A DNA stretch of 64,000 nt, taken from the NCBI RefSeq assembly GCF_010672455.1, contig NZ_JAAHGO010000011.1, positions 4,903-68,902 of the forward strand, given 5' to 3'. Every line of letters starts with the position of its first letter. The stretch's first letter is position 1. The position numbers were made by a program, and so were the translations under genes. This DNA is from Okeania sp. SIO2C9 (lineage in GTDB: Bacteria > Cyanobacteriota > Cyanobacteriia > Cyanobacteriales > Microcoleaceae). A model generated the notes under the pieces. The model was not told the origin of the DNA, did not search any database, and saw only the letters and a list, made by a program, of their open reading frames with translations. This document shows, in pieces, positions 1-64,000 of this stretch.

Positions 1-38
1 TCTACAGTAAATAGTCGTCGCAATAATTGTACAGACAT
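1..38 (-). CDS. Uma2-family endonuclease, N-terminal end only (runs off window)
   Basis: Only the first 12 or so codons are visible (MSVQLLRRLFTVE on the minus strand). They match the start of the intact Uma2 gene at 169-732 almost residue for residue, and the upstream AAGGAG ribosome-binding site is also shared. This is therefore the start of a tandem Uma2 (DUF820) paralogue whose body lies to the left of the window. Uma2 proteins have a PD-(D/E)XK nuclease-like fold and are greatly expanded in cyanobacteria; their substrates are mostly unknown. Confidence 0.7.
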   Translation of the reverse strand, partial: MSVQLLRRLFTV

Positions 39-168
39 TTTCAACTCCTTGAGAATAATTGTATTCAGCATTCAGCTATTTTTTAGTTATAGCTCAAAGC
101 TTTTTTTACTAATACTCAGAACACAATAAATTTATATAGTATTGGGTAATTAATGTTGAAAATTTCTG

Positions 169-732
169 TTAATCTCCCAATATTTCATCAACAGTAAAAG
201 TCACATTAGGCAAAGCTTGAATTGTTACAGTTTCACCGCTCTTAAAAGTCTGCACAATTTCATAACCATTCGCAGTAGGTTGTCGATAAACTTCCAGACA
301 TTTTTCAGTCAGATTCACCAACCAAACTTCAACAATATTATTCTCAGCATATAAAGGAATTTTTACTTCTTGGTCATATTTAACTGTTGTATCTGACACT
401 TCTATGAGGAGAAATACATCTTCCGGTTGAGGATGTTGAGTCTGATAAAAATCTGGTCGTCGTTGCAGCAAACTTATATCTGGTTCTGGTTCAGAATTAT
501 TATTCAATCTCACAGGATTTTGAATTCTCACAGTAACAGTTTTTGCTAAACGCAAAAAGAATAGTTCGTTAATACGGTCCACACAAGCTGCGTGATGAAT
601 ACCAATAGGGGACATTTTGACAATTTCTCCTCGGATTAGTTCTACTCGTTCATTTTCAGTTAATATTCCTGCTTCCAGCATTTTATAGTACTGCTCTACA
701 GTAAATAGTCGTCGCAATAATTGTATAGACAT
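169..732 (-). CDS. Uma2 family endonuclease (DUF820)
   Basis: A protein of 187 residues with the Uma2 (DUF820) layout: an N-terminal helix (FTVEQYYKMLEAGIL), then ENERVELIRGEIVKMSP, PEPDISLL and VFLLIEVSDTTVKYDQEVKIPLYAENNIVEVWLV in broken order along the chain. The acidic/Lys residues in PEPDISLL and LLIEVSD fit the PD-(D/E)XK-like active site known for the family. ATG at 732 is chosen over a TTG two codons upstream because AAGGAG lies 6 nt before it. A paralogue starts at the left edge of the window, so this is a tandem pair. Uma2 genes are very common in cyanobacteria and often act as solitary genes of unknown purpose; no partner gene is seen here. Confidence 0.9.
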   Translation of the reverse strand: MSIQLLRRLFTVEQYYKMLEAGILTENERVELIRGEIVKMSPIGIHHAACVDRINELFFLRLAKTVTVRIQNPVRLNNNSEPEPDISLLQRRPDFYQTQHPQPEDVFLLIEVSDTTVKYDQEVKIPLYAENNIVEVWLVNLTEKCLEVYRQPTANGYEIVQTFKSGETVTIQALPNVTFTVDEILGD

Positions 733-887
733 TTCCAACTCCTTAAGAATAGTTACATGAATTTGCTTATATATAACAATTATATTTACGATAAATATTC
801 TTGCCTAACTTTAAAAAGCGTTTTAGTCCGGAATGCTCCGCAAACAGATACCATTATCTATACACAAATTTTTAAGCTGGTAGCTAG

Positions 888-1793
888 TTAACTTGTTAAT
901 AGTTCAATCAAATCCTCAGTTATCGGACAACCTGTTTCCCTTTCAAAATGAAGAAACATCGGGCTAAAATTCGCCTCCAAGAAAACAAAGTCTCCATTAG
1001 GTTTAAATCGCCAATCAATACCAGTCCATTTTAATCCGAATGCTTTAGTAATAGCTAAACATTGTTTTTTCATATCCTCTGGTGTTTCTAAATAGATTAA
1101 TTTTGCTCGTTTATCTTCCCGAAAATCTAAGGAACTACTCCGAATTTCAGCAGAATAAACTTTTTCTCCAATCACATAACTACGAATATTTGTACCAGGA
1201 ATAAATTCTTGGATAGTTACCGGAGAAATTCTTAATGCTAATTTCATCCGATTAATTTCTAGATGTTCTTTCGTTAAAAATTGAGTATGAGAACCTCCAT
1301 AAACAGGTTTAAAAATTACATCTTTAAATGTTTGAGAAAATTCTAAAATTTCATCAGCATTATTAGTAATAATAGTCGCGGGAATAGTCACGCCTATTTT
1401 ATTAGCTAAACTTAATTGCAAAGGTTTTTCTTTATGAAATTCATAAGCATCCCAACTATTCACCCATTTTTCAGGTTTAGACCGCATAAAAGAACGTAAT
1501 AAACCCATCGAATCATTAACTGCTATTCTCTCCTGATATGAATCAGTTAATTTCGGAACATTTACCCCGGCAAAAGTCCGCCAAAAAATTTTATTTATAT
1601 CTGCTAAATTCCATTTTCTGCCATCTGGAAATATTAAACATCCTGTGTGACTAATAGGTTGCCAAGAAATTTTTAACTTAGTGGGAAATAAACGAGTATC
1701 TAAATAATCAACTGTTATTCCTTTTTCCATCAGAGACTTTTTGAGATGGGCAGCATGAATATCTTCTTCACTGCCGAGGATTAAAATATTCAT
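888..1793 (-). CDS. ATP-grasp ligase, probable graspetide macrocyclase
   Basis: A 301-residue ATP-grasp protein. Residues 1-110 form an N-terminal domain of the kind that binds the peptide in RimK/MdnC-like ligases. The ATP-grasp fold follows: the nucleotide-binding lysine in FKPVYGGSH (about 161-169), the hinge strand TIQEFIPGTNIRSY (193-206), and the metal-binding GIDWRF and FLEANFSP (258-278, Glu273 and Asn275). It lies downstream of, and on the same strand as, a repetitive precursor full of TTxxxxEE cores (2408-3652). In graspetide (microviridin/plesiocin) pathways such ligases join Thr/Ser/Lys side chains to Glu/Asp side chains with ATP. The assignment as a macrocyclase rests on this pairing; the ATP-grasp fold alone is certain. 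No ribosome-binding site is obvious before the ATG. Confidence 0.85.
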   Translation of the reverse strand: MNILILGSEEDIHAAHLKKSLMEKGITVDYLDTRLFPTKLKISWQPISHTGCLIFPDGRKWNLADINKIFWRTFAGVNVPKLTDSYQERIAVNDSMGLLRSFMRSKPEKWVNSWDAYEFHKEKPLQLSLANKIGVTIPATIITNNADEILEFSQTFKDVIFKPVYGGSHTQFLTKEHLEINRMKLALRISPVTIQEFIPGTNIRSYVIGEKVYSAEIRSSSLDFREDKRAKLIYLETPEDMKKQCLAITKAFGLKWTGIDWRFKPNGDFVFLEANFSPMFLHFERETGCPITEDLIELLTS

Positions 1794-1800
1794 TAAAGTT

Positions 1801-2407
1801 ATACCAATTTGACAACTGTTTGCTACAAATAGTTAGGCTATTTCTTAGGACTCAGGAGTCAGGACTCAGGAGTCAGAATGAATTGCTTTGCTCCCATTTT
1901 TTAGTCGTAATTTATCTTTTTAGTCAAAGGGACATCTCCTGTCAAGTATTTTATAACAGTCGAAGCAAAGGTTAGGACAGATCAAAAACTTAAAACTCAG
2001 ACAAGGTAATACTTTTCCTTCTTCCTTCTTCCTTCTTCCTTCTTTCTTCTGCTATAAAGGAAGAAAGGGAATGAGAAAGAAAAGGAAGACTTGGGAGAAA
2101 AAAGCGTAGATATTCAGGACTTACCCATGAGGTACAAAAAACTAGGATTTGAGATTGCTTCCCTATCAGTAGCTTCGGACGAAAATACCTTAGTATTGCG
2201 TAATACCAAATTGAAATGAAGCTGCATAGAATAATCTTTCAAGCATAATTGACTTCAAGCATAATTGACCGCAGGTAAGCGTAGATAAAAATAGATCGAT
2301 TTAATGAATTTCATCATTCTATGCAACCTCAAATAAAACTGGTATAAGTTCTAATATTATGAGTTTGAATATATTTCTGCTTACAAGTCTACTTTCCCAT
2401 TTATTAA
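1801..2407. repeat. Repeat-rich spacer between precursor and ligase genes
   Basis: There is no credible gene here. The spacer holds a reversed, degraded copy of the ATACCA...TGGTAT element (from 1801, with TTTGCTACAAATAGTTAGG and an AAAGGGACATCTCC block), short CAGGACT/GGAGT tandem runs near 1850-1880, a CTTCCTT run at 2008-2050, and an inverted-repeat element at about 2209-2345 (ATACCAAATTG...GCATAGAAT against ATTCTATGC...AACTGGTAT). If precursor and ligase are co-transcribed, all of this is in the mRNA. Confidence 0.55.
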
Positions 2408-3652
2408 CTAAATAAAATTAAGGTTTAAATTATCTAGAGATGAAACATTTTCTATGATCGCAATCAAATCTCCTGATACAGTAGATATATTAACTGAATT
2501 CTTAACTATTTCAAAACGATAATCATTCAAACTTCCTGATAACTGAATTCGGTCTAAAGGAACATCAAAATTTTGAATTAAAGCAAAGTCTAAATCACCA
2601 AAACCAAGATAAAAAGGCGACCCTGGGGAAGAACCAAGTATAAATTGATCTACTCCTTCTGTTCCCGAACTACCAACTAATATATCAATTTCTCCCGTTC
2701 CCAAATCACTAGGTATAACTCGGTCGTTGATGAGGTCATATCCAATAACACTAACACCAACAATTCTGGTATTGTTGCCGAAAGCATTAATAATATCATT
2801 ACTATCATTGTCAGTAAAAAAACCAATGCGTTCAATTTCAAATTGTCCAAACAGAATGTAATGTTCTAAAGCAGAACTAAATTCTCCTCTATTGATAGCA
2901 ACATCAATACCAGGATAAGATTGCCGATAAATCTCTTCATTAAAATCTCCACCTTCCTCTCCTATAGCTAAAGTAGTGACACCACCTTCTTCAGAACCTG
3001 GTTGAGTAAGAGTTCCATTATTAATAGGAGTAGCAAAACCACCTTCTTCCCCTATTGCTTGAGTTGTTGCGAAACCTTCTTCAGAACCTGGTTGAGTAAG
3101 AGTTTCATTATTAATAGGAGTAGCAAAACCACCTTCTTCCCCTATTGCTTGAGTTGTTGCTTCTCCCGGTGGCACTCCTATTGGAGTCATACCACCTTCT
3201 TCTCCTATTGCTTGAGTGGTTGCGAAACCTTCTTCAGAACCTGGTTGAGTAAGAGTTTCATTATTAATAGGAGTAGCAAAACCTCCCTCTTCTCCTAGTG
3301 CTTGAGTTGTTGCTTCTCCCGGTAGCATTCCTATGGGAGTAAGACCACCTTCTTCTCCCAGCGCTAGAGTCGTAGGTACAGGAAGATTACCACCTTCTTC
3401 TCCTATTGCTAAAGTAGTTGCTATAGCTTCACTGGTACCCCCTTCTTCTCCTAGTTCTAAGGTTGTAGCTATCAGTTCGCCACCATTTTCTGAATCATCA
3501 AAAGCTTCTGTTGTAGCACCACCTTCTTCCCCTGTTGCTAAAGTAGTTGCTATACCTTGAGAAGGATCATTAGGAGTATTACGCTTAGGTTCAACTTGAC
3601 TTTTTTGTAAAGACTCAAGAGTCTCTAGGTCATTCTCAAATGGATGTCTCAT
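2408..3652 (-). CDS. Multi-core graspetide precursor fused to a secreted-type C-terminal domain
   Basis: 414 residues. Residues 1-35 look like a charged leader (PFENDLETLESL). Residues 36-235 carry 13 core-like repeats. Nine are canonical TTxxxGEEGG (starting at about 36, 63, 79, 94, 115, 145, 166, 196 and 226). Three are a TLTQPGSEEG variant (133, 184, 214) and one is degenerate (TTEAFDDSENGG, 47). TTxxxxEE is the core signature of plesiocin-type graspetides, in which Thr and Glu side chains become esters. Residues 236-414 resemble a module common in secreted cyanobacterial proteins (YPGIDVAINRGEFSSALEHY, then FILG and FYLGFGDLDFALIQNFD). Precursors are normally short, so the fusion and the number of cores are unusual. 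AGGA lies a few bases before the ATG. The ATP-grasp gene follows 614 bp downstream. Alternative: an unmodified secreted repeat protein. Confidence 0.8.
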   Translation of the reverse strand: MRHPFENDLETLESLQKSQVEPKRNTPNDPSQGIATTLATGEEGGATTEAFDDSENGGELIATTLELGEEGGTSEAIATTLAIGEEGGNLPVPTTLALGEEGGLTPIGMLPGEATTQALGEEGGFATPINNETLTQPGSEEGFATTQAIGEEGGMTPIGVPPGEATTQAIGEEGGFATPINNETLTQPGSEEGFATTQAIGEEGGFATPINNGTLTQPGSEEGGVTTLAIGEEGGDFNEEIYRQSYPGIDVAINRGEFSSALEHYILFGQFEIERIGFFTDNDSNDIINAFGNNTRIVGVSVIGYDLINDRVIPSDLGTGEIDILVGSSGTEGVDQFILGSSPGSPFYLGFGDLDFALIQNFDVPLDRIQLSGSLNDYRFEIVKNSVNISTVSGDLIAIIENVSSLDNLNLNFI

Positions 3653-3674
3653 ATTTTCCTTTTGTTCAACTTTA

Positions 3675-3775
3675 ATTTATCAGGACTTACGCGCGGACAC
3701 GCTTATCGAGTGAGTGCGAATGCCATTCGCCCCTACAAATGGCGTTTTCAAGGGAGTTGCATGCCTAAGTCCTGT
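3675..3775. repeat. Inverted-repeat element with TCAGGACTTACGC-type ends
   Basis: The element starts with TCAGGACTTACGC and ends with CTAAGTCCTG. It carries an internal palindromic GCGAATGCCATTCGCCCCTAC block that recurs across the window. It lies upstream of the graspetide precursor and of the divergent DUF1995 gene. Confidence 0.5.
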
Positions 3776-3874
3776 TTGATTTATTATGTTATGGAAAGTA
3801 CTGAAGATTGTTGAAAATCTTCTATCAGTTACAGTATAGTTGAGAAATTTAGAAATATCGATCGCTATTTATAG

Positions 3875-4639
3875 ATGAATAAACTACCCAATGACATAGA
3901 TGAAGCACTCGCTCAAGCGATAGAAGCTACTAAGATAGCTCTCCAGGATGGTTACAGTAGAATCCAAATCGAAATAGTTATTCCAGAAATTGAACTTCAA
4001 GCTCAATCTCTAGCAGCACAATTTATCCCTGCTTTACTTGAAGAAGGTATTCAACCAAAAGTCTTCTTTCCTGATACTGGTGCTGCAGCATTAGCAAGAC
4101 GAGATTGGCAAGAAGCGTCCTTTAAAGTAAAAGTAGAAGATATTGGTACAAGTAGGTCTCCAGTTGATAGCAGAATTTCACCGGAAGACGAGTTTTTTCT
4201 GTTAGTTGCCCTTTCTTCTGTAGAAGTGGCCCAGGCCGAAAAATTGTGTAATCTGGCAGGCGATCGCCCAGTTGTGATGTTGATTCCTAAATTAGAAGAT
4301 ATATCTATTGTAGGAATTGGTTATGCAGCACGCCAACTCCGCGAAAGATTTCTTAAAACTATTGAATCTTGCTACTATATCAAGTCTTTTGGTGAGGCTG
4401 CATTGTATCGTTGTTATCCTTCTCCCTGGCAAGTTTGGCTTGAGGAAAATGGCCAATATAAATTAATTGCAGAGCGACCTGAGAAACCGATGGGAGATGC
4501 GGTGGAAATAATTTTAGCTGAAGCTACTGCTACAGTTAAAACAGATAGCTCTACTTCTTCTGAGCAAACTACTGCTACACCAAGACGGAAAGGATTTTTA
4601 ACTGAAATTCAAAAATTCCTGCGTGCTTTAAGTAACTAA
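3875..4639 (+). CDS. DUF1995 domain protein (LPA3-like)
   Basis: A 254-residue protein that begins MNKLPNDIDEALAQAIEATK and continues with PEIELQAQSLAAQFIP, the typical opening of the cyanobacterial/plastid DUF1995 family. The plant member LPA3 is linked to photosystem II assembly; the biochemical role of the bacterial proteins is not settled. There is no signal peptide or membrane segment, so it is probably cytosolic. The last 35 residues are Thr/Ser-rich and end in a basic segment. ATG at 3875 fits the family start. It is transcribed away from the graspetide precursor, with about 220 bp of repeat-containing DNA between them. Confidence 0.85.
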   Translation: MNKLPNDIDEALAQAIEATKIALQDGYSRIQIEIVIPEIELQAQSLAAQFIPALLEEGIQPKVFFPDTGAAALARRDWQEASFKVKVEDIGTSRSPVDSRISPEDEFFLLVALSSVEVAQAEKLCNLAGDRPVVMLIPKLEDISIVGIGYAARQLRERFLKTIESCYYIKSFGEAALYRCYPSPWQVWLEENGQYKLIAERPEKPMGDAVEIILAEATATVKTDSSTSSEQTTATPRRKGFLTEIQKFLRALSN

Positions 4640-4683
4640 ATTTTCCGCAGAAATGAACTTACTAAAAGTATTTTTCGTCTAAG

Positions 4684-4773
4684 GTAGGCCGACCCCAATT
4701 TTGATCGAAGCTACAATTTATTTCAAATTAGCTACATTCTGGATTTGCCTGAAAATTAGGGTCGGTTGACCTC
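4684..4773. repeat. Short inverted-repeat element or hairpin
   Basis: The arms GGTAGGCCGACCCCAATTTT and AAAATTAGGGTCGGTTGACC face each other about 50 bases apart, with few mismatches. It sits just after the DUF1995 gene, so it could be a small MITE or act as a transcript-end hairpin; there is no clear T-run. Confidence 0.45.
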
Positions 4774-4941
4774 AGAAACTATGTGTTATTATAGATATAA
4801 ATAAATTGAATAATATATTTAGATGTTTTAATTAAATTTTCTGACATTAAAATTTAACATAAATAGTCTTTTTTGCCTTAGTTAATGCAATTAAGTAGAC
4901 AGAGGAAAACTAGATATTATAGGAAATCTTTAGAAGTAAAA

Positions 4942-5742
4942 ATGAAGCAAAGACGTATTATAATTGGCGATGTACATGGGCATTATGATGGTCTGATGGT
5001 TTTGCTAGAGGCGATCGCCCCTGGAAAAGATGAAAAGGTGTATTTTTTAGGGGACTTAATAGATCGAGGCCCAAAAAGCTCCCAAGTAATAGAATTTGTC
5101 AGAAATAGCTCTTATGAGTGTCTCCTGGGAAATCACGAACAAATGATGATTCAAGCTCTCTCAGATAAAGGGGGCAAAAAAGGAGTATGGGAAGCTTGGT
5201 TTTACAGTGGAGGGAATGAAACGGTAGAAAGTTATAGAGATACAGGAATTATGCCTTATGAGGATGTAGAATGGATTCGATCACTACCTCTGTATCTAGA
5301 CTTAGGAGATATTTGGTTAGTTCATGCAGGGGTAAATCCAGAACTACCTATTCAAAAGCAAACCTATCATGAATATTGTTGGATTCGCAAAGAATTTCAT
5401 GGTATTGAAAAACCTTACTTTCCCAATAAGTTAATGATTATAGGTCATACTATAACTTTTACTTTTAATAATGTTGAGCCTGGGGAGTTAGTTCGTGGGG
5501 CAGGTTGGCTAAATATTGACACGAGTGCGTATCATCCTCGTAGTGGATGGCTAACAGGATTAGATGTTGATAATAATATTGTTTATCAAGTTAATGTTAA
5601 TAATAATGAAACTAGGAAAATGCCTCTAGAAGAACTTGTAAAACCTTATGTACCCAAGCCAACTTTAAAAGAAGTAATGCAAGAACGTTTATTAGCTCAA
5701 AAAAAGCACAAAGAGAAACTCAAGCTCAAGAACAATCGGTGA
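4942..5742 (+). CDS. Metallophosphoesterase (PP1/ApaH-like serine/threonine phosphatase)
   Basis: About 266 residues with the full calcineurin-type metallophosphoesterase motif set in order: GDVHGHYD, GDLIDRGP, LLGNHEQM, then a histidine in VHAGVN and another in IGHT. These ligate two metals and support hydrolysis of phosphoesters, either phosphoprotein or diadenosine polyphosphate. The length and motif spacing fit bacterial PrpA/ApaH-like enzymes, but the substrate cannot be told from sequence. ATG at 4942 (MKQRRIIIGDVHG) is preferred because homologues start just before the first motif; an in-frame ATG at 4885 would add 19 residues with no conserved look. The C-terminus is Lys-rich. trmH follows after 38 bp on the same strand, so the two may be co-transcribed. 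Confidence 0.85.
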   Translation: MKQRRIIIGDVHGHYDGLMVLLEAIAPGKDEKVYFLGDLIDRGPKSSQVIEFVRNSSYECLLGNHEQMMIQALSDKGGKKGVWEAWFYSGGNETVESYRDTGIMPYEDVEWIRSLPLYLDLGDIWLVHAGVNPELPIQKQTYHEYCWIRKEFHGIEKPYFPNKLMIIGHTITFTFNNVEPGELVRGAGWLNIDTSAYHPRSGWLTGLDVDNNIVYQVNVNNNETRKMPLEELVKPYVPKPTLKEVMQERLLAQKKHKEKLKLKNNR

Positions 5743-5780
5743 TTATAGAAGTTTCTCTGTAAATATTAGATTAATGCTGA

Positions 5781-6467
5781 ATGCAACTAGAAGAAAAACA
5801 AAAATTAATTACTTATTTAGGTCAATTTGTTACCCATGCTCGTTGGGAAAAAATTGTATCTATTTTGCATCAACGAACCCGTCATATTACTGTTATTTTA
5901 GAAGATATTTATCAACCCCACAATGCTAGTGCGGTACTCCGAAGTTGTGACAGTTTTGGGGTACAAGATGTGCATATTATAGAGAATAAAAATATATTCA
6001 CAATTACTCAAGGTGTTAGTGTTGGTTCAGACCGCTGGTTAACATTATACCGCTATAATCAAGAAGGCATAAATAATACTCAAGAATGTTTAAAAAAATT
6101 AAGAAGTGAGGGTTATATTATAGCAGCAACAACCCCCCATACAAAGCAAATCACTGTTGAACAATTATCTGTAAATACAAAAGTAGCATTAATGTTTGGT
6201 TCGGAAATTAATGGGTTGTCAGAATATGCTCAAAACAATGCAGATGTATCGGTAAAAATTCCAATGCAGGGATTTAGTGAAAGTTTTAATATTTCAGTTA
6301 GTGTTGCTTTGTGTTTATATGATATGACAAATCGTTTGCGACGAAAGCATAATAATTGGGAATTAACTGAAACAGAAAAATTAGATTTGGAATTAAATTG
6401 GCTGCGGAAATCTATTAAAGCTGGGGAACTTATTGAGAAGAAGTTTTTCAGAGATATTTGTAATTGA
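5781..6467 (+). CDS. trmH: tRNA (guanosine(18)-2'-O)-methyltransferase TrmH
   Basis: A 228-residue SPOUT-fold methyltransferase. The three SpoU motifs are visible: YQPHNASAVLRSCDSFG (motif 1, with the Asn and Arg used in catalysis), LMFGSEINGLS (motif 2) and PMQGFSESFNISVSVAL (motif 3), the last two forming the knotted SAM site. The N-terminus (TYLGQFVTHARWEKI) and a C-terminal helical tail fit TrmH rather than the RlmB family. It methylates the ribose of G18 in the tRNA D-loop. It lies 38 bp after the metallophosphoesterase gene. The translated sequence is complete and shows no damage. Confidence 0.9.
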   Translation: MQLEEKQKLITYLGQFVTHARWEKIVSILHQRTRHITVILEDIYQPHNASAVLRSCDSFGVQDVHIIENKNIFTITQGVSVGSDRWLTLYRYNQEGINNTQECLKKLRSEGYIIAATTPHTKQITVEQLSVNTKVALMFGSEINGLSEYAQNNADVSVKIPMQGFSESFNISVSVALCLYDMTNRLRRKHNNWELTETEKLDLELNWLRKSIKAGELIEKKFFRDICN

Positions 6468-6660
6468 ATAAGGAAGAAGTAAGAAGTAAGAAAGCGTTTA
6501 GTTATTTAGGAGGTAGCTGTATTTTGGTATCATTATTATTTTGATTGCTCTTTAAGTGATAAATTTCCTAAATAATTTATCAAAATCAAAAATTAATGAT
6601 GGCAAATCGGATATTTTTTTGTTTAGTTATTTGATAATTCACTTATGCTGAATATGTCTA

Positions 6661-6754
6661 TCAGGACTTACGCATTTTCATGGTAAAAACACTATATATA
6701 CCATAGTGCTATAGTTTGAATTTACTATATGTAGTGGCTTTGCGTAAGTCCTGA
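6661..6754. repeat. 94-bp MITE with 14-bp terminal inverted repeats
   Basis: It starts TCAGGACTTACGCA and ends with the exact complement, TGCGTAAGTCCTGA. The AT-rich interior has no reading frame. Degenerate relatives lie at 3675-3775, and isolated ends are seen near 8361, 22165 and 46808. It lies directly next to the NRPS relic. Confidence 0.75.
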
Positions 6755-6756
6755 CA

Positions 6757-6879
6757 GAGATAGGAGCAGCAATTAGGGAAAACCAAGTCACGACCCTATG
6801 GCTGAGTGCAGGATTATTCCAACCGATGGTAGAAGAGCAACTAGAAAACTTACCATTACCCACATCTTTCTTAACATAA
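6757..6879 (+). pseudogene. NRPS adenylation-domain relic
   Basis: An open stretch of 40 codons reads EIGAAIRENQVTTLWLSAGL and then FQPMVEEQLENLPLPT before a TAA. VTTLWL(S/T)AGLF..MV..QLENL is a familiar segment of adenylation domains in nonribosomal peptide synthetases, between the A5 and A6 core motifs. There is no start codon and nothing else of a synthetase nearby; the left boundary coincides with the 94-bp MITE. It is a leftover of a lost peptide synthetase gene or an inserted fragment. Confidence 0.65.
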
Positions 6880-7320
6880 GGTTTGACAAAAAAAAGCATT
6901 TATGTATGGAGTAGCGATATAGCTGCCCCTAGGCTCCGCCAACGCTAAACTTACTCTCCGAAAATCGTCATTAAGCTCTGCTTGTTGATAATTAGATTTT
7001 GAGGTAACATAAACTACGTGATAAATATATTAGTCGCTCCTTGGGCATACCTCCTCCGGAGGAGCTGCGCTAACGGAGACAAAAAAGCGCACCGAACCCG
7101 CGCCGCCGAAAGGCGCAAGGGAACGCGGAGCAAGAAACGGACGTGGAGGCAAGCGTAACTCACCCCCATCCCCTCCCGGGAGGGGAGCAAGAGGGGTGGG
7201 TGCAGCAGCCTGTGTTAGCGGAGCTTTGCGGAGCGCAAAACATCAACCCACCGAAGAGCTCAGGCTCAGTAGAATCTCCGCGCCTTTAGGCCGGACAGGA
7301 TCTCAAAAGCTTTTATACAG
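6880..7320. mobile_element. Intergenic repeats, including an IS200/IS605-type right-end remnant
   Basis: No gene is present. From about 7125 to 7310 the sequence resembles 50035-50180: GGACGTGGAG(G)CAAGCGT, a CCTGTGTTAGCGG block, then GCTCAGTAG(G)AATC followed by a GC-rich GCCTTTAGGCCGG hairpin. This is the usual look of the structured right end, where the TnpB guide RNA is made, of IS200/IS605-group elements. No TnpB is attached here. A CCCCTCCCGGGAGGGG palindrome interrupts it at about 7168-7196. Confidence 0.4.
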
Positions 7321-7405
7321 CAAGCTGTGAGTAACAGAAGTTAAAGTCAATAATTCAATCAACCCCAGTCAAAATTTTCAATAAATTGTAGGATATTAAT
7401 GTTTT

Positions 7406-8218
7406 ATGTATCAAATCGTTACTGAATTAACAGGTGTACCTCGCACCCTACTTCTTCCACTCAGGGGACGAGCTGATGAACAATCAAATCCTCATCCACT
7501 GTTTCAAGATCCACTAGCTGTTGAGTGGTTAAAACTCGCGGGTTGGGATCAAGAGCTAGAGAAATTATATTCTATAAGTGCTAAAGCCAGTAGTATTGCA
7601 GTTGCAATCCGAACTTACCAGCATGATCAAATAGCATCTCGTCATATTACCAACCATTCCCATCCGATTGTAGTGGAATTAGGCGCTGGATTATCTAGTC
7701 GTTTTCACCGCATTGGAAAGAATGCTTATCGTTGGTTTGAGCTAGATTTACCTGTGGTAACTGAATTACGTTCTAAATTAGATACACAGACAGAGCAGCA
7801 CCAGTTTATTAGTGCTTCAGTTATGGATTTTGACTGGATGAGTAATTTGCCTAATGTAGAACCAGAAAACATTTTATTTATTGCAGAAGGCTTACTACCC
7901 TACTTTGAGGTAAATGAAGTCCAGCAACTTCTATCTATGATGTGCTCTCGTTTTCCAGGTGCAACCTTAGATGTGGAAGTTCTAGGAAATTATGTCAAGA
8001 TGTTTAGTAAAATGTTCTCTCAAATTGGAGCTCCCCTAAAGTGGTTTGTGAAAAACGAACAAGACTTATCTGCTATGGAATTGCAAGTAGTCAATGCTTG
8101 GCCTCTCTATAAACTACATCAAGAACGTTGGCCTTGGCAATGGCAACTACTTTTGAAATTCTTTACCCAATTTCCCTATTTTCGTAATGCTTATCTAATT
8201 GTGGAAACTAAGCTATGA
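7406..8218 (+). CDS. Class I SAM methyltransferase, leucine carboxyl methyltransferase (TcmP/LCMT) family
   Basis: A 270-residue protein with the LCMT/PPM1 pattern: LTGVPRTLLLPLRGRADEQ near the start, FQDPLAVEWL, the SAM-binding motif I VVELGAGLSSRFHRI (about 90-105), FELDLPVV, and FIAEGLLPYFEV, which replaces the usual post-motif. These features are typical of bacterial TcmP-like O-methyltransferases acting on carboxyl groups in secondary metabolism; the substrate is unknown. ATG at 7406 is used; another ATG 7 nt upstream is out of frame. It stands alone among repeats, so a link to any pathway here cannot be claimed. Confidence 0.8.
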   Translation: MYQIVTELTGVPRTLLLPLRGRADEQSNPHPLFQDPLAVEWLKLAGWDQELEKLYSISAKASSIAVAIRTYQHDQIASRHITNHSHPIVVELGAGLSSRFHRIGKNAYRWFELDLPVVTELRSKLDTQTEQHQFISASVMDFDWMSNLPNVEPENILFIAEGLLPYFEVNEVQQLLSMMCSRFPGATLDVEVLGNYVKMFSKMFSQIGAPLKWFVKNEQDLSAMELQVVNAWPLYKLHQERWPWQWQLLLKFFTQFPYFRNAYLIVETKL

Positions 8219-8453
8219 TATAGCATTTCCCATAGTCATAAGGTTCACTAAGATGAATAGTATTTATGGTGACCGCGTCAATCAATGAAACCTTATTCTA
8301 TAGAACCCCTTTGGTATCTATACGATCGCCTAACTTTGTTGACGCTACATATAGTCTCCTTGCGTAAGTCCTGAGATTAAAAAATTTTTCATTGACTTAT
8401 ATAAATGTTCTGTTGTGCCATCAATTGAACAATAAATTAATATGTTTTAGCGG

Positions 8454-8479
8454 TATGGGTGAGCGATCGCTCACCCATA
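8454..8479. promoter_or_regulatory. 26-bp perfect palindrome centred on a HIP1 octamer
   Basis: The arms TATGGGTGA flank GCGATCGC so that the whole 26 bp is its own reverse complement. It could form a cruciform or hairpin, but no T-run follows. It sits 235 bp after the methyltransferase gene and just left of the ATACCA element. Confidence 0.55.
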
Positions 8480-8485
8480 TCAGTA

Positions 8486-8861
8486 ATACCAGTTTGAAAA
8501 AAGAATGCTATAAAAAGTGCATCTCTATCAGATATGCCTAAAAATAGTTTCTCTAGTTCATTTTAGATGGTTATCTCTATCTTTTTCCCTTCTTTTTCAA
8601 TATTTATCCCTTCTTCCTTCTTGCTTTTTCCTTTTTCCTTATTTCTTATATCATGTCCGTTTATATCGTTTGTGTAAACCCAAGGGTGAATATCTACAGG
8701 AAATAATGGTTTTTTTCTTGCGAGGGTAGCCTTTCTTCCTCTTCTCTCTTCCCTCTTCCTTCTTCCCTCTTCCTTCTTCCTTACCTTTGCTATACAAGAC
8801 CGATGCTGCCGGACATGATATTACTTCTACTATTTGTAGCAAACATTGATCAATTTGGTAT
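8486..8861. repeat. ATACCAGTTTGA-type MITE, split by a 172-bp MITE
   Basis: The ends are ATACCAGTTTGA (8486) and TCAATTTGGTAT (8861). AAAAAAGAATG after the left end and ATTTGTAGCAAA before the right end are shared with copies at 33921-34118 and about 39459-39647. The 172-bp element at 8649-8820 lies inside, so this copy is a host for a later insertion. Confidence 0.65.
8649..8820. repeat. 172-bp MITE, copy A (TIR TATCATGTCCG, TSD TTA)
   Basis: It starts TATCATGTCCG and ends CGGACATGATA (perfect 11-bp inverted repeats), flanked by TTA on both sides. The interior has a GTTTGTGTAAACC block and a CTTCC-rich pyrimidine tract; short open frames here are artefacts of that tract. Copies B (50225-50396) and D (59763-59934) are nearly identical and exactly the same length. 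Confidence 0.85.
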
Positions 8862-9141
8862 AACAATAATCCCACATTCCGCACTTCAAAATGTAGTATA
8901 AAAATACCATGACAGATATCTAATATCATGATCCGGAAAATTGCTACGAAGTCTGAAACTCAAAGCAGACTAAACGAAATTATTTTGTATTATCTGCCAT
9001 GGGTTTACCATCACTTTCTGGATAAATAATAGTTGAGTGCTTTTGAGATTCCAGTTGAGAAACCATCTTTATTTCCATGAGAGTTTGTGCTTTTAATTAT
9101 AGTTAGATTGTTCCCAGAATTATCTGGGAAAAAATAATCTA

Positions 9142-9283
9142 AGAGACTGTTTGTAAAGTTTTGTAATATACAATGATTGACCTTTAAACTGTAACAACTT
9201 GGTTATTTATCCCAGATTTATAGCCTGAAATACCCAATTTGCCAGGGGTAAAAACACTTCATAATTCTTTACAAACAACCTCT
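9142..9283. repeat. 142-bp inverted-repeat element overlapping the yebC stop codon
   Basis: AGAGACTGTTTGTAAAG at the left faces AGAGGTTGTTTGTAAAG (reverse complement of the right end), matching at 15 of 17 positions. The right end overlaps the first two bases of the yebC stop codon (9282-9284), so the element forms the 3' untranslated region of that gene. Confidence 0.55.
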
Positions 9284-10043
9284 AAACTAAAGCAGCAGAG
9301 ATAAGTTCATTTGCTATATCAAAATTAGCTGTCACATTCTGCACATCATCAAGATCGTCAAGAGCATCCATTAACTTGAGGAGTGATCGTGCCTGGTCTG
9401 GTTCTGTCACCTCAACAGTATTACTAGCAATCCACCGAAACTCAACTTCAATCACATCAAAACCTTTACCTCGTAGCATCTGACTAAGATTTTCCAAATT
9501 AGTAGTTTCAGTAAATACCTCTGCACCTTGAAAATCTTCTTCAGAAATCATTTCATAATATTCCGCTTCTCCTTCAACAGATGCTTCCAATAATTCATCC
9601 TCATCAATAGACCCTTTAATAGTCACCACACCCTTGTGGTTAAACATCCAACTTACGCAACCAGTCTCACCTAAATTACCTCCATTTTTAGTAAATGCAC
9701 TTCTGAGGTCTGCTGCTGTACGGTTACGATTATCTGTAAGTCCCTCAATCAGAATAGCTATCCCACCTGGCCCATAACCTTCATAACGAATTTCCTCAAG
9801 TTCATTACCATCATTGAACTGACCAGAACCTTTAGCGATCGCCCGCTCGATATTATCATTGGGAATACCTGCCACCTTTGCCTTATCTATCGCTGTACGC
9901 AACTGAAAATTACCAGCCGGATCGGCCCCACTACGGGCAGCAACAATGATCTGGCGAGAAATTTTAGCGAACACTTTGCCTTTAACGGCATCAACTCTAG
10001 CTTTTTGGCGTTTAATATTCGCCCATTTACTGTGTCCTGCCAT
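9282..10043 (-). CDS. yebC: YebC/PmpR family regulator (TACO1-like)
   Basis: A 253-residue protein opening with the family signature MAGHSKWANIKRQKARVDA and continuing KGKVFAKISRQIIVAAR, IPNDNIERAIAKGSG, YEGYGPGGIAILIEGLTDNRNRTAADLR (in pieces) and FNHKGV, as in all YebC/TACO1 proteins. Members have been described as DNA-binding transcription regulators and, more recently, as factors helping ribosomes through difficult peptides such as polyproline. It is cytosolic, complete and undamaged. The stop codon overlaps the end of an inverted-repeat element at 9142-9283. It is probably a single-gene unit; the histidine phosphatase 155 bp upstream is on the same strand. Confidence 0.93.
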   Translation of the reverse strand: MAGHSKWANIKRQKARVDAVKGKVFAKISRQIIVAARSGADPAGNFQLRTAIDKAKVAGIPNDNIERAIAKGSGQFNDGNELEEIRYEGYGPGGIAILIEGLTDNRNRTAADLRSAFTKNGGNLGETGCVSWMFNHKGVVTIKGSIDEDELLEASVEGEAEYYEMISEEDFQGAEVFTETTNLENLSQMLRGKGFDVIEVEFRWIASNTVEVTEPDQARSLLKLMDALDDLDDVQNVTANFDIANELISAALV

Positions 10044-10197
10044 AAAATCAAATAGCGTAAAAAAAATACATTTTCATCACTAATGTTGATAACTATTCAC
10101 AGGCATAAAAATCCTGGTACAATAGTTATCAAACTTCTATCGAAATTATATTTTAACGCTTTTTATGGCTTTCCTCAAAACTCACCTATGAGTTAGG

Positions 10198-10845
10198 TTA
10201 AACAAACCTGACATTGGTTTCTATATGATCTAGATGAGAAGTATCCCCACTTAATTCCATGACCCATTGTTGTCTTTCACGAACAATTTTAACTAAACAA
10301 CAAAGAGAGGCTTTAATTTCCATCTTAGCAATTTCACCTACTAATCCTGCAGCAGTGCCAATGACTGAAGCTCCGTGCCCCAGTAATAAAATATTTTCTG
10401 TGGGAAACTGTGCCACTAGACTTTGAGAAGTTTCTCCGGTGCGCTTCATACAAGCTTCCCAAGTTTCAGGATATTGGGGAGTGCCTGCATTGTAAGAAAG
10501 ATCTATTCTGTTGTAAGCTTTGGCCATTATTTCTAGGGATAGAGTTTCTGGCATAGTAGGCATCCATTCTGGATTTAACCATTCACACAGGCCCCAATCT
10601 AGTTTAATAGGTAAATCAAGAACTTCTGCTACTTCATTGGCAGTTTGTACGGTTCGCAGAAAGGGAGAGGAAAAAATTTGAGTGATATTTTCCCCAACTA
10701 AACGGTTTGCTAGTTGTTTTGCTTGAATGACACCATCATCCGACAGATGAGGATCGTATGGTTTTTCAGCAGTGTTAAACCATTCGGGGTTTACGAAGTC
10801 GATACGGTTTCCATGCCTTGCTATCCAGACTGTTTGTTTAAACAT
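10198..10845 (-). CDS. Histidine phosphatase family protein (phosphoglycerate mutase-like)
   Basis: About 215 residues of the histidine phosphatase superfamily. The phosphorylated histidine is in WIARHGNR near the start, the first arginine partner in FSSPFLRTVQTANEV, the acidic region in LCEWL, and the second catalytic histidine in LLLGHGASV. These enzymes hydrolyse or transfer phosphate through a phosphohistidine; cyanobacterial members of this length are usually uncharacterised phosphatases rather than glycolytic mutases. The ATG at 10845 gives a start 10 residues before the RHG motif; a TTG eight codons upstream is possible but has no better ribosome-binding site. No damage is seen. Confidence 0.85.
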   Translation of the reverse strand: MFKQTVWIARHGNRIDFVNPEWFNTAEKPYDPHLSDDGVIQAKQLANRLVGENITQIFSSPFLRTVQTANEVAEVLDLPIKLDWGLCEWLNPEWMPTMPETLSLEIMAKAYNRIDLSYNAGTPQYPETWEACMKRTGETSQSLVAQFPTENILLLGHGASVIGTAAGLVGEIAKMEIKASLCCLVKIVRERQQWVMELSGDTSHLDHIETNVRFV

Positions 10846-10899
10846 AGGTTCATCTGTTGCAGATTGCAATTTTAAATATATAGCAATTCAGAAGTCTGA

Positions 10900-11490
10900 G
10901 AGACCTCAGACTAATTATCAAAAATAATTTGGCAAAAAGGAAATTGAAAAATTATATAGCACTACGTCTTTTAGTGTAGGACAATAAATTTTGGTTGTAA
11001 GGGAACAGTGAATAGCGGTGTGATATCAAATCCGGTTAAACAGTTATAGAATGGTTAAGTCAGGAGGAGTCAACCCACCCGCGCGCCCCTCCCTGGAGGG
11101 GGAAGACCGAGTCAGGAGGAGAGAGAATTACAAATATGAGCGTAGTTATGACGATTGGAGAATTTTTTTATGTCCAATAAAACGGATTTGATATGACCCC
11201 GCGACGACGACAGTCGCAAGCGGTCAATCTTCGGAGCTTCCCGTAGGGTGGAATGGCGAGGAAACCCGCTCTTGTAGAGCCACTCGCTCCCCTAACGCCA
11301 TATCCAATCGACAAAGAGAGGGAATGCGCACTCCTGTGAGGGAATAGGGAACAGAGGAATGTCAAGAGCATATTTGTGTAGGGCTATAGTTGAAATGATA
11401 TACTCCCATCTCATCGGATATCTATACTCTATGGTTACTTCCATCTTTAAATCTTGACTATTGTCCCATTACTTTATGGCGTTTGGCATT
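10900..11490. other. Intergenic, repeat fragments only
   Basis: No gene is supported. The stretch holds fragments that recur in the window: a CCCGCGACGACGACAGTCGCAAGCGGTC block, a CTTCGGAGCTTCCCGTAGGG block and a CGCCATATCCAATCGAC block, also seen near 15540-15630, 27150-27230 and 43800-43850, plus a CCCTCC...GGAGGG palindrome. Open frames across it are not gene-like. Confidence 0.5.
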
Positions 11491-11492
11491 AC

Positions 11493-11817
<325 letters not shown>

Positions 11818-12000
11818 TTATAAAACAAAAGTCATAACTATCCTCTTTCTTTACAAAATCTTCATAAAACTTTTCAGTATCTTTATCGTTTCTTTATGTA
11901 AAAATACGGAAATAGCTGCTAGTATATATATATAAATAAATTAAGTATTAACTTATTTGTTAATTATTATTTTATTGGTTTGTGTGTTGTAATTAGCTTA

Positions 12001-12032
12001 AGCTTCCTCAAGAAGAGGGGGCTATTTTTTTT
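12001..12032 (+). terminator. Orphan intrinsic terminator
   Basis: A 9-bp stem (AGCTTCCTC / GAGGGGGCT, two G-T pairs) with a five-base AAGAA loop is followed by an eight-T run. No protein gene lies upstream on this strand for 3 kb, so it may end a small RNA transcribed from the AT-rich DNA at about 11870-12000. Confidence 0.6.
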
Positions 12033-12177
12033 GAGAATCGGTATTGTAAGCGTGAAGGTAAGGAAGAAGCGGTGCGACCCCGCGTCGGCGACAGACTCAA
12101 GCGGTCAGACCCCGCGACGACGATAGCTCGCTTGCGGAACGCGCACTCCTGTGAGGGAATGCTGACCAAGAGAGGGA

Positions 12178-12285
12178 ATGCCCACTCCTGTGAGGAAGAA
12201 GGAAGAGGGAAGAAGGCTTAAAAACTTGAAAAAACCTAAATTTCCTGTAGATATTCACCCTTGGTTTTACACAAACACGCCCCAG
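12178..12285. repeat. Partial, reversed copy of the 172-bp MITE
   Basis: Read on the minus strand, the stretch repeats the interior of the 172-bp family: GTTTGTGTAAAACCAAGGGTG, AATATCTACAGGAAATTTAGG (closest to copy C at 53120-53288) and the pyrimidine tract. The terminal repeats are missing. Confidence 0.55.
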
Positions 12286-12376
12286 TGGACATTATATAAG
12301 TCTAAGTCTCAGTACCTCCTCAGCAACTGGTCTGAGTATGATGCTTCCTTAAAACAGAGAGGGAGTTAAAACTTAG

Positions 12377-12634
12377 TTGACAAGTTACGTCATTACGCAG
12401 TATAATGCGCTAGTTGATATCAAAAATAAAGTAGTGAAATTTGTCAAACCAAGAGAAGCTGCTGAGATATTAGGAGTTGATGTGCGCACGTTGGTCAAAT
12501 GGGAACAAAGTGGTCAAATAAATGCCATAAAAACCCCATCGGGACAAAGACGCTATGATATTGAATCCTATATCAAAAGTACAGATACATCAAGCCCGGC
12601 AATTCCCGGCAAAAGTCGGGAAAACCGTTCATAG
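12377..12634 (+). pseudogene. tnpA: IS607-type serine recombinase TnpA, N-terminal fragment
   Basis: 85 residues containing the MerR-like helix-turn-helix that opens IS607 TnpA proteins: VKFVKPREAAEILGVDVRTL, KWEQSGQINAIKTPSGQRRY. Full IS607 resolvases have about 200 residues, with the catalytic serine just after this domain. Here the frame runs instead into CCCGGCAATTCCCGGC, the right-end hairpin of a TnpB element on the opposite strand. The recombinase is therefore cut off before its catalytic domain and cannot work. Either a TnpB element inserted into it or the two were joined by rearrangement. Confidence 0.75.
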
Positions 12635-13808
12635 CAATGTGACGGCAAAACCATCTACATTGGCGGTATCTCGCAATGCTTTGAGGAATATCCCCAAAGC
12701 GCCATTCCAATCTCTTGGTATTGAGTGACCGCAGTGCGAAAATTTAAAATGCTTTGAGCCTCCCAAGTTTTTATGAACATGACCGCACTTTGTACAAGTT
12801 TTAGATGTATACTCTTCAGTTACATCTATTACGGTTGCACCTCGTTTTAAAGCATGGAACTTAAGAGTTTGTTTAAAACCATAATGTGCCCAACTTAGCA
12901 TTTGGCGGACTGTTTTTGAGGTAAGCTTGCGTTTCTTTTTTCCTGATTTGGCAACCATTTGGGATGACTCACTCATTTGGGATAAAGATCATGCGATACT
13001 CAGTTGTTAACCATTTTGCTACTTTTTTATGGACTTCATCTATAAGGTTTCTTACTTTAATAAACAAGCTATTAATTTTCTGGCTTACTCGCTGTCTTTT
13101 GTACTTATTGTTACGACCTTTTAATTTAGTTTTAACAGAGATTATTTGATCAATATGCTGCCCCAACCGAAAAATTCTAGTAATATCTCCCATACCGATA
13201 TCAATAAACTTTTCTCCATCAAAACCCGTTAAAAAACTGCGAACGTCAGGGTCTAATGCAATAATAGATTTACTCTTCGATGTTTCTGGTTTAAACTCCA
13301 CCGGAAATACAGCAAACCAGCGTTTTTTGTCATAAACTAATTGAGTTTCTGCATTCCAAGATTGTTCTCTCACACAAACTTTATATGTCCCATCTTTTTG
13401 CTTTTGCTGGTATTCAACATTAATACTCGGAATTAACTCTGATGCGAATAACTTTAATCCTTTTGTTACTGATGGTAACCAAGTACCTTTTTTAAAGTCT
13501 TCGACCCTAAATTTAATTGATTGTATTCGGTCTCTAATTGAACGGAATTTTCCGCAACAAGGCTTTTTCGTCCCACTTTTACGACTAGCTTTAAATGCAG
13601 CGTTAGCATCATAAATTGCATTCACTTTAAGATGATATGGTGATTTTTTAATCCAATCTGGTAAGTCACTGTTTAAGATTACTTTACGCAAATCGTATTT
13701 AGAAATAAAACCATGTTTGCGCATTTTAGCTATGGCTTGATTAAAGCAATATCTACTTGCTGCTGCCGACAGTTCCGGTGGAAGCAGGAAGTAAACAGTA
13801 AAATGTCA
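12629..13808 (-). pseudogene. tnpB: TnpB (IS605/IS607-type), frameshifted
   Basis: Two overlapping frames together give most of a TnpB. The first (13724 to 12969, open upstream to about 13808 without a start) has the RuvC-I segment IIALDPDVRSFLTGFD and ends RMIFIPNE. The second (12976 to 12629) resumes ESSQMVAK, QMLSWAHYGFKQTL, the zinc finger TSKTCTKCGHVHKNL...HCGH and the RuvC-III aspartate in RDWNGALGI. The break at about 12970 contains a tandem GAGTGAGT, so a 4-bp duplication probably caused the shift. The first zinc-finger pair is intact; the second is CGH rather than C..C. A right-end hairpin (CCCGGCAATT...) lies beyond its 3' end. TnpB is an RNA-guided nuclease; this copy should be inactive. 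Confidence 0.8.
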
Positions 13809-13867
13809 CATTATGACGTTTTATATCGGTTTTATGAAGCAGTCTAACATTTTGGCTAAATGATGAA

Positions 13868-14010
13868 GTGATAGAGCAGTGGGTAAACCAACAGAAGACT
13901 GGACGTAGGGGAGCATCTAATATTTATAGTGATGTAGCTATAAAACTAATGGTCATTCTCAGTAGTTTGTTTGGATTAGCGTATGGGACAAATAGAAGGG
14001 TTGTCGTGAT
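13868..14010 (+). pseudogene. IS5-type transposase fragment
   Basis: An open stretch reads VIEQWVNQQKTGRRGASNIY, SDVAIKLMVILSSLFGLAYG and then loses similarity. The pattern (W...KTG.RG....YSD.AI..M......F.L) is the N-terminal region of IS5-group DDE transposases. The catalytic domain is absent. The frame then runs antisense into the end of the methyltransferase gene. It lies just beyond the 5' side of the broken TnpB gene. Confidence 0.55.
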
Positions 14011-14055
14011 CGCAACATTCATGCAACAAAGCCGTTCAAAACTACTAAATCTTGA

Positions 14056-15129
14056 CTACATCCGCCGACATAATATCCACCTCAATTCTACAGGTGGTCT
14101 ACCATTGGCTAGAGGAAATATATCTCTACCAGTCGCCCAACTTTCAAACCAACTTGTAGGAGGCCAAGCTGTTTGAGGCAGATGTTGACGTTCATATTCT
14201 ATAACTAACTCATTAGAAACGATCGCTAAGGGTAAACTCTGCATCGCTGTGGCAAACTCCTTAGCAGTGAACAAACTCGACCAAGATAACTGTGCCATCT
14301 CTCGGACTAACTCATCCGGTACATACCCATCTACGGTTAAAAATATATTGAACAGAAGCATACCACCAGGACAAATAAAATCAGACATTTTTGCTAGAAA
14401 TAATCGCAGTTGCTCTACATCGCGAAAATGAGATACTACTTCTGTGGCGATCGCCAACTGATAAAAAGCTGGCTGCATTCGTGTCAGTGGGTCGAGAATA
14501 TCTCCCTTAACCACATTCATAGATAAATTTTCTGTAGCGATAGCTGTTTGCAACTGTTCAATAAAAGCAGGGGTTAACTCTAAAACATCTACAGAATGAC
14601 CTTTTCGTGCCAAAGGTAAAGCATTCCTACCTGTTCCCCCACCCACATCTAATATTTTTAATGAAGTGTTTTTACGAAATTCTGCCACAGTTGCTAATAC
14701 TCTAGCATCAGGGTGAGAACCAAACAAGGGAGGCTTTCTCTTCTCTACCCAAGACTGGTACTGTTCCTCTAAAGTTGGGCTACGAACAGTTACTTGGCAA
14801 GCCATACCTTTTTTGGGAGGCTTCACTAATTCATACTGAATAACTAATATTGAACTTGTAGAAACATTAAACCCCTCTGTCAACTTCCTTTCTATCATTT
14901 GACGTAATTGTAGTTGTCTTTCCTTGGGCATTGGTCTACCCAGGTGAGAAAACAAGCTTTCTACAATATTTATGTAATGCTCAAGCATACCAGGTAGACA
15001 TGGAAACGCTAACTCACCACGTCCTGAAATATAGCTATCAAGCTTATATATAACAGCTTTTTTGAGAATAGCTGGAGAAGTTACAAGTGGCAGTTGATCA
15101 CTTATGAATAATGTCTGTTCCTGGTTCAT
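14056..15129 (-). CDS. Class I SAM-dependent methyltransferase
   Basis: A 357-residue protein. The C-terminal two thirds are a Rossmann methyltransferase: motif I LKILDVGGGTGRNALPLAR (about 155-173), the acidic end of strand 2 in VDVLELTP, VVKGDILD, and LAIATEVVSHFRDVEQLRLF with the segment CPGGMLLFNIFL. The first 120 residues (LPLVTSPAILKKAVIYKLDS) look like an unassigned helical domain. The substrate cannot be inferred. ATG at 15129 is the only good start. It is bordered by transposase relics on its 3' side and a 1.2-kb gene-free stretch on its 5' side, but the gene itself is intact. Confidence 0.8.
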   Translation of the reverse strand: MNQEQTLFISDQLPLVTSPAILKKAVIYKLDSYISGRGELAFPCLPGMLEHYINIVESLFSHLGRPMPKERQLQLRQMIERKLTEGFNVSTSSILVIQYELVKPPKKGMACQVTVRSPTLEEQYQSWVEKRKPPLFGSHPDARVLATVAEFRKNTSLKILDVGGGTGRNALPLARKGHSVDVLELTPAFIEQLQTAIATENLSMNVVKGDILDPLTRMQPAFYQLAIATEVVSHFRDVEQLRLFLAKMSDFICPGGMLLFNIFLTVDGYVPDELVREMAQLSWSSLFTAKEFATAMQSLPLAIVSNELVIEYERQHLPQTAWPPTSWFESWATGRDIFPLANGRPPVELRWILCRRM

Positions 15130-16371
15130 CAGCAGATTCTGCTTTAATTAATTTTTTGACAGTGTTAGTATAATATTATTGACATCAACTAACTATTGTT
15201 GAAGAAGGAAGAAAGAAAAAGTGGATGGGGACTCAAACCCCAGGCAATTGTCAAAACCCTGTAGACGACAGGGTATTAAACCCAAAAGAAAAATATAACT
15301 GATTAAAACCTGAATATTTGATCAAGTATAGCGCTGTGCGCAGCTCATCTGGCAACAGGCAACAGGCAACAGGGGGAATAAAAAACCGATAATATCAGGC
15401 TTTTAGCTATTGGACAGTTACTGTAATTTGTAAATATGCCAGCGCACATTGCTATAAATTGATCTTAACAGAAACTACATCTCAAATTGATAATTACCGA
15501 AAAATTCTGGGTATGCGCCTCCCCTTTTAAGGGGATCAAAAGCAGTCGATCTTCGGAGCTTCCTGTAGGGATGGCATGAGCAGAGCAGGTCTGCAAGAAC
15601 GGGTCTCCTCGCCATATCCAATCGACCAAGAGAAAATAGAATATTCCTTATGTCAAGCCTCCTTATTGCAGGAGGTACTGTTAGCGTCGCTCCTCCGGAG
15701 GAGGCGTACCTGATAACTGAAATGACCTCTTCTTGAAAAGAAGAGAATTGACTAAAAGGAAAAAAAATTCTTGTTTCTGCTTGTAGGGCGACAGCTTGTA
15801 CCAAAATCAGGCAAAGATCTAAACCTTAATTATTTGGTAACTAAGAGCTGATTTTTAAACTTAGCTAAAACCCTTATTTCATCTAACTCTCAGGGATTAA
15901 GGCATTATTGAACTATAACTCCCAAAACCCTTGTATTACCAGAGATTCAGCCTCTTAATATTTACTTTATAAATCAGCTCTAAGTCATCCATTTAAAAAC
16001 TAAAGACAATATTTTCGATAACTATTAAGTACCTGTATTAAATTAATTGAACTAATGGTCGATATAGGGAAAAGGCAAAAGATATGCTACCTTGCGTTAG
16101 TAAAAAGCAGATAGTTTAAGAAAGGCAAGGTTTCCTTGCCATATCCAATCAACCAAGAGAGGGAAGATGAAATATATCTGATACCAAATCCAGTTATTAT
16201 TAGTTATTTAAGTAATTACGCAGAGCCTCTCTGGACAAAAACTTGAATTTTTTTCAGAATAATCTTAACGGGACTTGGTATAAGTGTCAATATACAAATA
16301 ATTTTGTCTTTCTACTTAAGCTTAATGTTCCTAATATTCTGAAGTTAATTTTTACTTTTAACTTTTAACTT
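15130..16371. other. Gene-free spacer with repeat fragments
   Basis: No gene is supported in these 1.2 kb. Visible are part of the AATTACC...GGTAATT repeat family near 15492 (CCTCCCCTTTTAAGGGGAT), an inverted-repeat element at 15840-15985, the CGCCATATCCAATCGACC block near 15610 and 16140, a CAACAGG run near 15355, and a hairpin with GTCCCC/GGGGAC at about 15224-15290 whose nature is unclear. Confidence 0.5.
15840..15985. repeat. 146-bp inverted-repeat element
   Basis: ACTAAGAGCTGATTTTTAAA at the left pairs with the complement of TTTATAAATCAGCTCTAAGT at the right, 18 of 20 positions. There is no coding content. It is a further MITE-like family, seen once in this window. Confidence 0.6.
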
Positions 16372-16671
16372 CTAATTAGTCCCTGTAAAAACTATTTCTG
16401 GAAATTTTGATTGAACTTCTGTCATTGGCCGTCTTCTTCCCTCTTCTTGCCAGTAGTTAATTATCTCAGTAGCTTGATTGAGAAGATCGACCCGGTCTGA
16501 TTCATTAATCCAATGTTTGGCTTCTATTTCTTTTCTTAATTCTTCCCAAGCATCATTACGAGGCCAGAAAAAGTAACAAGTTAAGGGGCTAGTACCATTT
16601 CCTACCACTTGATCTACCGCAAGTGCTACATTATCTTCTAACCAAACTACTTTAAGTATAAATTTGGACAA
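16372..16671 (-). CDS. ycf65: Ribosomal protein PSRP-3/Ycf65 (cS23)
   Basis: A 99-residue protein that matches the cyanobacterial/plastid PSRP-3 (Ycf65) family over its whole length: [54 protein letters not shown] and [13 protein letters not shown]-3 is a small-subunit ribosomal protein found only in cyanobacteria and plastids. The start is TTG at 16671: a strong GGAGG lies just upstream with 4-nt spacing, no ATG is available, and the family begins at this residue. The gene is transcribed away from the HAD phosphatase at 16746, with 74 bp between starts, so the two promoters share a short spacer. Confidence 0.9.
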
Positions 16672-16745
16672 TTTACCTCCAGAGCCAATATTAGGCTTAT
16701 TTCAAAACTTTGCACAATATTTAATCTTACCACGGAAATTGAGTG

Positions 16746-17537
16746 ATGGACAAAGCAATTTTAGTTTTTGATATTGATGGTGTAATTCGGAATGTTGGAG
16801 GGTCTTATCGACGGGCGATCGCGGATACGGTAGAGCATTTTACATCCGGCACATTTTGCCCCACTTTGACAGATATTGACCAACTAAAATCTGAGGGAGT
16901 TTGGAATAATGACTGGGAGGCTTCGCGAGAGTTAATTTATCGCTATTTTGAAGGCCAAGGTCAAAAAAGAGAGAATGTTGGTTTAGATTATCAAAAGTTA
17001 GTAGCTTTTTTTCAGTCTCGTTATCGGGGTCCCAATGAAGATAATTGGACTGGTTATATTTGTACTGAACCATTGTTGGTAAGTTCTGGTTATTTTCAGA
17101 GACTGACAGCAGCAGGATTTTTTTGGGGATTTTTTAGTGGGGCAATGCGGGCAGAAGTGGCTTATGTTTTGGAGGGTAAGTTAGGGTTGAGTTCCCCTGT
17201 AGTGGTGGCAATGGAGGATGCACCCGGAAAACCTGACCCCACGGGGTTGTTTGCGGTATTGAAGACATTGGAAAAACAGCATGGTTTAGCTGAAAATCTA
17301 CCTGTGATTTATGCTGGCGATACAGTGGGAGATATGTATACGGTGGAGAATGCTCGTCAAGTGATGCCGTCGAGAAGTTGGACAGGGGTGGGTGTGTTGC
17401 CTCCCCATGTGCAGGAAAGTCAGACAAGGCGAGAGGCTTATAGTGCAAAACTGTTGGAGGCAGGGGCAAAGGTGGTTTTGAGTAATATCGAAGAATTGTC
17501 TGAAGAAGCTATCGCTTGCGCTTTGAGTGGTGGTTAG
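16746..17537 (+). CDS. HAD superfamily hydrolase, TIGR01548 subgroup
   Basis: About 263 residues. HAD motif I is VFDIDGVIRNVGGSYRRAI near the start (DxDGV, the nucleophile and acid aspartates). Motif II lies in FFSGAMRAEV, and motif III/IV in the segment AMEDAPGKPDPTGL and VIYAGDTVGDMYTV. This combination, with IRNVGGSYRRAI after motif I, is the cyanobacterial TIGR01548 group of haloacid-dehalogenase-like phosphatases; members have been tentatively linked to histidinol-phosphatase-type annotations but the substrate is unknown. ATG at 16746 is taken; the GTG immediately before it is a less likely start. It is divergent from the PSRP-3 gene. Confidence 0.85.
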   Translation: MDKAILVFDIDGVIRNVGGSYRRAIADTVEHFTSGTFCPTLTDIDQLKSEGVWNNDWEASRELIYRYFEGQGQKRENVGLDYQKLVAFFQSRYRGPNEDNWTGYICTEPLLVSSGYFQRLTAAGFFWGFFSGAMRAEVAYVLEGKLGLSSPVVVAMEDAPGKPDPTGLFAVLKTLEKQHGLAENLPVIYAGDTVGDMYTVENARQVMPSRSWTGVGVLPPHVQESQTRREAYSAKLLEAGAKVVLSNIEELSEEAIACALSGG

Positions 17538-17594
17538 TAGCCGTGTAAAAATAACTTGAACAATTTAAGCGATTGTTCTAGGCTTAATCACATA

Positions 17595-18150
17595 ATTCTA
17601 TTGACCTTGACATGCTCCCGACGCTGCTCTTACAAGACAGGGCGGGATTCCTGCTCCATCGCTGTTAGGGGCTTTCTGTTTCTTAGCACCCGCCTTCCGA
17701 GATTTACTCTATTCGGGTCTAAAAGCGCGCTCCACAGTACGTCGCCAATCCGACGGCTCCCCTATCTGACTTCTGACTTCTGACTTCGTTAAGTCGCGGT
17801 CATGGTGAGAAGAACACTCGGGGCAATTCCATTCTCTGATACTTAGAGGTAATTTTTCTACTATGTTACCGCAACTAGAGCAACGCTTAGAACTGGGAAA
17901 ATTTCGGTCAATTTTGATTACAGCACTTTTTAGGAAGCGTGAGGTACAGTTCATTAATTCTCTGTTGCCTGTTGCCTTCCGGAGCTGTTGCCTAAAGTCC
18001 TAAAATTTTGTACCTCACTAACTCCGAAACTGCTGTAATTGACGACCATACCAATCAGCTTTGTACTCTAATTGCCTGACTAACTCGGACCAGTTGGCGT
18101 CACTACCCACCCCTCTTGCTCCCCTCCCGGGAGCAGGGCTAATTCTTTGT
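17595..18150 (-). pseudogene. tnpB: TnpB relic with IS605-type right end, interrupted by a MITE
   Basis: On the minus strand the pieces run SDANWSELVRQLEYKADWYG RQ (about 18145-18040), then an insertion, then [34 protein letters not shown] (17917-17795), then a foreign stretch, then a Lys/Arg-rich tail and a right-end hairpin GGAATCCCGCCCTG...AGCATGTCA (17640-17597). These are the zinc-finger region and C-terminus of a TnpB nuclease followed by the element's right end. It is broken by the MITE at 17918-18038 and by a block at 17737-17793 that is repeated at 61337-61393. The N-terminal half is absent. Confidence 0.75.
17918..18038. repeat. TTACAGCA-type MITE inserted in the TnpB relic
   Basis: The ends are TTACAGCA and TGCTGTAA, with a second inverted pair TGTACCTCAC/GTGAGGTACA inside, as in the related copies at 24145-24254 and 43950-44065 (GAGGTA / TACCTC). 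Removing it rejoins the TnpB reading ([14 protein letters not shown]), so the insertion came after the transposon. Confidence 0.7.
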
Positions 18151-18194
18151 CGTCAGAGAATATTTACAACCCTATATTTTTTTGAGATCCTGTG

Positions 18195-18321
18195 CTTCCC
18201 ACACTCCCCACACTCCCCACACTCCCCACACTCCCCACACTCCCCACACTCCCCACACTCCCCACACTTCCCACACTTCCCACACTCCCCACACTCCCCA
18301 CACTCCCCACACTTCCCACCC
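18195..18321. repeat. 9-bp tandem repeat array (CCCCACACT)n, about 14 copies
   Basis: About 14 copies of a 9-mer CCCCACACT with a few CTTCCCACA variants. The period keeps all frames open, which creates false Leu/Pro/Thr- and Cys/Gly/Glu-repeat frames. A shorter array of the same unit lies at 22238-22282. Confidence 0.9.
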
Positions 18322-18374
18322 CCCTCCTTTTTTCTATTGATTGGTTTCATACGACGCTTCCTTACAGCAAAGCG

Positions 18375-18509
18375 CGGGTCTTCAAGCAACATTTAGATCA
18401 AAAACGGGTTGAGGATATGAAATTTAACCTGGCGTTGTTATGCCAGAAAGAGTATGCGTTTATTAACCCTTATTATTGGGCGGGTTTTGTTTCCGGTGTT
18501 TTACAGTGA
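18375..18509 (+). pseudogene. Possible C-terminal relic of a CHAT-domain protein
   Basis: The last 45 codons before the TGA read KFNLALLCQKEYAFINPYYW AGFV and end soon after. A hPYYWAGF segment close to the C-terminus is usual in CHAT (caspase-like) proteins of cyanobacteria. Nothing else of such a gene is present upstream, where the 9-bp tandem array begins. The identification is weak. Confidence 0.25.
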
Positions 18510-18886
18510 GCTGTTTGCAGCAAAAAAAGTGGAAATTTGCCTCCAGATTCACCTATCTTTCCAAACTCCCCAAACTCCCCCTAAATTTTTAAATAGAACC
18601 CATTTTGGTTTTATATTGACTACTTAGGATGATAGTCTTTGGGGGATATACCCATGCGATCGCTTAGTATGAGTGTAACAAAACCCATAGGTGACTTGCA
18701 CCATAGGTATTTCATCCTTAGTTGTGTAACCCCATTTTTTAAAATTTTCGATCCATCTCCAAATCTTGAATTTCCCTCTGGTTTTGATATACAACTACTA
18801 TTAAAACTTTATTTGCGGTAGTCATCATAATTTTATGTCTTGACAAACATAGGTAATCATGATTTCATATAAACTCATATATCATA

Positions 18887-18979
18887 TATAGTCATTCCAG
18901 TTAAGATTGAGACAAAGGTTTCTTGCCTTGAAAGAGTTTCAGCTGAAAAAGTGTTCCAGTCTTATTCAGAATGACTATA
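18887..18979. repeat. 93-bp MITE with TATAGTCATTC ends
   Basis: TATAGTCATTC at the left is matched exactly in inverse by GAATGACTATA at the right; similarity continues weakly another 16 bases inward. It lies about 140 bp before histidine decarboxylase and may be part of its leader or promoter region. Confidence 0.7.
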
Positions 18980-19120
18980 GTAGTCATAGCAGGCTCTTAG
19001 TTTAGCCAACTATTCACATAAGCCACAATATAAACTGAGTGAAAACAATAAAGCTCTGCCAAAACGAAAAGTCAAAATTTAACTACTCAACAACAAATTA
19101 AAAACCAGTATTCAAGAACT

Positions 19121-20287
19121 ATGAAAAATTTAACTAATGTCAGGGAAAAATTAAATCCTATCAATAACAACAGTCAAACGACAAGATTTTCATCTCCTCT
19201 CCCAGAACAACAAGAAATTTTGAAGACTTTAGAAAAAAGTATTGCTGAGTCTACAGAATTTTTCATTGGCTATCCACTCAATCTTAATTTTAATTACACC
19301 CCTCTGATACCTTTCTTTCAATATCTAATCAATAATTTAGGCGATCCGTGGGAGTCTGGATACTGGTATATTCAAAACAAAAATATTGAGCAACAATGTA
19401 TTTCTTGGTTAGCTGAACTTTTTCACTTAGAAGCAGAGTGGGGATACGTTACCAGTTGTGGTACGGAAGGAAATATCTATGGTATGTTTTTAGGTCGAGA
19501 GTTACTCCCTGATGCAATTCTCTACTCCTCGAAAGATACTCATTATTCCATTGCCAAAGCGGCCTGTATGTTGAAAATACCTCATGTAGTTATTAACTCT
19601 CAACCTAATGGGGAAATAGATTACGAACATCTCAAACAAGAAATATCAAAACGAACGAATCACAGTGTTATTCTCAATCTCAACTTAGGCACCACAATGA
19701 GAGGAGCAGTGGATCGAATAGAGCCAACAGTTGATATTTTAGAAAAACTAAAAGTTCCTTTTTATATTCATTGTGATGGTGCATTAGGAGGAATGTTATT
19801 ACCTTATATGGAAGGTGCTCCAAAAATTAGTTTTCAGGATTATCCCATTGGTAGTATTGCTGTTAGTGGTCATAAATTTTTTGGTTCTCCTATTCCTTAT
19901 GGAATTGTTTTAACTCATCAAAGTTATACTGAAAAAATTCGGCACAAAATTGAATATATTGGCTGTAATGATACAACTATTACAGGTTCTCGTAGTGGGC
20001 TTGCTTGCTTATTTCTTTGGTATGCTATTATGACCAGAGGTCAACAGTTTGCTACAGAAGTTTCAAGTTGTTTAGAAAATGCTCGGTATTTGTATAAACG
20101 TCTAGAAGAGATTGGGTACAAGCCTTTTTTAAATGATTTTTCAACTACGGTTGTATTTGATAAACCATCAATCAATATTTGTCAGAAGTGGCAATTAGCT
20201 ACTCAGGGTTCTTTAGCTCATATTGTTGTGATGCAACATCTTTCTCAAATGAAAATTGACTTATTTATCGAAGATTTGTTAGCTTAA
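19121..20287 (+). CDS. hdc: PLP-dependent histidine decarboxylase
   Basis: A 388-residue group II amino-acid decarboxylase. The cofactor lysine is Lys252 in AVSGHKFFG. The aspartate holding the pyridine nitrogen is Asp219 in HCDGALGGMLLP, and the stacking histidine is in KDTHYSIAKAA (141). The N-terminal segment FFIGYPLNLNFNYTPLIPFF, the length and the TSCGTEGNIYGMFLGRE segment are those of histidine (or serine) decarboxylase. It would convert histidine to histamine and CO2. It stands alone; no antiporter or histamine-using pathway is visible next to it. ATG at 19121 follows an AT-rich leader containing a 93-bp MITE. Serine or another amino acid as substrate cannot be excluded. Confidence 0.85.
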   Translation: MKNLTNVREKLNPINNNSQTTRFSSPLPEQQEILKTLEKSIAESTEFFIGYPLNLNFNYTPLIPFFQYLINNLGDPWESGYWYIQNKNIEQQCISWLAELFHLEAEWGYVTSCGTEGNIYGMFLGRELLPDAILYSSKDTHYSIAKAACMLKIPHVVINSQPNGEIDYEHLKQEISKRTNHSVILNLNLGTTMRGAVDRIEPTVDILEKLKVPFYIHCDGALGGMLLPYMEGAPKISFQDYPIGSIAVSGHKFFGSPIPYGIVLTHQSYTEKIRHKIEYIGCNDTTITGSRSGLACLFLWYAIMTRGQQFATEVSSCLENARYLYKRLEEIGYKPFLNDFSTTVVFDKPSINICQKWQLATQGSLAHIVVMQHLSQMKIDLFIEDLLA

Positions 20288-20434
20288 TTTGTATCTAGTG
20301 GAGTTGATTGAATCAGTGATATCATGTCCAGTAGAATACTCATAAATAAACGACGGAGTAGTTAGAAGAAAGTGGTAGGTCTTAGGTTTTAATATCAGTT
20401 CAAAATTATGTCCCTGGTGTTAGGTGCGTTGCAA

Positions 20435-20476
20435 CGAACCCTACTACTGTAGGGGCGAACGGCCGTTCGCCCCTAC
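20435..20476. repeat. REP-like palindrome GTAGGGGCGAACGGCCGTTCGCCCCTAC
   Basis: A perfect GC-rich palindrome (arms GTAGGGGCGAACG / CGTTCGCCCCTAC) between hdc and the converging M16 gene. Close copies with ATGGCAT in the centre lie near 3722, 22130, 33042, 46838, 46957, 48213 and 59533. It is a dispersed REP-type element and here could also act as a bidirectional transcript end. Confidence 0.7.
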
Positions 20477-20484
20477 TCATTTAT

Positions 20485-21972
20485 TTAACTAGGTTCTGGA
20501 ATTGTGATATCTATTGAAGTAATTTTAAGATCATTTCCGAGACTACTCAGAGGTGGTTGAATTGCTTCTTGGTTACCAACAACTAAAGTTACAATTTTAT
20601 CTGGTTGCAAATATTTTTGAGCTACTCTTTGCACATCCTCAACAGTAATATTTTCTATTTCCTGACGATAACGGAAAATGAAATCTTGAGGATAATCATA
20701 ATATTCATATCTCATCAAACGGGATAAGGTTTGAGCTGGATCTTGAAAGTTGAAAATAAATGAGTTGAGAGTTGAATCTTTAGCATGGGTCAGTTCCTCT
20801 TTTGTAATAGGTTGAGTGCGAATACGTTCAATTTCTTCATTAACAGATTTGATAAATGGTACAGTTGCATCCGAACGAGTTTCACCCCCAGCGATGAATA
20901 CTCCTGGATAATCATAATTAGGACTCCAATAAGCAGAAACTGAATAGGCTAAACCTTGACGCGATCTAATATTATTAAACAAGCGTCCTCCCAAACCATT
21001 AAGTACCCCATTCATTACGCTCAAAGCTGTATAATCAGGATTATCTAATTTTCCGCCTAAATGACCCATTTGTACATAACTTTGAGTTAGCTGAGGTTGG
21101 TCAATAAAAAACATATCACCGACTTGAGCTTGACTAACTTTTGGTAGGGGAGGTTTCACTGCTTTAATGCTTGGTTGCCAGTTGCTAAATTGCTCTGTAA
21201 TGAGCGATCGCATCTGTTTGGTCTGAAAATCTCCTACTACTCCCAAAATCATATTCTCAGGATGGAAATATTTAGCATAGAAATCAATTAAATCTTCCTG
21301 GGAAATGTTGTTGAGGGTTTCATATTCAACAGTTCGAGCATAAGGACTTTCTGTCCCATAAATCAATTTTTGGAACTCACGACCAACAATAGATTCAGGG
21401 TCGTCATTCCGACGAGCAATTGCACCTTGCCATTGTTGTTTGTAAAACTCTAGCTTTGTTGGAGCAAATACAGGTTCGCGAATGACTTCGGTAAATAATC
21501 CAAATACTTCTGTCAAGTCTTCAGTGAGGCAACTGAACCTGGCACTACCAGCAGTACCACCGATACTTGTTTCTACTACTGCTGCTTTTTGTTCGAGTAT
21601 TTGATTTATTTTTTCAGGAGAATGTTGGGTTGTACCACCTGTACGCATGACAGTCCCAGTTAAGTCTGCTAACCCTGCTTTATCTTCGGGTTCAAATCTT
21701 GAACCTGTCCGGAATATTGCTCTGCCACCTATTAGGGGTAATTCATGGTCTTCCATAAGATAGACAACGATGCCATTATCAAGTTGAAAGCGAGTGTACT
21801 CCGGTAGTTCTAATTCTGGTAGTGGGGGAAATTCCAGTTCGGTATAATGTTTGGCTGGAGTTAGAGCTATGGCTGGTATTTGCCCTAAAATAGCTAACAG
21901 CATTACTACGGCTAAAAATGCTGTGATGAAAATTTTGGATCTAGTAATTTTTCTTTTGTAGTTAGAAAGCAT
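20485..21972 (-). CDS. M16 family peptidase-like protein lacking the zinc motif
   Basis: 495 residues with an N-terminal signal sequence (basic KRKITRSK, then a hydrophobic core, ending about AIALTP). Two M16 domains follow. Where active members have HxxEH, this protein has GLADLTGTVMRTGG, so it cannot bind zinc. The substrate-closing R/Y region (NNIRSRQGLAYSVSAYWSP) is kept. In bacterial M16B pairs one subunit is catalytic and the other supplies the R/Y pair; the catalytic partner is the next gene upstream (22301-23902), on the same strand. The pair probably works as a heterodimer outside the plasma membrane. Peptide substrate unknown. The start codon at 21972 is ATG. Confidence 0.88.
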   Translation of the reverse strand: MLSNYKRKITRSKIFITAFLAVVMLLAILGQIPAIALTPAKHYTELEFPPLPELELPEYTRFQLDNGIVVYLMEDHELPLIGGRAIFRTGSRFEPEDKAGLADLTGTVMRTGGTTQHSPEKINQILEQKAAVVETSIGGTAGSARFSCLTEDLTEVFGLFTEVIREPVFAPTKLEFYKQQWQGAIARRNDDPESIVGREFQKLIYGTESPYARTVEYETLNNISQEDLIDFYAKYFHPENMILGVVGDFQTKQMRSLITEQFSNWQPSIKAVKPPLPKVSQAQVGDMFFIDQPQLTQSYVQMGHLGGKLDNPDYTALSVMNGVLNGLGGRLFNNIRSRQGLAYSVSAYWSPNYDYPGVFIAGGETRSDATVPFIKSVNEEIERIRTQPITKEELTHAKDSTLNSFIFNFQDPAQTLSRLMRYEYYDYPQDFIFRYRQEIENITVEDVQRVAQKYLQPDKIVTLVVGNQEAIQPPLSSLGNDLKITSIDITIPEPS

Positions 21973-21984
21973 TGTTTGTTTTGG

Positions 21985-22122
21985 TATGAAAGGGAATAGG
22001 GAATAGGGAATAGGGAATAGGGAACAGGGAACAGGGAATAGGGAATAGGGAATAGGGAATAGGGAGTAGGGAGTAGGGAGTAGGGAGTAGGGAGTAGGGA
22101 GTAGGGAGGAGGGAGTAGGGAG
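21985..22122. repeat. 7-bp tandem repeat array (GGGAATA/GGGAGTA)n, about 19 copies
   Basis: About 19 copies of GGGAATA changing to GGGAGTA lie between the two M16 genes and so probably within their shared transcript. The related heptamer GGGAGTA recurs at 36770-37800. Reading frames across it are artefacts. Confidence 0.85.
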
Positions 22123-22237
22123 GAGGGAGCGAATGCCATTCGCCCCTACTAGATATGACGGTTCTGCATAAGTCCTGTAGGGGTAACTATGACAGAAAAA
22201 TCGCTCTCTCTATTATTCCTCCTACTTGCTCTTTCTT

Positions 22238-22282
22238 CCCACACTCCCCACACTCCCCACACTCCCCACACTCCCCACACTT
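22238..22282. repeat. 9-bp tandem repeat (CCCCACACT)n, about 5 copies
   Basis: A short array of the same unit as 18195-18321, between the two M16 genes. An adjacent CAGCAAACCCTAC matches the end of the TTAGGGTTTGCTG element. Confidence 0.8.
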
Positions 22283-22300
22283 TGCTTTTTTCAGCAAACC

Positions 22301-23902
22301 CTACTTGGGAAGTAGTCTGCCAATAGTACGGTTTTCGGCAACAAAAGTTTTTTGAGCCACACGCATAATATCTTCTATCGTTACTGCATTAATGGCATCT
22401 AACTCTTTAAATAGATTTTGCCACGAACCAGTTTTAACTTCGTAGCTCAAGAGAGCAGAAGCCATTCCTGTATTAGAATCGAGAGAGCGCAATAAACTTG
22501 CCCGTGCTTGAGTTTTCACCCTTTCTAATTCTTGCTGAGAAACTGGCTCTGTTTTCAATTTTTCAATTTCTGTCTGCAAAGCTGCTCCGACTTCATCTAC
22601 ATTACTATTGGGAGCAGTCATAGTATAAAATAGCATCAGATGTGGATATTTATCTCCTGGATAACCACCTGTTCCTCTTGCTACCAGGGCTATTCGCTGT
22701 TTCTCGACTAATGACTGATAGAGGCGAGAAGTACGACCATCACTCAAGATGCTAGTAATCATTTGATAAATTACATTGTCAGGATGATTCGTTGCAGGTC
22801 GGTGATAACCTTCTAGATACCAAGGTTGAGATTGCAACTTCATTGTTACTTCCCCTTGTTCAGTTTGGGGAGGTTCGACAATATTAAGTTCTGGTGGTTT
22901 TTCTTTAGTTTCGTAGCGACCAAAATAAATTTTTGCTAATTTTTTCACTTCTTTGGGATCTACATCTCCAACTATCCCTACCGTTAAATTACTGGGAACA
23001 TAATGCGTATCAAAAAAGTCGCGCACATTTTCTCTGCTTAAATTTTCGATATCTTCTTGATAACCAATAACAGGGCGACGGTAAGGATGAACTTGGAAAG
23101 CTTTACCTAAAAATTTTTCTAACAGTTGGGCAACAGGTGAATTTTCTGTACGCGATCGCCTCTCTTCCAGAATTACTTGTTTTTCTTTATAAAATTCTCT
23201 AAATACTGGTTCCAAAAATCTTTCTGACTCTAAAGACATCCATAATTCTAGTTTATTGGCAGGTAAGCTATAGAAGTATTGGGTGTAGTCTGCGGAGGTG
23301 GCAGCATTCAGTCCAACTCCTCCTGCTTGTTGGACAATTTTCGAGAATTCATTTTGATTTACATATTCAGATGCCTGCTTTTGAGCTGCCTCAAATTCTG
23401 CTAAAAGTTGGGAGACTTGTTCAGTTTTTTGATTGGCACTAGCTGTTTGAATTTCTGCAAATATCTTATCTAGTTTCTCTAAAGTTTGTTTTTCAGCTTG
23501 ATAGTCTTTTGTACCGATTTTTTTTGTACCTTTAAAAGCTAAATGTTCTAGGTAATGTGCCACACCTGTTTGACCGTCTGGTTCATTCGCCCCACCAACA
23601 TCAGCATAAATAGAAAAAGATATAACTGGGGCATTATGTCTTTCCAATACGATGAATTTCATGCCATTGTCGAGGCGAAATTCTGTGACTTTTTTGATTA
23701 CTCGGTCTAGGTAAGGCTTAATTGATATTTTTTGGTCGGGAGTAAATTCCCGTGCTAAGGCCATATTTGCAGGAAACCCAAACCAAAACAAACTTATGGT
23801 AATTAAGCAAAGACATAAGTTGAGCGATCGTTTTTTTAGTTTGGCCAATTCAAAGTTGGCAGTAATTATTTTTTTACACCAAGCTGGTAAGAAAGTTTGC
23901 AT
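22301..23902 (-). CDS. M16 family zinc metallopeptidase, catalytic subunit
   Basis: About 533 residues. The M16 zinc motif is HYLEH in GVAHYLEHLAFKGT, and the downstream glutamate ligand lies in the region VILEERRSRTEN. An M16_C domain follows (NLTVGIVGDVDPKEVKKLAK). The signal sequence has KLKKRS and a hydrophobic core ending FPANMALA. The ATG at 23902 puts this signal near the N-terminus; an upstream ATG at 24019 would add 39 residues that look non-coding, so I prefer the shorter form. It precedes the inactive partner at 20485-21972, with tandem repeats between them. Together they resemble paired M16B peptidases that degrade peptides outside the plasma membrane. Confidence 0.87.
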   Translation of the reverse strand: MQTFLPAWCKKIITANFELAKLKKRSLNLCLCLITISLFWFGFPANMALAREFTPDQKISIKPYLDRVIKKVTEFRLDNGMKFIVLERHNAPVISFSIYADVGGANEPDGQTGVAHYLEHLAFKGTKKIGTKDYQAEKQTLEKLDKIFAEIQTASANQKTEQVSQLLAEFEAAQKQASEYVNQNEFSKIVQQAGGVGLNAATSADYTQYFYSLPANKLELWMSLESERFLEPVFREFYKEKQVILEERRSRTENSPVAQLLEKFLGKAFQVHPYRRPVIGYQEDIENLSRENVRDFFDTHYVPSNLTVGIVGDVDPKEVKKLAKIYFGRYETKEKPPELNIVEPPQTEQGEVTMKLQSQPWYLEGYHRPATNHPDNVIYQMITSILSDGRTSRLYQSLVEKQRIALVARGTGGYPGDKYPHLMLFYTMTAPNSNVDEVGAALQTEIEKLKTEPVSQQELERVKTQARASLLRSLDSNTGMASALLSYEVKTGSWQNLFKELDAINAVTIEDIMRVAQKTFVAENRTIGRLLPK

Positions 23903-24144
23903 AAATATTTGGAAATAAAAATTTAATTCTGTAAATAGTTCTATTGTTGGTATGAGCTTACCTCTAAGTATTTGAAATTTTGACCTCCCCATAGCAATGT
24001 TATTTGGACATATCTGCATAGGTAAAATCCATTAACTAATTGAATTTATGATTAGGTGACAATTAGAATTATATTCTCAAGTATGAGATTTTAGGAATAT
24101 TGGTGTGGGATGCAAGTTTTTCGATTATACTCGTGAAATTAAAA

Positions 24145-24254
24145 TTACAGCAGATTCGGTCGTATATGAGGTAAAAATATTAACGAGGGAATGTTCCCAG
24201 TGCGGGATCTTGCCCGCGAAGGGTATACCTCACGCCTGATGAAATCTGCTGTAA
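24145..24254. repeat. TTACAGCAGATT-type MITE, 110 bp
   Basis: TTACAGCAGATT at the left and AATCTGCTGTAA at the right are exact inverse repeats; inner TATGAGGTA faces TACCTC. The middle has a GC-rich GGGATCTTGCCCGCG block. It is the same family as 17918-18038 and 43950-44065; a one-ended relic lies at 46290-46336. Confidence 0.75.
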
Positions 24255-24637
24255 ATCTTTTTTTTCCTAAATATGTATAAAATCTGGTAGTCCAGCAGTT
24301 GTAATGGTAAGTGGAGACAAGCAACACCTAGAACGGGAGCAAGATGCTCCCACTAGCTATACCATTACAATAGACATCTGGTGGAAAATAAAGAAACCTT
24401 TTAATTAGATCAGCTAAGGAAAGAAAAATTTACCATAAAAAATCCTTTTTCGTAAAAATATCTTACCTGTTGCCTGTTGCCTGTTGCCTGTTGTCTGTTG
24501 CCTACTCCTGCAAAAAATCTATATCTTTTTCACCAGAGGTCTAATGCACCACTACCTAAAATCTTTGTTAATTAATGCTTAAATTGCCAAATAATAACGC
24601 TACAACTGATTAAAGTAAAATAAAAATTTTAACTATT

Positions 24638-25267
24638 ATGAAAGTTTTAACTAAGTTACCAACTTCGGAAATACAGACACGAACTAAGATATTACAAGCA
24701 GCTCAAAAATTGTTTGCTAAATCTGGATATGATGGTACTACGATTAGAGATTTAGCAAAGAAGGCAGGAGTATCAGAGGGTACTTTGTTTCGTCATTTTA
24801 GTAATAAAAAAGCGATTTTGATTGAGTTAGCTACGGAGGGTTGGGTTGAAATTCTCACAGATTTATTGACAGAATTAAGTGAGATGTCTAGTTATAAAGC
24901 TGTGGCACAAGTGATGCGTCGCCGGATGTTAAATATTAGTCGTAATGCAGATATGATGAAAGTCTGTTTCTTAGAAGCGCAGTTTCATCCAGAATTGAGA
25001 GATAAAATTCAATCGGAAGTTATTGAGAAAATGACGGATGTGGCGGAGGCTTTTTTTGCAACAGCAATGGAGCGGGGTGTATATCGTCAAATGAATCCGA
25101 AACTTGTGGCACGGGTTTTTTTAGGAATGTTTGCGATCGCTGGTTTTAGTCAAAAAACGTTATTAGAACCTGATGCTTCTCCCCAAGCAATGCAAGAAAT
25201 GGCAGAGGGATTAGCTGATATTTTCCTGAATGGTGTTTTAGCCTCTGAAGAAGGTGGTAAATATTAG
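24638..25267 (+). CDS. TetR/AcrR family transcriptional regulator
   Basis: A 209-residue TetR-type repressor. The N-terminal DNA-binding helix-turn-helix is classic: ILQAAQKLFAKSGYDGTTIR, DLAKKAGVSEGTLFRHFSNK at about 18-58. The C-terminal two thirds form the helical ligand/dimer domain without similarity I can place. Such proteins usually repress a neighbouring transporter or enzyme gene and release DNA on ligand binding. No such target is adjacent: upstream, divergently, lies the M16 peptidase pair, and downstream, converging, DUF2207. ATG at 24638 follows an AT-rich leader. A hairpin with a T-run 44 bp after the stop probably ends the transcript. Confidence 0.9.
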   Translation: MKVLTKLPTSEIQTRTKILQAAQKLFAKSGYDGTTIRDLAKKAGVSEGTLFRHFSNKKAILIELATEGWVEILTDLLTELSEMSSYKAVAQVMRRRMLNISRNADMMKVCFLEAQFHPELRDKIQSEVIEKMTDVAEAFFATAMERGVYRQMNPKLVARVFLGMFAIAGFSQKTLLEPDASPQAMQEMAEGLADIFLNGVLASEEGGKY

Positions 25268-25310
25268 GCATTGGAGAACTCCACCAATTATCAGTCTTTT
25301 GTGAAACCAT

Positions 25311-25348
25311 TGTAGGGACGTTCCATGGAACGTCCCTACAGTCTTTTT
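25311..25348 (+). terminator. Intrinsic terminator after the TetR gene
   Basis: A 30-bp perfect palindrome (arms TGTAGGGACGTTCCA / TGGAACGTCCCTACA) is followed two bases later by TCTTTTTT. It fits as the end of the TetR transcript. The palindrome may itself be a dispersed repeat used as a terminator. Confidence 0.65.
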
Positions 25349-25603
25349 TGGATAGGAGAAGATTTACAAAAGTTTAATTATGGTAAGCGGATTTAGTATT
25401 AGTGGGGGGTGGTGGTTATGGCCATATTGAGAATGGCTAAGTAGGGAGGTGGGAAAACTTACAACTACGTCATTGTGACTGGAACGGAGTGGAAGGTTTG
25501 CGGAGCATTCCAGAACGGATAGCAATCTCAAGGGTATGAGGTGCATCAACATTTCGTTATATAGTGAGGTTAATAGGTAGTAGTCCTAATGGTTCAACTG
25601 ATA

Positions 25604-26611
25604 CTATCCGCCGCCACCACCGCCGCCACCAGCGCCACCAGCGCCACCGCCACCAGCGCCGCCACCGCCGCCACCGCCACCGCCACCAGCGCCACCGCCA
25701 CCAGCGCCACCGCCACCGCCACCGCCACCAGCGCCACCGCGAGTGATGCTACCTCCTCCAGTACTACTACTATTAACAAGATCCACGGCGATCGATAAAA
25801 ACACTATCACTATCAATAGTGGAGACAGCGCAGATATTACGTCTAATAATACTAAAAAAAGAGAACTAATTAGTTGAGTGCTCTGCAAATGTAGTTGAGT
25901 TCCCTGCCAATTTGCTTTTGAAACATCAAGAATATTATGAGGAAATAGCACCAAAACTTCTATTTCTTGTTGCGGTGGAATTGCTTTTTTAGCTACAAAT
26001 TCCACAGTTGTTGAATTAATTTTTTGAGCTTTTGCAGGAAATCCAAAACTTTTATATGTTTGAATTTTTTCTGATAAAACTTCTGGCAGTCGGACTATTA
26101 TTTTGGCATTGTTAATAACAGCACTCCGGTTAGCAAATATTGCTTTCCAGTAAACTTTATCTCCACTCTCATTAATATGTAAACCACCAATTACTCGATA
26201 TTTCAATACAAAAGTATGAGCTTCAGGAGCATTGAGTTTATGTTGCCATCTAATCCATCTCTTGTTATTTCTGATGCCTGTTTTGCTAGGAATCTGTTCC
26301 TGATTTTCCCAAACTGTCACATCGGTAATTTTATCTACTTTATCTAGTGGAATATATCGATATCTTTGGTTTGTATGGGGTTGGGTGAAGACATATTTAT
26401 GGGTTTCACTGACCAGCATATCTCCATTTTTTTGCACATCTATTTCAACATTGATAAAATCCCAGTAAAAAGGAGAAGTTCCCTGAGCAATAGTTTGTAA
26501 TGCTGGAGATAAACCAATCAATATTGCTACCAAAAAAGTTAAGATTTTTCGTAGTTTAAATCGGGATTTTTTCCGAGAGTATGGTTCGATCAAAACTGGT
26601 AATTCATTCAT
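25604..26611 (-). CDS. DUF2207 membrane protein with poly-glycine tail
   Basis: 335 residues. After a basic N-terminus there is a signal/anchor segment (ILTFLVAILIGLSPALQTIA). The DUF2207 extracytoplasmic domain follows (FYWDFINVEIDVQKNGDMLV, YRYIPLDKVDKITDVTVW). A second hydrophobic stretch near 250-280 (SALSPLLIVIVFLSIAVDL) would return it to the membrane. The last 50 residues are almost pure Gly with a few Ala, encoded by a GCC-rich tandem tract. Glycine-rich tails are common in DUF2207 proteins, but this one ends directly in the glycine run. The function is unknown. The ribosome-binding site AAGGAAAAG precedes the ATG. It converges with the TetR gene. Confidence 0.85.
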   Translation of the reverse strand: MNELPVLIEPYSRKKSRFKLRKILTFLVAILIGLSPALQTIAQGTSPFYWDFINVEIDVQKNGDMLVSETHKYVFTQPHTNQRYRYIPLDKVDKITDVTVWENQEQIPSKTGIRNNKRWIRWQHKLNAPEAHTFVLKYRVIGGLHINESGDKVYWKAIFANRSAVINNAKIIVRLPEVLSEKIQTYKSFGFPAKAQKINSTTVEFVAKKAIPPQQEIEVLVLFPHNILDVSKANWQGTQLHLQSTQLISSLFLVLLDVISALSPLLIVIVFLSIAVDLVNSSSTGGGSITRGGAGGGGGGGGAGGGGAGGGGGGGGGGAGGGGAGGAGGGGGGGG

Positions 26612-26786
26612 TTTTTCTTTTCCTTAGTCGAAGTGAAAACTTTGGTGGCAAATCAAGACAAAATAAAATTCAGTGTATTGATCTCCGCAATATTTGTATA
26701 AATACAATATTTCAGAGATAAATAAGTCTGAAAAAATCATAATTATTCCTTGATGAGTAGAGAAATTGTTAATCTTAAATTGATGC

Positions 26787-26984
26787 TTAGTCAATTATCC
26801 AATAACCATTTTGCCTCCAATATTGTTCATTTAAAGCTTCTTCTAAATTTTGTGGTTGAATCCAACCTTGGAACATTAAAAGTTCTCCTAGTTTCATATG
26901 CAAGGAAGTCTGAATGTCTATTGCTTGGTTTAGTTGAACCTGGGAAATTAATTGTCTTCGGATTAAAATTTCACCTATTTTCAT
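26787..26984 (-). CDS. Small protein with tandem MshEN-type motifs
   Basis: 65 residues that are little more than two copies of the MshEN motif found at the N-terminus of type II secretion/pilus ATPases: KIGEILIRRQLISQVQLNQA IDIQ and KLGELLMFQGWIQPQNLEEA LNEQ. In MshE this motif pair binds cyclic di-GMP. The protein ends YWRQNGYWIID. Stand-alone versions occur in cyanobacteria, and their role is unknown; a c-di-GMP-responsive adaptor is an inference only. Its upstream region (26991-27055) is nearly repeated upstream of the lipoprotein gene at 28686-28760, so the two may share regulation or a duplicated leader. Confidence 0.7.
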   Translation of the reverse strand: MKIGEILIRRQLISQVQLNQAIDIQTSLHMKLGELLMFQGWIQPQNLEEALNEQYWRQNGYWIID

Positions 26985-27094
26985 TATCGTGTTTTACCTT
27001 AATTGATGTGGTGTGTTCATTAACTACTAGCTCTTGTCAGAGAGAACTTATGCAAGTTATTTCAACAATTAATAATGAATAATGAATAATGAAT

Positions 27095-27265
27095 AATTAC
27101 CTCTCCTTGAAAAGAAGAGGATTGACTAATAATGAATTTTTTTTTCTCTTGGTCGATTGGATATTGCTCCGAGACCTCGCCATCCCATCCTACGGAATGC
27201 TGCGCAAACGACTGCTTATTATCCCCTTAAAAGGGGAGGCGCATACCCACAATTTTTCGGTAAAA
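27095..27265. repeat. AATTACC...GGTAA-family repeat
   Basis: It begins AATTACCTCTCCTTGAAAAG and ends with CACAATTTTTCGGTAA, with GGTCGATTGGATAT and CTTAAAAGGGGAGGCGCATA in between. The same modules, often in the opposite orientation, lie at 43743-43892, 50652-50751, 51238-51416 and 57518-57617. It is inserted within the duplicated leader-like sequence that starts at 26991. Confidence 0.6.
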
Positions 27266-27326
27266 TTTTTTTCAAAAGTGCATAAGTTCAAATCATCAGA
27301 GACTATAATAAAAATGAAGTTAGTTG

Positions 27327-27938
27327 ATGAAGCTTTCAATTTTAAATCCTATGAATCAATCCAATACGACTATTTATCAATTGTTAGACTATCAAATCAA
27401 TAATTTATTAAACGAAAAGTTTGCCAAAAAATTAAGCCTTGGCAAGTATAGTAGCTGGGTATTAGACTTAACTGCAGCCCAAATTATTCCGATGCTATCA
27501 GCTATTGGTGAGTATGGCAAAGCTGGTATTCAATGTCCTGATATTGATACTAGACCGATTCTTTCTGGGAAAAGTCTTGATTCTTTAGGAATTATTTTAT
27601 CGTTAAATGAAGAGCAACAAAAAGCTCTTAACTTTCTTGGTAACTATTTTTGGAAGCAGGATAAATTGAGTCCACCTTTTGACTATAGTAAACGATCGCC
27701 TCATTTTGCTGAAAATGTTAACTGGGCAATAAATCTCACCAGTAGTGACTTATTTGGTATCATTTGGCATCTGGGAGGTTTCGGTATAAGATTCCCATCG
27801 TATGCTAAGAATTTTGGAAAATCTATTAATAGCTATCATTGTCGTGCCCAAGAATGTTTGATTTGTTTGATGCGTGTTGCTCAAGGACAACTCACTTATT
27901 ATCAATTGGGTGGTGAGAGATTTCCTTTACGAGAATAG
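27327..27938 (+). CDS. Hypothetical protein
   Basis: About 203 residues; I do not recognise the family. The N-terminal part has a helical segment (IYQLLDYQINNLLNEKFAKK), followed by WVLDLTAAQIIPMLSAIGEY and a Pro-containing loop (CPDIDTRPILSGKSLDSLGI). The C-terminal half contains NLTSSDLFGIIWHLGGFGIR and a Cys-pair region (CRAQECLICL). There is no signal peptide, membrane segment or known nucleotide-binding motif. Starts are possible at ATG 27327 or ATG 27351; neither has a clear ribosome-binding site. The composition is protein-like throughout and the frame is long, so it is probably real. It is flanked by repeats on both sides. Confidence 0.6.
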   Translation: MKLSILNPMNQSNTTIYQLLDYQINNLLNEKFAKKLSLGKYSSWVLDLTAAQIIPMLSAIGEYGKAGIQCPDIDTRPILSGKSLDSLGIILSLNEEQQKALNFLGNYFWKQDKLSPPFDYSKRSPHFAENVNWAINLTSSDLFGIIWHLGGFGIRFPSYAKNFGKSINSYHCRAQECLICLMRVAQGQLTYYQLGGERFPLRE

Positions 27939-28113
27939 AACACCAACTCTCATTATGAATAAAAAATTAGTAGTCCTAAAAAATATTCGAGGTATTAGCA
28001 AAGATTGGCGATCGCCTAATGAAACCAACTGTTTTGTTTATAGATGTGACAATTAGACATCACCCTCCCGTCTAGAAACTTGAATATTTTTATTTCAATT
28101 ATTATATCTAGCT

Positions 28114-28683
28114 TTATTTTGTCTTCTGCATTTGAAAGCCATTGTCTGTTTTTTGAAATGTAAAATTACTATAAATAACAGGATTTAGATTACAGTTTTG
28201 GTCTTGATACATAAAGATTACATATATATAATCTGCATCAGCTAGTTTGGCATATTCTTGATTAACTAACTTAACTGTATTTTCAGCAATCTTTTGACGC
28301 TTTTGTTCTGTCAAATTCTCCCAACTTTTATCAGCAAAAGTAATTTGTAAACTTGCGATATAATTAACATTCTTTGTCAAGTCAACACCTAAATAATTGC
28401 TGCTTCTAGTATCAAAAGATGCACCAGCTTCTCCTGGATAATGTTTGCTGAGAACTTCAGATAATTCCATTACATATTCCAGGGTAATCATCATTTCTTG
28501 AGCTTTTTGATTCATTTGTTGAAGTTGTTGATTATAAGTTTTGATTAATTCTTCCGTACCACAACTACTCAGCAATAAAAAAGGGAAAAAAACCAGTGTA
28601 ATTATCCCCAAGCGGAAAATAGGTATTGGCAAAAATCTACTAATTGAAAATGTAGGTTTGGTTTTTGGCAAGTTTATTTTCAT
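28114..28683 (-). CDS. Hypothetical lipoprotein
   Basis: 189 residues with an N-terminal export signal (LGIITLVFFPFLLLSSCG) whose LLSSC is a lipobox, so the mature protein should start at the cysteine (about residue 41) and be lipid-anchored. The mature part begins with a Gln-rich helix (LIKTYNQQLQQMNQKAQEMM), then an alpha/beta-like region with YIASLQITFADKSWENL and YIYVIFMYQDQNCNLNP. I do not recognise the family. The sequence upstream (28686-28790), with a GAACTTATGCA...TGCATAAGTTC inverted pair, is nearly repeated at 26991-27300. Confidence 0.7.
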   Translation of the reverse strand: MKINLPKTKPTFSISRFLPIPIFRLGIITLVFFPFLLLSSCGTEELIKTYNQQLQQMNQKAQEMMITLEYVMELSEVLSKHYPGEAGASFDTRSSNYLGVDLTKNVNYIASLQITFADKSWENLTEQKRQKIAENTVKLVNQEYAKLADADYIYVIFMYQDQNCNLNPVIYSNFTFQKTDNGFQMQKTK

Positions 28684-28740
28684 AATAATGTTCTACCTTA
28701 ATTGATGTAGTCTGTTCATTAACTACTAGCTTCCATCAAG

Positions 28741-28798
28741 GTGAACTTATGCAGGTTCTGTAAAATATTTCTAAAAGGTGCATAAGTTCAAATCATCA
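28741..28798. promoter_or_regulatory. Inverted pair GAACTTATGCA...TGCATAAGTTC upstream of the lipoprotein gene
   Basis: An 11-bp perfect inverted repeat about 30 bases apart, in front of the lipoprotein gene. The same sequence context (CTTAATTGATGTRGTSTGTTCATTAACTACTAGC nearby) precedes the MshEN-motif gene, but there the two arms are separated by an inserted repeat (27095-27265). Its role is unknown: a regulatory hairpin or the ends of a small element. Confidence 0.4.
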
Positions 28799-28910
28799 GA
28801 TAATTAAAGCTTGTAGTAGGGATAGGGCTAAAGCCCTACTACAAGCCTTAATTATAACTATTTAAAAAGAGATATTAATCTATATAATTACTCAAACTTA
28901 GATCAATATT

Positions 28911-30275
28911 ATGACTGACACTAAAATTTTACACCTAATTAATCGCCTCAGTTTTGGACCGACTCCAGGACAAGTTGAACAGATTAAAAATATTAGTATT
29001 GAAGTCTATATTCAATCTCAACTAAAACCTAATTATATTCCCTATTCAAAAGCATTAATTCAAAAGCTAGAATATCTCGATACATTACCTCTAAAACCTG
29101 GTGAAATAATCACAGAATTACAAAAACTTCAACAAATAAGAAAAGAATTAAAATTAGACCAAAGAGGATTAAATAGAATCAAAAGACGCTTTGAACAAAA
29201 AATATTTTTACAAGCTACTAAAGGACGTTTTCTCCGCACTCTAGAAAGTCCGCGTCACTTAGAAGAAGTTATGGTAGATTTTTGGTACAATCACTTTAAT
29301 GTTTTTGGTCGTCAAGGATTAAATCGTTTATATTTCAGCTCCTACGAACAACAGGCAATTAGACCCCATGTTTTGGGAAAATTTAGAGAATTATTAGGTG
29401 CTACTGCTCATCATCCAGCCATGTTAATTTATTTGGATAATTGGCGGAGTCATCGGGGAAAAATCAATGAAAATTATGCTAGAGAATTATTAGAATTACA
29501 TACTTTAGGTGTGGATGGAGGCTATACTCAAGATGATATTATTGCTCTAGCAAAGATTTTTACTGGTTGGGGTTTACCTCCTAATGTTAAAAGAGCTGAA
29601 GATGTAGATGGATTTTATTTTAATGAAAAACGTCATGAACCAGGAGATAAATTTTTTCTCGGACAAACAATTAAAGAAAATGGTATGGCTGAAGGTGACA
29701 TTGCTTTAGATATTTTGGCTAGTCATCCTGCCACAGCTAAACATATTAGTTATAAATTAGCTCAAACTTTTGTGTTAGACCAACCGCCAGAATCTTTAGT
29801 TCAAACTTTAGCTCAGATTTTTTTAGAGAGTGAAGGAGATATTTCTGAGGTATTAAAAACTCTCTTCAACAGTTCAGAATTTTTGCAAGTAGAAACACAC
29901 AATAGTAAGTTTAAAAATCCTTATCATTTTGTAGCTTCTGCCATGAGATCTATTGGTAATGAAGTTGATAATTTTCGACCTATTAATGGCATTTTAGACC
30001 AGTTAGGAATGCCTCTTTATGGTTGTGTTACTCCTGACGGTTATAAAAATACGAAAGAAGCATGGTTAAGCTCAGATACAATGATTCGACGTAGTAGTTT
30101 AGCCGTACCTTTATCTGGTGGTTTATTGGGTAGAGGCAAACCTATTAGTGCAGAAAAATTAATGGTGACTTTGGGTAATAATTTTTCTGCTCAAACTCTT
30201 GCAGTAATTGAAAATAGTTCTCCCGAATTGAGAGCAGCATTAATTTTTGGTAGTCCTGAATTTATGAGGTATTAA
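28911..30275 (+). CDS. DUF1800 domain-containing protein
   Basis: A 454-residue DUF1800 protein: LHLINRLSFGPTPGQVEQIK at the start, MVDFWYNHFNVF (the family's W.NHF motif), NENYARELLELHTLGVDGGY and DIIALAKIFTGWG, RHEPGDKFFLG, then HPATAKHISYKLAQTFVLD. The family's biochemical role is not settled. In many bacteria it sits beside a DUF1501 gene; none is seen here. There is no obvious signal peptide. ATG at 28911 follows an AT-rich leader and a GTAGTAGGG/CCCTACTAC hairpin at 28810-28845. The gene is intact. Confidence 0.87.
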   Translation: MTDTKILHLINRLSFGPTPGQVEQIKNISIEVYIQSQLKPNYIPYSKALIQKLEYLDTLPLKPGEIITELQKLQQIRKELKLDQRGLNRIKRRFEQKIFLQATKGRFLRTLESPRHLEEVMVDFWYNHFNVFGRQGLNRLYFSSYEQQAIRPHVLGKFRELLGATAHHPAMLIYLDNWRSHRGKINENYARELLELHTLGVDGGYTQDDIIALAKIFTGWGLPPNVKRAEDVDGFYFNEKRHEPGDKFFLGQTIKENGMAEGDIALDILASHPATAKHISYKLAQTFVLDQPPESLVQTLAQIFLESEGDISEVLKTLFNSSEFLQVETHNSKFKNPYHFVASAMRSIGNEVDNFRPINGILDQLGMPLYGCVTPDGYKNTKEAWLSSDTMIRRSSLAVPLSGGLLGRGKPISAEKLMVTLGNNFSAQTLAVIENSSPELRAALIFGSPEFMRY

Positions 30276-30469
30276 ACAATTAATTATTAATAATTAATAA
30301 TTAATAATTAATAATTACGTATCCTTGAAAACGGATATGATTGACTAAAAAGAGGCTTTAAGCCTTAATTATCTGGTAAGAAGGAAGAATATTTGATTTT
30401 GGTCAAAGTATAAAGTTATGAAAAAAAACCATATTTTCCCTACTCCCTACCCACTTATTTATAACTATT

Positions 30470-30905
30470 CTAACCGGACATGATATAATTAGCAATCTTA
30501 GCGGACTTACCCCAATAATCTCCCTGAATCAGAGTATGCAATTGCCAATCAGCAGAAGTTTGAGAATAATCGCTGCGGTAATGTCCGCCTCTACTTTCGG
30601 TGCGCCAAGCAGCACTTTTCAAGATTAAATAAGCAACATCAGTCAAATTGAGAGTTTCCGCAGCTAGCTTCAGGTTTTGTTCAGCCTGATCGGAATTTAA
30701 TTGTACTGTTTGGTTGGGTGTCGCCTTGAGTAAGTATCCCATAATATTCAAATCAGTTAGTTGAGTTGAGAACGCCAAATATTCAGTTGTGATATTCCAT
30801 CTTCAAGTATTGCTTGAGAGCGAGAAATACCAGTACTTTCCCACATAAGTTTGGGTAAATTTTCTCTGATTGAGTTAACTTTCTCCATCTGGTTATCCCA
30901 ATCCT
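30470..30905 (-). pseudogene. nadB: L-aspartate oxidase (nadB) C-terminal relic
   Basis: On the minus strand a first stretch reads MEKVNSIRENLPKLMWESTG ISRSQAIL (about 30890-30800), as at the start of the NadB helical domain (LR..MW...GI.R). After a frame change it continues AFSTQLTDL, NLTDVAYLILKSAAWRTESR and GGHYRSDY, the hallmark C-terminal motif of L-aspartate oxidase and fumarate reductase flavoproteins. The flavin domain is missing. The 3' end reads directly into CGGACATGATA, the end of the 172-bp MITE family, which supplies the last codons and the stop. It is a dead fragment. Confidence 0.75.
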
Positions 30906-30998
30906 GCTATATAGCACTACGCAAATAGGGAGCGGACATTTATAAATGCTCAAAGTTAGTCGATTACTTCTGACTTCAGACTTGCGCGTAGCGCTACA

Positions 30999-32984
30999 TT
31001 ACCCAGGAACGCACCATATTTTAATCGTCTTATCATTACTCCCACTAGCTAAACTCTTACCATCCCGACTAAAAATCACCGAAAATACATCAGAAGAATG
31101 ACCTTTAAGAGTTTCCAACAATTCTCCCGTAGTCACATCCCATAAATTAATAATCCCATTGCGATACCCACCCGCAACAATTTTTCCGTCCGGACTAAAT
31201 GCAACAGACAAAACATCGCTCATACCATATTTCAAATTCTGTGTAGGTGTCGAAATAAGTTCCCCTCCATAAACCTGCCATAACTTAATAGTGCCATCCC
31301 TACTACCACTAGCTAATGTGCCACCATCTGGACTGAAAACAAGTGATCGCACCCAGTCTGAATGGCCTTTAATTGTAAACACCTCTTTCGCCTTCTGAAA
31401 ATCCCATATTTTAATTGTGCGATCGCGACTCCCGCTTGCCAATATCCGACCATCTTTATTGAAAGCAACACTATAAACTCGGTCTTCGTGACCAACCAGA
31501 GTAAACCACCGCCTTGCTTTCTGCAAATTCCAAACTTCAATTGCCTTATCTCTCCCCCCACTTGCTAACGCCTCACCATCTGGACTAAATGTCACTGCAT
31601 CCACCCAGTCAGAATGACCGATGAGAGTAAACCAACGTTTGCCTTTGTTCATATCCCAAATTTCAATAGTCTTATCCCGACTGCCACTCGCTAACATTTC
31701 TCCATTTTCACTAAATGCCACAGTTTGTACTGAGTCGCCATGACCAGTCAGAGTATACCAACGTTTGCCTTTTTTGATATCCCAAATTTCAATAGTCTTA
31801 TCCCGACTCCCACTGGCTAAAATTTCTCCATTCGGACTAAATGCTACTGAATTTACCGAATCAAAATGTCCTGTCAGGGTCGATACACATTTCCAAGTTG
31901 ACTTTTGTGGTTGAGGAATAATTGTCGGTTGAATAACATGAGGTGGTGCAGTTATAGAATTTTTTGTTTGTCTAATGGGTGTATATGTAGATATTGGCGC
32001 TCTGGTGGGGGTAGGAGATGGTGTTGGTCTTCTGGTGGGAGACGGTGTGGGTGAAGAAATATTAGGGAGAGTAGGGAACTTCTGCTCTGGGTTTAATTCT
32101 TTCATTACCTCAGCAGCAGACTGATAACGCATTTTGGGGTTAGTTGCCAACATTTTATCAAGAATTCGAGCCAACATACTATTAATAGACTGATTCAAAT
32201 AATCTCGCCACACCCATTTATCTTTCATTACATCAAATAGATCGAAAGGAGAAACTTGAGTTAATAAATGAATACAAGTCACCCCCAAACTATAGATATC
32301 GCTAGCAAAAATAGCATGACCTCTTACTTGTTCTGGAGCTACATATTCCGGACTGCCAATAATTGTTCCAGGTTGCATTAAAGAAGTTCCAGTAATAACT
32401 TTAGCTGCACCAAAATCAACTAATACTAATTGATTATTATTAGTCATCCATCCTGTAGTTTGTGGTGGAAAATTACGACGAATAATATTTTCTGGTTTAA
32501 TATCCCGATGAATTACTTTATGTTCGTGAATAAACTGTAAAACTGGTAATAATTCATTCAATATTTGTTTGATTTGACCGTCGTTAAAAGGACCTATTTT
32601 TGTTGACTCTTGAGCAAGATTAGAACCATCAATAAATTCCTGTACTAAATATTGATTATTATCCTGTTCAAAGTGAGCTAATAATTCTGGAATTTGTGGA
32701 TGTTGACCAAGTTCATCTAATCTAACTGCTTCTTGTTGAAATAACTCAGCAGCTTTTTTTGGGTCGCCAGTATTTTGAGGTAAAAATTGTTTAATTACAC
32801 AAGGAGGATGAGAAGGTTTATCTTCATCTACAGCAAAAAAAGTCCTACCAAAGCCACCCCTACCAATAGGTTTAATCGGACGATACCTTTCTCTGAGCAA
32901 TAACTTTGACCCACAAGCTAGACAATATAATGTTTCTTCAGGATTTTGGGGATTTGGGCATTGAGGATTTAAACAGTAGCTCAT
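30999..32984 (-). CDS. Serine/threonine protein kinase with WD40 propeller
   Basis: About 661 residues. A zinc-ribbon-like start (YCLNPQCPNPQNPEETLYCL ACGS) leads into a Hanks-type kinase: glycine loop IGRGGFGRTF, catalytic loop HRDIKPENII, DFGAAK, and APEQVRG. A Pro/Ser/Thr linker (about 310-370) joins it to seven WD40 repeats (GH...SVAFSPDG..LASGS.D.TI.IWD), enough for one closed propeller. Such kinases are common in filamentous cyanobacteria and phosphorylate proteins on Ser/Thr; the propeller probably recruits partners. The ATG at 32984 (MSYCLNPQ) is chosen because the related GUN4 kinase at 34482 starts the same way; a TTG nine codons upstream is unlikely. Confidence 0.92.
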   Translation of the reverse strand: MSYCLNPQCPNPQNPEETLYCLACGSKLLLRERYRPIKPIGRGGFGRTFFAVDEDKPSHPPCVIKQFLPQNTGDPKKAAELFQQEAVRLDELGQHPQIPELLAHFEQDNNQYLVQEFIDGSNLAQESTKIGPFNDGQIKQILNELLPVLQFIHEHKVIHRDIKPENIIRRNFPPQTTGWMTNNNQLVLVDFGAAKVITGTSLMQPGTIIGSPEYVAPEQVRGHAIFASDIYSLGVTCIHLLTQVSPFDLFDVMKDKWVWRDYLNQSINSMLARILDKMLATNPKMRYQSAAEVMKELNPEQKFPTLPNISSPTPSPTRRPTPSPTPTRAPISTYTPIRQTKNSITAPPHVIQPTIIPQPQKSTWKCVSTLTGHFDSVNSVAFSPNGEILASGSRDKTIEIWDIKKGKRWYTLTGHGDSVQTVAFSENGEMLASGSRDKTIEIWDMNKGKRWFTLIGHSDWVDAVTFSPDGEALASGGRDKAIEVWNLQKARRWFTLVGHEDRVYSVAFNKDGRILASGSRDRTIKIWDFQKAKEVFTIKGHSDWVRSLVFSPDGGTLASGSRDGTIKLWQVYGGELISTPTQNLKYGMSDVLSVAFSPDGKIVAGGYRNGIINLWDVTTGELLETLKGHSSDVFSVIFSRDGKSLASGSNDKTIKIWCVPG

Positions 32985-33041
32985 ATTATAAGTATTAAAA
33001 AGATTCGGCAACTATAGAGCTACGCGCAAGTTAGAAGTCAG

Positions 33042-33066
33042 TAGGGGCGAATGGCATTCGCCCCGA
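33042..33066. repeat. REP-like palindrome, ATGGCAT variant
   Basis: GTAGGGGCGAATGGCATTCG CCCCGAC, a near-perfect palindrome of the dispersed GTAGGGGCGAAYGG family, upstream of the WD40 kinase gene. Confidence 0.6.
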
Positions 33067-33240
33067 CAGAAGTCAGAAGTTATCCTTGACTGAATTTGAG
33101 TATTTATAATTGTCCTAACCTATTTGCGTAGTGCTATATCTCTATATTAATTCTTCCCTTGGACAGAGTGTAAATAGCCTAAATTGAACTATAAGTCTGG
33201 TATTACTGAACTTACGCCGAATTTATGTCTAATAATAATT

Positions 33241-33519
33241 ATGTCAAATGTTAATTTAACTGATGATATCCAAGTTTCCCAGCCTTCTCAGCAAGTGCCA
33301 TTATGGGCAAAAGCGATCGCTTTATTGACTCTTTTTAATCTTACTTTAGGACTATTTAATATTAGTTATGTGCCATTGCGGGACATTTATTTCAGGTATT
33401 TACCTGCTCTTGTTAGAGTTTACTACCCGATCAAAGGTATCAAACCTAATATTCAGACGGATAACTATGTTGTTACTGTGAATCAATTGGTGGCACAACT
33501 ACCAGAAGAGGTTCTTTAA
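33241..33519 (+). pseudogene. Truncated conserved membrane protein, N-terminal part
   Basis: About 92 residues: a polar start (MSNVNLTDDIQVSQPSQQ), one hydrophobic segment (ALLTLFNLTLGLFNISYVPL) and RYLPALVRVYYPIKGIKPN, ending at a stop after PEEVL. From memory the segment LFNISYVPLRD.Y....P..V..YDPIKGIEP opens a longer cyanobacterial membrane protein, so this looks like a 5' fragment. The downstream junction falls exactly where the broken Uma2 gene on the other strand ends, which suggests a rearrangement joined the two. It could still be expressed as a short protein. Confidence in the truncation is moderate. Confidence 0.5.
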
Positions 33520-33796
33520 TTAATTCTGATTTATCTAAAACAATAACATCAGGACGTAGGGCAGTTGCTTCAGCAAATAGGGGTTTGACTAAACAATTTT
33601 TAGGAATCAACCAGTTGAAATTATTCCGAAAAATTTAAACATAAATTCTACCAGCAATACTTCCAGCAACAGCTTCGTGAAGGCCAGTAGGTTGCATATC
33701 TCTTAATTCTCCGTCAATGAGTTCATACCTTGTATTATCTCCATATTGGGTAATAAATTCTTCAAAGCTTAGTTCTTTGGATGAGGCGTAAGTCAT
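33512..33796 (-). pseudogene. Uma2 family gene fragment with an in-frame TAA
   Basis: From ATG 33796 the minus strand reads MTYASSKELSFEEFITQYGD, NTRYELIDGELRDMQPTGLH, AGRIYV, then TAA (33635-33637), then continues in the same frame IFRNNFNWLIPKNCLVKP and EATALRPDVIVLDKSELIKE, all typical of Uma2 (DUF820) endonucleases. The rest is lost at the junction with the membrane-protein fragment at about 33512. Only the TAA breaks the frame; there is no shift. The replaced codon may have been Glu (GAA), but that is inferred. Confidence 0.75.
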
Positions 33797-33920
33797 TTCA
33801 CTTATCAGTTAACAGTTAACAGTTATCAGTTATTAGTTATCAGCTATTAGTTAACAGTTATTAGTCGTCAGTTATTAGTTACAAATATTAACGTTAAAAC
33901 CTATGTAGTGCGGGCATCTT

Positions 33921-34118
33921 ATACCAAGCGTGAAAAAAGAATGTTACAAATAATAAGCAGTATTAAAATAATTTGTAGGAAATATCTATTGGACGAAAAA
34001 GATAAATTACTACATAAGAAATGGTATCAAACCGATTTCCATACGACTCGGTCTTCCTGTCTCCTAACTCCTAAGCAGTAACCTAAGTATTTGTAGCAAA
34101 GATTTATCAAACTGGTAT
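33921..34118. repeat. ATACCA...TGGTAT MITE, 198 bp
   Basis: It starts ATACCAAGCGTGAAAAAAGA, shares GAATGTTACAAATAATAAGC with the copy at 39459-39647, and ends ATTTGTAGCAAAGATTTATC then AAACTGGTAT. It lies in the gene-free spacer between the Uma2 relic and tRNA-His. Confidence 0.65.
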
Positions 34119-34311
34119 TACCCGCGTACTGTACCTGAGTGAAATAAAAATCGCTTTAATTAGTTCTCTATTATTTTATTTTAGATATTATCATAACTTA
34201 AACACATCGAACCCAGAAACCCAGTATGAGCATAAATGTCCGACGATGGGAAACAGTAAAAAAAGTTTTAGTGCTGACCGCTGACCGCTGACTGCTGACT
34301 GCTATTAAAAA

Positions 34312-34386
34312 GGGCGAACGATGGGACTCGAACCCACGAATGGTGGAACCACAAACCACTGCCTTAACCACTTGGCCACGCTCGCC
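34312..34386 (-). tRNA. tRNA-His (GTG anticodon)
   Basis: On the minus strand the acceptor GGCGAGC pairs with GTTCGCC, with discriminator C following, as expected for tRNA-His. The anticodon loop TTGTGGT carries GTG. The T-arm TGGGTTCGAGTCCCA is perfect. No CCA is encoded. The base before G1 is T, so a genomic G-1 is not obvious and the extra G may be added or absent. The tRNA lies between a repeat-rich spacer and the GUN4 kinase gene. Confidence 0.9.
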
Positions 34387-34481
34387 ATACATATTTTTCT
34401 TACAGTAAACTACTATAGCATCACTAAATTATATTTGTAAAGCCCCTAGACAAAAATCTAAAATATAAAACCAACCCCTCA

Positions 34482-36011
34482 ATGAGTTATTGTGTTAACC
34501 CTCAATGTCCCAATCCTGAAAACCCAGACACAGCAATCTATTGCCAAAGCTGCCGATCGCCCCTACTCCTCCACAGGCGTTATCGTCTCCTGAAAAAAGT
34601 CGGTCAGGGAAGCTTTGGCAAAACATTTTTGGGCGTAGACGAAAAACATCCTCTGAAACTCCCATGTATTCTCAAGCAACTTTCATTTCCTACCCAAGAC
34701 CCAGAAAACCGTCAGACAACAGCAAGATTATTTCGGCGAGAGGTGATGCGGTTAGTACAGTTGGGGCAACATCCACAAATTCCTTTGCTTTTAGCTCACT
34801 TCCAAGACAATCAAAATTTGTATTTGGTGCAGGAATATATTCAGGGTTTGACCCTTAAGCAAGAATTACAACAACAAGGGGTATTTAACGAAGAACAAAT
34901 ATGGCAATTTTTGCGAAGTTTATTGCCAGTATTGCGGTTTATTCATCAACATCAAATTATTCATCGGGATATTAAACCAGAAAATATTATTCGTCGTATT
35001 TCTCCACCTATTAACTATCAAAAACCACCCCACCTACCTGGAGAAAATCAAGCAGGGGAAAAATTAGGAAAAATGGGAGAATTTGTATTAATTGATTTTG
35101 GCGTGGCGAAGTTGTTGACAGGTACAGCTTTAATTCTTAATGGTACTGTTATTGGTAGTCCCGAATATATGGCACCGGAGCAAACTAGAGGGAAAGCACT
35201 GCCAGCAAGTGACTTATTTAGTTTGGGTGTAACTTGCATTCATTTACTGACGAATGTTGCGCCGTGGGATATGTTTGATGTTGTTAATGACTGTTGGAGA
35301 TGGCGAGATTTTTTGCCGAGTGGGAGTAGTGTTAGTCAAGGTCTCGGCAATATATTAGATAAGTTGTTACAAAATTCTGTGAGTCAACGCTATCAGACAG
35401 CGGAACAAGTTTTGGAGGCGTTGGAGTCTAGGTCTGGTATTGTCAGGCAACCTGTGAAAAATGTTGAGTATTTGGCGTTGGTAAATCAAAAGTTGTCTGT
35501 GTTGCTATCGGTGCAGAGTTTGGTGGGGAGATTTATTCCGCAAGTTTTGACACTGGATGAAAATGAGTTAATTTCGGCAGTGGGGGTAGAGTATGAGAAA
35601 TTGCAGTATTTGTTGGCAGTGCAAAAGTGGCAGGAAGCAGATATGGAAACGTGGGGAGTTTTATGTGATGCTTTGGGTAAGAGGAGAAAAAGTTATTTCT
35701 TTCGGGATGATATTGATAATTTGCCTTGTGAAGACTTGCTGACTATCGATCGCCTTTGGGTGAAGTATAGTCAAGGGAAGTTTGGGTTTAGCGTGCAAAA
35801 ACAGATTTATGAAAGTGTGGATGAAGATTATGGAGAATTTTGTAGTCAGGTTGGTTGGTTGACTTATAATATGCACTTTCGTCATCAAGGATTTAAGTTT
35901 AGAAGTTGGGCACCAGTTGGTCATTTACCTTCAAGAATTTGGGTGGGTGGTCAGAAGTGCTGGAGTCATGCTGAGACAATGGCGAAAAAGTTGGATAAGT
36001 GTTTGTTGTAG
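34482..36011 (+). CDS. Serine/threonine protein kinase with C-terminal GUN4 domain
   Basis: 509 residues. A zinc-ribbon-like start (CVNPQCPNPENPDTAIYCQS C) is followed by a Hanks-type kinase: VGQGSFGKTFLG, the catalytic loop HQIIHRDIKPENIIRR, LIDFGVAKL and MAPEQTRGKALPASDLFSLG. The C-terminal 140 residues are a GUN4 domain (YEKLQYLLAVQKWQEADMET, then IDRLWVKYSQGKFGFSVQKQ). Stand-alone GUN4 binds porphyrins and activates magnesium chelatase; fused to a kinase it may make signalling responsive to tetrapyrroles, which is inference. It is notable that chlH, the porphyrin-binding chelatase subunit, is in the same window. The N-terminal half is related to the WD40 kinase at 30999. Confidence 0.92.
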   Translation: MSYCVNPQCPNPENPDTAIYCQSCRSPLLLHRRYRLLKKVGQGSFGKTFLGVDEKHPLKLPCILKQLSFPTQDPENRQTTARLFRREVMRLVQLGQHPQIPLLLAHFQDNQNLYLVQEYIQGLTLKQELQQQGVFNEEQIWQFLRSLLPVLRFIHQHQIIHRDIKPENIIRRISPPINYQKPPHLPGENQAGEKLGKMGEFVLIDFGVAKLLTGTALILNGTVIGSPEYMAPEQTRGKALPASDLFSLGVTCIHLLTNVAPWDMFDVVNDCWRWRDFLPSGSSVSQGLGNILDKLLQNSVSQRYQTAEQVLEALESRSGIVRQPVKNVEYLALVNQKLSVLLSVQSLVGRFIPQVLTLDENELISAVGVEYEKLQYLLAVQKWQEADMETWGVLCDALGKRRKSYFFRDDIDNLPCEDLLTIDRLWVKYSQGKFGFSVQKQIYESVDEDYGEFCSQVGWLTYNMHFRHQGFKFRSWAPVGHLPSRIWVGGQKCWSHAETMAKKLDKCLL

Positions 36012-36145
36012 GTAGTAGCTGAAATAATTTTATGGAAAGGTTTAGCTATCAACCCATAAAAGTCAAAAAAACCGATATTTGAGGAATTGATTTTTTCTTA
36101 GCGATCGCTTATACTACTACCAAAATTTTAAAGTGGATTGAAAAT

Positions 36146-36751
36146 ATGTATGAAAATCTGGAAGTAGACCATATTTTTAGAATAGTTGAAGATGATGCGG
36201 ATGCGATAAATCAAATATCATCACTAGGTTTTTCTCCTTCTGAAATGAGGGAGCATACTGGACAAGGAACCAGTTCAAGGTTTATTTTTTTTGAGAAAAA
36301 TTATTTATAACTAATATATCTTAGAAGTAGAGAAGAATCCCAGAATAACTTTGTTAAATTTCATCAAAGGGTGGATAATTTCAGAAATAAATCTGGTTCT
36401 CATTATGGAATAGCTTTTAGAGGTAAACTTTCAGAGATAGAGAAAAATGATTTTGAATTATATCAACCTAAATACAATTTATCTGGTAAAAGTTTCACTA
36501 TCTATATGCACAGTTCTTATTTCACAAATCCAGAAATGCCTGCGATATTTTTCCTGGAAGTAAATAACAGTACAAAAGAGGAATTTTATCCGATAAACAG
36601 GGGGGTTTCTTGTGAAAGAGATATGTTTTTAAATCAATTTACTGATGTAAGATTAATTTCTCCAATATTAAAAGAAGAGTCTTTTGTAAATTTTGAAATT
36701 CAGAAAGGGGATGAGGAAAAATTACTAATTAACGGTAAATTTTCATTTTGA
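36146..36751 (+). pseudogene. Glyoxalase-like (VOC) protein gene with one in-frame TAA
   Basis: From ATG 36146 the frame reads MYENLEVDHIFRIVEDDADA, then GFSPSEMREHTGQGTSSRFI, FFEKNYL, then TAA at 36308-36310, then LIYLRSREES and a further 140 codons ending IQKGDEEKLLINGKFSF. DHIF...H.GQGT..R.FFF.N.YLEL is the start of a VOC/glyoxalase-like family, and the stop falls exactly at the E of YLEL; GAA to TAA is one base. There is no frameshift, and the downstream part still looks like protein. A GTG at 36371 might start a shorter product, but the intact family needs the N-terminal strand. It is a recent pseudogene, a sequence error or a readthrough case. Confidence 0.65.
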
Positions 36752-36764
36752 TAATTATCAGTTT

Positions 36765-37965
36765 TAGGGAGTAGGGAGTAGGGAGTAGGGAATAGGGAAT
36801 AGAGATTAGTATTAAACTGTACCTCACTATCCTCTAAATTTTCAATTAATAAATTAATTTCTTGTTTACCTTGAAAAAGAAAAGCTTCAGATGTTTATCC
36901 ATATTAATCCGTATATCCGTGACCAAATTCCTGTGTGCTATATCTCCTAAAAATCCTCTTCTAAAGTTTCAATTTTAGGGAGTAGGGAGTAGGGAGTAGG
37001 GAATAGAGATTAGTATGAAACTGTATCTCACTATCCTCTAAATTTTCAATTAATAAATTAATTTCTTGTTTACTTTGAAAGAGAAAAGCTTCAGATGTTT
37101 ATCCATATTAATCTCTATATTAATCTGTATATCCGTGACCAAATTTCTGTGTGCTATGTCTCCTAAAAATCCTCTTCTAAAGTTTCAATTTTAGGGAGTA
37201 AGGAGTAGGGAATAGAGATTAGTATTAAACTGTATCTCACTATGCTCTAAATTTTCAATTAACAAATTCATTTCTTGTTTACTTTGAAAGAGAAAAGCTT
37301 CAGATGTTTATCCATATTAATCTGTATATCCGTGACCAAATTTCTGTGTGCCATATCTCCTAAAAATCCTCTTCTAAAGTTTCAATTTTAGGGAGTAAGG
37401 AGTAGGGAATAGAGATTAGTATTAAACTGTATCTCACTATGCTCTAAATTTTCAATTAATAAATTCATTTCTTGTTTACCTTGAAAAAGAAAAGCTTCAG
37501 ATGTTTATCCATATTAATCCGTATATCCGTGACCAAATTCCTGTGTGCTATATCTCCTAAAAATCATCTTCTAAAGTTTCAATTTTAGGGAATAGAGATT
37601 AGTATGAAACTGTATCTCACTATCCTCTAAATTTTCAATTAATAAATTAATTTCTTGTTTACTTTGAAAGAGAAAAGCTTCAGATGTTTATCCATATTAA
37701 TCTGTATATCCATGACCAAATTCCTGTGTGCTATATCTCCTAAAAATCATCTTCTAAAGTTTCAATTTTAGGGAGTAGGGAGTAGGGAGTAGGGAATAGG
37801 GAATAGAGATTAGTATGAAACTGTATCTTACTATCCTCTAAATTTTCAATTAATAAATTAATTTCTTGTTTACTTTGAAAGAGAAAAGCTTCAGATGTTT
37901 ATCCATATTAATCTCCATATTAATCCGTATATCCGTGACCAAATTTATGTGTTCCATATCTCCTA
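36765..37965. repeat. Six tandem 184-210 bp units derived from the xseB 3' end
   Basis: Six units share AAAGCTTCAGATGTTTATCC, CGTGACCAAATT and ATATCTCCTAAAAATC, with GGGAGTA/GGGAATA heptamers between them. Landmarks recur at about 36883, 37087, 37297, 37493, 37677 and 37887. Each carries the antisense of the xseB C-terminal coding sequence (CTTCTAAAGTTTCAATT and CTTTGAAAGAGAAAAGCTTC), matching the real gene end at 37963-38045. The array therefore arose by repeated duplication of the xseB tail and its downstream DNA. Confidence 0.85.
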
Positions 37966-38160
37966 AAAATCATCTTCTAAAGTTTCAATTAATAAATTCA
38001 TTTGTTGTTGACTTTGAGAGAGAAAAGCTTCACATTTTTGTAAATCTACCACAGCAAGAGAAAACTTTTCAAATACTTCCTCTAATGTTAATTCTCCCGA
38101 TTCAATTTCAGCAATAATATCTTCAATATTAACGACAGTTTCCTCATAATCAAATTCCAT
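37963..38160 (-). CDS. xseB: Exodeoxyribonuclease VII small subunit
   Basis: A 65-residue protein ([40 protein letters not shown] and a short tail to ETLEDDF), matching XseB in length and in the SGELxLEE motif. XseB binds several-fold to XseA to form exonuclease VII, which degrades single-stranded DNA to oligonucleotides. The ATG at 38160 has GGAG upstream, overlapping the end of xseA; only 4 bp separate the xseA stop from this start, so the two are translationally coupled. The last 25 codons have been copied six times into the array downstream (36765-37965). Confidence 0.9.
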
Positions 38161-38164
38161 TTTT

Positions 38165-39349
38165 TTACTCCATACTCTCAGATTCAAAAATATCCATAAT
38201 TTTAACTTTTACCTTACCACTATTTAACTGAATTATCAATTCTTGGTTTGTCATTAAATCCGACGTTGAATTTACTAACTTACCATCAGTTTTTTGCACC
38301 ACTGCATAACCTCTAGATAAAACCGCTTTAGGGTCAAGTGCTGCTAATTTTTGCCTTAACATCTGACATTTAAAATTTGCTTTGTCTAAACTTATGGAAG
38401 TTTGGGGAATATTTTTCAGACGATTTTTCAGAGACTTTAAACTTGCCTTTTCCTCATTAAACTTAGTTTTCAAAGCATCAATAATTCTTTCAACTCTTTG
38501 ACAATATTCTTCATAAAGTTGATTTTGGTCTGGCACAACTTTTTCTGCTGCTGCGGTGGGAGTATGAGCAGAATAATCTGCCACTAAATCTGCTAAAGTT
38601 TCATCTCTTTGATGACCAATACCCGTAATAATTGGAATTTGACAATCAGCAATAACTCTGACAACTCTTTCATCATTAAAACAGGATAAATCTTCTACCG
38701 CTCCACCACCTCTAGCTAAAATTATTACTTCCGCACGTCCGTCTAATTCTACTTTTTTTATGGCTTCAACTATAGCAGGAGGAGCAAATTCTCCTTGTAC
38801 AAAAGTTGGCGATAATAAAATTTTTACCAGAGGATAACGTTGTTTAATTGTCCGTTGAATATCTCCCCAGGCAGCAGCAGTATCCGAGGTTACTACGGCA
38901 ATTGTTTTGGGAAATTTGGGGAGGGTTAGTTTATTTTCTTGGTCAAATAAACCTTCTGTTTCTAGACGGGAACGAAGTTGTAAATAGCGGATATTTTGTA
39001 TTCCTTCCCCGGCAAGGGAGACAGTATTAACTATTAGTTTATAGTCGCCTCTAGGAGGATAGAGACTAATTCTACCTGTAACAATTATTTGTTCTCCTTT
39101 TTCAGGTTGATGATGAATATTTTTTAGGGTACTTCTCCAAATAGCACAGGGAAGAGAGGCAGAATTATCTGGTTCAGAAAGTGTGAAATATAAGTTTCCT
39201 GAATTTAGCTTGGCGCTAGAGACTTCTCCGATAACTGATATTTGTTGAAGTTGGTAGTCTTCTTCTAAAATATCTTGGATATAAAAGGTAATTCCTGCGA
39301 CTGATAAGGGAGATTCTTCTATGAATTGATTGGAAAGATTGAGAGTCAT
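38165..39349 (-). CDS. xseA: Exodeoxyribonuclease VII large subunit
   Basis: 394 residues. The N-terminal OB fold ([46 protein letters not shown]) is followed by the catalytic core with [38 protein letters not shown] (the RGGGS/A-type motif) and [19 protein letters not shown], and a coiled-coil region that holds XseB. It is complete and of the usual length for cyanobacteria. Exonuclease VII acts on single-stranded DNA in both directions. It is the first gene of the xseA-xseB pair; ATG at 39349. Confidence 0.95.
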
Positions 39350-39458
39350 TGATGATAATTTCGTCTCCTTCGTTATTGTGGGTAAAGTTTACAATATATG
39401 GAATTCAAAGGTCAAAAAATCAGTATGATATTTGACCAAATTATTGTATACATTGAGT

Positions 39459-39647
39459 AATACAATTTTGACAAAAGAATGTTACGAATAATAAGCATGA
39501 TTAAAATATTTTAAAGGAGATGTCCCTTTGACAAAAAAGAGAATTTCCTAGGTCAAAAATGGTATTGAAGCCATTCATTCTGACTCCTGACTCCTGACTC
39601 CTAAAAAATATCCTAGCTATTTGTAGCAAAAATTTATCAACTTCCGA
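39459..39647. repeat. Degenerate ATACCA-type MITE
   Basis: GACAAAAGAATGTTACGAATAATAAGC and ATTTGTAGCAAAAATTTATCAAC match the copy at 33921-34118; the outer bases have drifted. It contains GGAGATGTCCCTTTG, also found reversed at 1928, and a CTGACTC tandem run. Confidence 0.55.
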
Positions 39648-39704
39648 TAACACCTTATTTTTTTAGCTTAATCCTACCAAACTAAAATCTGCATTAATGG
39701 GCAA

Positions 39705-39902
39705 TTAAAACCAGTTTTTTTCCGATAGTCTTTTTGAGAAAAACATTACTTCCAAATTTTAAATTTCATTTGTTTCCGGATTGAAACGATCAACAACTCC
39801 ATACTCAATTTCTGCTGATTATTGTTCTGGATATGGAGTGCATTTATTGATATAAAAAATATCTCCAATCTGGTCATATTCAAAAGTTAATTTCGAGTCC
39901 AT
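39705..39902 (-). pseudogene. DUF2283 family gene with two in-frame TAA codons
   Basis: The minus strand from ATG 39902 reads MDSKLTFEYDQIGDIFYINK, CTPYPEQ, TAA (39819-39821), SAEIEYGVVDRFNPETNEI, TAA (39759-39761), NLEVMFFSKRLSEKNWF and a final TAA. DUF2283 proteins have the pattern Y...GD.LYI......E..EEI..G...R.NP.TGEIE.LEIL.FS.R, so both internal stops fall at or next to expected Glu residues. No frameshift is needed. The length, about 65 codons, is right for the family. It is probably a pseudogene. Confidence 0.65.
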
Positions 39903-40129
39903 ATAATTTATCCTTGAGTAATTTTGGGGTGAGTTCAACAATTAACAATTAATAATTACCTCTTCTTGAAAATAATTGGAAATATTAGGAGTCATAAATG
40001 ACGCTTTGGTTGACATAGTTATTTTACTCAAACGTTATAGTTTTGTCAGAGCGATCAATCTGAGAATGAAATTATTAGTTTGGCTTTTGGAATTATAATA
40101 CAGTAGTTGTTAATAATGTCAAATTTGAT

Positions 40130-40786
40130 ATGGATGCTGAGGAACTTTTGAGGCGTTATGCTTCTGGAGAAAGAGATTTTTGGGGTGTTAATTTGAGTGG
40201 TGCTGACTTGAATAATGCCGAGTTGAGTTGTGCCAATTTGAATGATGCCACCTTATTCTTTGCAAGCTTGAGTGATGCTAACTTGAGTAGTGCAAGCTTG
40301 GTACAGGCAAACTTAAATTGTGCCGAGTTGAGTTGTGCCAACTTGAGCAATGCTGACTTGTGTGGTGCTAAGTTGAATAGTGCCGAGTTGAATTATGCCA
40401 ACTTGAGTGATGCTGAGTTACTTTGTGCTCATCTGATGCACGTTAAATTAAATAGTGCCAACTTAAGTAACGCCAAACTAGCTCGCGCTTCTTTATGGAA
40501 GGCCAATCTAACAAAATCAAACCTCCAAAATGCCGACTTAACTAATGCAAACCTAGCTGAGGCAAACCTCACAGAAGCAGACTTAACAAATGCTGATTTA
40601 ACCAATACTAACTTAGGAGGTGCAGACTTAACAAATGCCAGATTAGATAATGCTAATATTACAGGAACTATTCTCGATTCCTTACCATTAAATAATGGCA
40701 GATTTAAAAATCTAAAAATAGACAATATTATCACATGGGAACATCTCAATTTTCGCTCCAAAACAGAAGTTAAAATAGCAGAATAA
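40130..40786 (+). CDS. Pentapeptide-repeat protein
   Basis: 218 residues. After MDAEELLRRYASGERDFWGV the protein is a run of A(D/N)LxxA pentapeptides (ADLNNAELSCANLNDATLFF and on to about residue 180) that would fold as a right-handed quadrilateral beta-helix. The end, HLNFRSKTEVKIAE, is followed by TAA. The next codons, in the same frame, encode the endonuclease-like domain at 40787-41089. Cyanobacterial proteins that combine pentapeptide repeats with a C-terminal TEVKIAEALD...LFFPN...R nuclease-like domain are, to my knowledge, common, so this is probably the first part of one interrupted gene. ATG at 40130. Confidence 0.85.
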   Translation: MDAEELLRRYASGERDFWGVNLSGADLNNAELSCANLNDATLFFASLSDANLSSASLVQANLNCAELSCANLSNADLCGAKLNSAELNYANLSDAELLCAHLMHVKLNSANLSNAKLARASLWKANLTKSNLQNADLTNANLAEANLTEADLTNADLTNTNLGGADLTNARLDNANITGTILDSLPLNNGRFKNLKIDNIITWEHLNFRSKTEVKIAE

Positions 40787-41089
40787 CTCGACAAAAGAGA
40801 CTTGCTTTTCTTTCCCAATAGTGCCGCCCGTCTCACTACAAAAAAAGGGCGTGAAAATAAAGAACCAGATTTCTTAGTTTGCTATAAAACCACCAAAGGA
40901 TTTAAGTGGGCAATTCTCGAAGTTGATGGTTTCTATCATACACCTGAAAGACGAGTAGAAGAACAAGAAAGAGAAAGAGATTTTGAGCGGAATGGTGTGA
41001 GAGTTTATCGGTTTGGCGCGAAAAAATGTTATCAAGAAACTAATAAAGTTGTGGATGAATTTTTAGAGCTATTAGAAAATCAAAATTAA
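40787..41089 (+). pseudogene. DUF559-like endonuclease domain, separated from the pentapeptide protein by an in-frame TAA
   Basis: Directly after the TAA at 40784-40786 the frame continues LDKRDLLFFPNSAARLTTKK, then EPDFLVCYKTTKGFKWAILE VDG, a REREDFERNGVRVYRF-like segment and a C-terminal helix. EPDF...W.ILEVDG is the PD-(D/E)xK-type core of DUF559/restriction-like domains. There is no ATG before the domain (a TTG at 40802 is the only candidate), and the frame matches the upstream gene. The domain is therefore either unexpressed, expressed through readthrough, or started at TTG. Confidence 0.65.
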
Positions 41090-41546
41090 TATCTATCTAA
41101 TAACTATAGGAAGAAAGCTAAATTATCTCTAAGATTCTAGAATGGAATTGTGCGTAACGCTACCACTAACGCACCTACAGCTACAGCCCAAGAGCATATT
41201 TTAAAAAATATAGTATGGATTTTCCTGTTTGGTCGTAATTATTATGAATAATACTAATAATGCTGCTTGATGATAAAGTAAACATTTCAAAAAAAGCTGA
41301 AGTTTCGTTTTGAATGATTGCTTTTACTGGTGTTTCAATGATTAATTCCTAATTACTTTATGGGGAGATGGGAAGCAGGAGAGATGAGAGTATTTTTCCT
41401 AGATATATTAATTTTCATATTCTGCAAATAAGAGTCCAATCATCGGCAAACATAACATACTTCTACCTAATGTAGAAAGATTTATTGAGATAAATTCACT
41501 CACCTACCATCCACACCTCAATTGACAAAATCAAATATTATTAGTG

Positions 41547-43289
41547 ATGAAAAAAAGAAAAAAATCGATCTTTAAACATCAATGGCAAGCATTTTGCCTA
41601 ACAGTAATTGCTTGTACTCTAACGCTATGGGGATCTCCAGCTAGTTCCCAAGAATCAGAAACAGAAATTACAGCAATTACTACCGAAGAACCGGAAATTC
41701 CTGTCGATGAGCTGAAGCTTTTGCTTAAACCTTTGACTCAGGAAGAATTAGAAGTCGAAGCTAAAGCTTGGCAGAATTTGCTAAAAGCCAAAGTTCAGGA
41801 AATTAGCGATGCTGAAATTGCAATCAAACGCAAGAATAGGGAAACCCGAAAATCTGAAGAAGCGGTTGATGCTATAGAAAAAGCTCAGAAATCTCTTGAG
41901 GAAGCAGAAGCAGGAAAAAAGAGTGCATCTCCTAGTTCTCCAGAAGCAGAAGAAGCTGAAAAAAATCTAGAAGCGGCACAAAAAGAACTCGCGAAAGCTC
42001 AAGAAGCTGTTGAGGAAGCTGTTGAGGTTAAAAAACAAAGTGAAGGAACTGAAGAAGCTACCCAAAATCTAGAAGTAGTAGCAGAAGCGATCGAAGATGA
42101 AGCCAGTAATACAGATGATATCGATAGTCAACAGGAATTAGCAGAGAAAGAAAAACAATTAGAAGCATTATCACAACAACTCGAAGATTCTAGTGAAGAA
42201 GCATCGGAAGTCAAGACTCAATTAGTCGTTGGTGTCACTGAGCTTCAGCAGGAACAAACTGCCCTTGCCGATCGCTTCGATACTGTTTTGGATGAATTTG
42301 AGAGTAAAGGAGGCCAAGCTGAATCTTTTCGGCAATATATTGAATCTGTTAGTGGTCTCGAGATTGATGTGAGCGATACTGAAGGTTTGTGGTTAAGGAT
42401 AGCTGGTTGGCTAAAATCAGAAGAAGGTGGTTTACGTTGGGGCAAAAATATTGGTATCTTTTCCGCAATTGTGGTTACTTCCGTAATTGTGGCTGCAATT
42501 TTAGGCTTTGTTACTAATAGGAGTCTGCGAATTGTAGGGGGAGTTTCCGATCCTTTGCGTCAATTATTGGTTAGAACTGTGTGGCAAACAACTGTTGGTG
42601 TTGGCGTCTTATTGGCATTGACAGCTTTGGAAATAAATCTTGGTCCAATTCTCGCTTTAGTTGGTGGTACTAGCTTCATCTTGGCATTTGCTTTGCAAAC
42701 CAATATTGGAAATTTGGCTAGTGGTTTAATGATTATGGTCTATAGTCCGTTTAATGTAGGCGATGAAGTAGAATTATGTGGAACATCGGGTTACATTGAC
42801 TCCATCAGTCTCGCTCATACAAAAGTAAAAGGTTGGACTGGTCAGATTATTACAATTCCCAATAACTCAGTTTTGAGTAGTGTGGTCATCAATCATAATG
42901 CCAGAGATACTCGTCGCATTAGTTTGCAAATTCGAGTTGGTTATAGTGAGAATTTGTCTAAAGTTGAGCAATTACTTTTGGATATTTTTAAATCTCATCC
43001 TTTAGTATTAGACCAACCAGGACCAAGTACATTTGCATGGAAATTTGAAGAATATTTTGTCGAGCTGTATGTAGGAGGATGGACTAAAACTTCAGATTAC
43101 TGGGGGGTATATAATGAAACTATTCATCAGATTAAGGAACGATTTGTTCAAGAGGGAATCTCTATTCCTGTTCCTCAGCAAGATATTCGTTTTCAAGAGT
43201 CTACCCAATTATCTTTTAAACCTCAAAAAAATAGTAGTTCTGTAGGGCAATTAAGTAGCAATGACGAGCAAAGTGATGCTCAAAGCTAA
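41547..43289 (+). CDS. MscS-family mechanosensitive channel
   Basis: 580 residues. A signal peptide (FCLTVIACTLTLWGSPASSQ) is followed by a long Glu/Lys/Ala-rich coiled-coil region (about 60-250). Hydrophobic segments follow (NIGIFSAIVVTSVIVAAILG, TTVGVGVLLALTALEI, GPILALVGGTSFILAFALQ), the last being the pore-lining TM3-like helix, and then the MscS beta domain (YSPFNVGDEVELCGTSGYID, TKVKGWTGQIITIPNN). It should release solutes when membrane tension rises. The large periplasmic coiled coil is an added domain compared with E. coli MscS. The ATG at 41547 is used; a GTG one codon earlier is possible. Confidence 0.9.
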   Translation: MKKRKKSIFKHQWQAFCLTVIACTLTLWGSPASSQESETEITAITTEEPEIPVDELKLLLKPLTQEELEVEAKAWQNLLKAKVQEISDAEIAIKRKNRETRKSEEAVDAIEKAQKSLEEAEAGKKSASPSSPEAEEAEKNLEAAQKELAKAQEAVEEAVEVKKQSEGTEEATQNLEVVAEAIEDEASNTDDIDSQQELAEKEKQLEALSQQLEDSSEEASEVKTQLVVGVTELQQEQTALADRFDTVLDEFESKGGQAESFRQYIESVSGLEIDVSDTEGLWLRIAGWLKSEEGGLRWGKNIGIFSAIVVTSVIVAAILGFVTNRSLRIVGGVSDPLRQLLVRTVWQTTVGVGVLLALTALEINLGPILALVGGTSFILAFALQTNIGNLASGLMIMVYSPFNVGDEVELCGTSGYIDSISLAHTKVKGWTGQIITIPNNSVLSSVVINHNARDTRRISLQIRVGYSENLSKVEQLLLDIFKSHPLVLDQPGPSTFAWKFEEYFVELYVGGWTKTSDYWGVYNETIHQIKERFVQEGISIPVPQQDIRFQESTQLSFKPQKNSSSVGQLSSNDEQSDAQS

Positions 43290-43457
43290 AAGAGGATAGC
43301 TACTGTATTAGATATCTCCATAAAAGAGGGTGTAGGGAGAAATAATTGATAATTTCTGTGTAATAATTGATTTTATTTTTGATTTTTGGATATGTCTAAT
43401 AGTTGTAGCTTTCTCATAACAGAATAACCCCGATGTTCAACAATTAATAATTAATAA

Positions 43458-43737
43458 TTAGGGTTTGCGTATGGAAAGTCTTTTTGCTGGGGTAGGAGAC
43501 AGGAGACAGGAGACAGGAGACAACACACCCCTCGCCCCTCCCCCTCCCAGGAGGGGATAAATGGGAATGAGCGAGGAAGTAGGAGTAAAAATTGTCCCTT
43601 GATTTTTCTACCCAAATATGCGCCTAAAATACTAACTTTTTTAGCTTTTTAGACTGAAAACCAGGTACTTTTTTATGCCCAAAAAAGGCACTTGTCTTTA
43701 TATGTCAATGCTTTTATATTTAATCAACAAGCCCTAA
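43458..43737. repeat. MITE with TTAGGGTTTGC ends, second copy
   Basis: It matches 11493-11817 at both ends (TTAGGGTTTGC...CAAGCCCTAA) and in CCTAAAATACTAACTTTTTT. It carries only three GAGACAG heptamers where the other copy has about 15, so the array length differs between copies. Confidence 0.65.
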
Positions 43738-43742
43738 TTAAT

Positions 43743-43892
43743 AATTACCTCTCCTTTAAAACGGATAGTATTGACTAATCATGAAAATTGTTCTTCTCTT
43801 GGTCGATTGGATATGGCGAGGAGACCTCGCCATCCCTCGACCGCTTTTTATCATCTTAAAAGAGGAGGTTTTCAACCACAATTTTTCGGTAA
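43743..43892. repeat. AATTACC...GGTAA-family repeat
   Basis: AATTACCTCTCCTTTAAAAC at the left and CCACAATTTTTCGGTAA at the right enclose GGTCGATTGGATATGGCGAG, as in the other copies. It directly abuts the end of the previous MITE. Confidence 0.6.
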
Positions 43893-43949
43893 ACAAGTTC
43901 CCATTAATGCTGAACCCTTTAAAGAACAGCGAATACAAAGATAAGATAA

Positions 43950-44065
43950 TAATACAGCAGTTTCCGCGCGTTATGAGGTACACCCCGAAGCGGGCAAGAT
44001 GCCCGCACTTGCATTCATTCAATTGTTAATTTCTGTACCTCTTATGCAAGGAATTTGCTGTATTA
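43950..44065. repeat. TAATACAGCA-type MITE, 116 bp
   Basis: The ends TAATACAGCA and TGCTGTATTA are exact inverse repeats, with inner TATGAGGTAC facing GTACCTC. The centre has GGGCAAGATGCCCGC. It is the same family as 24145-24254 and 17918-18038. Confidence 0.75.
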
Positions 44066-44355
44066 TTTTACTCAAACGTTATGGTTTCCTCAGAGCGATC
44101 GCCCTTGAAATAAAACTATTATTAGTTTGGCTTTTAGAATTATAGCAATATGATTTGAGTTGTGAGATATTGAAAACTTTTAAGGAACAGGGAACAGCGG
44201 TGCGACCCCGCGACGACGTTAGTCGCAAGGGAACGCGCACCAAGAGAGGGAAAAGAGAAGAAGAAAAAAACGTATTATATGAATATAATAATTGGTATAT
44301 TCTATACTTTTAAGGAACATTTCAATTCTCACAACTGATTCCTGATTGCTATATA

Positions 44356-44901
44356 ATGAAACATATTACTAGATTAACAATTGGATTAATCGCAATTTTT
44401 CTGGTCAGCTACACTAAATCTGAACCAGAAATAAATACAGATTTGTCTAGCAAAACTTCCAGAGCAAATCCAATTTTTACTGCTCAACAAGACAATACTC
44501 CTTTAAGTCCTTTTGCTATAGCTAGATTAGCTGAAAATATCACTGTAGAAACTGTTACTCCTAGTTTTACTTCTATAGTTAGTGAGTTTGTCACTTCTGG
44601 TTCTGGGGTAATTATTGGTAAAGAAGGTTCTACTTATTATGTACTGACTGCCGCACATATTTTCCGCAACCAAAATGATTATCAAGTGGCTGTTCGTAGT
44701 AAAGAAGCAGCAGGAGGTGTGGAAATAGTTAGACTAGAAATTATCCGCCTTTACCCAAAAGAGGATTTGGCTGTGGTGAAGTTTGCTAGTGTCAAGGAAT
44801 ATCAGGTGGCTGAAGTAGGGGAAGTGAGTCAGTTAAAGAATAATAGTCAAGTTTATGTGGCAGGTTGGCCGGGAAGAGAGAATAGAGAAGGTTTTCAGTA
44901 A
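44356..44901 (+). pseudogene. Trypsin-like serine protease, truncated by an internal deletion
   Basis: 181 residues: a signal sequence (MKHITRLTIGLIAIFLVSYT), then a trypsin-like domain with SGSGVIIGKEGSTYYVLTAA H (the catalytic His) and YPKEDLAVVKF (the catalytic Asp). The protein ends at YVAGWPGREN, before the GNSGG serine. The DNA then changes frame and joins TPR-coding repeats (44855-45289). Cyanobacterial proteins combining this protease domain with TPRs exist, so a deletion probably removed the serine half and some repeats from one gene. The signal sequence is almost the same as that of the gene at 45457. It cannot act as a protease without its serine. Confidence 0.7.
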
Positions 44902-45289
44902 CCAAGCTATTCGACTCAATCCCAAATATGCTTATGCTTACAATAACAGGGGTATTGCTTACTATAACCAGGGAGAATATGAAAAGGCGATCGTTGACTT
45001 GAACGAAGCTATTCGACTCAATCCCAAATATGCTTATGCTTACAATAGCAGGGGTGAGGTTTACCGCAAGCAGGGAAAATATGAAAAGGCGCTCGCTGAC
45101 TATAACCAAGCTATTCAACTCAATCCCAAATATGCTCATGCCTACTATAACAGGGGTTTGATTCACAAGCGTAACAGGAATATTGAAAAAGCCAGATCGG
45201 ACTTTAAAAAAGCTGCCGACTTATACAAACAACAAGGAAATCAAAAGGATTATCAAGACTCTCTAGATCAACTCAGAGAGTTACAATAA
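44855..45289 (+). CDS. TPR-repeat remainder, downstream of the truncated protease
   Basis: An open frame of 144 codons overlapping the protease end in another frame. It encodes about three near-identical 34-residue TPRs (NQAIRLNPKYAYAYNNRGIA, YYNQGEYEKAIVDLNEAIRL and so on) and the tail KARSDFKKAADLYKQQGNQK. The first residues (MWQVGREERIEKVF) are the shifted reading of protease DNA, so the true protein would have begun further upstream. The tail matches the end of the gene at 45457-46203. Translation from ATG 44855 is possible but unsupported. Confidence 0.6.
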   Translation: MWQVGREERIEKVFSNQAIRLNPKYAYAYNNRGIAYYNQGEYEKAIVDLNEAIRLNPKYAYAYNSRGEVYRKQGKYEKALADYNQAIQLNPKYAHAYYNRGLIHKRNRNIEKARSDFKKAADLYKQQGNQKDYQDSLDQLRELQ

Positions 45290-45456
45290 TACTAAATCTG
45301 GTTTAGATAGGAGATTTATTGAATACTCAAAGCCAAAGGATTAGAAGGATTTGGATAAACTACCTTTTTCTAAGCGGATTTGGTATAATTCTAGAAACCT
45401 TTGCGGAGCATTCCGTCAAAGCTATCTCAAAATGCTTAAATAACCAAATAACCATA

Positions 45457-46203
45457 ATGAAACATATTACTAAACTAATAATTGGATTAATCACAATAGC
45501 TCTAGTTGGCTATAGTAAATCTGAAGCAGAAATAAGTACAGTAGAAATTGTTACTCCAAGTTCTTCAAATGGAGACGATAGGTTGACTCCTGGTAATTCA
45601 GAGGCGATCATTAGTCAAAAAGATTCTAGCGCTCAGGATGCTGAAAGTTACTTTGAAAAGGCTGTTAAGCACTATAACGAAGGAAAATATGAAGAGGCGA
45701 TCGCTGACTTTAACCAAGCTATTCGACTCAATCCCAAATATGCTAAAGCTTACAACGGTAGGGGTCTTGTTTACACTCTCCTAGAAAAAAATGAAAAGGC
45801 GCTCGCTGACTATAACCAAGCTATTCGACTCAATCCCAAATATGCTCAAGCTTACAATAACAGGGGTATTGTTTACCGCAGACAGGGAAAAAATGAAAAG
45901 GCGCTCGCTGACTATAACCAAGCTATTCAACTCAATCCCAAATATGCTCGGGCTTACAATAACAGGGGTCTTGTTTACCGCAAGCAGGGAGAAAATGAAA
46001 AGGCGCTCGCTGACTTCAACCAAGCTATTCGACTCAATCCCAAATATGCTCGGGCTTACCATAACAGGGGTTTGATTCACAAGGGTAACAAAAATATTGA
46101 AAAAGCCAGATCAGACTTGAAAAAAGCTGCCGACCTACACAAACAACAAGGAAATCAAAAGTTCTATCAAGACTCTCTAGATCAACTCAGAAAATTACAA
46201 TAA
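45457..46203 (+). CDS. Secreted TPR-repeat protein
   Basis: About 248 residues. ATG 45457 begins MKHITKLIIGLITIALVGYS, a signal-like segment nearly the same as the neighbour at 44356. An upstream in-frame ATG at 45319 would add 46 residues that look like translated spacer. Five to six TPRs follow (AESYFEKAVKHYNEGKYEEA; IADFNQAIRLNPKYAKAYNG; and so on), almost identical at the DNA level, and then the KKAADLHKQQGNQKFYQDSL tail. TPRs bind protein partners; the export signal suggests a periplasmic or outer location. It is a tandem paralogue of the broken gene upstream, without any protease domain. Confidence 0.8.
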   Translation: MKHITKLIIGLITIALVGYSKSEAEISTVEIVTPSSSNGDDRLTPGNSEAIISQKDSSAQDAESYFEKAVKHYNEGKYEEAIADFNQAIRLNPKYAKAYNGRGLVYTLLEKNEKALADYNQAIRLNPKYAQAYNNRGIVYRRQGKNEKALADYNQAIQLNPKYARAYNNRGLVYRKQGENEKALADFNQAIRLNPKYARAYHNRGLIHKGNKNIEKARSDLKKAADLHKQQGNQKFYQDSLDQLRKLQ

Positions 46204-46289
46204 TATTATTAATAATGGATAATTAATAATTAGTAAATCCTAATTAATTAGCCATAATGGCTTTGTTGCATGAAAATATATAGCTGCCG

Positions 46290-46336
46290 CACTTGCTTGT
46301 GCATATGTACTTCATAACGCGCGGAAACTGCTGTAA
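46290..46336. repeat. One-ended TTACAGCA-family MITE relic
   Basis: GTACTTCATAACGCGCGGAAACTGCTGTAA matches the reversed left end of the copy at 43950. The partner end is not found. It leads straight into the 72-bp satellite. Confidence 0.45.
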
Positions 46337-46752
46337 CTATTGGACAATAGATCAATAGAACATCAATGTTTGAGGTGAAAAAGACTGAAACTTTTACCTG
46401 TAAAAGCTTTGAGGTTTAATCAGCAGAGCAATAACTATTGGACAATAGATAAATTAACATCAAGCCATCGCCAAAGATAGCGATCGCTTTCTCAGTAGAG
46501 TCATAACTATTGGACAATAGTAAATAGAACATCAAGCCATCACCAAAGATAGCGATCGCTTTCTCAGTAGAGTCATAACTATTGGACAATAGTAAATAGA
46601 ACATCAAGCCATCACCAAAGATAGCGATCGCTTTCTCAGTAGAGTCATAACTATTGGACAATAGTAAATAGAACATCAAGCCATCACCAAAGATAGCGAT
46701 CGCTTTCTCAGTAGAGTCATAACTATTGGACAATAGTAAATAGAACATCAAT
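46337..46752. repeat. 72-bp satellite, four full units plus diverged ends
   Basis: TAACTATTGGACAATAG recurs at 46432, 46504, 46576, 46648 and 46720, exactly 72 bp apart, with a diverged copy at 46337. Each unit has the inverted pair ACTATTG-GA-CAATAGT and a HIP1 octamer (GCGATCGC) in AAAGATAGCGATCGCTTTCT. Because 72 is a multiple of 3, an open frame runs through on the minus strand, but its 24-residue repeat does not resemble a protein. Confidence 0.85.
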
Positions 46753-47005
46753 AATCGTGATTCAGCAAACCCTAATTATGAAGAATAATATAGTTAAAGA
46801 AAAATCATCAGGACTTACGCAGAACCACGATATTTGGTAGGAGCAAATGGCATTTGCCCCTACAGATAGCTACCCAAATGAAAATTCTACTTGATGCTTA
46901 TATTTCTTATTGATAAACCACATCGTCATAATCAAAATCCTACAAGGGCGAATGATGAGGGCGAATGCCATTCGCCCCTACTGGAAACCCGATTTTTCCC
47001 AAGAT

Positions 47006-47923
47006 CTAAACTACAGCAACCGGAACTTCATCTAACTGTTTCAAGAACTTTTTAATCAACCCAATAGTCACCGCTGGAACTTCCAATTGAGGGGTTAAAC
47101 CTACCTCATCTAATGTTTGAAAAATCCTTACAGCTTGAGGATTCAAATCTGCTAAACGTTGACCTATTTCTGGACCAGTAAACTCCGACTTTTTACCCCA
47201 AATAATTACCGTGGGAATTGTTAATTGACCCATATATAAAGATAGGTCAAAACACAAATCTCCCCGCACAAAAGATAAAGCAGCATATTCAGCATTAGGT
47301 TGAGTTGCTGACTCTAAATATGCCTCCACAATTTCTTCATAAACTAACTTGGAATTAGCAAATTGTCGGTTTTCCAAAAAACTTCTAATCCCCCCAGGAG
47401 TAGCAACACCACCATTATAAATCAAACGATCTAGTACGGGGGTACTCACAAGTTGAGCGAAAAAACTGCGGGTATAATTTTCCCCGAAGTCAGATAAACC
47501 TGCGGGAGTTGTCAATATTAGAGACTTGAATAATTCCGGACGGGCGATCGCTACTCTCACCATTATTGCAGCAGTCAGGGAAGAGGCAATAACGCTGGTG
47601 GGAGGTTGACAAGTTTGTTCTAAAAATTCGGTAATTGTGGTGATGTAGTCATCAACTTTGTAAGCTAATGCTTGATGTTCTGATCGCCCCCATCCAATTA
47701 AGTCAGGAGCAAGGATGCGGTATTCTGAGGCGAAGGCGGGGTAAACTTTCGACCATTCGTAGGCAGATGAACCTCCACCGAAACCGTGGAAAAATACGAG
47801 GGTCGGTACATCGTCAGTGTTGTCGCTCTCAATTTTCCAGGGTGCTTTGTCATTGGTGTAGTAGACCATGCGACCTTGGGAGGTGACAATTGATTTTTGT
47901 TCAAAACCTACAGGAATAAACAT
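47006..47923 (-). CDS. Alpha/beta-fold hydrolase, catalytic His apparently missing
   Basis: 305 residues with the alpha/beta hydrolase layout: the oxyanion HGFGGGSSAYEW (about 51-62), DLIGWGRSEH, the nucleophile elbow VIASSLTAAIMVRVA, a cap region, and TVIIWGKKSEFTGPE for the acidic residue. Near the C-terminus, where active members have GHxP, the sequence is DEVGLTPQLEVPAV, so the usual histidine is absent. That suggests a non-hydrolytic role or a relocated catalytic base. No signal peptide. The ATG at 47923 has AGGA upstream. It stands alone between repeats; similar proteins are, to my knowledge, widespread in cyanobacteria without a known function. Confidence 0.8.
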   Translation of the reverse strand: MFIPVGFEQKSIVTSQGRMVYYTNDKAPWKIESDNTDDVPTLVFFHGFGGGSSAYEWSKVYPAFASEYRILAPDLIGWGRSEHQALAYKVDDYITTITEFLEQTCQPPTSVIASSLTAAIMVRVAIARPELFKSLILTTPAGLSDFGENYTRSFFAQLVSTPVLDRLIYNGGVATPGGIRSFLENRQFANSKLVYEEIVEAYLESATQPNAEYAALSFVRGDLCFDLSLYMGQLTIPTVIIWGKKSEFTGPEIGQRLADLNPQAVRIFQTLDEVGLTPQLEVPAVTIGLIKKFLKQLDEVPVAVV

Positions 47924-48351
47924 AGTAATTTTAGACTTTAGAATTGGAATTAAGTAGAAACAACCTTAGTATAAGATTTTTTCTTCTGTTTGATAGCTTT
48001 ATTACCTTGACTTTTGTTGCTAAACCTAGAAATAATACTACCTAAGTGTCTAATTAACTTTGGATGGGTAATACTACATCCAAATAATTGGCTTGAGGTA
48101 CTTATAGAACCCCCGATCGTATCTTTTAAAACTTAGGCGAGCACTAATCTCTTGAGCATTATCCGTAGTTATTTATTTATCACTGTTTAACCGGACATGA
48201 TATAACTCCTGTAAGGGCGAATGGCATTCGCCCCTACTGACTTCCCCTCCTGGGAGGGGTTAGGGGTGGGGTTACTCCTAAGTAATTAAGGTTAATATCA
48301 TACACTCGCTTCATCAACGCCAGATTTTTTTGTCCCTGGCGCTGGTTTGGT

Positions 48352-49275
48352 TTAGATGTCTAGTTCTGTTTGTACTTTTACGTTTGACTCTGATGGTTGC
48401 GACTCTAGCTTGCTTCCAATCTCTGAACCACTTTGGGGATTTGGGGTGGGTGCTAATCCTGTGAAGTCATTATTGGCTATTTCCTGAACTGTTGGTTACT
48501 CTGGTTCTGGTTGTGCTTCTAATGCAGCTTCTAACTTAGTCGCAAGCTCAGGAGGGCAAGGTTTTTGAGACTTTGCATTTATTCCTTTGAGCGATCGCTT
48601 GTCCACGACTTTGAATGTGTCATGCTTTGGTAGATAAATCACTCGTTCGTTCTCTTTACACTGTTTACCTCCACGGTAAAACCCAACATAGCGACCTATC
48701 TCTCGTCTTCCTTGAGGGTTAACCCAACAAACTAAATCAAAAGGTAAGGCTCCTTTTTTAGTGGTAGCGTTAATACATTTGATTAGATTGCGCTCAGGAA
48801 TTGTGCAGCTTTCCCAAATCTCAAGAGCCTTCTGAGCTCCTATCTCTGACTTGAATTGCTCTAGTTGTGATTTATTTTTCTTAGATAATAGCTGCTGCTT
48901 CAGTTGAGTCAGAGTAGTTTCAGGTTGTGGCAAACTACTCCTAGTTTCACTCGCTTCTACAGCTTCTAAAGTTTCAGTTTGGGAGGATGTCAACTTAGCT
49001 ATTTCTGCCTCATTAGAATATAGTGATTCGATTTTCTCAGATTCTGGTGTATCTTGTGGAGGCTGTTGACCAAATACACTGTCGTATGCTTGTCCCTCCT
49101 GTGGGGTGTAGGTAGTCTCTGAATTGCTTTTGTGTTGCTCTTGCTTTTCTATGTAGGTATCGGCAGCCTCAATCTCAGCGATCGTTTTTTCTAGGTGGTA
49201 GATTAAGTAGCCTAATAAGCGGTTATAGTAAAATCGTGTTTCGTTTACTGAATTAGTAATTGGTTTAGTGGCCAT
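48352..49275 (-). CDS. Hypothetical protein; frame continues past an in-frame TAA
   Basis: From ATG 49275 (MATKPITNSVNETRFYYNRL) a 259-codon frame ends at TAA 48496-48498 after EAQPEPE. The same frame then stays open for 47 codons (PTVQEIANNDFTGLAPTPNP and on to VKVQTELDI) to TAA 48352, with the same Pro/Gln/Glu/Ser composition, so the first stop may be a mutation. I do not recognise the family. Visible are a helical start, a Gln/Glu-rich low-complexity middle, and a conserved-looking region near the end of the first part (CWVNPQGRREIGRYVGFYRG). A start at ATG 49509 is possible but would run through a stable hairpin at 49405-49450. It is divergent from 49604. Confidence 0.55.
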
Positions 49276-49404
49276 TGATTTTGTTAGGCCCAAGTAGGCT
49301 CGTAATAAAGCCTTGTCTTGGCTGAAATTTTGTAATATAATTGAAATTGGATTGATGAAAAATATCATTAATTTGTCTCCTGATACTTGTTTACCGGGGA
49401 CTTT

Positions 49405-49452
49405 AAAAGGACATTGCCTCAACTTTGCTAGGAGAGGGCGGTGTCCTTTTTT
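49405..49452 (+). terminator. Stem-loop with T-run between the divergent unknown genes
   Basis: A 14-bp stem (AAAAGGACATTGCC / GGCGGTGTCCTTTT, two G-T pairs) closes an 18-base loop and is followed by further T's. On this strand it looks like a terminator without a gene in front; on the other strand it would sit in the leader of the gene starting at 49275 and could act as an attenuator. Confidence 0.45.
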
Positions 49453-49603
49453 ATTGTCCACTTGTAGAACTTCTTTATTGGCCTCTACATTTATTATGAT
49501 AGTTTGCATACCGGGAAATGTAAATAATTTTTATAATTTTTTTTGCTTGCTTACTAACTATAATATAACTTATAATATATACAAACAATAGAAGGACTGT
49601 AAT

Positions 49604-49885
49604 ATGGCCACTAAAACAACAAAAAAGAAGCAGACTAAAACCTCTACTAAGTGTGGGAGACCAGGAGGAAACCCTGATTTATTAGCTTATAGATGGAAAC
49701 CTAAAGTACCAGGAAAACCCAAGTCTAATAATCTGACTGTCCGAGTAGATGACGAGATGTTCAACGGAATCAAAAATATTTCAGGTTGGCAAGACAAGTT
49801 AAGAGCGAAAATCGACGAACTTCTACAAGAGGAAAACGCGCAAAACTATCAGACTGGGGACGGGGTGGGTTTAGTGGGAAAGTAG
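49604..49885 (+). CDS. Small basic protein, ribbon-helix-helix-like
   Basis: 93 residues. The first 40 are Lys/Thr-rich and unordered (MATKTTKKKQTKTSTKCGRP). Then NNLTVRVDDEMFNGIKNISG WQDKLRAKIDELLQEE reads as a short beta strand followed by two helices, the pattern of ribbon-helix-helix DNA-binding proteins such as antitoxins and plasmid copy-control factors. The family is not recognised with certainty. The ribosome-binding site GAAGGA precedes the ATG. A terminator lies 58 bp downstream. It is divergent from the unknown gene at 48352-49275, so the two could form a regulator/target pair. Confidence 0.65.
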   Translation: MATKTTKKKQTKTSTKCGRPGGNPDLLAYRWKPKVPGKPKSNNLTVRVDDEMFNGIKNISGWQDKLRAKIDELLQEENAQNYQTGDGVGLVGK

Positions 49886-49942
49886 TTGCGATCGCGAAAA
49901 TAGCATTCTATGATAAACTTACCGAAAAATTGGGTTTAAAGC

Positions 49943-49971
49943 CTCGCCCTTGTAGGGCGACTTTTTATTTT
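49943..49971 (+). terminator. Intrinsic terminator after the small basic protein gene
   Basis: The stem TCGCCCT / AGGGCGA around a TGT loop is followed by CTTTTTATTTTA. It is well placed to end transcription of the gene at 49604-49885. Confidence 0.75.
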
Positions 49972-50029
49972 ATGTGCAAGTGAATTGAATATGTGGTACA
50001 GTGTTATTAGTTGCCGGGGGGCACTCGGA

Positions 50030-50182
50030 AACTCGTGCGCGGACGTGGAGGGAAGCGTTAGACTACCGCCAAGGAAGCAGCACCCTGTGTTAGCGGCAGC
50101 TATGCGAAGCAAAGCGTCAACCCGCCGAGGAGCTACGGCTCAGTAGGAATCCCCGTGCCTTTAGGCCGGGGAGCCTTTAGTT
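50030..50182 (+). mobile_element. IS200/IS605-type right-end remnant without TnpB
   Basis: It contains GCGCGGACGTGGAGGGAAGC, CCCTGTGTTAGCGGCAGC, and CTCAGTAGGAATCCCCGTGC followed by CTTTAGGCCGGGGAGC, a hairpin with the GGAATCCCC lead-in typical of the right end of IS200/IS605 elements, where the TnpB guide RNA is encoded. No TnpB reading frame precedes it. A related remnant lies at 7125-7310. Either a solo end, a non-autonomous derivative or a leftover RNA gene. Confidence 0.45.
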
Positions 50183-50224
50183 CTGATAGTTTGAAGATTG
50201 CCCATGGTAGTGAAGAGGGAGTTA

Positions 50225-50396
50225 TATCATGTCCGTTTATATCGTTTGTGTAAACCCAAGGGTGAATATCTACAGGAAATAATGGTTTTTTTCTTGCGAG
50301 AGTAGCCTTTCTTCCTCTTCTCTCTTCCCTCTTCCTTCTTCCCTCTTCCTTCTTCCTTACCTTTGCTATACAAGACCGATGCTGCCGGACATGATA
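50225..50396. repeat. 172-bp MITE, copy B
   Basis: TATCATGTCCG...CGGACATGATA, flanked by TTA on both sides, almost identical to copy A (8649-8820). It interrupts or abuts the WD40 relic that starts at 50399. Confidence 0.88.
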
Positions 50397-50398
50397 TT

Positions 50399-50560
50399 AT
50401 TAGGATATGGGATGTCGAAAATGCAAGTCTTCTAAAATCTCTAAGATCGCCAAGACCATACGAAAACATGAATATTAATGGAGTGACAAAGGCAGAAGAA
50501 CCTTTGACAGAAGCTGAGAAAGCCACGTTGAAAGCCTTGGGAGCAGTTGAAATAGAATAG
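50399..50560 (+). pseudogene. C-terminal relic of a WD40-repeat protein
   Basis: After the MITE the frame reads IIRIWDVENASLLKSLRSPR, then PYENMNINGVTKAEEPLTEA and EKATLKALGAVEIE before the stop. IRIWDV is the end of a WD40 repeat, and LR.PRPYE.MNI.GV..LTEA...TLK.LGA is the usual C-terminal tail of large cyanobacterial WD40/NB-ARC-type proteins. Everything upstream has been replaced by the 172-bp MITE. Confidence 0.6.
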
Positions 50561-50651
50561 GCAATCAAAAGCCATTTTTTTCAGAAATATGTAGTCTTCA
50601 GAAATCAAGAATGTGCAAGTCCTATATTATTATATTCATAAGCAAAACTAA

Positions 50652-50751
50652 TTACCGAAAAATTGTGGGTATGCGCCTCCCCTTTTAAGAGGATAATAAA
50701 TAAAAATTTTCATCTCTTTGTCAATCCTCTTCTTTTCAAGGAGAGGTAATT
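50652..50751. repeat. AATTACC...GGTAATT repeat, compact copy
   Basis: About 100 bp: AATTACCGAAAAATTGTGGG at the left and CTTTTCAAGGAGAGGTAATT at the right, giving a 7-bp inverted repeat AATTACC/GGTAATT. It is the shortest member of the family and may be its basic form. Confidence 0.65.
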
Positions 50752-50889
50752 ATTAATTATTCATTATTAATTATTCATTATTGAAATATCCTATTTCTCA
50801 CCATCAGGTAATTGATAATTTGTAGCCTCATCCCAAATGATTTTGTATACAGATCGCCTTAACTTTTCTTAACAAAGGTTGAAAGTATA

Positions 50890-51598
50890 TGTCTGCTATT
50901 TTGTCAATAAATGTAACGAAAAATTTCAAATTTCTGATCGAATTGTATCAAATCAAGACCTTACCCTACCTTTTATTAACATTTTCTGGTAAGTATACTT
51001 ATTAAGTATCAGCAATTATCCTCAAGGAGCAATACTTAATGTTCACATCCGTTAAACCTACCATTCGCCACATTGTCCCAGAAGACTTGAAAGGGCGATC
51101 GCTCTTAAAAGTTGTATAGAACCCATTTGAGATCTATATAATTATGGTAGTCAAGTCTTTTCGCACATCAATTTTGACCGAAAATCATCTCAAGGAGTGT
51201 TGAATTTTTTGTATTATTTCTCCCCACATCTTCCCTCTTCCCTCTTAGCGAAAAATTATGGTTTAAAGCCTCCCCTTTTAAGGGGATAATAAGCGGTCGT
51301 TTGCGCAGCATTCCGTAGGATGGGATGGCGAGGTCTCCTCGCCATATCCAATCGACTCCTGTGAAGAAAAATTTTCATCTCTTTGTCAATCCTCTTCTTT
51401 TCAAGGAGAGGTAATAATTAATAATTAATAATTAATTATTAATTGTTGAACTCCTGTCTCCTTTCTCCTGTCTCCTAGCTAAAAAAACGTGCATATTTAT
51501 GAAGATACGATCGGGGGTTCTATATATAGTTTTAGAAGCACAATATCAGAGTTCTCTCTCAGCAGCGGTGTGCTCTATCAACAAAAAAGCGACTAACC
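50890..51598 (+). pseudogene. chlH: Duplicated chlH promoter and 5' end, carrying a MITE
   Basis: From about 50900 the sequence repeats the DNA upstream of the real chlH gene (GTCAATAAATGTAACGAAAA; AAATTTC; CCTCAAGGAGCAATACTTA), then the start ATG (51039) and about 24 codons ([24 protein letters not shown]). A 402-bp MITE interrupts at 51114. Beyond it the coding sequence resumes (TTTTAGAAGCACAATATCAG onward) for about 20 codons and is lost after 51598. It is about 10.6 kb upstream of the intact gene and in the same orientation, so it is a segmental duplication whose promoter may still be active. Confidence 0.85.
51119..51520. repeat. 402-bp MITE (TIR GAACCC, TSD TATA), copy in the chlH fragment
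   Basis: It starts GAACCCATTTGAGATCTATA and ends GATACGATCGGGGGTTC. Comparing with the intact chlH shows the target was GTTGTATATATAG and that TATA was duplicated. An AATTACC-family repeat (51238-51416) lies inside it. The sister element at 59984-60317 shares both ends. Confidence 0.8.
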
Positions 51599-51646
51599 AT
51601 AACTATAGCTAAGAAGTTTGAAAACTTGCTTTTGTCAGACTCTAAC

Positions 51647-52981
51647 TTACTTTTTAGCCAAAGTAATAACGAACTCAGTTCCTATTCCTAATTCTGAAGT
51701 ACAAGTAATTTTACCTCCATGTTTTTCTTCCACTATTTGCCTAGAAATAGATAAACCTAATCCTGTTCCTTTTCCTACTAATTTTGTAGTAAATAAATGG
51801 TCGAATATTTTCTTTTTTAACTCCTCACTCATTCCCGTCCCATTATCTTCAATACGGATAATTGCCTCTTGTTTACTATTGTCAATTTCTGTCGTAATAG
51901 TAATCTGATTTGGTGCTGCTTGAATTTCTTGAAAAGTTTTTCCAGAATTACTTTCTTCTAAAGCATCAATAGCATTAGCAATTAAATTCATAAATACTTG
52001 ATTTAGTTGTCCGGGATAGCAGTTAATTTCTGGCAAATTCCCATAGTTTTTTACTACTTTTATTTCTGGGCGAAGTTCATTAGCTTTGAGTCGGTGTCTG
52101 AGAATTAATAAAGTGCTATCTATGCCATCATGGATGTTAAATGGAACTTTTGCTATTGTATCGCTACGAGAAAAGGTTCTCATAGATTTACTAATCTCGG
52201 TAATGCGATTAGTTCCTTGTCTCATTGATTCGAACATTTCTGGCAAATCTTCTATCAGATAATCTAATTCTATATCCTCAATTTTATCTTGAGTTGTTTC
52301 GCTATTCCAATCAAATCCTTGTTGATAAAGTTGCAATAAATCAATTAAATTTTGGATGTATTTGTTGGCACAATCTAAGTTACCAGAAATAAATCCGACG
52401 GGATTATTAATTTCGTGAGCTACTCCCGCCACGAGATTCCCTAAGGTAGCCATTTTCTCGCTTTGAATAATAGTGAGTTGGGCTTGTTTGAGTTCATCGT
52501 ATTTTTTATTCAGTTCCTGATTCACCCGCTGGAGTTGTCTATTTTGTTCTGCTAGTTGTTGAGCTTGCATATAAATTTCTTGTTTCAGAAGTTTTTGCAG
52601 GCGAGTGAGTTCTAAATGAGTAGAAATGCGAGCTAAAACTTCCTCCGCTTGAAATGGTTTCGTAATATAATCCACCCCTCCCACAGTAAAAGCTTTGAGC
52701 TTATCCATCACTTCATCTAAAGCACTAATAAAAATCACTGGAATATCACAAGTCAATTCGTTTGCTTTGAGATGTTGACAAACTTCGTACCCGTCCATAT
52801 TTGGCATTTGAATATCCAGCAAAATCAAACTGGGAGAAAATTTTTCAATAAATGTTAAAGCCAATTTTCCACTAGGAAACGAACGTACCAGATAGCCATT
52901 TTCCTTTAACAGACTGCTAAGTACGTGTAAATTGGCTGGGGTATCATCAATAATAATAATTTGCTCTTGAGTAGAATTCAT
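51647..52981 (-). CDS. Response regulator-histidine kinase hybrid (REC-HisKA-HATPase)
   Basis: 444 residues, no membrane segment. The receiver domain is first (IIIIDDTPANLHVL; phosphoacceptor Asp56 in LILLDIQMPNMDGYEV; Lys108 in DYITKPF). A coiled coil (about 125-175, Gln/Leu-rich) leads to the HisKA domain with His189 in LVAGVAHEINNPVGF. The ATPase domain follows: NQVFMNLIANAIDAL, RIEDNGTGM and GKGTGLGLSISRQI. An N-terminal receiver on a soluble kinase usually means that it is controlled by another kinase through phosphotransfer. The transmembrane hybrid kinase 308 bp upstream on the same strand is an obvious candidate partner. ATG at 52981. Gene intact. Confidence 0.92.
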   Translation of the reverse strand: MNSTQEQIIIIDDTPANLHVLSSLLKENGYLVRSFPSGKLALTFIEKFSPSLILLDIQMPNMDGYEVCQHLKANELTCDIPVIFISALDEVMDKLKAFTVGGVDYITKPFQAEEVLARISTHLELTRLQKLLKQEIYMQAQQLAEQNRQLQRVNQELNKKYDELKQAQLTIIQSEKMATLGNLVAGVAHEINNPVGFISGNLDCANKYIQNLIDLLQLYQQGFDWNSETTQDKIEDIELDYLIEDLPEMFESMRQGTNRITEISKSMRTFSRSDTIAKVPFNIHDGIDSTLLILRHRLKANELRPEIKVVKNYGNLPEINCYPGQLNQVFMNLIANAIDALEESNSGKTFQEIQAAPNQITITTEIDNSKQEAIIRIEDNGTGMSEELKKKIFDHLFTTKLVGKGTGLGLSISRQIVEEKHGGKITCTSELGIGTEFVITLAKK

Positions 52982-53119
52982 GTTTAGATGATGTCTGGTT
53001 GAACAGTTATAAATAATTAGGGAGGAGACAGGAGACAGGAGACAGGAGAAAAGAATGTACCAGGAAAAAGAAGTGTTTTTATCACTAATTATCCGGACAT
53101 GATATTACTCCTTATATTA

Positions 53120-53288
53120 TATGATGTCCGCTGGTATAGTTTGTGTAAAATCAAGGGTGAATATCTACAGGAAATTTACGTTTTTTCAAGCTTTTAAGTC
53201 TTCTTCCCTCTTCTCTGTTCCTTCTTCCTTCTTCCTTCTTGCTTCTTCCTTACTTCGCTATACAATACCGATGCCACCGGACATGATA
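53120..53288. repeat. 169-bp MITE, copy C, inserted at the kinase stop codon
   Basis: TATGATGTCCG...CGGACATGATA (one mismatch in the inverted repeats), flanked by TTA on both sides. The right-hand TTA is the complement of the TAA stop of the hybrid kinase, so the element landed exactly on that stop codon and duplicated it. A lone end of the same family lies at 53092-53103. Confidence 0.8.
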
Positions 53289-55622
53289 TTACTCCTTGTC
53301 TCCTATGGTTGCTGAGATTAAGCTCAAGACTTTTTCATACTCAAAGTTATGCAGAGAAGTTTTTAGTGCCAGAGCCAAAGCATTATTATGAGTAGCTATT
53401 TGTTTTATTAGCGTGGCAATTAAGTCCTCATCAGAAAACATGACTGCCTCTTCGAGTTGGGCTAAAATCTCAGTAGGAATTTCTGACATTACCTCTGGGG
53501 TTAAAACCTCTTTTGTTTTTGTTGTCGTATTTTCTGGAATTAATTCCTCATAAATATATTTGACACCAATATATCTATTCATCGCATTAAAAATTTCTTC
53601 CTCTCGAAAAGGTTTTCTCACAAAATCATCGCATCCTGCGGACAGGACTACTGCTTTTTCTTCTTCTAGGACACTTGCTGTTAAGGCAATAATTGCTGTT
53701 GCTTGACCTTTGAGGTGAGATTTAATAATTTTGCTGGCAGTGTAACCATCCATGACTGGCATCCGCATATCCATCCAGATTAAGTGTGGTTCCCATTTCT
53801 CCCAAATATCCACAGTTTCTTGGCCGTTATTTGCCTCTTGAAGTTCAAATCCCAAGGGAGAAAGTAGTTTAATTAATAATTGGCGATTGATAGGTTTATC
53901 GTCAACGATGAGAATACGATATTTGGGTTGATTGGGTTCGAGAGCAATAACTCGGCGAGAGGGATGGTGTGTGGTAATATCGCTGGCTGCTACTTCAGTA
54001 ACTTGAATATCAAATAGGAAAGTTGTGCCTTGCCCCACGACACTTTTAACTTTAATCTCGCCTCCCATCAAACGCACAAATTGGTAGCTGATAGATAATC
54101 CTAAACCTGTTCCTTCCTGAGCTTGTTTTCCGGTTTTGGTTTGGCTAAAGGCTTGAAAAAGATGTTCTAATTCTTCTTGAGCAATTCCCGCTCCTGAATC
54201 TTCAATTTCAAAATGAAGTGTAGAGGAATTAGCATCTAACACTTTAGCTTGATTATTAGTTTTCAGATTGCCAGCTCTAATGGAAACGCCACCAGATTGA
54301 GTGAATTTGAGGGCGTTGTTAATCAAATTAATCAACACTTGGCGCAATTTAATTTGATCGGTACGGACATAGCGGAGCAGATCGGGTTCATACTCCATGA
54401 GTAAGTAGAGATTTTTTTCCTCCGCTTTGATTTTAAACATATCATCAATGTCATCTAGCAGACGGTGGAGGTCAAAGTTTTGGGGATTGAGAGTAGTTTT
54501 ACCTGCTTCAATTTTAGAAAGATCGAGAATGTTGTTAATTAGACTTAAGAGATGTTCGCCACTACGATAAATAATGCCAACATTTTCTTGATTTTCGTGC
54601 CCCAGGGTTTGGGAGCGAGTCATAATTTGAGCAAAGCCAAGAACAGCGTTAAGAGGAGAGCGTAATTCGTGGCTCATGTTGGCAATGAAAGTGCTTTTGG
54701 CTTCGTTGGCAGAATCTGCTATTAATTTTGCTTGCTCTAGTTCCACTGTTCGTTCTTTGACTTTTTGTTCTAGAGTTTGGGAATATTCTTCCAGTTTTTG
54801 GAATGAGGTTTGTAGCTGTTCCGCCATGTAATTAAAAGAATTGGCTAATTCTCCCAATTCATCATCACTCTCAGTTAATAAAGATTGATGCCATTCTCCA
54901 GCAGCTAGTTTTTTAGCAGCATCATTTAAGCGGAGGGTTCGATTGACAATGAGCGATCGTGCTAACCACCGCACCATAATAACCGTCAAAGCTAAAATTA
55001 TCAGGAACAGTCCTAAAGCGATTGCAGCAGCAATTTTTTCAGATTGCATGATTGAAGTAGCATCTAATTCAATCGCTAAAATTCCCTCTAGGCGACCAAA
55101 TTGATCCTCGATCGGTGCATATCCATATAACAAGTTTTTGCCTTCTGTATTCTGCACAAAATCGTTTTCAACCTTTGGTTGGGATAGGGTATTTCCTTCT
55201 GCTGAGAGAATCGGAGTTACATTCTCTGCTATTTGTCCCACAAATGTTGATGATTTCGATGTAGGATAGACATCTAAGACAAAAGCGTATTTACCGTTGC
55301 TTTGGGGACGCAAGGTATAAATGCGGTTGACATCTTTACTAGCAGCTTGAACGGTTTTGAGTTCTTCGAGATTAATCTTGTAGAAGGGTTTATTAGTATC
55401 TTTAGGTGTAACAACTAGGGAATGATAGTCGCTGTCAATTTCTGGTGCTGTTAAACTCAGCAAATCTAATAGTCGATCGCGCATTGCTTGCTGGTTAGCT
55501 GTGCGAAACTGCCAGTAAAGAGTAGTGGTGAGTATTCCTGCCATCAGAGCAATTAAGCCTGAATAAGCAGCCACAATTTTGATACTTAAATTCCAACGAA
55601 ACATTGATTGCTTTTGACTCAT
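53289..55622 (-). CDS. Transmembrane hybrid sensor histidine kinase
   Basis: 777 residues. TM1 (about 15-36) and TM2 (about 197-217) enclose a roughly 160-residue periplasmic sensor (KDVNRIYTLRPQSNGKYAFV; LYGYAPIEDQFGRLEGILAI), PAS/Cache-like in pattern. HAMP (218-275), HisKA with His318 in FIANMSHELRSPLNAVLGFA, the ATPase (NLINNALKF, DSGAGI, GTGLGLSIS), and a receiver with Asp618 in IWMDMRMPVMDGYTA and Lys670 follow. A C-terminal stretch of about 90 residues has no clear match. It lies downstream of a solute-binding protein gene on the same strand, and that pair has been duplicated at least once, which suggests the binding protein presents a ligand to the sensor. The stop codon abuts MITE copy C. 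Confidence 0.93.
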   Translation of the reverse strand: MSQKQSMFRWNLSIKIVAAYSGLIALMAGILTTTLYWQFRTANQQAMRDRLLDLLSLTAPEIDSDYHSLVVTPKDTNKPFYKINLEELKTVQAASKDVNRIYTLRPQSNGKYAFVLDVYPTSKSSTFVGQIAENVTPILSAEGNTLSQPKVENDFVQNTEGKNLLYGYAPIEDQFGRLEGILAIELDATSIMQSEKIAAAIALGLFLIILALTVIMVRWLARSLIVNRTLRLNDAAKKLAAGEWHQSLLTESDDELGELANSFNYMAEQLQTSFQKLEEYSQTLEQKVKERTVELEQAKLIADSANEAKSTFIANMSHELRSPLNAVLGFAQIMTRSQTLGHENQENVGIIYRSGEHLLSLINNILDLSKIEAGKTTLNPQNFDLHRLLDDIDDMFKIKAEEKNLYLLMEYEPDLLRYVRTDQIKLRQVLINLINNALKFTQSGGVSIRAGNLKTNNQAKVLDANSSTLHFEIEDSGAGIAQEELEHLFQAFSQTKTGKQAQEGTGLGLSISYQFVRLMGGEIKVKSVVGQGTTFLFDIQVTEVAASDITTHHPSRRVIALEPNQPKYRILIVDDKPINRQLLIKLLSPLGFELQEANNGQETVDIWEKWEPHLIWMDMRMPVMDGYTASKIIKSHLKGQATAIIALTASVLEEEKAVVLSAGCDDFVRKPFREEEIFNAMNRYIGVKYIYEELIPENTTTKTKEVLTPEVMSEIPTEILAQLEEAVMFSDEDLIATLIKQIATHNNALALALKTSLHNFEYEKVLSLISATIGDKE

Positions 55623-55639
55623 AATTATTTGTGAATTGA

Positions 55640-55918
55640 GTTTACTTTAGTTAGAAGTTATAATTTTGACTTTTGACTTTTGACTTTTGAATTAAATAAT
55701 TCTTACTTTTGACTTTTGAATTGATTAATTCTTACTTTTGACTTTTGACTTTTGAATTGATTAATTCTTACTTTTGACTTTTGACTTTTGAATTGATTAA
55801 TTCTTACTTTTGACTTTTGACTTTTGACTTTTGAATTGATTAATTCTTACTTTTGACTTTTGACTTTTGAATTGATTAATTCTTACTTTTGACTTTTGAC
55901 TTTTGACTTTTGAATTGA
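55640..55918. repeat. Tandem array with TTTTGACTTTTGAATTGATTAATTCTTAC units
   Basis: About six irregular 30-45 bp units built from TTTTGAC heptamers and GAATTGATTAATTCTTAC separate the solute-binding protein gene from the kinase gene. The duplicated spacer at 60350-60386 carries only a short TTTTGAAT run, so the array expanded after duplication or shrank there. Confidence 0.85.
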
Positions 55919-57481
55919 TTATTCGACTCCTAAACTGTCTCGGTAGTCTTGTAATTGGGAATCTCGCCCCATTTTATTTGTAATTTCCTCCCACTCTCGC
56001 TCAATTTGTTCCATGGTTTGATCGCGAGTTATCTTACCCGTTAGAAAACTGGCGAGTGCAGTATCCAAAATTTCTCGTTGGTAGAGAGCATTTTCTGGTA
56101 TGCGTAGATCTAATACCATGTTGGGATTTCTTAAACTTACAGAAATACCACCCAAGTATTTACTAGCTGCTTCTTCCCCAATTCCTGCCTCTAACCAGGC
56201 TTCACGGTTAGTAAACTGTGATCTGCGGTAAGGATTAAAACCCGTAATGCCAATAGTGACATCAATATTGGATTGTGCGGGTTGGCTGATATAGGAAATC
56301 AGTGCATAAGCAGCATCTTTAACTTCTGGTTTTGCCGCTGCATTAATTGACCCTACCCATCCACCCATCGCACCATAAGGAGCATGGTTAACGCCATCAA
56401 TTGCATAGGGACAGGTAAATTTATCACAGGCTACTAATTTACCAGTATTGCGATCGAGAACTTCTTTGCTACCTGGTAATATCGATGCACCAACTTTATC
56501 AGGTATTTGGGAAATGGCTGGATCTATCGCTAATGTGCCAGTATCGCCCCAATCTAAAGTTAGGGCACAGCGTCCACTTAAGAACAATGCTCTGGCTCCC
56601 TCTAAATCTAAGCTTAATTCTTCTGGCGGTGCGTATTTAGTTGTTTCTTTATAAATATCTAGTGCTCTGGCAAAGGCTTGGTTATTGACCAATGGCTTCA
56701 TGGTTTCAGCGTCAAAAAATCCACCTTCTTCTGTTCCTTGACTTTGGAGAAACGGACTTGCTACAGACCAAAAAAACTGATCATTCACGTTTTTTGGCTT
56801 TTTAGGTATACAAGAACCATAGTCTGGTATACCATCACCATTGAGGTCTTGGCCGTGAAATTGTTTGGCAATAGCGAGATAATCATCCCAGGTTCTTGGG
56901 GACTCAAGTTCCGCCTTTTCAAATAAATCTGTGCGATAATAAAGCATGTGAAAATCACCATCCACAAGAACCCCATAGATTTGCTCTCTGTAGGTGGCAA
57001 TAAAATTGCGGAAAAAGGGTGCAATATCATCCCATTCTAGTTGGCTATCTGCTTGGACACGAGCTGTTAAATTTTCCAAATATCCAGGCTTGGCAAAATC
57101 CGTCATCCATTTGGCAGAGAAAACAACCACATCATACTTGTTGGTTTTGTTCACAAAATCCCGCTGTATGGATGGAAAAGTATCTTGGAGAGGAAATTTA
57201 ACCATATTAACCTGAGCCCCCGTTAGTTTTTCAAACTCACGCGCTCGACGCTCAACCCCTACCCCGTGAGGTTTCTCGTAGGTAGCAACCGTAATGGTAA
57301 TCCCGTCAAATCTTTGTGGTTTTACTACATCTATATTTTCTATTGGAGCTTGAACCAGATCGGTTCCCGGAGTGGACTTGTTTTGACTACAACCCACTGC
57401 ATTAAACAGCAAAAGGAAAGCTACAAGTGCTGTAGATAATCTTTGCTGATGACGATTTTTTTTGTGGCCTAGTATTTTCAT
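55919..57481 (-). CDS. Extracellular solute-binding lipoprotein, copy 1
   Basis: 520 residues from ATG 57481. The signal peptide (RLSTALVAFLLLFNAVGC) ends in a lipobox with Cys31. The mature part is a family 1-type periplasmic binding protein: FDGITITVATYEKPHGVGVE, KLTGAQVNMVKFP, YDVVVFSAKWMTDFAKPGYL ENLT, DLNGDGIPDYGSC (a possible Ca-binding loop) and AINAAAKPEV-like segments. No ABC permease or ATPase gene is nearby; the next gene downstream is a transmembrane hybrid kinase, so a sensory role is more likely than transport, as an inference. An upstream in-frame start 23 codons earlier lies before the signal peptide and is rejected. Confidence 0.88.
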   Translation of the reverse strand: MKILGHKKNRHQQRLSTALVAFLLLFNAVGCSQNKSTPGTDLVQAPIENIDVVKPQRFDGITITVATYEKPHGVGVERRAREFEKLTGAQVNMVKFPLQDTFPSIQRDFVNKTNKYDVVVFSAKWMTDFAKPGYLENLTARVQADSQLEWDDIAPFFRNFIATYREQIYGVLVDGDFHMLYYRTDLFEKAELESPRTWDDYLAIAKQFHGQDLNGDGIPDYGSCIPKKPKNVNDQFFWSVASPFLQSQGTEEGGFFDAETMKPLVNNQAFARALDIYKETTKYAPPEELSLDLEGARALFLSGRCALTLDWGDTGTLAIDPAISQIPDKVGASILPGSKEVLDRNTGKLVACDKFTCPYAIDGVNHAPYGAMGGWVGSINAAAKPEVKDAAYALISYISQPAQSNIDVTIGITGFNPYRRSQFTNREAWLEAGIGEEAASKYLGGISVSLRNPNMVLDLRIPENALYQREILDTALASFLTGKITRDQTMEQIEREWEEITNKMGRDSQLQDYRDSLGVE

Positions 57482-57517
57482 AAGATGTCTTTCAACAATG
57501 AATAATGAATAATGAAT

Positions 57518-57617
57518 AATTACCTCTCCTTGAAAGAAGAGGATTGACAAAGAGATGAAAATTTTTCTTTATTATCCCCTTAAAAGGGGAGGCACATACC
57601 CACAATTTTTTGGTAAC
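57518..57617. repeat. AATTACC...GGTAA-family repeat, compact copy
   Basis: AATTACCTCTCCTTGAAAGA at the left, CCTTAAAAGGGGAGGC and TTTTTTGGTAAC at the right; the reverse-orientation equivalent of 50652-50751. It is about 40 bp upstream of solute-binding copy 1, so it may carry part of its promoter. Confidence 0.6.
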
Positions 57618-57800
57618 AATTTTGATATACAATCCGGTTATATAGTATATGTTCATAATTGGTGTCTACACTTCAATCTCCCCATCCCCCCATCTCCCCA
57701 TCTCCCCATCTCCCCATCTCCCTACGATACAATAACTATTCAACCGGATTCTATATGATACTTAAATTCCAAGGTAACATTGATTGCTTCCTCCACATAG

Positions 57801-59354
57801 TTATTGAATTCCTAAAGTGTCTCGGTAAGATTGTAATTGGGAATCTCGCCCCATTTGATTTGTGATTTTATCCCACTCTCGCTCAATTTGTTTCATGGTT
57901 TCATCGCGAGTCATCTTACCCGTCAGAAAATTGGTGAGTGCAGCATCCAAAATTTCTCCTTGGTAGAAATCATTTCCTGGGATGCGTAGATCTAATACCA
58001 TGTTGGGATTTTTTAAACTTACAGCAATACCACCTAAGTATTTATTAACTGTTTCTTCCCCCATTCCTACCTGTAACCAGGGTTCACGGTTAGTAAACTG
58101 TGATATACGGTAAGGATTAAAACCCGTAATCCCAATGGTGACATCAACATTAGATTGCGCGGGTTGGCTCATATAGGAAATCAGGGCATAACCAGCCTCT
58201 TTAACTTCTGGTTTGGCCGTTGCATTAATTCCACCTGCCCATCCACCCATCGCACCATAGGGAGCATGGTTAACGCCATCAATGGCATAGGGACAGTTAA
58301 ATTTATCGCAGGCTACCAATTTACCAGTCTGGCGATCGAGAACTTCTTTACTACCTGGTGATATAGATGCGCCAACTTTATTAGGTATTTGGGAAATGGC
58401 TGGATCTATGGCTAATGTTCCCATGTCCCCCCAATCTAAGGTTAAAGCACAGCGTCCACTTAAGAACAATGCTCTCGCTTCGTCCACACCCAAGCTTAAT
58501 TCATCTGGCGGTGCGTATTTAGTTGTTTCTTTATAAATATCTAGTGCTCTGGCAAAGCCTTGGTTATTGACCAATGGCTTCATAGTTTCGGGGTCAAAAT
58601 ATCCACCTTCTTGTGTTCCTTGACTTTGGAGAAACGAGCTTGCCACCGACCAAAATATCTGATGATTCAAGACTTTTGGCTTTTTCATCATACAAGAACC
58701 ATAGTCTGGTATACCATCACCATTGAGGTCTTGCCCGTGAAATTGTTTGGCAATAGCGAGATAATCATCCCAGGTTCGTGGAGACTCAAGCTTCGCCTTT
58801 TCAAACAAATCCCTGCGATAATAAACCATGTGAAAATTGCCATCCACAGGAACAGCATAGACTTGGTCTTTGTAGGTGGCAATAAAATTGCGGAAAAAAG
58901 GTGCAATATCATCCCATTCCAGTTGCCTATCTGCTTGGACGCGAGCTGTTAAATTTTCCAAATATCCAGGCTTGACAAAATCCGTCATCCATTTGGGCGA
59001 GAAAACAACCACATCATACTTGTTGGTTTTGTTCACAAACTCCTGCTGCATGGATGCAAAAACATCCTTCATAGGAAACGTAAACATATTAACCTGAGCA
59101 CCCGTCAGTTGTTCAAACTCACGCACTCGACGTTCAACTCCTATCCCAATTTTATAGAAGGTGGCAACCGTAATGGTAATCCCGTCAAATCTTTGTGGTT
59201 TTACTGAATTTTCTATTTTAGTTGGAACGGGATCTGTTTCTAGAGTGGATTTATTTTGACTACAACCAACTGTATTAAACAGCAAAAGGAAAGCTACAAG
59301 TGCTGTAGATAATCTTTGCTGATGACAATTTTTTTTGTGGCCCAGTATTTTCAT
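57801..59354 (-). CDS. Extracellular solute-binding lipoprotein, copy 2
   Basis: 517 residues from ATG 59354, closely similar to copy 1 throughout: signal peptide with lipobox (LLLFNTVGC), FDGITITVATFYKIGIGVER, DVVVFSPKWMTDFVKPGYLE and DLNGDGIPDYGSC. It is complete. The same frame is open upstream to 59417 and there encodes MSQKRSMLRWNLSIKI, which is the start of the hybrid kinase (MSQKQSMFRWNLSIKI at 55622). A second kinase copy was therefore deleted down to its first 18 codons and joined to the leader of this gene. Whether the fused start is used is unknown; the internal ATG keeps the lipoprotein signal intact. Confidence 0.88.
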   Translation of the reverse strand: MKILGHKKNCHQQRLSTALVAFLLLFNTVGCSQNKSTLETDPVPTKIENSVKPQRFDGITITVATFYKIGIGVERRVREFEQLTGAQVNMFTFPMKDVFASMQQEFVNKTNKYDVVVFSPKWMTDFVKPGYLENLTARVQADRQLEWDDIAPFFRNFIATYKDQVYAVPVDGNFHMVYYRRDLFEKAKLESPRTWDDYLAIAKQFHGQDLNGDGIPDYGSCMMKKPKVLNHQIFWSVASSFLQSQGTQEGGYFDPETMKPLVNNQGFARALDIYKETTKYAPPDELSLGVDEARALFLSGRCALTLDWGDMGTLAIDPAISQIPNKVGASISPGSKEVLDRQTGKLVACDKFNCPYAIDGVNHAPYGAMGGWAGGINATAKPEVKEAGYALISYMSQPAQSNVDVTIGITGFNPYRISQFTNREPWLQVGMGEETVNKYLGGIAVSLKNPNMVLDLRIPGNDFYQGEILDAALTNFLTGKMTRDETMKQIEREWDKITNQMGRDSQLQSYRDTLGIQ

Positions 59355-59417
59355 TAAGATGTCTATAGCAATTTTGATACTTAAATTCCAACGTAACATC
59401 GATCGCTTTTGACTCAT
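59355..59417 (-). pseudogene. Hybrid kinase relic: first 18 codons of a duplicated copy
   Basis: MSQKRSMLRWNLSIKIAI matches the N-terminus of the hybrid kinase at 55622 with few changes, and about 50 bp upstream also match (CATAATTATTT.TGAATTGAG). The rest of the kinase is gone, and the frame runs into the solute-binding protein copy 2 leader. It shows that the solute-binding protein/kinase unit once existed in two copies. Confidence 0.8.
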
Positions 59418-59600
59418 AATTATTTTTGAATTGAGCTGACTTTAGGCAGAAGTTATATCATGTCTGTTGGTATCGTTTGTGTATAAAGTTGGGGAAATAT
59501 CTAGCGCTATATAAGGTTTTTCCTTCTCTTGTAGGGGCGAACGGCCGTTCGCCCCTACTTCTTCCTTCTTCCTTGTTCCTTCTTCCTTACCTTCTCTATA

Positions 59601-59979
59601 GAACCCCTAAGCGGATCTATTTAAAAGTAGAGGGGGAGGTGGGGAGATGGGGAGATGGGGAGATGGGGAGATGGGGAGATGGGGAGATGGGGAGATGGGG
59701 TGTATTAAATATCTCCCCAAATCCAATCATCAAATCAATTATTACCCATTTTTTATCAATTATATCATGTCCGTTTATATCGTTTGTGTAAACCCAAGGG
59801 TGAATATCTACAGGAAATAATGGTTTTTTTCTTGCGAGGGTAGCCTTTCTTCCTCTTCTCTCTTCCCTCTTCCTTCTTCCCTCTTCCTTCTTCCTTACCT
59901 TTGCTATACAAGACCGATGCTGCCGGACATGATATTACTTCTCCTGATGACCTATTTTATATAGATCTCAAATGGCTTC
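59601..59979. repeat. GAACCC-type MITE inside copy E, hosting copy D
   Basis: It starts GAACCCCTAAGCGGATCTAT and ends ATAGATCTCAAATGGCTTC (the inverse of the GAACCCATTTGAGATCTAT end, with small changes). TATA is on both sides. It carries a GGGGAGAT tandem array at about 59638-59700 and the 172-bp copy D. Confidence 0.65.
59763..59934. repeat. 172-bp MITE, copy D
   Basis: TATCATGTCCG...CGGACATGATA with TTA on both sides, the same length as copies A and B and nearly identical. It is the innermost member of the nested stack and so among the youngest insertions. Confidence 0.88.
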
Positions 59980-59983
59980 TATA

Positions 59984-60317
59984 GAACCCATTTGAGATCT
60001 ATATAATTATGGTAGTCAAGTCTTTTCGCGGATCAATTTTGACCGAAAACCTGAAGAAGGAGTGTTGAATTTTTTGTATTATTTCTCCCCACATCTTTCT
60101 TCTTCCCTCTTACCAAAAAATGAGGGTATGTGCCTCCCCTTTTAAGGGGATGAAAAAAATATTTAGTTCAGTATTTCAAGCCTCCGACTTCAGTCGGAGG
60201 TTCACTGATAACTGATAACTGATAACTGATAACTGATAACTGAAATGACCTCCTGTCTCCTGTCTCCTGTCTCCTGGCTAAAAAACTTAATATTTATGAA
60301 GATACGATCGGGGGTTC
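59984..60317. repeat. GAACCC-type MITE, 334 bp, sister of 51119-51520
   Basis: It starts GAACCCATTTGAGATCTATA, shares GGTAGTCAAGTCTTTTCGC and GGAGTGTTGAATTTTTTGTA with the chlH-fragment copy, and ends GATACGATCGGGGGTTC. TATA precedes and follows. It sits back to back with the element at 59601-59979. Confidence 0.8.
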
Positions 60318-60385
60318 TATACAATACCGATACTACCGGACATGATATTATAATTTTGAATTTTGAATTTTGAATTTTGAATTGA

Positions 60386-61122
60386 TTATTCGACTCCTAA
60401 ACTGTCTCGGTAGTCTTGTAATTGGGAATCTCGCCCCATTTTATTTGTAACTTCCTCCCACTCTCGCTCAATTTGTTCCATGGTTTGATCGCGAGTTATC
60501 TTACCCGTGAGAAAACTGGCGAGTGCAGTATCCAAAATTTCTCTTTGGTAGAGAGCATTTTCTGGTATGCGTAGATCTAATACCATGTTGGGATTTCTTA
60601 AACTTACAGAAATACCACCCAAGTATTTACTAGCTGCTTCTTCCCCAATTCCTGCCTCTAACCAGGCTTCACGGTTAGTAAACTGTGATCTGCGGTAAGG
60701 ATTAAAACCCGTAATGCCAATAGTGACATCAATATTGGATTGTGCAGGTTGGCTGATATAGGAAATCAGTGCATAAGCAGCATCTTTAACTTCTGGTTTG
60801 GCCGCTGCATTAATTGAATCTACCCATCCACCCATCGCACCATAAGGAGCATGGTTAACGCCATCAATGGCATAGGGACAGGTAAATTTATCACAGGCTA
60901 CTAATTTACCAGTCTGGCGATCGAGAACTTCTTTACTACCTGGTAATATAGATGCGCCAACTTGATCAGGTATTTTGGAAATGGCTGGATCGATTGCTAA
61001 TGTTGCAATATCGCCCCAATCGAAGGTCAGCGCACAGCGTCCACTTAGGAACAATGTTCTGGCTTCCTCTAAACCTAAGCTTAATTCTTCTGGCGGTGCG
61101 TATTTAGTTGTTTCTTTATAAA
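60386..61122 (-). pseudogene. Extracellular solute-binding protein, copy 3, 5'-truncated
   Basis: The minus strand encodes IYKETTKYAPPEELSLGLEE, ARTLFLSGRCALTFDWGDIA and on to the normal C-terminus DYRDSLGVE, nearly identical to copy 1 (only scattered changes, and the same 3' flank GATTATTCGACTCC). The N-terminal half, including the signal peptide, is absent; the frame is lost beyond 61122. Its 3' spacer leads into the kinase relic at 59417, so this is the remains of a second solute-binding protein/kinase unit. Not functional. Confidence 0.85.
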
Positions 61123-61209
61123 TATAAGGAAAGCAGCAGATGTCTGCTCAAATCATTGAATAACTGTTTGCATCAATGCAATAAATTTTCATGGTTAAGG
61201 ATATTAGAG

Positions 61210-61400
61210 TTAAGTTGATCAAAATAACATGGGTCGCGCAACCCCGCCTTTTAAGGCGATCGGGTTTTTGGAGCTTTGCTCAAATCCCCTACTTCCCCTC
61301 CACGGTCGGGGGAGGGGCTAGGGGTGGGTTAACTTCTGTACGTCGCCAATCCGACGGCTCCCCTATCTGACTTCTGACTTCTGACTTCGTTAAGGCCAGT
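61210..61400. repeat. Repeat fragments upstream of chlH
   Basis: The stretch contains a GCCTTTTAAGGC hairpin, a CCCCTCC...GGAGGGG palindrome and the block TACGTCGCCAATCCGACGGC TCCCC plus CTGACTT repeats (61337-61393), which is identical to part of the TnpB relic at 17737-17793. No gene is seen. Confidence 0.5.
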
Positions 61401-61649
61401 TAATCCAAAGACTTTTTCAGAATTTTCTCTCATTCCAATTCTATCTAAAGGTACAAAGATGAATATTCATATTTATAGCAAAATGTCAAGCTGATTTTTT
61501 TAACAAAAATCGGAATATATAATCGCCATTTTGTCAATAAATGTAACGAAAAATTTCAAATTTCTTATCGAATTGTATCAAATCAAGACTTTACTCTACC
61601 TTTTATTAACGTTTTCTGGTAAATATACTCATTAAGTATCAGCAATTAT

Positions 61650-61669
61650 CCTCAAGGAGCAATACTTAA
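61650..61669 (+). promoter_or_regulatory. chlH ribosome-binding site and conserved leader
   Basis: AAGGAG lies 10 nt before the chlH ATG. The 150 bp upstream are kept almost unchanged in the duplicated fragment at 50890-51038, including TCAATAAATGTAACGAAAAA and TTAAGTATCAGCAATTATCC. The shared stretch contains the native chlH promoter. Confidence 0.6.
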
Positions 61670-64000
61670 ATGTTCACATCTGTTAAACCCGCCGTTCGCC
61701 ACATTGTCCCAGAAGACCTTAAAGGGCGATCGCTCTTAAAAGTCGTATATATCGTTTTAGAAGCACAATATCAGAGTTCTCTCTCAGCAGCGGTGCGTTC
61801 TATTAACGAAAAAAATCCTAATCTGGCCATTGAAATAAGTGGCTATTTAATAGAAGAATTAAGAGACCCACAAAATTACGAAAATTTTAAAAAAGAAGTT
61901 TCTGAAGCTAATATCTTTATCGCTTCCCTAATTTTCATTGAAGACTTGGCCGAAAAAGTAGTGGAGGCTGTTACCCCCCACCGAGATAAGTTGGACGCTG
62001 CTGTTGTTTTCCCTTCCATGCCACAAGTTATGCGCCTGAATAAAATGGGCAGTTTTTCCATGGCGCAACTAGGCCAGAGTAAAAGCGCGATCGCTCAGTT
62101 TATGCGGAAGCGGAAGGAAAAATCTGGTTCTTCTTTCCAAGATGGAATGTTGAAGTTGTTGCAAACTTTGCCGAAAGTTTTGAAATATATGCCTATTGAT
62201 AAGGCGCAGGATGCTAGGAACTTTATGCTTAGTTTCCAATATTGGTTAGGGGGTTCGTCGGAAAACCTGGAAAATTTCCTGCTGATGTTGGCAGATAAAT
62301 ATGTTTTTAAAGACAAGAAAAACAGCTCTCTCCAATATGTGGAACCAGTGGTTTACCCAGATATGGGTGTTTGGCATCCACTAGCACCTAAAATGTTTGA
62401 GGATGTTAAAGAATATCTCACCTGGTACAACAACCGGAAAGATATTTCTGAAGATTTGAAAGACCCCCTCGCTCCCTGTGTTGGGTTGGTATTGCAGCGT
62501 ACCCACTTAGTTACGGGAGATGATGCTCACTATGTTGCGATGTTGCAAGAATTGGAAGCAATGGGAGCTAGAGTTATTCCTGTATTTGCTGGAGGATTAG
62601 ATTTTTCCAAACCAGTCGATGCTTATTTCTGGGAAGTTGCTGCTAAAGGAGTTGAACCTACACCATTAGTAGATACGGTAATTTCTTTGACAGGTTTTGC
62701 ACTGGTTGGTGGACCTGCTAGACAAGACCATCCGAAAGCTATTGAATCGTTGAAACGGTTGAACAGACCATATATGGTAGCTTTGCCTCTAGTTTTCCAA
62801 ACTACCGAAGAATGGGAAGAAAGCGAACTTGGTCTCCACCCCATACAAGTAGCTTTGCAAATAGCTATTCCAGAATTGGATGGAGCGATCGAACCTATTA
62901 TTATGTCTGGTCGTGATGGAGCAACTGGAAAAGCGATTGCTCTCCAAGACCGCATCGAAGCTGTTGCTCAACGTGCTATGAAATGGGCAAGTCTCAGACG
63001 TAAACCAAAACTAGACAAAAAAGTTGCTATTACGATTTTCAGTTTCCCACCAGATAAAGGAAATGTTGGTACTGCTGCATATTTAGATGTATTTGGATCT
63101 ATCTATGAAGTAGTAAAAGCACTCAAAGGAAACGGTTACGATATCCAAGACTTGCCAGACTCTGCAGAAGAATTGATGAAGCAAGTTATTCACGATGCTA
63201 CTGCTCAATATCAAAGTCCGGAATTGAATATTGCTCACCGGATGTCGGTCGAACAATACGAACGTTTGACTCCATACTCCGAACGTTTACATGAAAACTG
63301 GGGACCGCCTCCTGGAAATCTGAATAGCGATGGCGAAAATTTATTAATCTACGGTAAGAGTTTCGGCAACGTTTTTATTGGAGTACAACCAACATTTGGT
63401 TATGAAGGCGACCCCATGCGGTTATTATTCTCCCGTTCCGCAAGTCCCCATCATGGTTTTGCTGCTTACTATACTTATTTAGAACAAGTTTGGAAAGCTG
63501 ATGCGGTGCTACATTTCGGTACTCACGGTTCTCTAGAATTTATGCCTGGTAAGCAAATTGGAATGTCTGGAGATTGTTATCCAGATAATCTCATTGGTAG
63601 TACTCCCAACATCTATTATTATGCAGCGAATAATCCTAGTGAAGCGACTATTGCCAAACGTCGGAGTTATGCTGAGACCATTTCCTACTTGACTCCCCCT
63701 GCGGAAAATGCTGGTTTATATAAAGGTTTGCAGGAATTGAACGAATTAATCGGTTCCTATCAAACTTTGAAGGATAGCGGACGGGGTATTCCCATTGTCA
63801 ACACTATTATGGATAAATGTCGGATGGTGAATTTAGACCAAGATATTATCCTGCCAGAAAAAGATGCTCAAGAGTTGACTGCTGAAGAACGAGATAACAT
63901 TGTTGGGGATGTTTATCGCAGGTTGATGGAAATTGAGTCCCGGTTATTGCCTTGCGGTTTGCACATTATTGGAAAACCTCCTAGTTCTGAAGAGGCGATC
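61670..64000 (+). CDS. chlH: Magnesium chelatase subunit H (partial, runs off window)
   Basis: 777 codons from ATG 61670 with no stop before the window edge; full ChlH has about 1330 residues. It begins [20 protein letters not shown], then [20 protein letters not shown], and contains the CobN/BchH core ([77 protein letters not shown], where [13 protein letters not shown] is a strongly conserved porphyrin-site motif). ChlH binds protoporphyrin IX and, with ChlI and ChlD, inserts Mg at the first step of chlorophyll synthesis. GUN4 stimulates this reaction; a GUN4-domain kinase lies 26 kb upstream. The ATG has a good ribosome-binding site. Its promoter and first codons are duplicated at 50890-51598. 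Confidence 0.97.

Follow-up and report, generated by a model that had tools for sequence, protein, structure and literature searches.

Graspetides are, for the most part, regarded as small natural-product peptides, and TTxxxxEE is the core motif of one of them, plesiocin. Plesiocin carries tandem cores with two Thr–Glu esters per repeat and is tetravalent (PMC12291112), and it is more potent the more of its motifs are cyclised (PMC13097080). RODEO graspetide groups 34 and 35 comprise long precursors with repeated motifs, the loci of group 35 consisting of ligase and precursor only, and corallotide (group 15) has a precursor of about 22 kDa, KxxxD lactams and an oxygenase (PMC13097080). In the multi-core microviridin system AMdnA/AMdnC, one ATP-grasp ligase serves several cores of the same chain; such distributive work is described for both AMdnC and PsnB (PMC5934393), the latter being the plesiocin macrocyclase (7DRM; PMC10452190).

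We have identified in a marine cyanobacterium, Okeania sp. SIO2C9, a locus in which a ring-motif protein is fused to a secreted-type module; the stretch analysed, 64,000 nucleotides long, is referred to below as the window. The locus resembles plesiocin/PsnB in its tandem TTxxxxEE cores and in the best PDB match of its ligase, but differs from the tetravalent plesiocin in the number of cores (12–13), the size of the protein (414 aa), the C-terminal module and the lack of a leader Gly-Gly. It shares long precursors with repeated motifs with groups 34 and 35 and corallotide; the sections of PMC13097080 consulted mention no folded-module fusion for any of these. AMdnA/AMdnC differs in having three cores and a ligase type that forms its own clade. 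The initial annotation of this DNA had proposed a new architecture, a view that holds in part: long repeat-rich precursors are already in print, whereas our literature search found no published description of these core-array fusions; any novelty would lie in the joining to folded modules.

Precursor and core array

Coordinates refer to positions within the window, and both genes lie on the minus strand (Table 1). The precursor frame starts with ATG and is preceded by an AAGGA stretch recognised by eye. ORF calls and motif listing bear out what the initial annotation had read from this region: a 414-residue protein with nine TTxxxGEEGG repeats (thus nine copies of the plesiocin-type motif), three TLTQPGSEEG variants and one degenerate unit, TTEAFDDSENGG, upstream of a same-strand ATP-grasp gene. 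Across 10,000 shuffles of residues 1–235, TT....EE occurred 0.125 times on average and three times at most; the nine observed copies are not due to chance. Part of the array is a recent tandem duplication, with repeated 90-bp and 153-bp DNA units matching at 98% and 93%, respectively (within 2984–3358). The whole protein gave no Pfam match at E up to 5 and no signal peptide by hydropathy; PDB matches to p70 and Rex (E 0.0015–0.032) were set aside as likely effects of composition or chance.

Table 1 Features of the graspetide-like locus, in window coordinates
Feature	Positions	Strand	Basis
Multi-core graspetide precursor + secreted-type module, 414 aa (putative)	2408..3652	minus	ORF call, shuffling, alignment
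Leader, residues 1–35, HPF motif, without Gly-Gly	3548..3652	minus	HPF comparison across precursors
Core array, residues 36–235	2948..3547	minus	motif listing, shuffling
Core TTLATGEEGG	3518..3547	minus	translation
Degenerate core TTEAFDDSENGG	3479..3514	minus	translation, alignment
Core TTLELGEEGG	3437..3466	minus	translation
Core TTLAIGEEGG	3389..3418	minus	translation
Core TTLALGEEGG	3344..3373	minus	translation
Core TTQALGEEGG	3281..3310	minus	translation
Single-Thr core TLTQPGSEEG	3227..3256	minus	translation, relatives' units
Core TTQAIGEEGG	3191..3220	minus	translation
Core TTQAIGEEGG	3128..3157	minus	translation
Single-Thr core TLTQPGSEEG	3074..3103	minus	translation, relatives' units
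Core TTQAIGEEGG	3038..3067	minus	translation
Single-Thr core TLTQPGSEEG	2984..3013	minus	translation, relatives' units
Core TTLAIGEEGG	2948..2977	minus	translation
C-terminal module, residues 236–414, secreted-type, RTX-like in some relatives	2411..2947	minus	homologue matches, Pfam scan
PsnB-like ATP-grasp graspetide synthetase (putative), 301 aa	888..1793	minus	profile and PDB matches, trees, dN/dS

Every full core is followed by GG, and the linkers between cores vary in length and sequence. Residues 1–235 contain two Lys only, both in the leader. The degenerate core has divergent versions in all six Okeania-record proteins aligned. Some relatives have I or S in place of the first Thr of the TLTQPGSEEG units (EIITQ, EILTQ, GSITQ), others retain it (ETITQ, GTFTQ), and the Thr preceding Q is present in every unit listed; these units are therefore best read as xTxxxxEE with a single predicted ring.

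The N-terminal leader is conserved, as expected for a plesiocin-type graspetide. Its HPF motif is common to the window precursor and the short precursors of the same ligase clade, being present in 15 of the 16 precursors listed (window protein counted) and in six of six additional ones. These leaders only half fit the published motif Phhx(1,2)h, with D or E after PF in most (PMC8939145). According to the same source, roughly half of the precursors have a double-glycine site in the leader, so that it is not obligatory. Short relatives of the clade have such a site; residues 1–35 of the window protein lack it, as do the leaders of L009–L013 (five Okeania records), L160 and L161.

Selection and predicted ring pattern

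The Okeania-record alignment was freed of gapped sites, 27 in linkers and three at key positions of single-Thr cores. At the predicted cross-link residues, T and E of the full cores, dN/dS was 0.02. It was 0.05 at core Gly, 0.49 at variable core sites and 0.56 in linkers; the C-terminal module gave 0.46 and the ligase 0.16. Pooled T2, E7 and E8 of the single-Thr cores also gave 0.56. Judged by these ratios, T and E of the cores are under strong selection.

Among distinct units collected with the stricter of two scans (the looser one took in non-core noise), E8 was absent from 13 of 19 without T1 and from 3 of 68 with T1 (p 1e-8, the rows being non-independent). This covariation favours nested T1–E8 and T2–E7 esters, that is, a hairpin connectivity, and is an argument for the ring pattern drawn purely from sequence. 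With two rings in each of the nine full cores and one in each of the three single-Thr cores, a total of about 21 is predicted.

The ATP-grasp ligase

The ligase gene lies downstream of the precursor on the same strand, after a gap of 614 bp. Its product has TIGR04187 as best NCBIfam match (143 bits, under the model's cutoff of 350) and 7drm, PsnB, as best PDB match (110.6 bits, E 9e-31), followed by MdnC (77.6 bits). In a first tree of 45 rows PsnB attached to the one RimK row via long branches. A second tree, rebuilt without that row, the C7 ligase and 9bou, places the enzyme outside the MdnB/MdnC/CdnC (microviridin) clade with support of 100/100. We found no fixed branching order among PsnB, the clade of the window ligase and the f31 clade; the nearest tree relatives of the enzyme adjoin TTxxxxEE precursors. 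Its apparent affinity to PsnB thus comes from the alignment score, and the tree separates only the microviridin-type ligases. Grouping with unrelated ligases was not seen, the enzyme standing apart from both the microviridin ligases and the RimK row used. Altogether, these relationships support a graspetide-synthetase-like ligase, as first annotated. A microviridin assignment was rejected, as there is one ligase here and it falls outside the MdnC/MdnB-type clade. The ligase at C285, part of a three-gene operon, also falls outside the clade of the window ligase. AlphaFold models of the ligase (8 sequences, mean pLDDT 46.7) were too poor for a fold search.

RimK-like models match the enzyme as well (PF08443, 2.9e-9; TIGR00768), and the motif evidence is all indirect; the enzyme might thus perform another modification, such as RimK-like addition of amino acids to Glu or amide formation, with no Thr esters. 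We consider this improbable: glutamylation would predict neither the constraint on T and E nor the T1–E8 covariation, the only two Lys of residues 1–235 lie in the leader, and PsnB is the best structural relative.

Linkage and distribution

The TTxxxxEE pattern was found in 23 of 386 genomes; such a ligase is present in 20 of these, at a distance of no more than 1.2 kb in 19. A reversed-pattern control gave two matches. With the ligase threshold set at E <=1e-35, the pattern occurs in 19 of 23 ligase genomes versus 4 of 363 others (Fisher 1e-24). The three motif genomes without ligase have single matches each, none of them a repeat protein, so among the 386 genomes no motif-bearing repeat protein was found in a genome lacking such a ligase.

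The fusion and its ligase recur in L009–L013. Within the family, a search for the fusion in related genomes, as suggested by the initial annotation, found it in 9 of 61; each of the nine has ligase sequence adjoining, truncated by a contig end in two. The gap between the two genes ranges from 511 to 1817 bp in the window and L009–L013; this is not a tight operon. At 1e-60 the ligase was found in 21 family genomes, and precursors were read in all but G467, G469, G470 and G481. In G480 the ligase sits at a contig end with no precursor visible, G474 has a broken ligase and an open precursor, and in G479 an intact ligase lies beside a 45-aa HPF leader-like ORF only, without cores. Both genes are broken in L163. 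We also found two further kinds of core-array fusion, and in one of them three Calx-beta stretches separate the leader from the cores.

Repeat proteins with the same C-terminal module are common in cyanobacteria, among them proteins with YLxxNPD units, and the array could be read as an ordinary acidic surface repeat with a ligase beside it by coincidence. The linkage argues strongly against this reading, as do the dN/dS at T and E and the joint decay in L163; moreover, the 34 other module-matching ORFs in the checked loci (some cut by locus ends) lack TT....EE, unlike the window protein. We regard it as very improbable.

C-terminal module and proposed export

The C-terminal 179 residues have 30–58% identity to cyanobacterial open frames of 75–4285 aa, and the module was found in 36 of 120 genomes of the order. 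The proposal that this domain is shared with other cyanobacterial proteins was upheld, some of these being of secreted type: two of four module relatives tested have signal-peptide-like hydropathy, and RTX nonapeptide repeats (PF00353) were matched in 3 of 12 proteins scanned (best 0.0018), the window protein itself giving none up to E 5. Weak matches to PF17273 (3 of 12 members, best 6.9e-5), PF22137, PF05952 and others were treated as chance, and AlphaFold models of the module (7 sequences, mean pLDDT 45.4) were too poor for a fold search.

No ORF of at least 150 aa in the window or in L028, from the same contig, has Walker A or LSGGQ, and thus no ABC exporter is apparent nearby. Type I exporters can be unlinked from the cargo gene. 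A motif scan beside the module in eight relatives found no ORF with both Walker A and LSGGQ. One ORF in L155 has Walker A; in L153 and L155, LSGGQ is found within the module protein itself. ORFs of 825–867 aa adjoin the module protein in L154 and L159. We infer that the 414-aa protein is exported.

Alternatively, the 414-aa protein could be a delivery form that, once modified, releases many small bicyclic peptides by cleavage between the cores, for instance after GEEGG, with the module as a disposable secretion or solubility tag. The GG after every full core would allow cutting, short precursors of the same clade have a leader GG, the linkers are variable, and a protein with a trypsin-like peptidase domain and GUN4 is encoded downstream (L028:2473-3753). 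Against this, the leader GG is missing from the window protein and from L009–L013, L160 and L161, no peptidase family was found among six L010 neighbours scanned (one without any match), and the module is moderately constrained, none of the five genomes of the genus having lost it. We hold release of small peptides to be unlikely, if worth keeping in mind.

Proposed product and significance

The genes, the kinship of the ligase, the two-gene linkage, the selection on T and E and the T1–E8 covariation, all read from sequence, are jointly best explained by a two-gene graspetide locus that probably makes an exported, multivalent, ring-bearing single polypeptide. Leader binding, ester chemistry, export and inhibition would be inferred steps of this scheme. 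The PsnB-like enzyme would bind the HPF leader and, core after core, activate Glu side chains with ATP and join them to Thr hydroxyls as esters. Full cores would acquire nested T1–E8 and T2–E7 rings and single-Thr cores one T2–E7 ring. The product would remain one polypeptide, at least temporarily, as rigid hairpins strung on flexible linkers, and the C-terminal module would place it outside the cell. There it would most likely resist proteases and act multivalently, probably inhibiting proteases as plesiocin does.

More tentatively, and somewhat short of probable in our view, graspetide cores may be a portable building element that on more than one occasion became fused to different folded domains, giving exported multivalent surface or matrix proteins with ~20 rings, not released peptides. 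As partners we saw the RTX-like C-terminal module, a stack of Calx-beta domains inserted between leader and cores, and a small domain at the N terminus.

Graspetide chemistry appears to be applied here to entire multidomain proteins, with the core array combined anew with various folded modules; one relative has three folded domains between its leader and its cores. Were this borne out, ester macrocyclisation would extend from peptides to large proteins, natural templates would be at hand for ligases acting far from their leader, and the natural role of multivalent graspetides would become directly testable.

Precursor, ligase and their linkage

The initial annotation placed a 13-core array upstream of an ATP-grasp gene on the same strand, and this layout is correct: both ORFs are present, and TT....EE occurs nine times in residues 1-235 of the window protein, against a maximum of three in any of 10,000 shuffles. 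The assignment of the locus to the graspetides is strong on sequence grounds, whereas Thr-Glu ester chemistry, export and function are predicted only. The genome assembly comprises 317 contigs and 10,878,141 bases, and the window ligase is 95-97% identical to those of four Okeania records.

Features of the predicted graspetide locus and its surroundings
Feature	Position	Strand	Description
Window protein	2408-3652	-	ORF, 414 residues
Leader			35 residues, N-terminal part of window protein
Core array			200 residues; nine TTxxxGEEGG, three TLTQPGSEEG and one TTEAFDDSENGG core
Module			179 residues, C-terminal end of window protein
ATP-grasp ligase	888-1793	-	Downstream of precursor, same strand, 614 bp gap
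GUN4 protein with trypsin-like peptidase domain	L028:2473-3753	Same as ligase	Just beyond the window, on the same contig

A DNA pattern for TTxAxGEEG, run on 386 genomes of the phylum, had matches in 23, against 2 for the reversed pattern used as a control. The motif was present in 19 of the 23 genomes with the ligase at E 1e-35 or better versus 4 of the 363 others (Fisher p 1e-24, from 2 x 2 counts compiled by hand from the ligase and motif searches). Both lay at most 1.2 kb apart on the same contig in 19 of the 20 genomes having them; in G118 they are found at the ends of two separate contigs. In G010, a motif genome outside the 1e-35 ligase set, a ligase adjoins the motif (E 2.5e-25). Repeat proteins without an ATP-grasp neighbour, envisaged in the initial annotation as counter-evidence, were found in none of the 23 motif genomes; the three motif genomes in which this search gave no ligase (G085, G370 and G201) have one match each, in a 43-aa ORF, in a response-regulator-looking protein and in no ORF of at least 30 aa.

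Four ligase genomes had no motif: the ligase of G336 contains internal stops, the precursor of G360 is degenerate (133 aa), and in G333 and G252 the ligase neighbour is a protein of 174 aa with TTLAYPSDDA-type cores. A 174-aa protein lies beside an f31-clade ligase at loci L144, L145 and L076, with TTLAYPSDDA-type repeats, a TTxxxxDD-like variant, in the one read (L144). Leader remnants were observed in G118 (L080:1251-1554), with HPF leader and core not in the same frame, and in G479 (L167:5558-5695), where only a 45-aa HPF ORF without cores stands upstream of an intact ligase. In Trichodesmium (L163:1-2507) both ligase and array protein appear broken, and in G474 the ligase does but the array protein does not.

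Ligase phylogeny

The top NCBIfam match of the ligase was TIGR04187, an ATP-grasp ribosomal peptide maturase (143 bits, below the model cutoff of 350), and its top PDB match was 7drm (110.6 bits), followed by the microviridin-type ligase MdnC (77.6). PMC10452190 gives 7DRM as PsnB, the plesiocin macrocyclase. In a 42-row tree, rebuilt from an initial one of 45 rows after dropping three with long branches, the window ligase fell within a clade of 16 cyanobacterial ligases (support 100/100), the five rows from fusion loci formed one clade (98/100), and MdnC, MdnB, CdnC and their kin a clade of their own (100/100). The label 'PsnB-like' comes from alignment score and cores rather than from the tree, because the branching order of PsnB, the window-ligase clade and the f31 clade lacks resolution and PsnB was drawn toward a single RimK row in the first tree. 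Purifying selection acts on the ligase (dN/dS 0.16, pooled across five relatives).

Predicted ring pattern, leader and codon selection

We compared 87 distinct core units from 32 precursors, requiring T2, E7, G9 and either A4 or G6. E8 was missing in 13 of 19 units without T1 versus 3 of 68 with it (p 1e-8); the mirror test with T1 and E8 fixed had low power, T2/E7 loss being rare (4 of 66 units). As T1 and E8 tend to be lost together across units, the pattern favours an outer T1-E8 and an inner T2-E7 ester, the residue pairing of the plesiocin hairpin as well. This predicted nesting would be like the ring-within-ring hairpin described for plesiocin in PMC13097080. With nested pairing in nine full cores and one ring per single-Thr core, the window protein would carry about 21 rings (9 x 2 + 3 x 1).

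The leader motif HPF occurs in 15 of 16 precursors compared, of 75 to 600 aa and including the window protein, and in all six further ones (L160, L161, L164, L165, L168, L169); YPF replaces it in the precursor adjoining the G360 ligase. Gly-Gly ahead of the cores is mostly present in short relatives. Its absence from the leaders read in the window protein, the five Okeania fusion records (L009-L013), L160 and L161 suggests that these are not cleaved by a double-glycine peptidase.

Codon classes were assigned from the window sequence only, and seven relatives were then compared with it. Pooled dN/dS was 0.02 for T1, T2, E7 and E8 of full cores, 0.05 for core Gly, 0.49 for variable core sites, 0.56 for linkers, 0.57 for the leader, 0.46 for the module and 0.56 for T2, E7 and E8 of single-Thr cores, counts that are non-independent, as pairs have branches in common, and come from a repeat alignment that favours matched motifs. 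The last value seems to stem from two more distant genomes, since the 42 aligned residues of the other five are all identical (3 gaps) and L160 and L161 differ, their single-Thr cores reading SEAG and AEAG.

The fusion and its module

The fused architecture proposed initially is real and, when sought in related genomes, recurs in nine of the 61 genomes of the family (close module, E no worse than 1e-35). The nine comprise every one of the five genomes in the window's genus, three of the seven in a second genus, and one bin. They partly overlap loci L009-L016, several being identical genomes. A complete ligase lies beside the close module in seven of the nine, those of G497 and G498 being truncated by the contig end. 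Precursors of the sister genus g2 (G039, G465, G468, G472, G474) have the same leader and two cores in 101-104 aa; none was seen in g2 genomes G336, G479 and G480, with the leader only in G479 and a contig end in G480.

At 1e-5 the module has matches of 30-58% identity in 36 of the order's 120 genomes and, among the proteins inspected, often forms the C-terminal end of proteins composed of YLxxNPD units. TT....EE was found in none of the 34 other module-matching ORFs at the loci checked. For the window protein we can only infer export, because it has neither signal peptide nor Pfam match and secretion-type signs occur in some module relatives only: signal-peptide-like N-terminal stretches by hydropathy in two of four (L113, L120) and weak RTX repeat matches in three of the 12 proteins scanned. 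Window ORFs of at least 150 aa contained no exporter ATPase motif.

Other core arrays

The precursor of G111 (L068:5910-8623) has a leader, then three Calx-beta stretches (E 2.7e-34) and then cores, which begin about 370 residues past HPF; its adjoining ligase is a member of the window ligase's 16-row clade. Four f31 precursors counted have 247-560 aa and 2-13 full cores with long spacers between; L073, L142 and L143, which belong to genomes of the phylum that measure about 2 Mb, encode precursors of 396-560 aa with 7-13 full cores, likewise with long spacers.

The window's own genome holds a second two-gene locus, unrelated to the first, on contig C7 (L027:8477-10197). Its precursor (275 aa, an N-terminal part of 110 residues and 12 full TT....EE cores) overlaps or abuts a distant ATP-grasp ligase gene at its start. 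G452 and G438 encode close relatives with 16 and 15 cores, respectively; weaker relatives of the N-terminal part in G404, G419 and G441 have no cores. At L030:6965-9730 a three-gene operon includes another ATP-grasp enzyme, with ligase relatives similarly placed in G338; no TT....EE array was seen at this operon.

Long repeat-rich graspetide precursors, groups 34 and 35 and corallotide, are already published, according to PMC13097080. In the literature searched, the main texts of papers mostly from non-subscription journals, we saw no description of a fusion between graspetide cores and RTX-like or Calx-beta domains.

Neighbouring genes

Tandem Uma2-type genes adjoin the locus in the window (169-738) and at L009-L015 (PF05685 in the copies scanned), with a row of four similar ORFs in L015. 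Six ORFs around the L010 locus encode, by Pfam, an rRNA methylase, a phosphoesterase, DUF1995, Uma2, an arginine deiminase and one protein without match; the GUN4/trypsin-like peptidase protein was not among these neighbours. Genes for a TPR protein, the GUN4/trypsin-like peptidase protein and Uma2 lie downstream of the ligase on the contig that holds the window. The GUN4/trypsin-like peptidase neighbour is of interest because plesiocin is a serine protease inhibitor.
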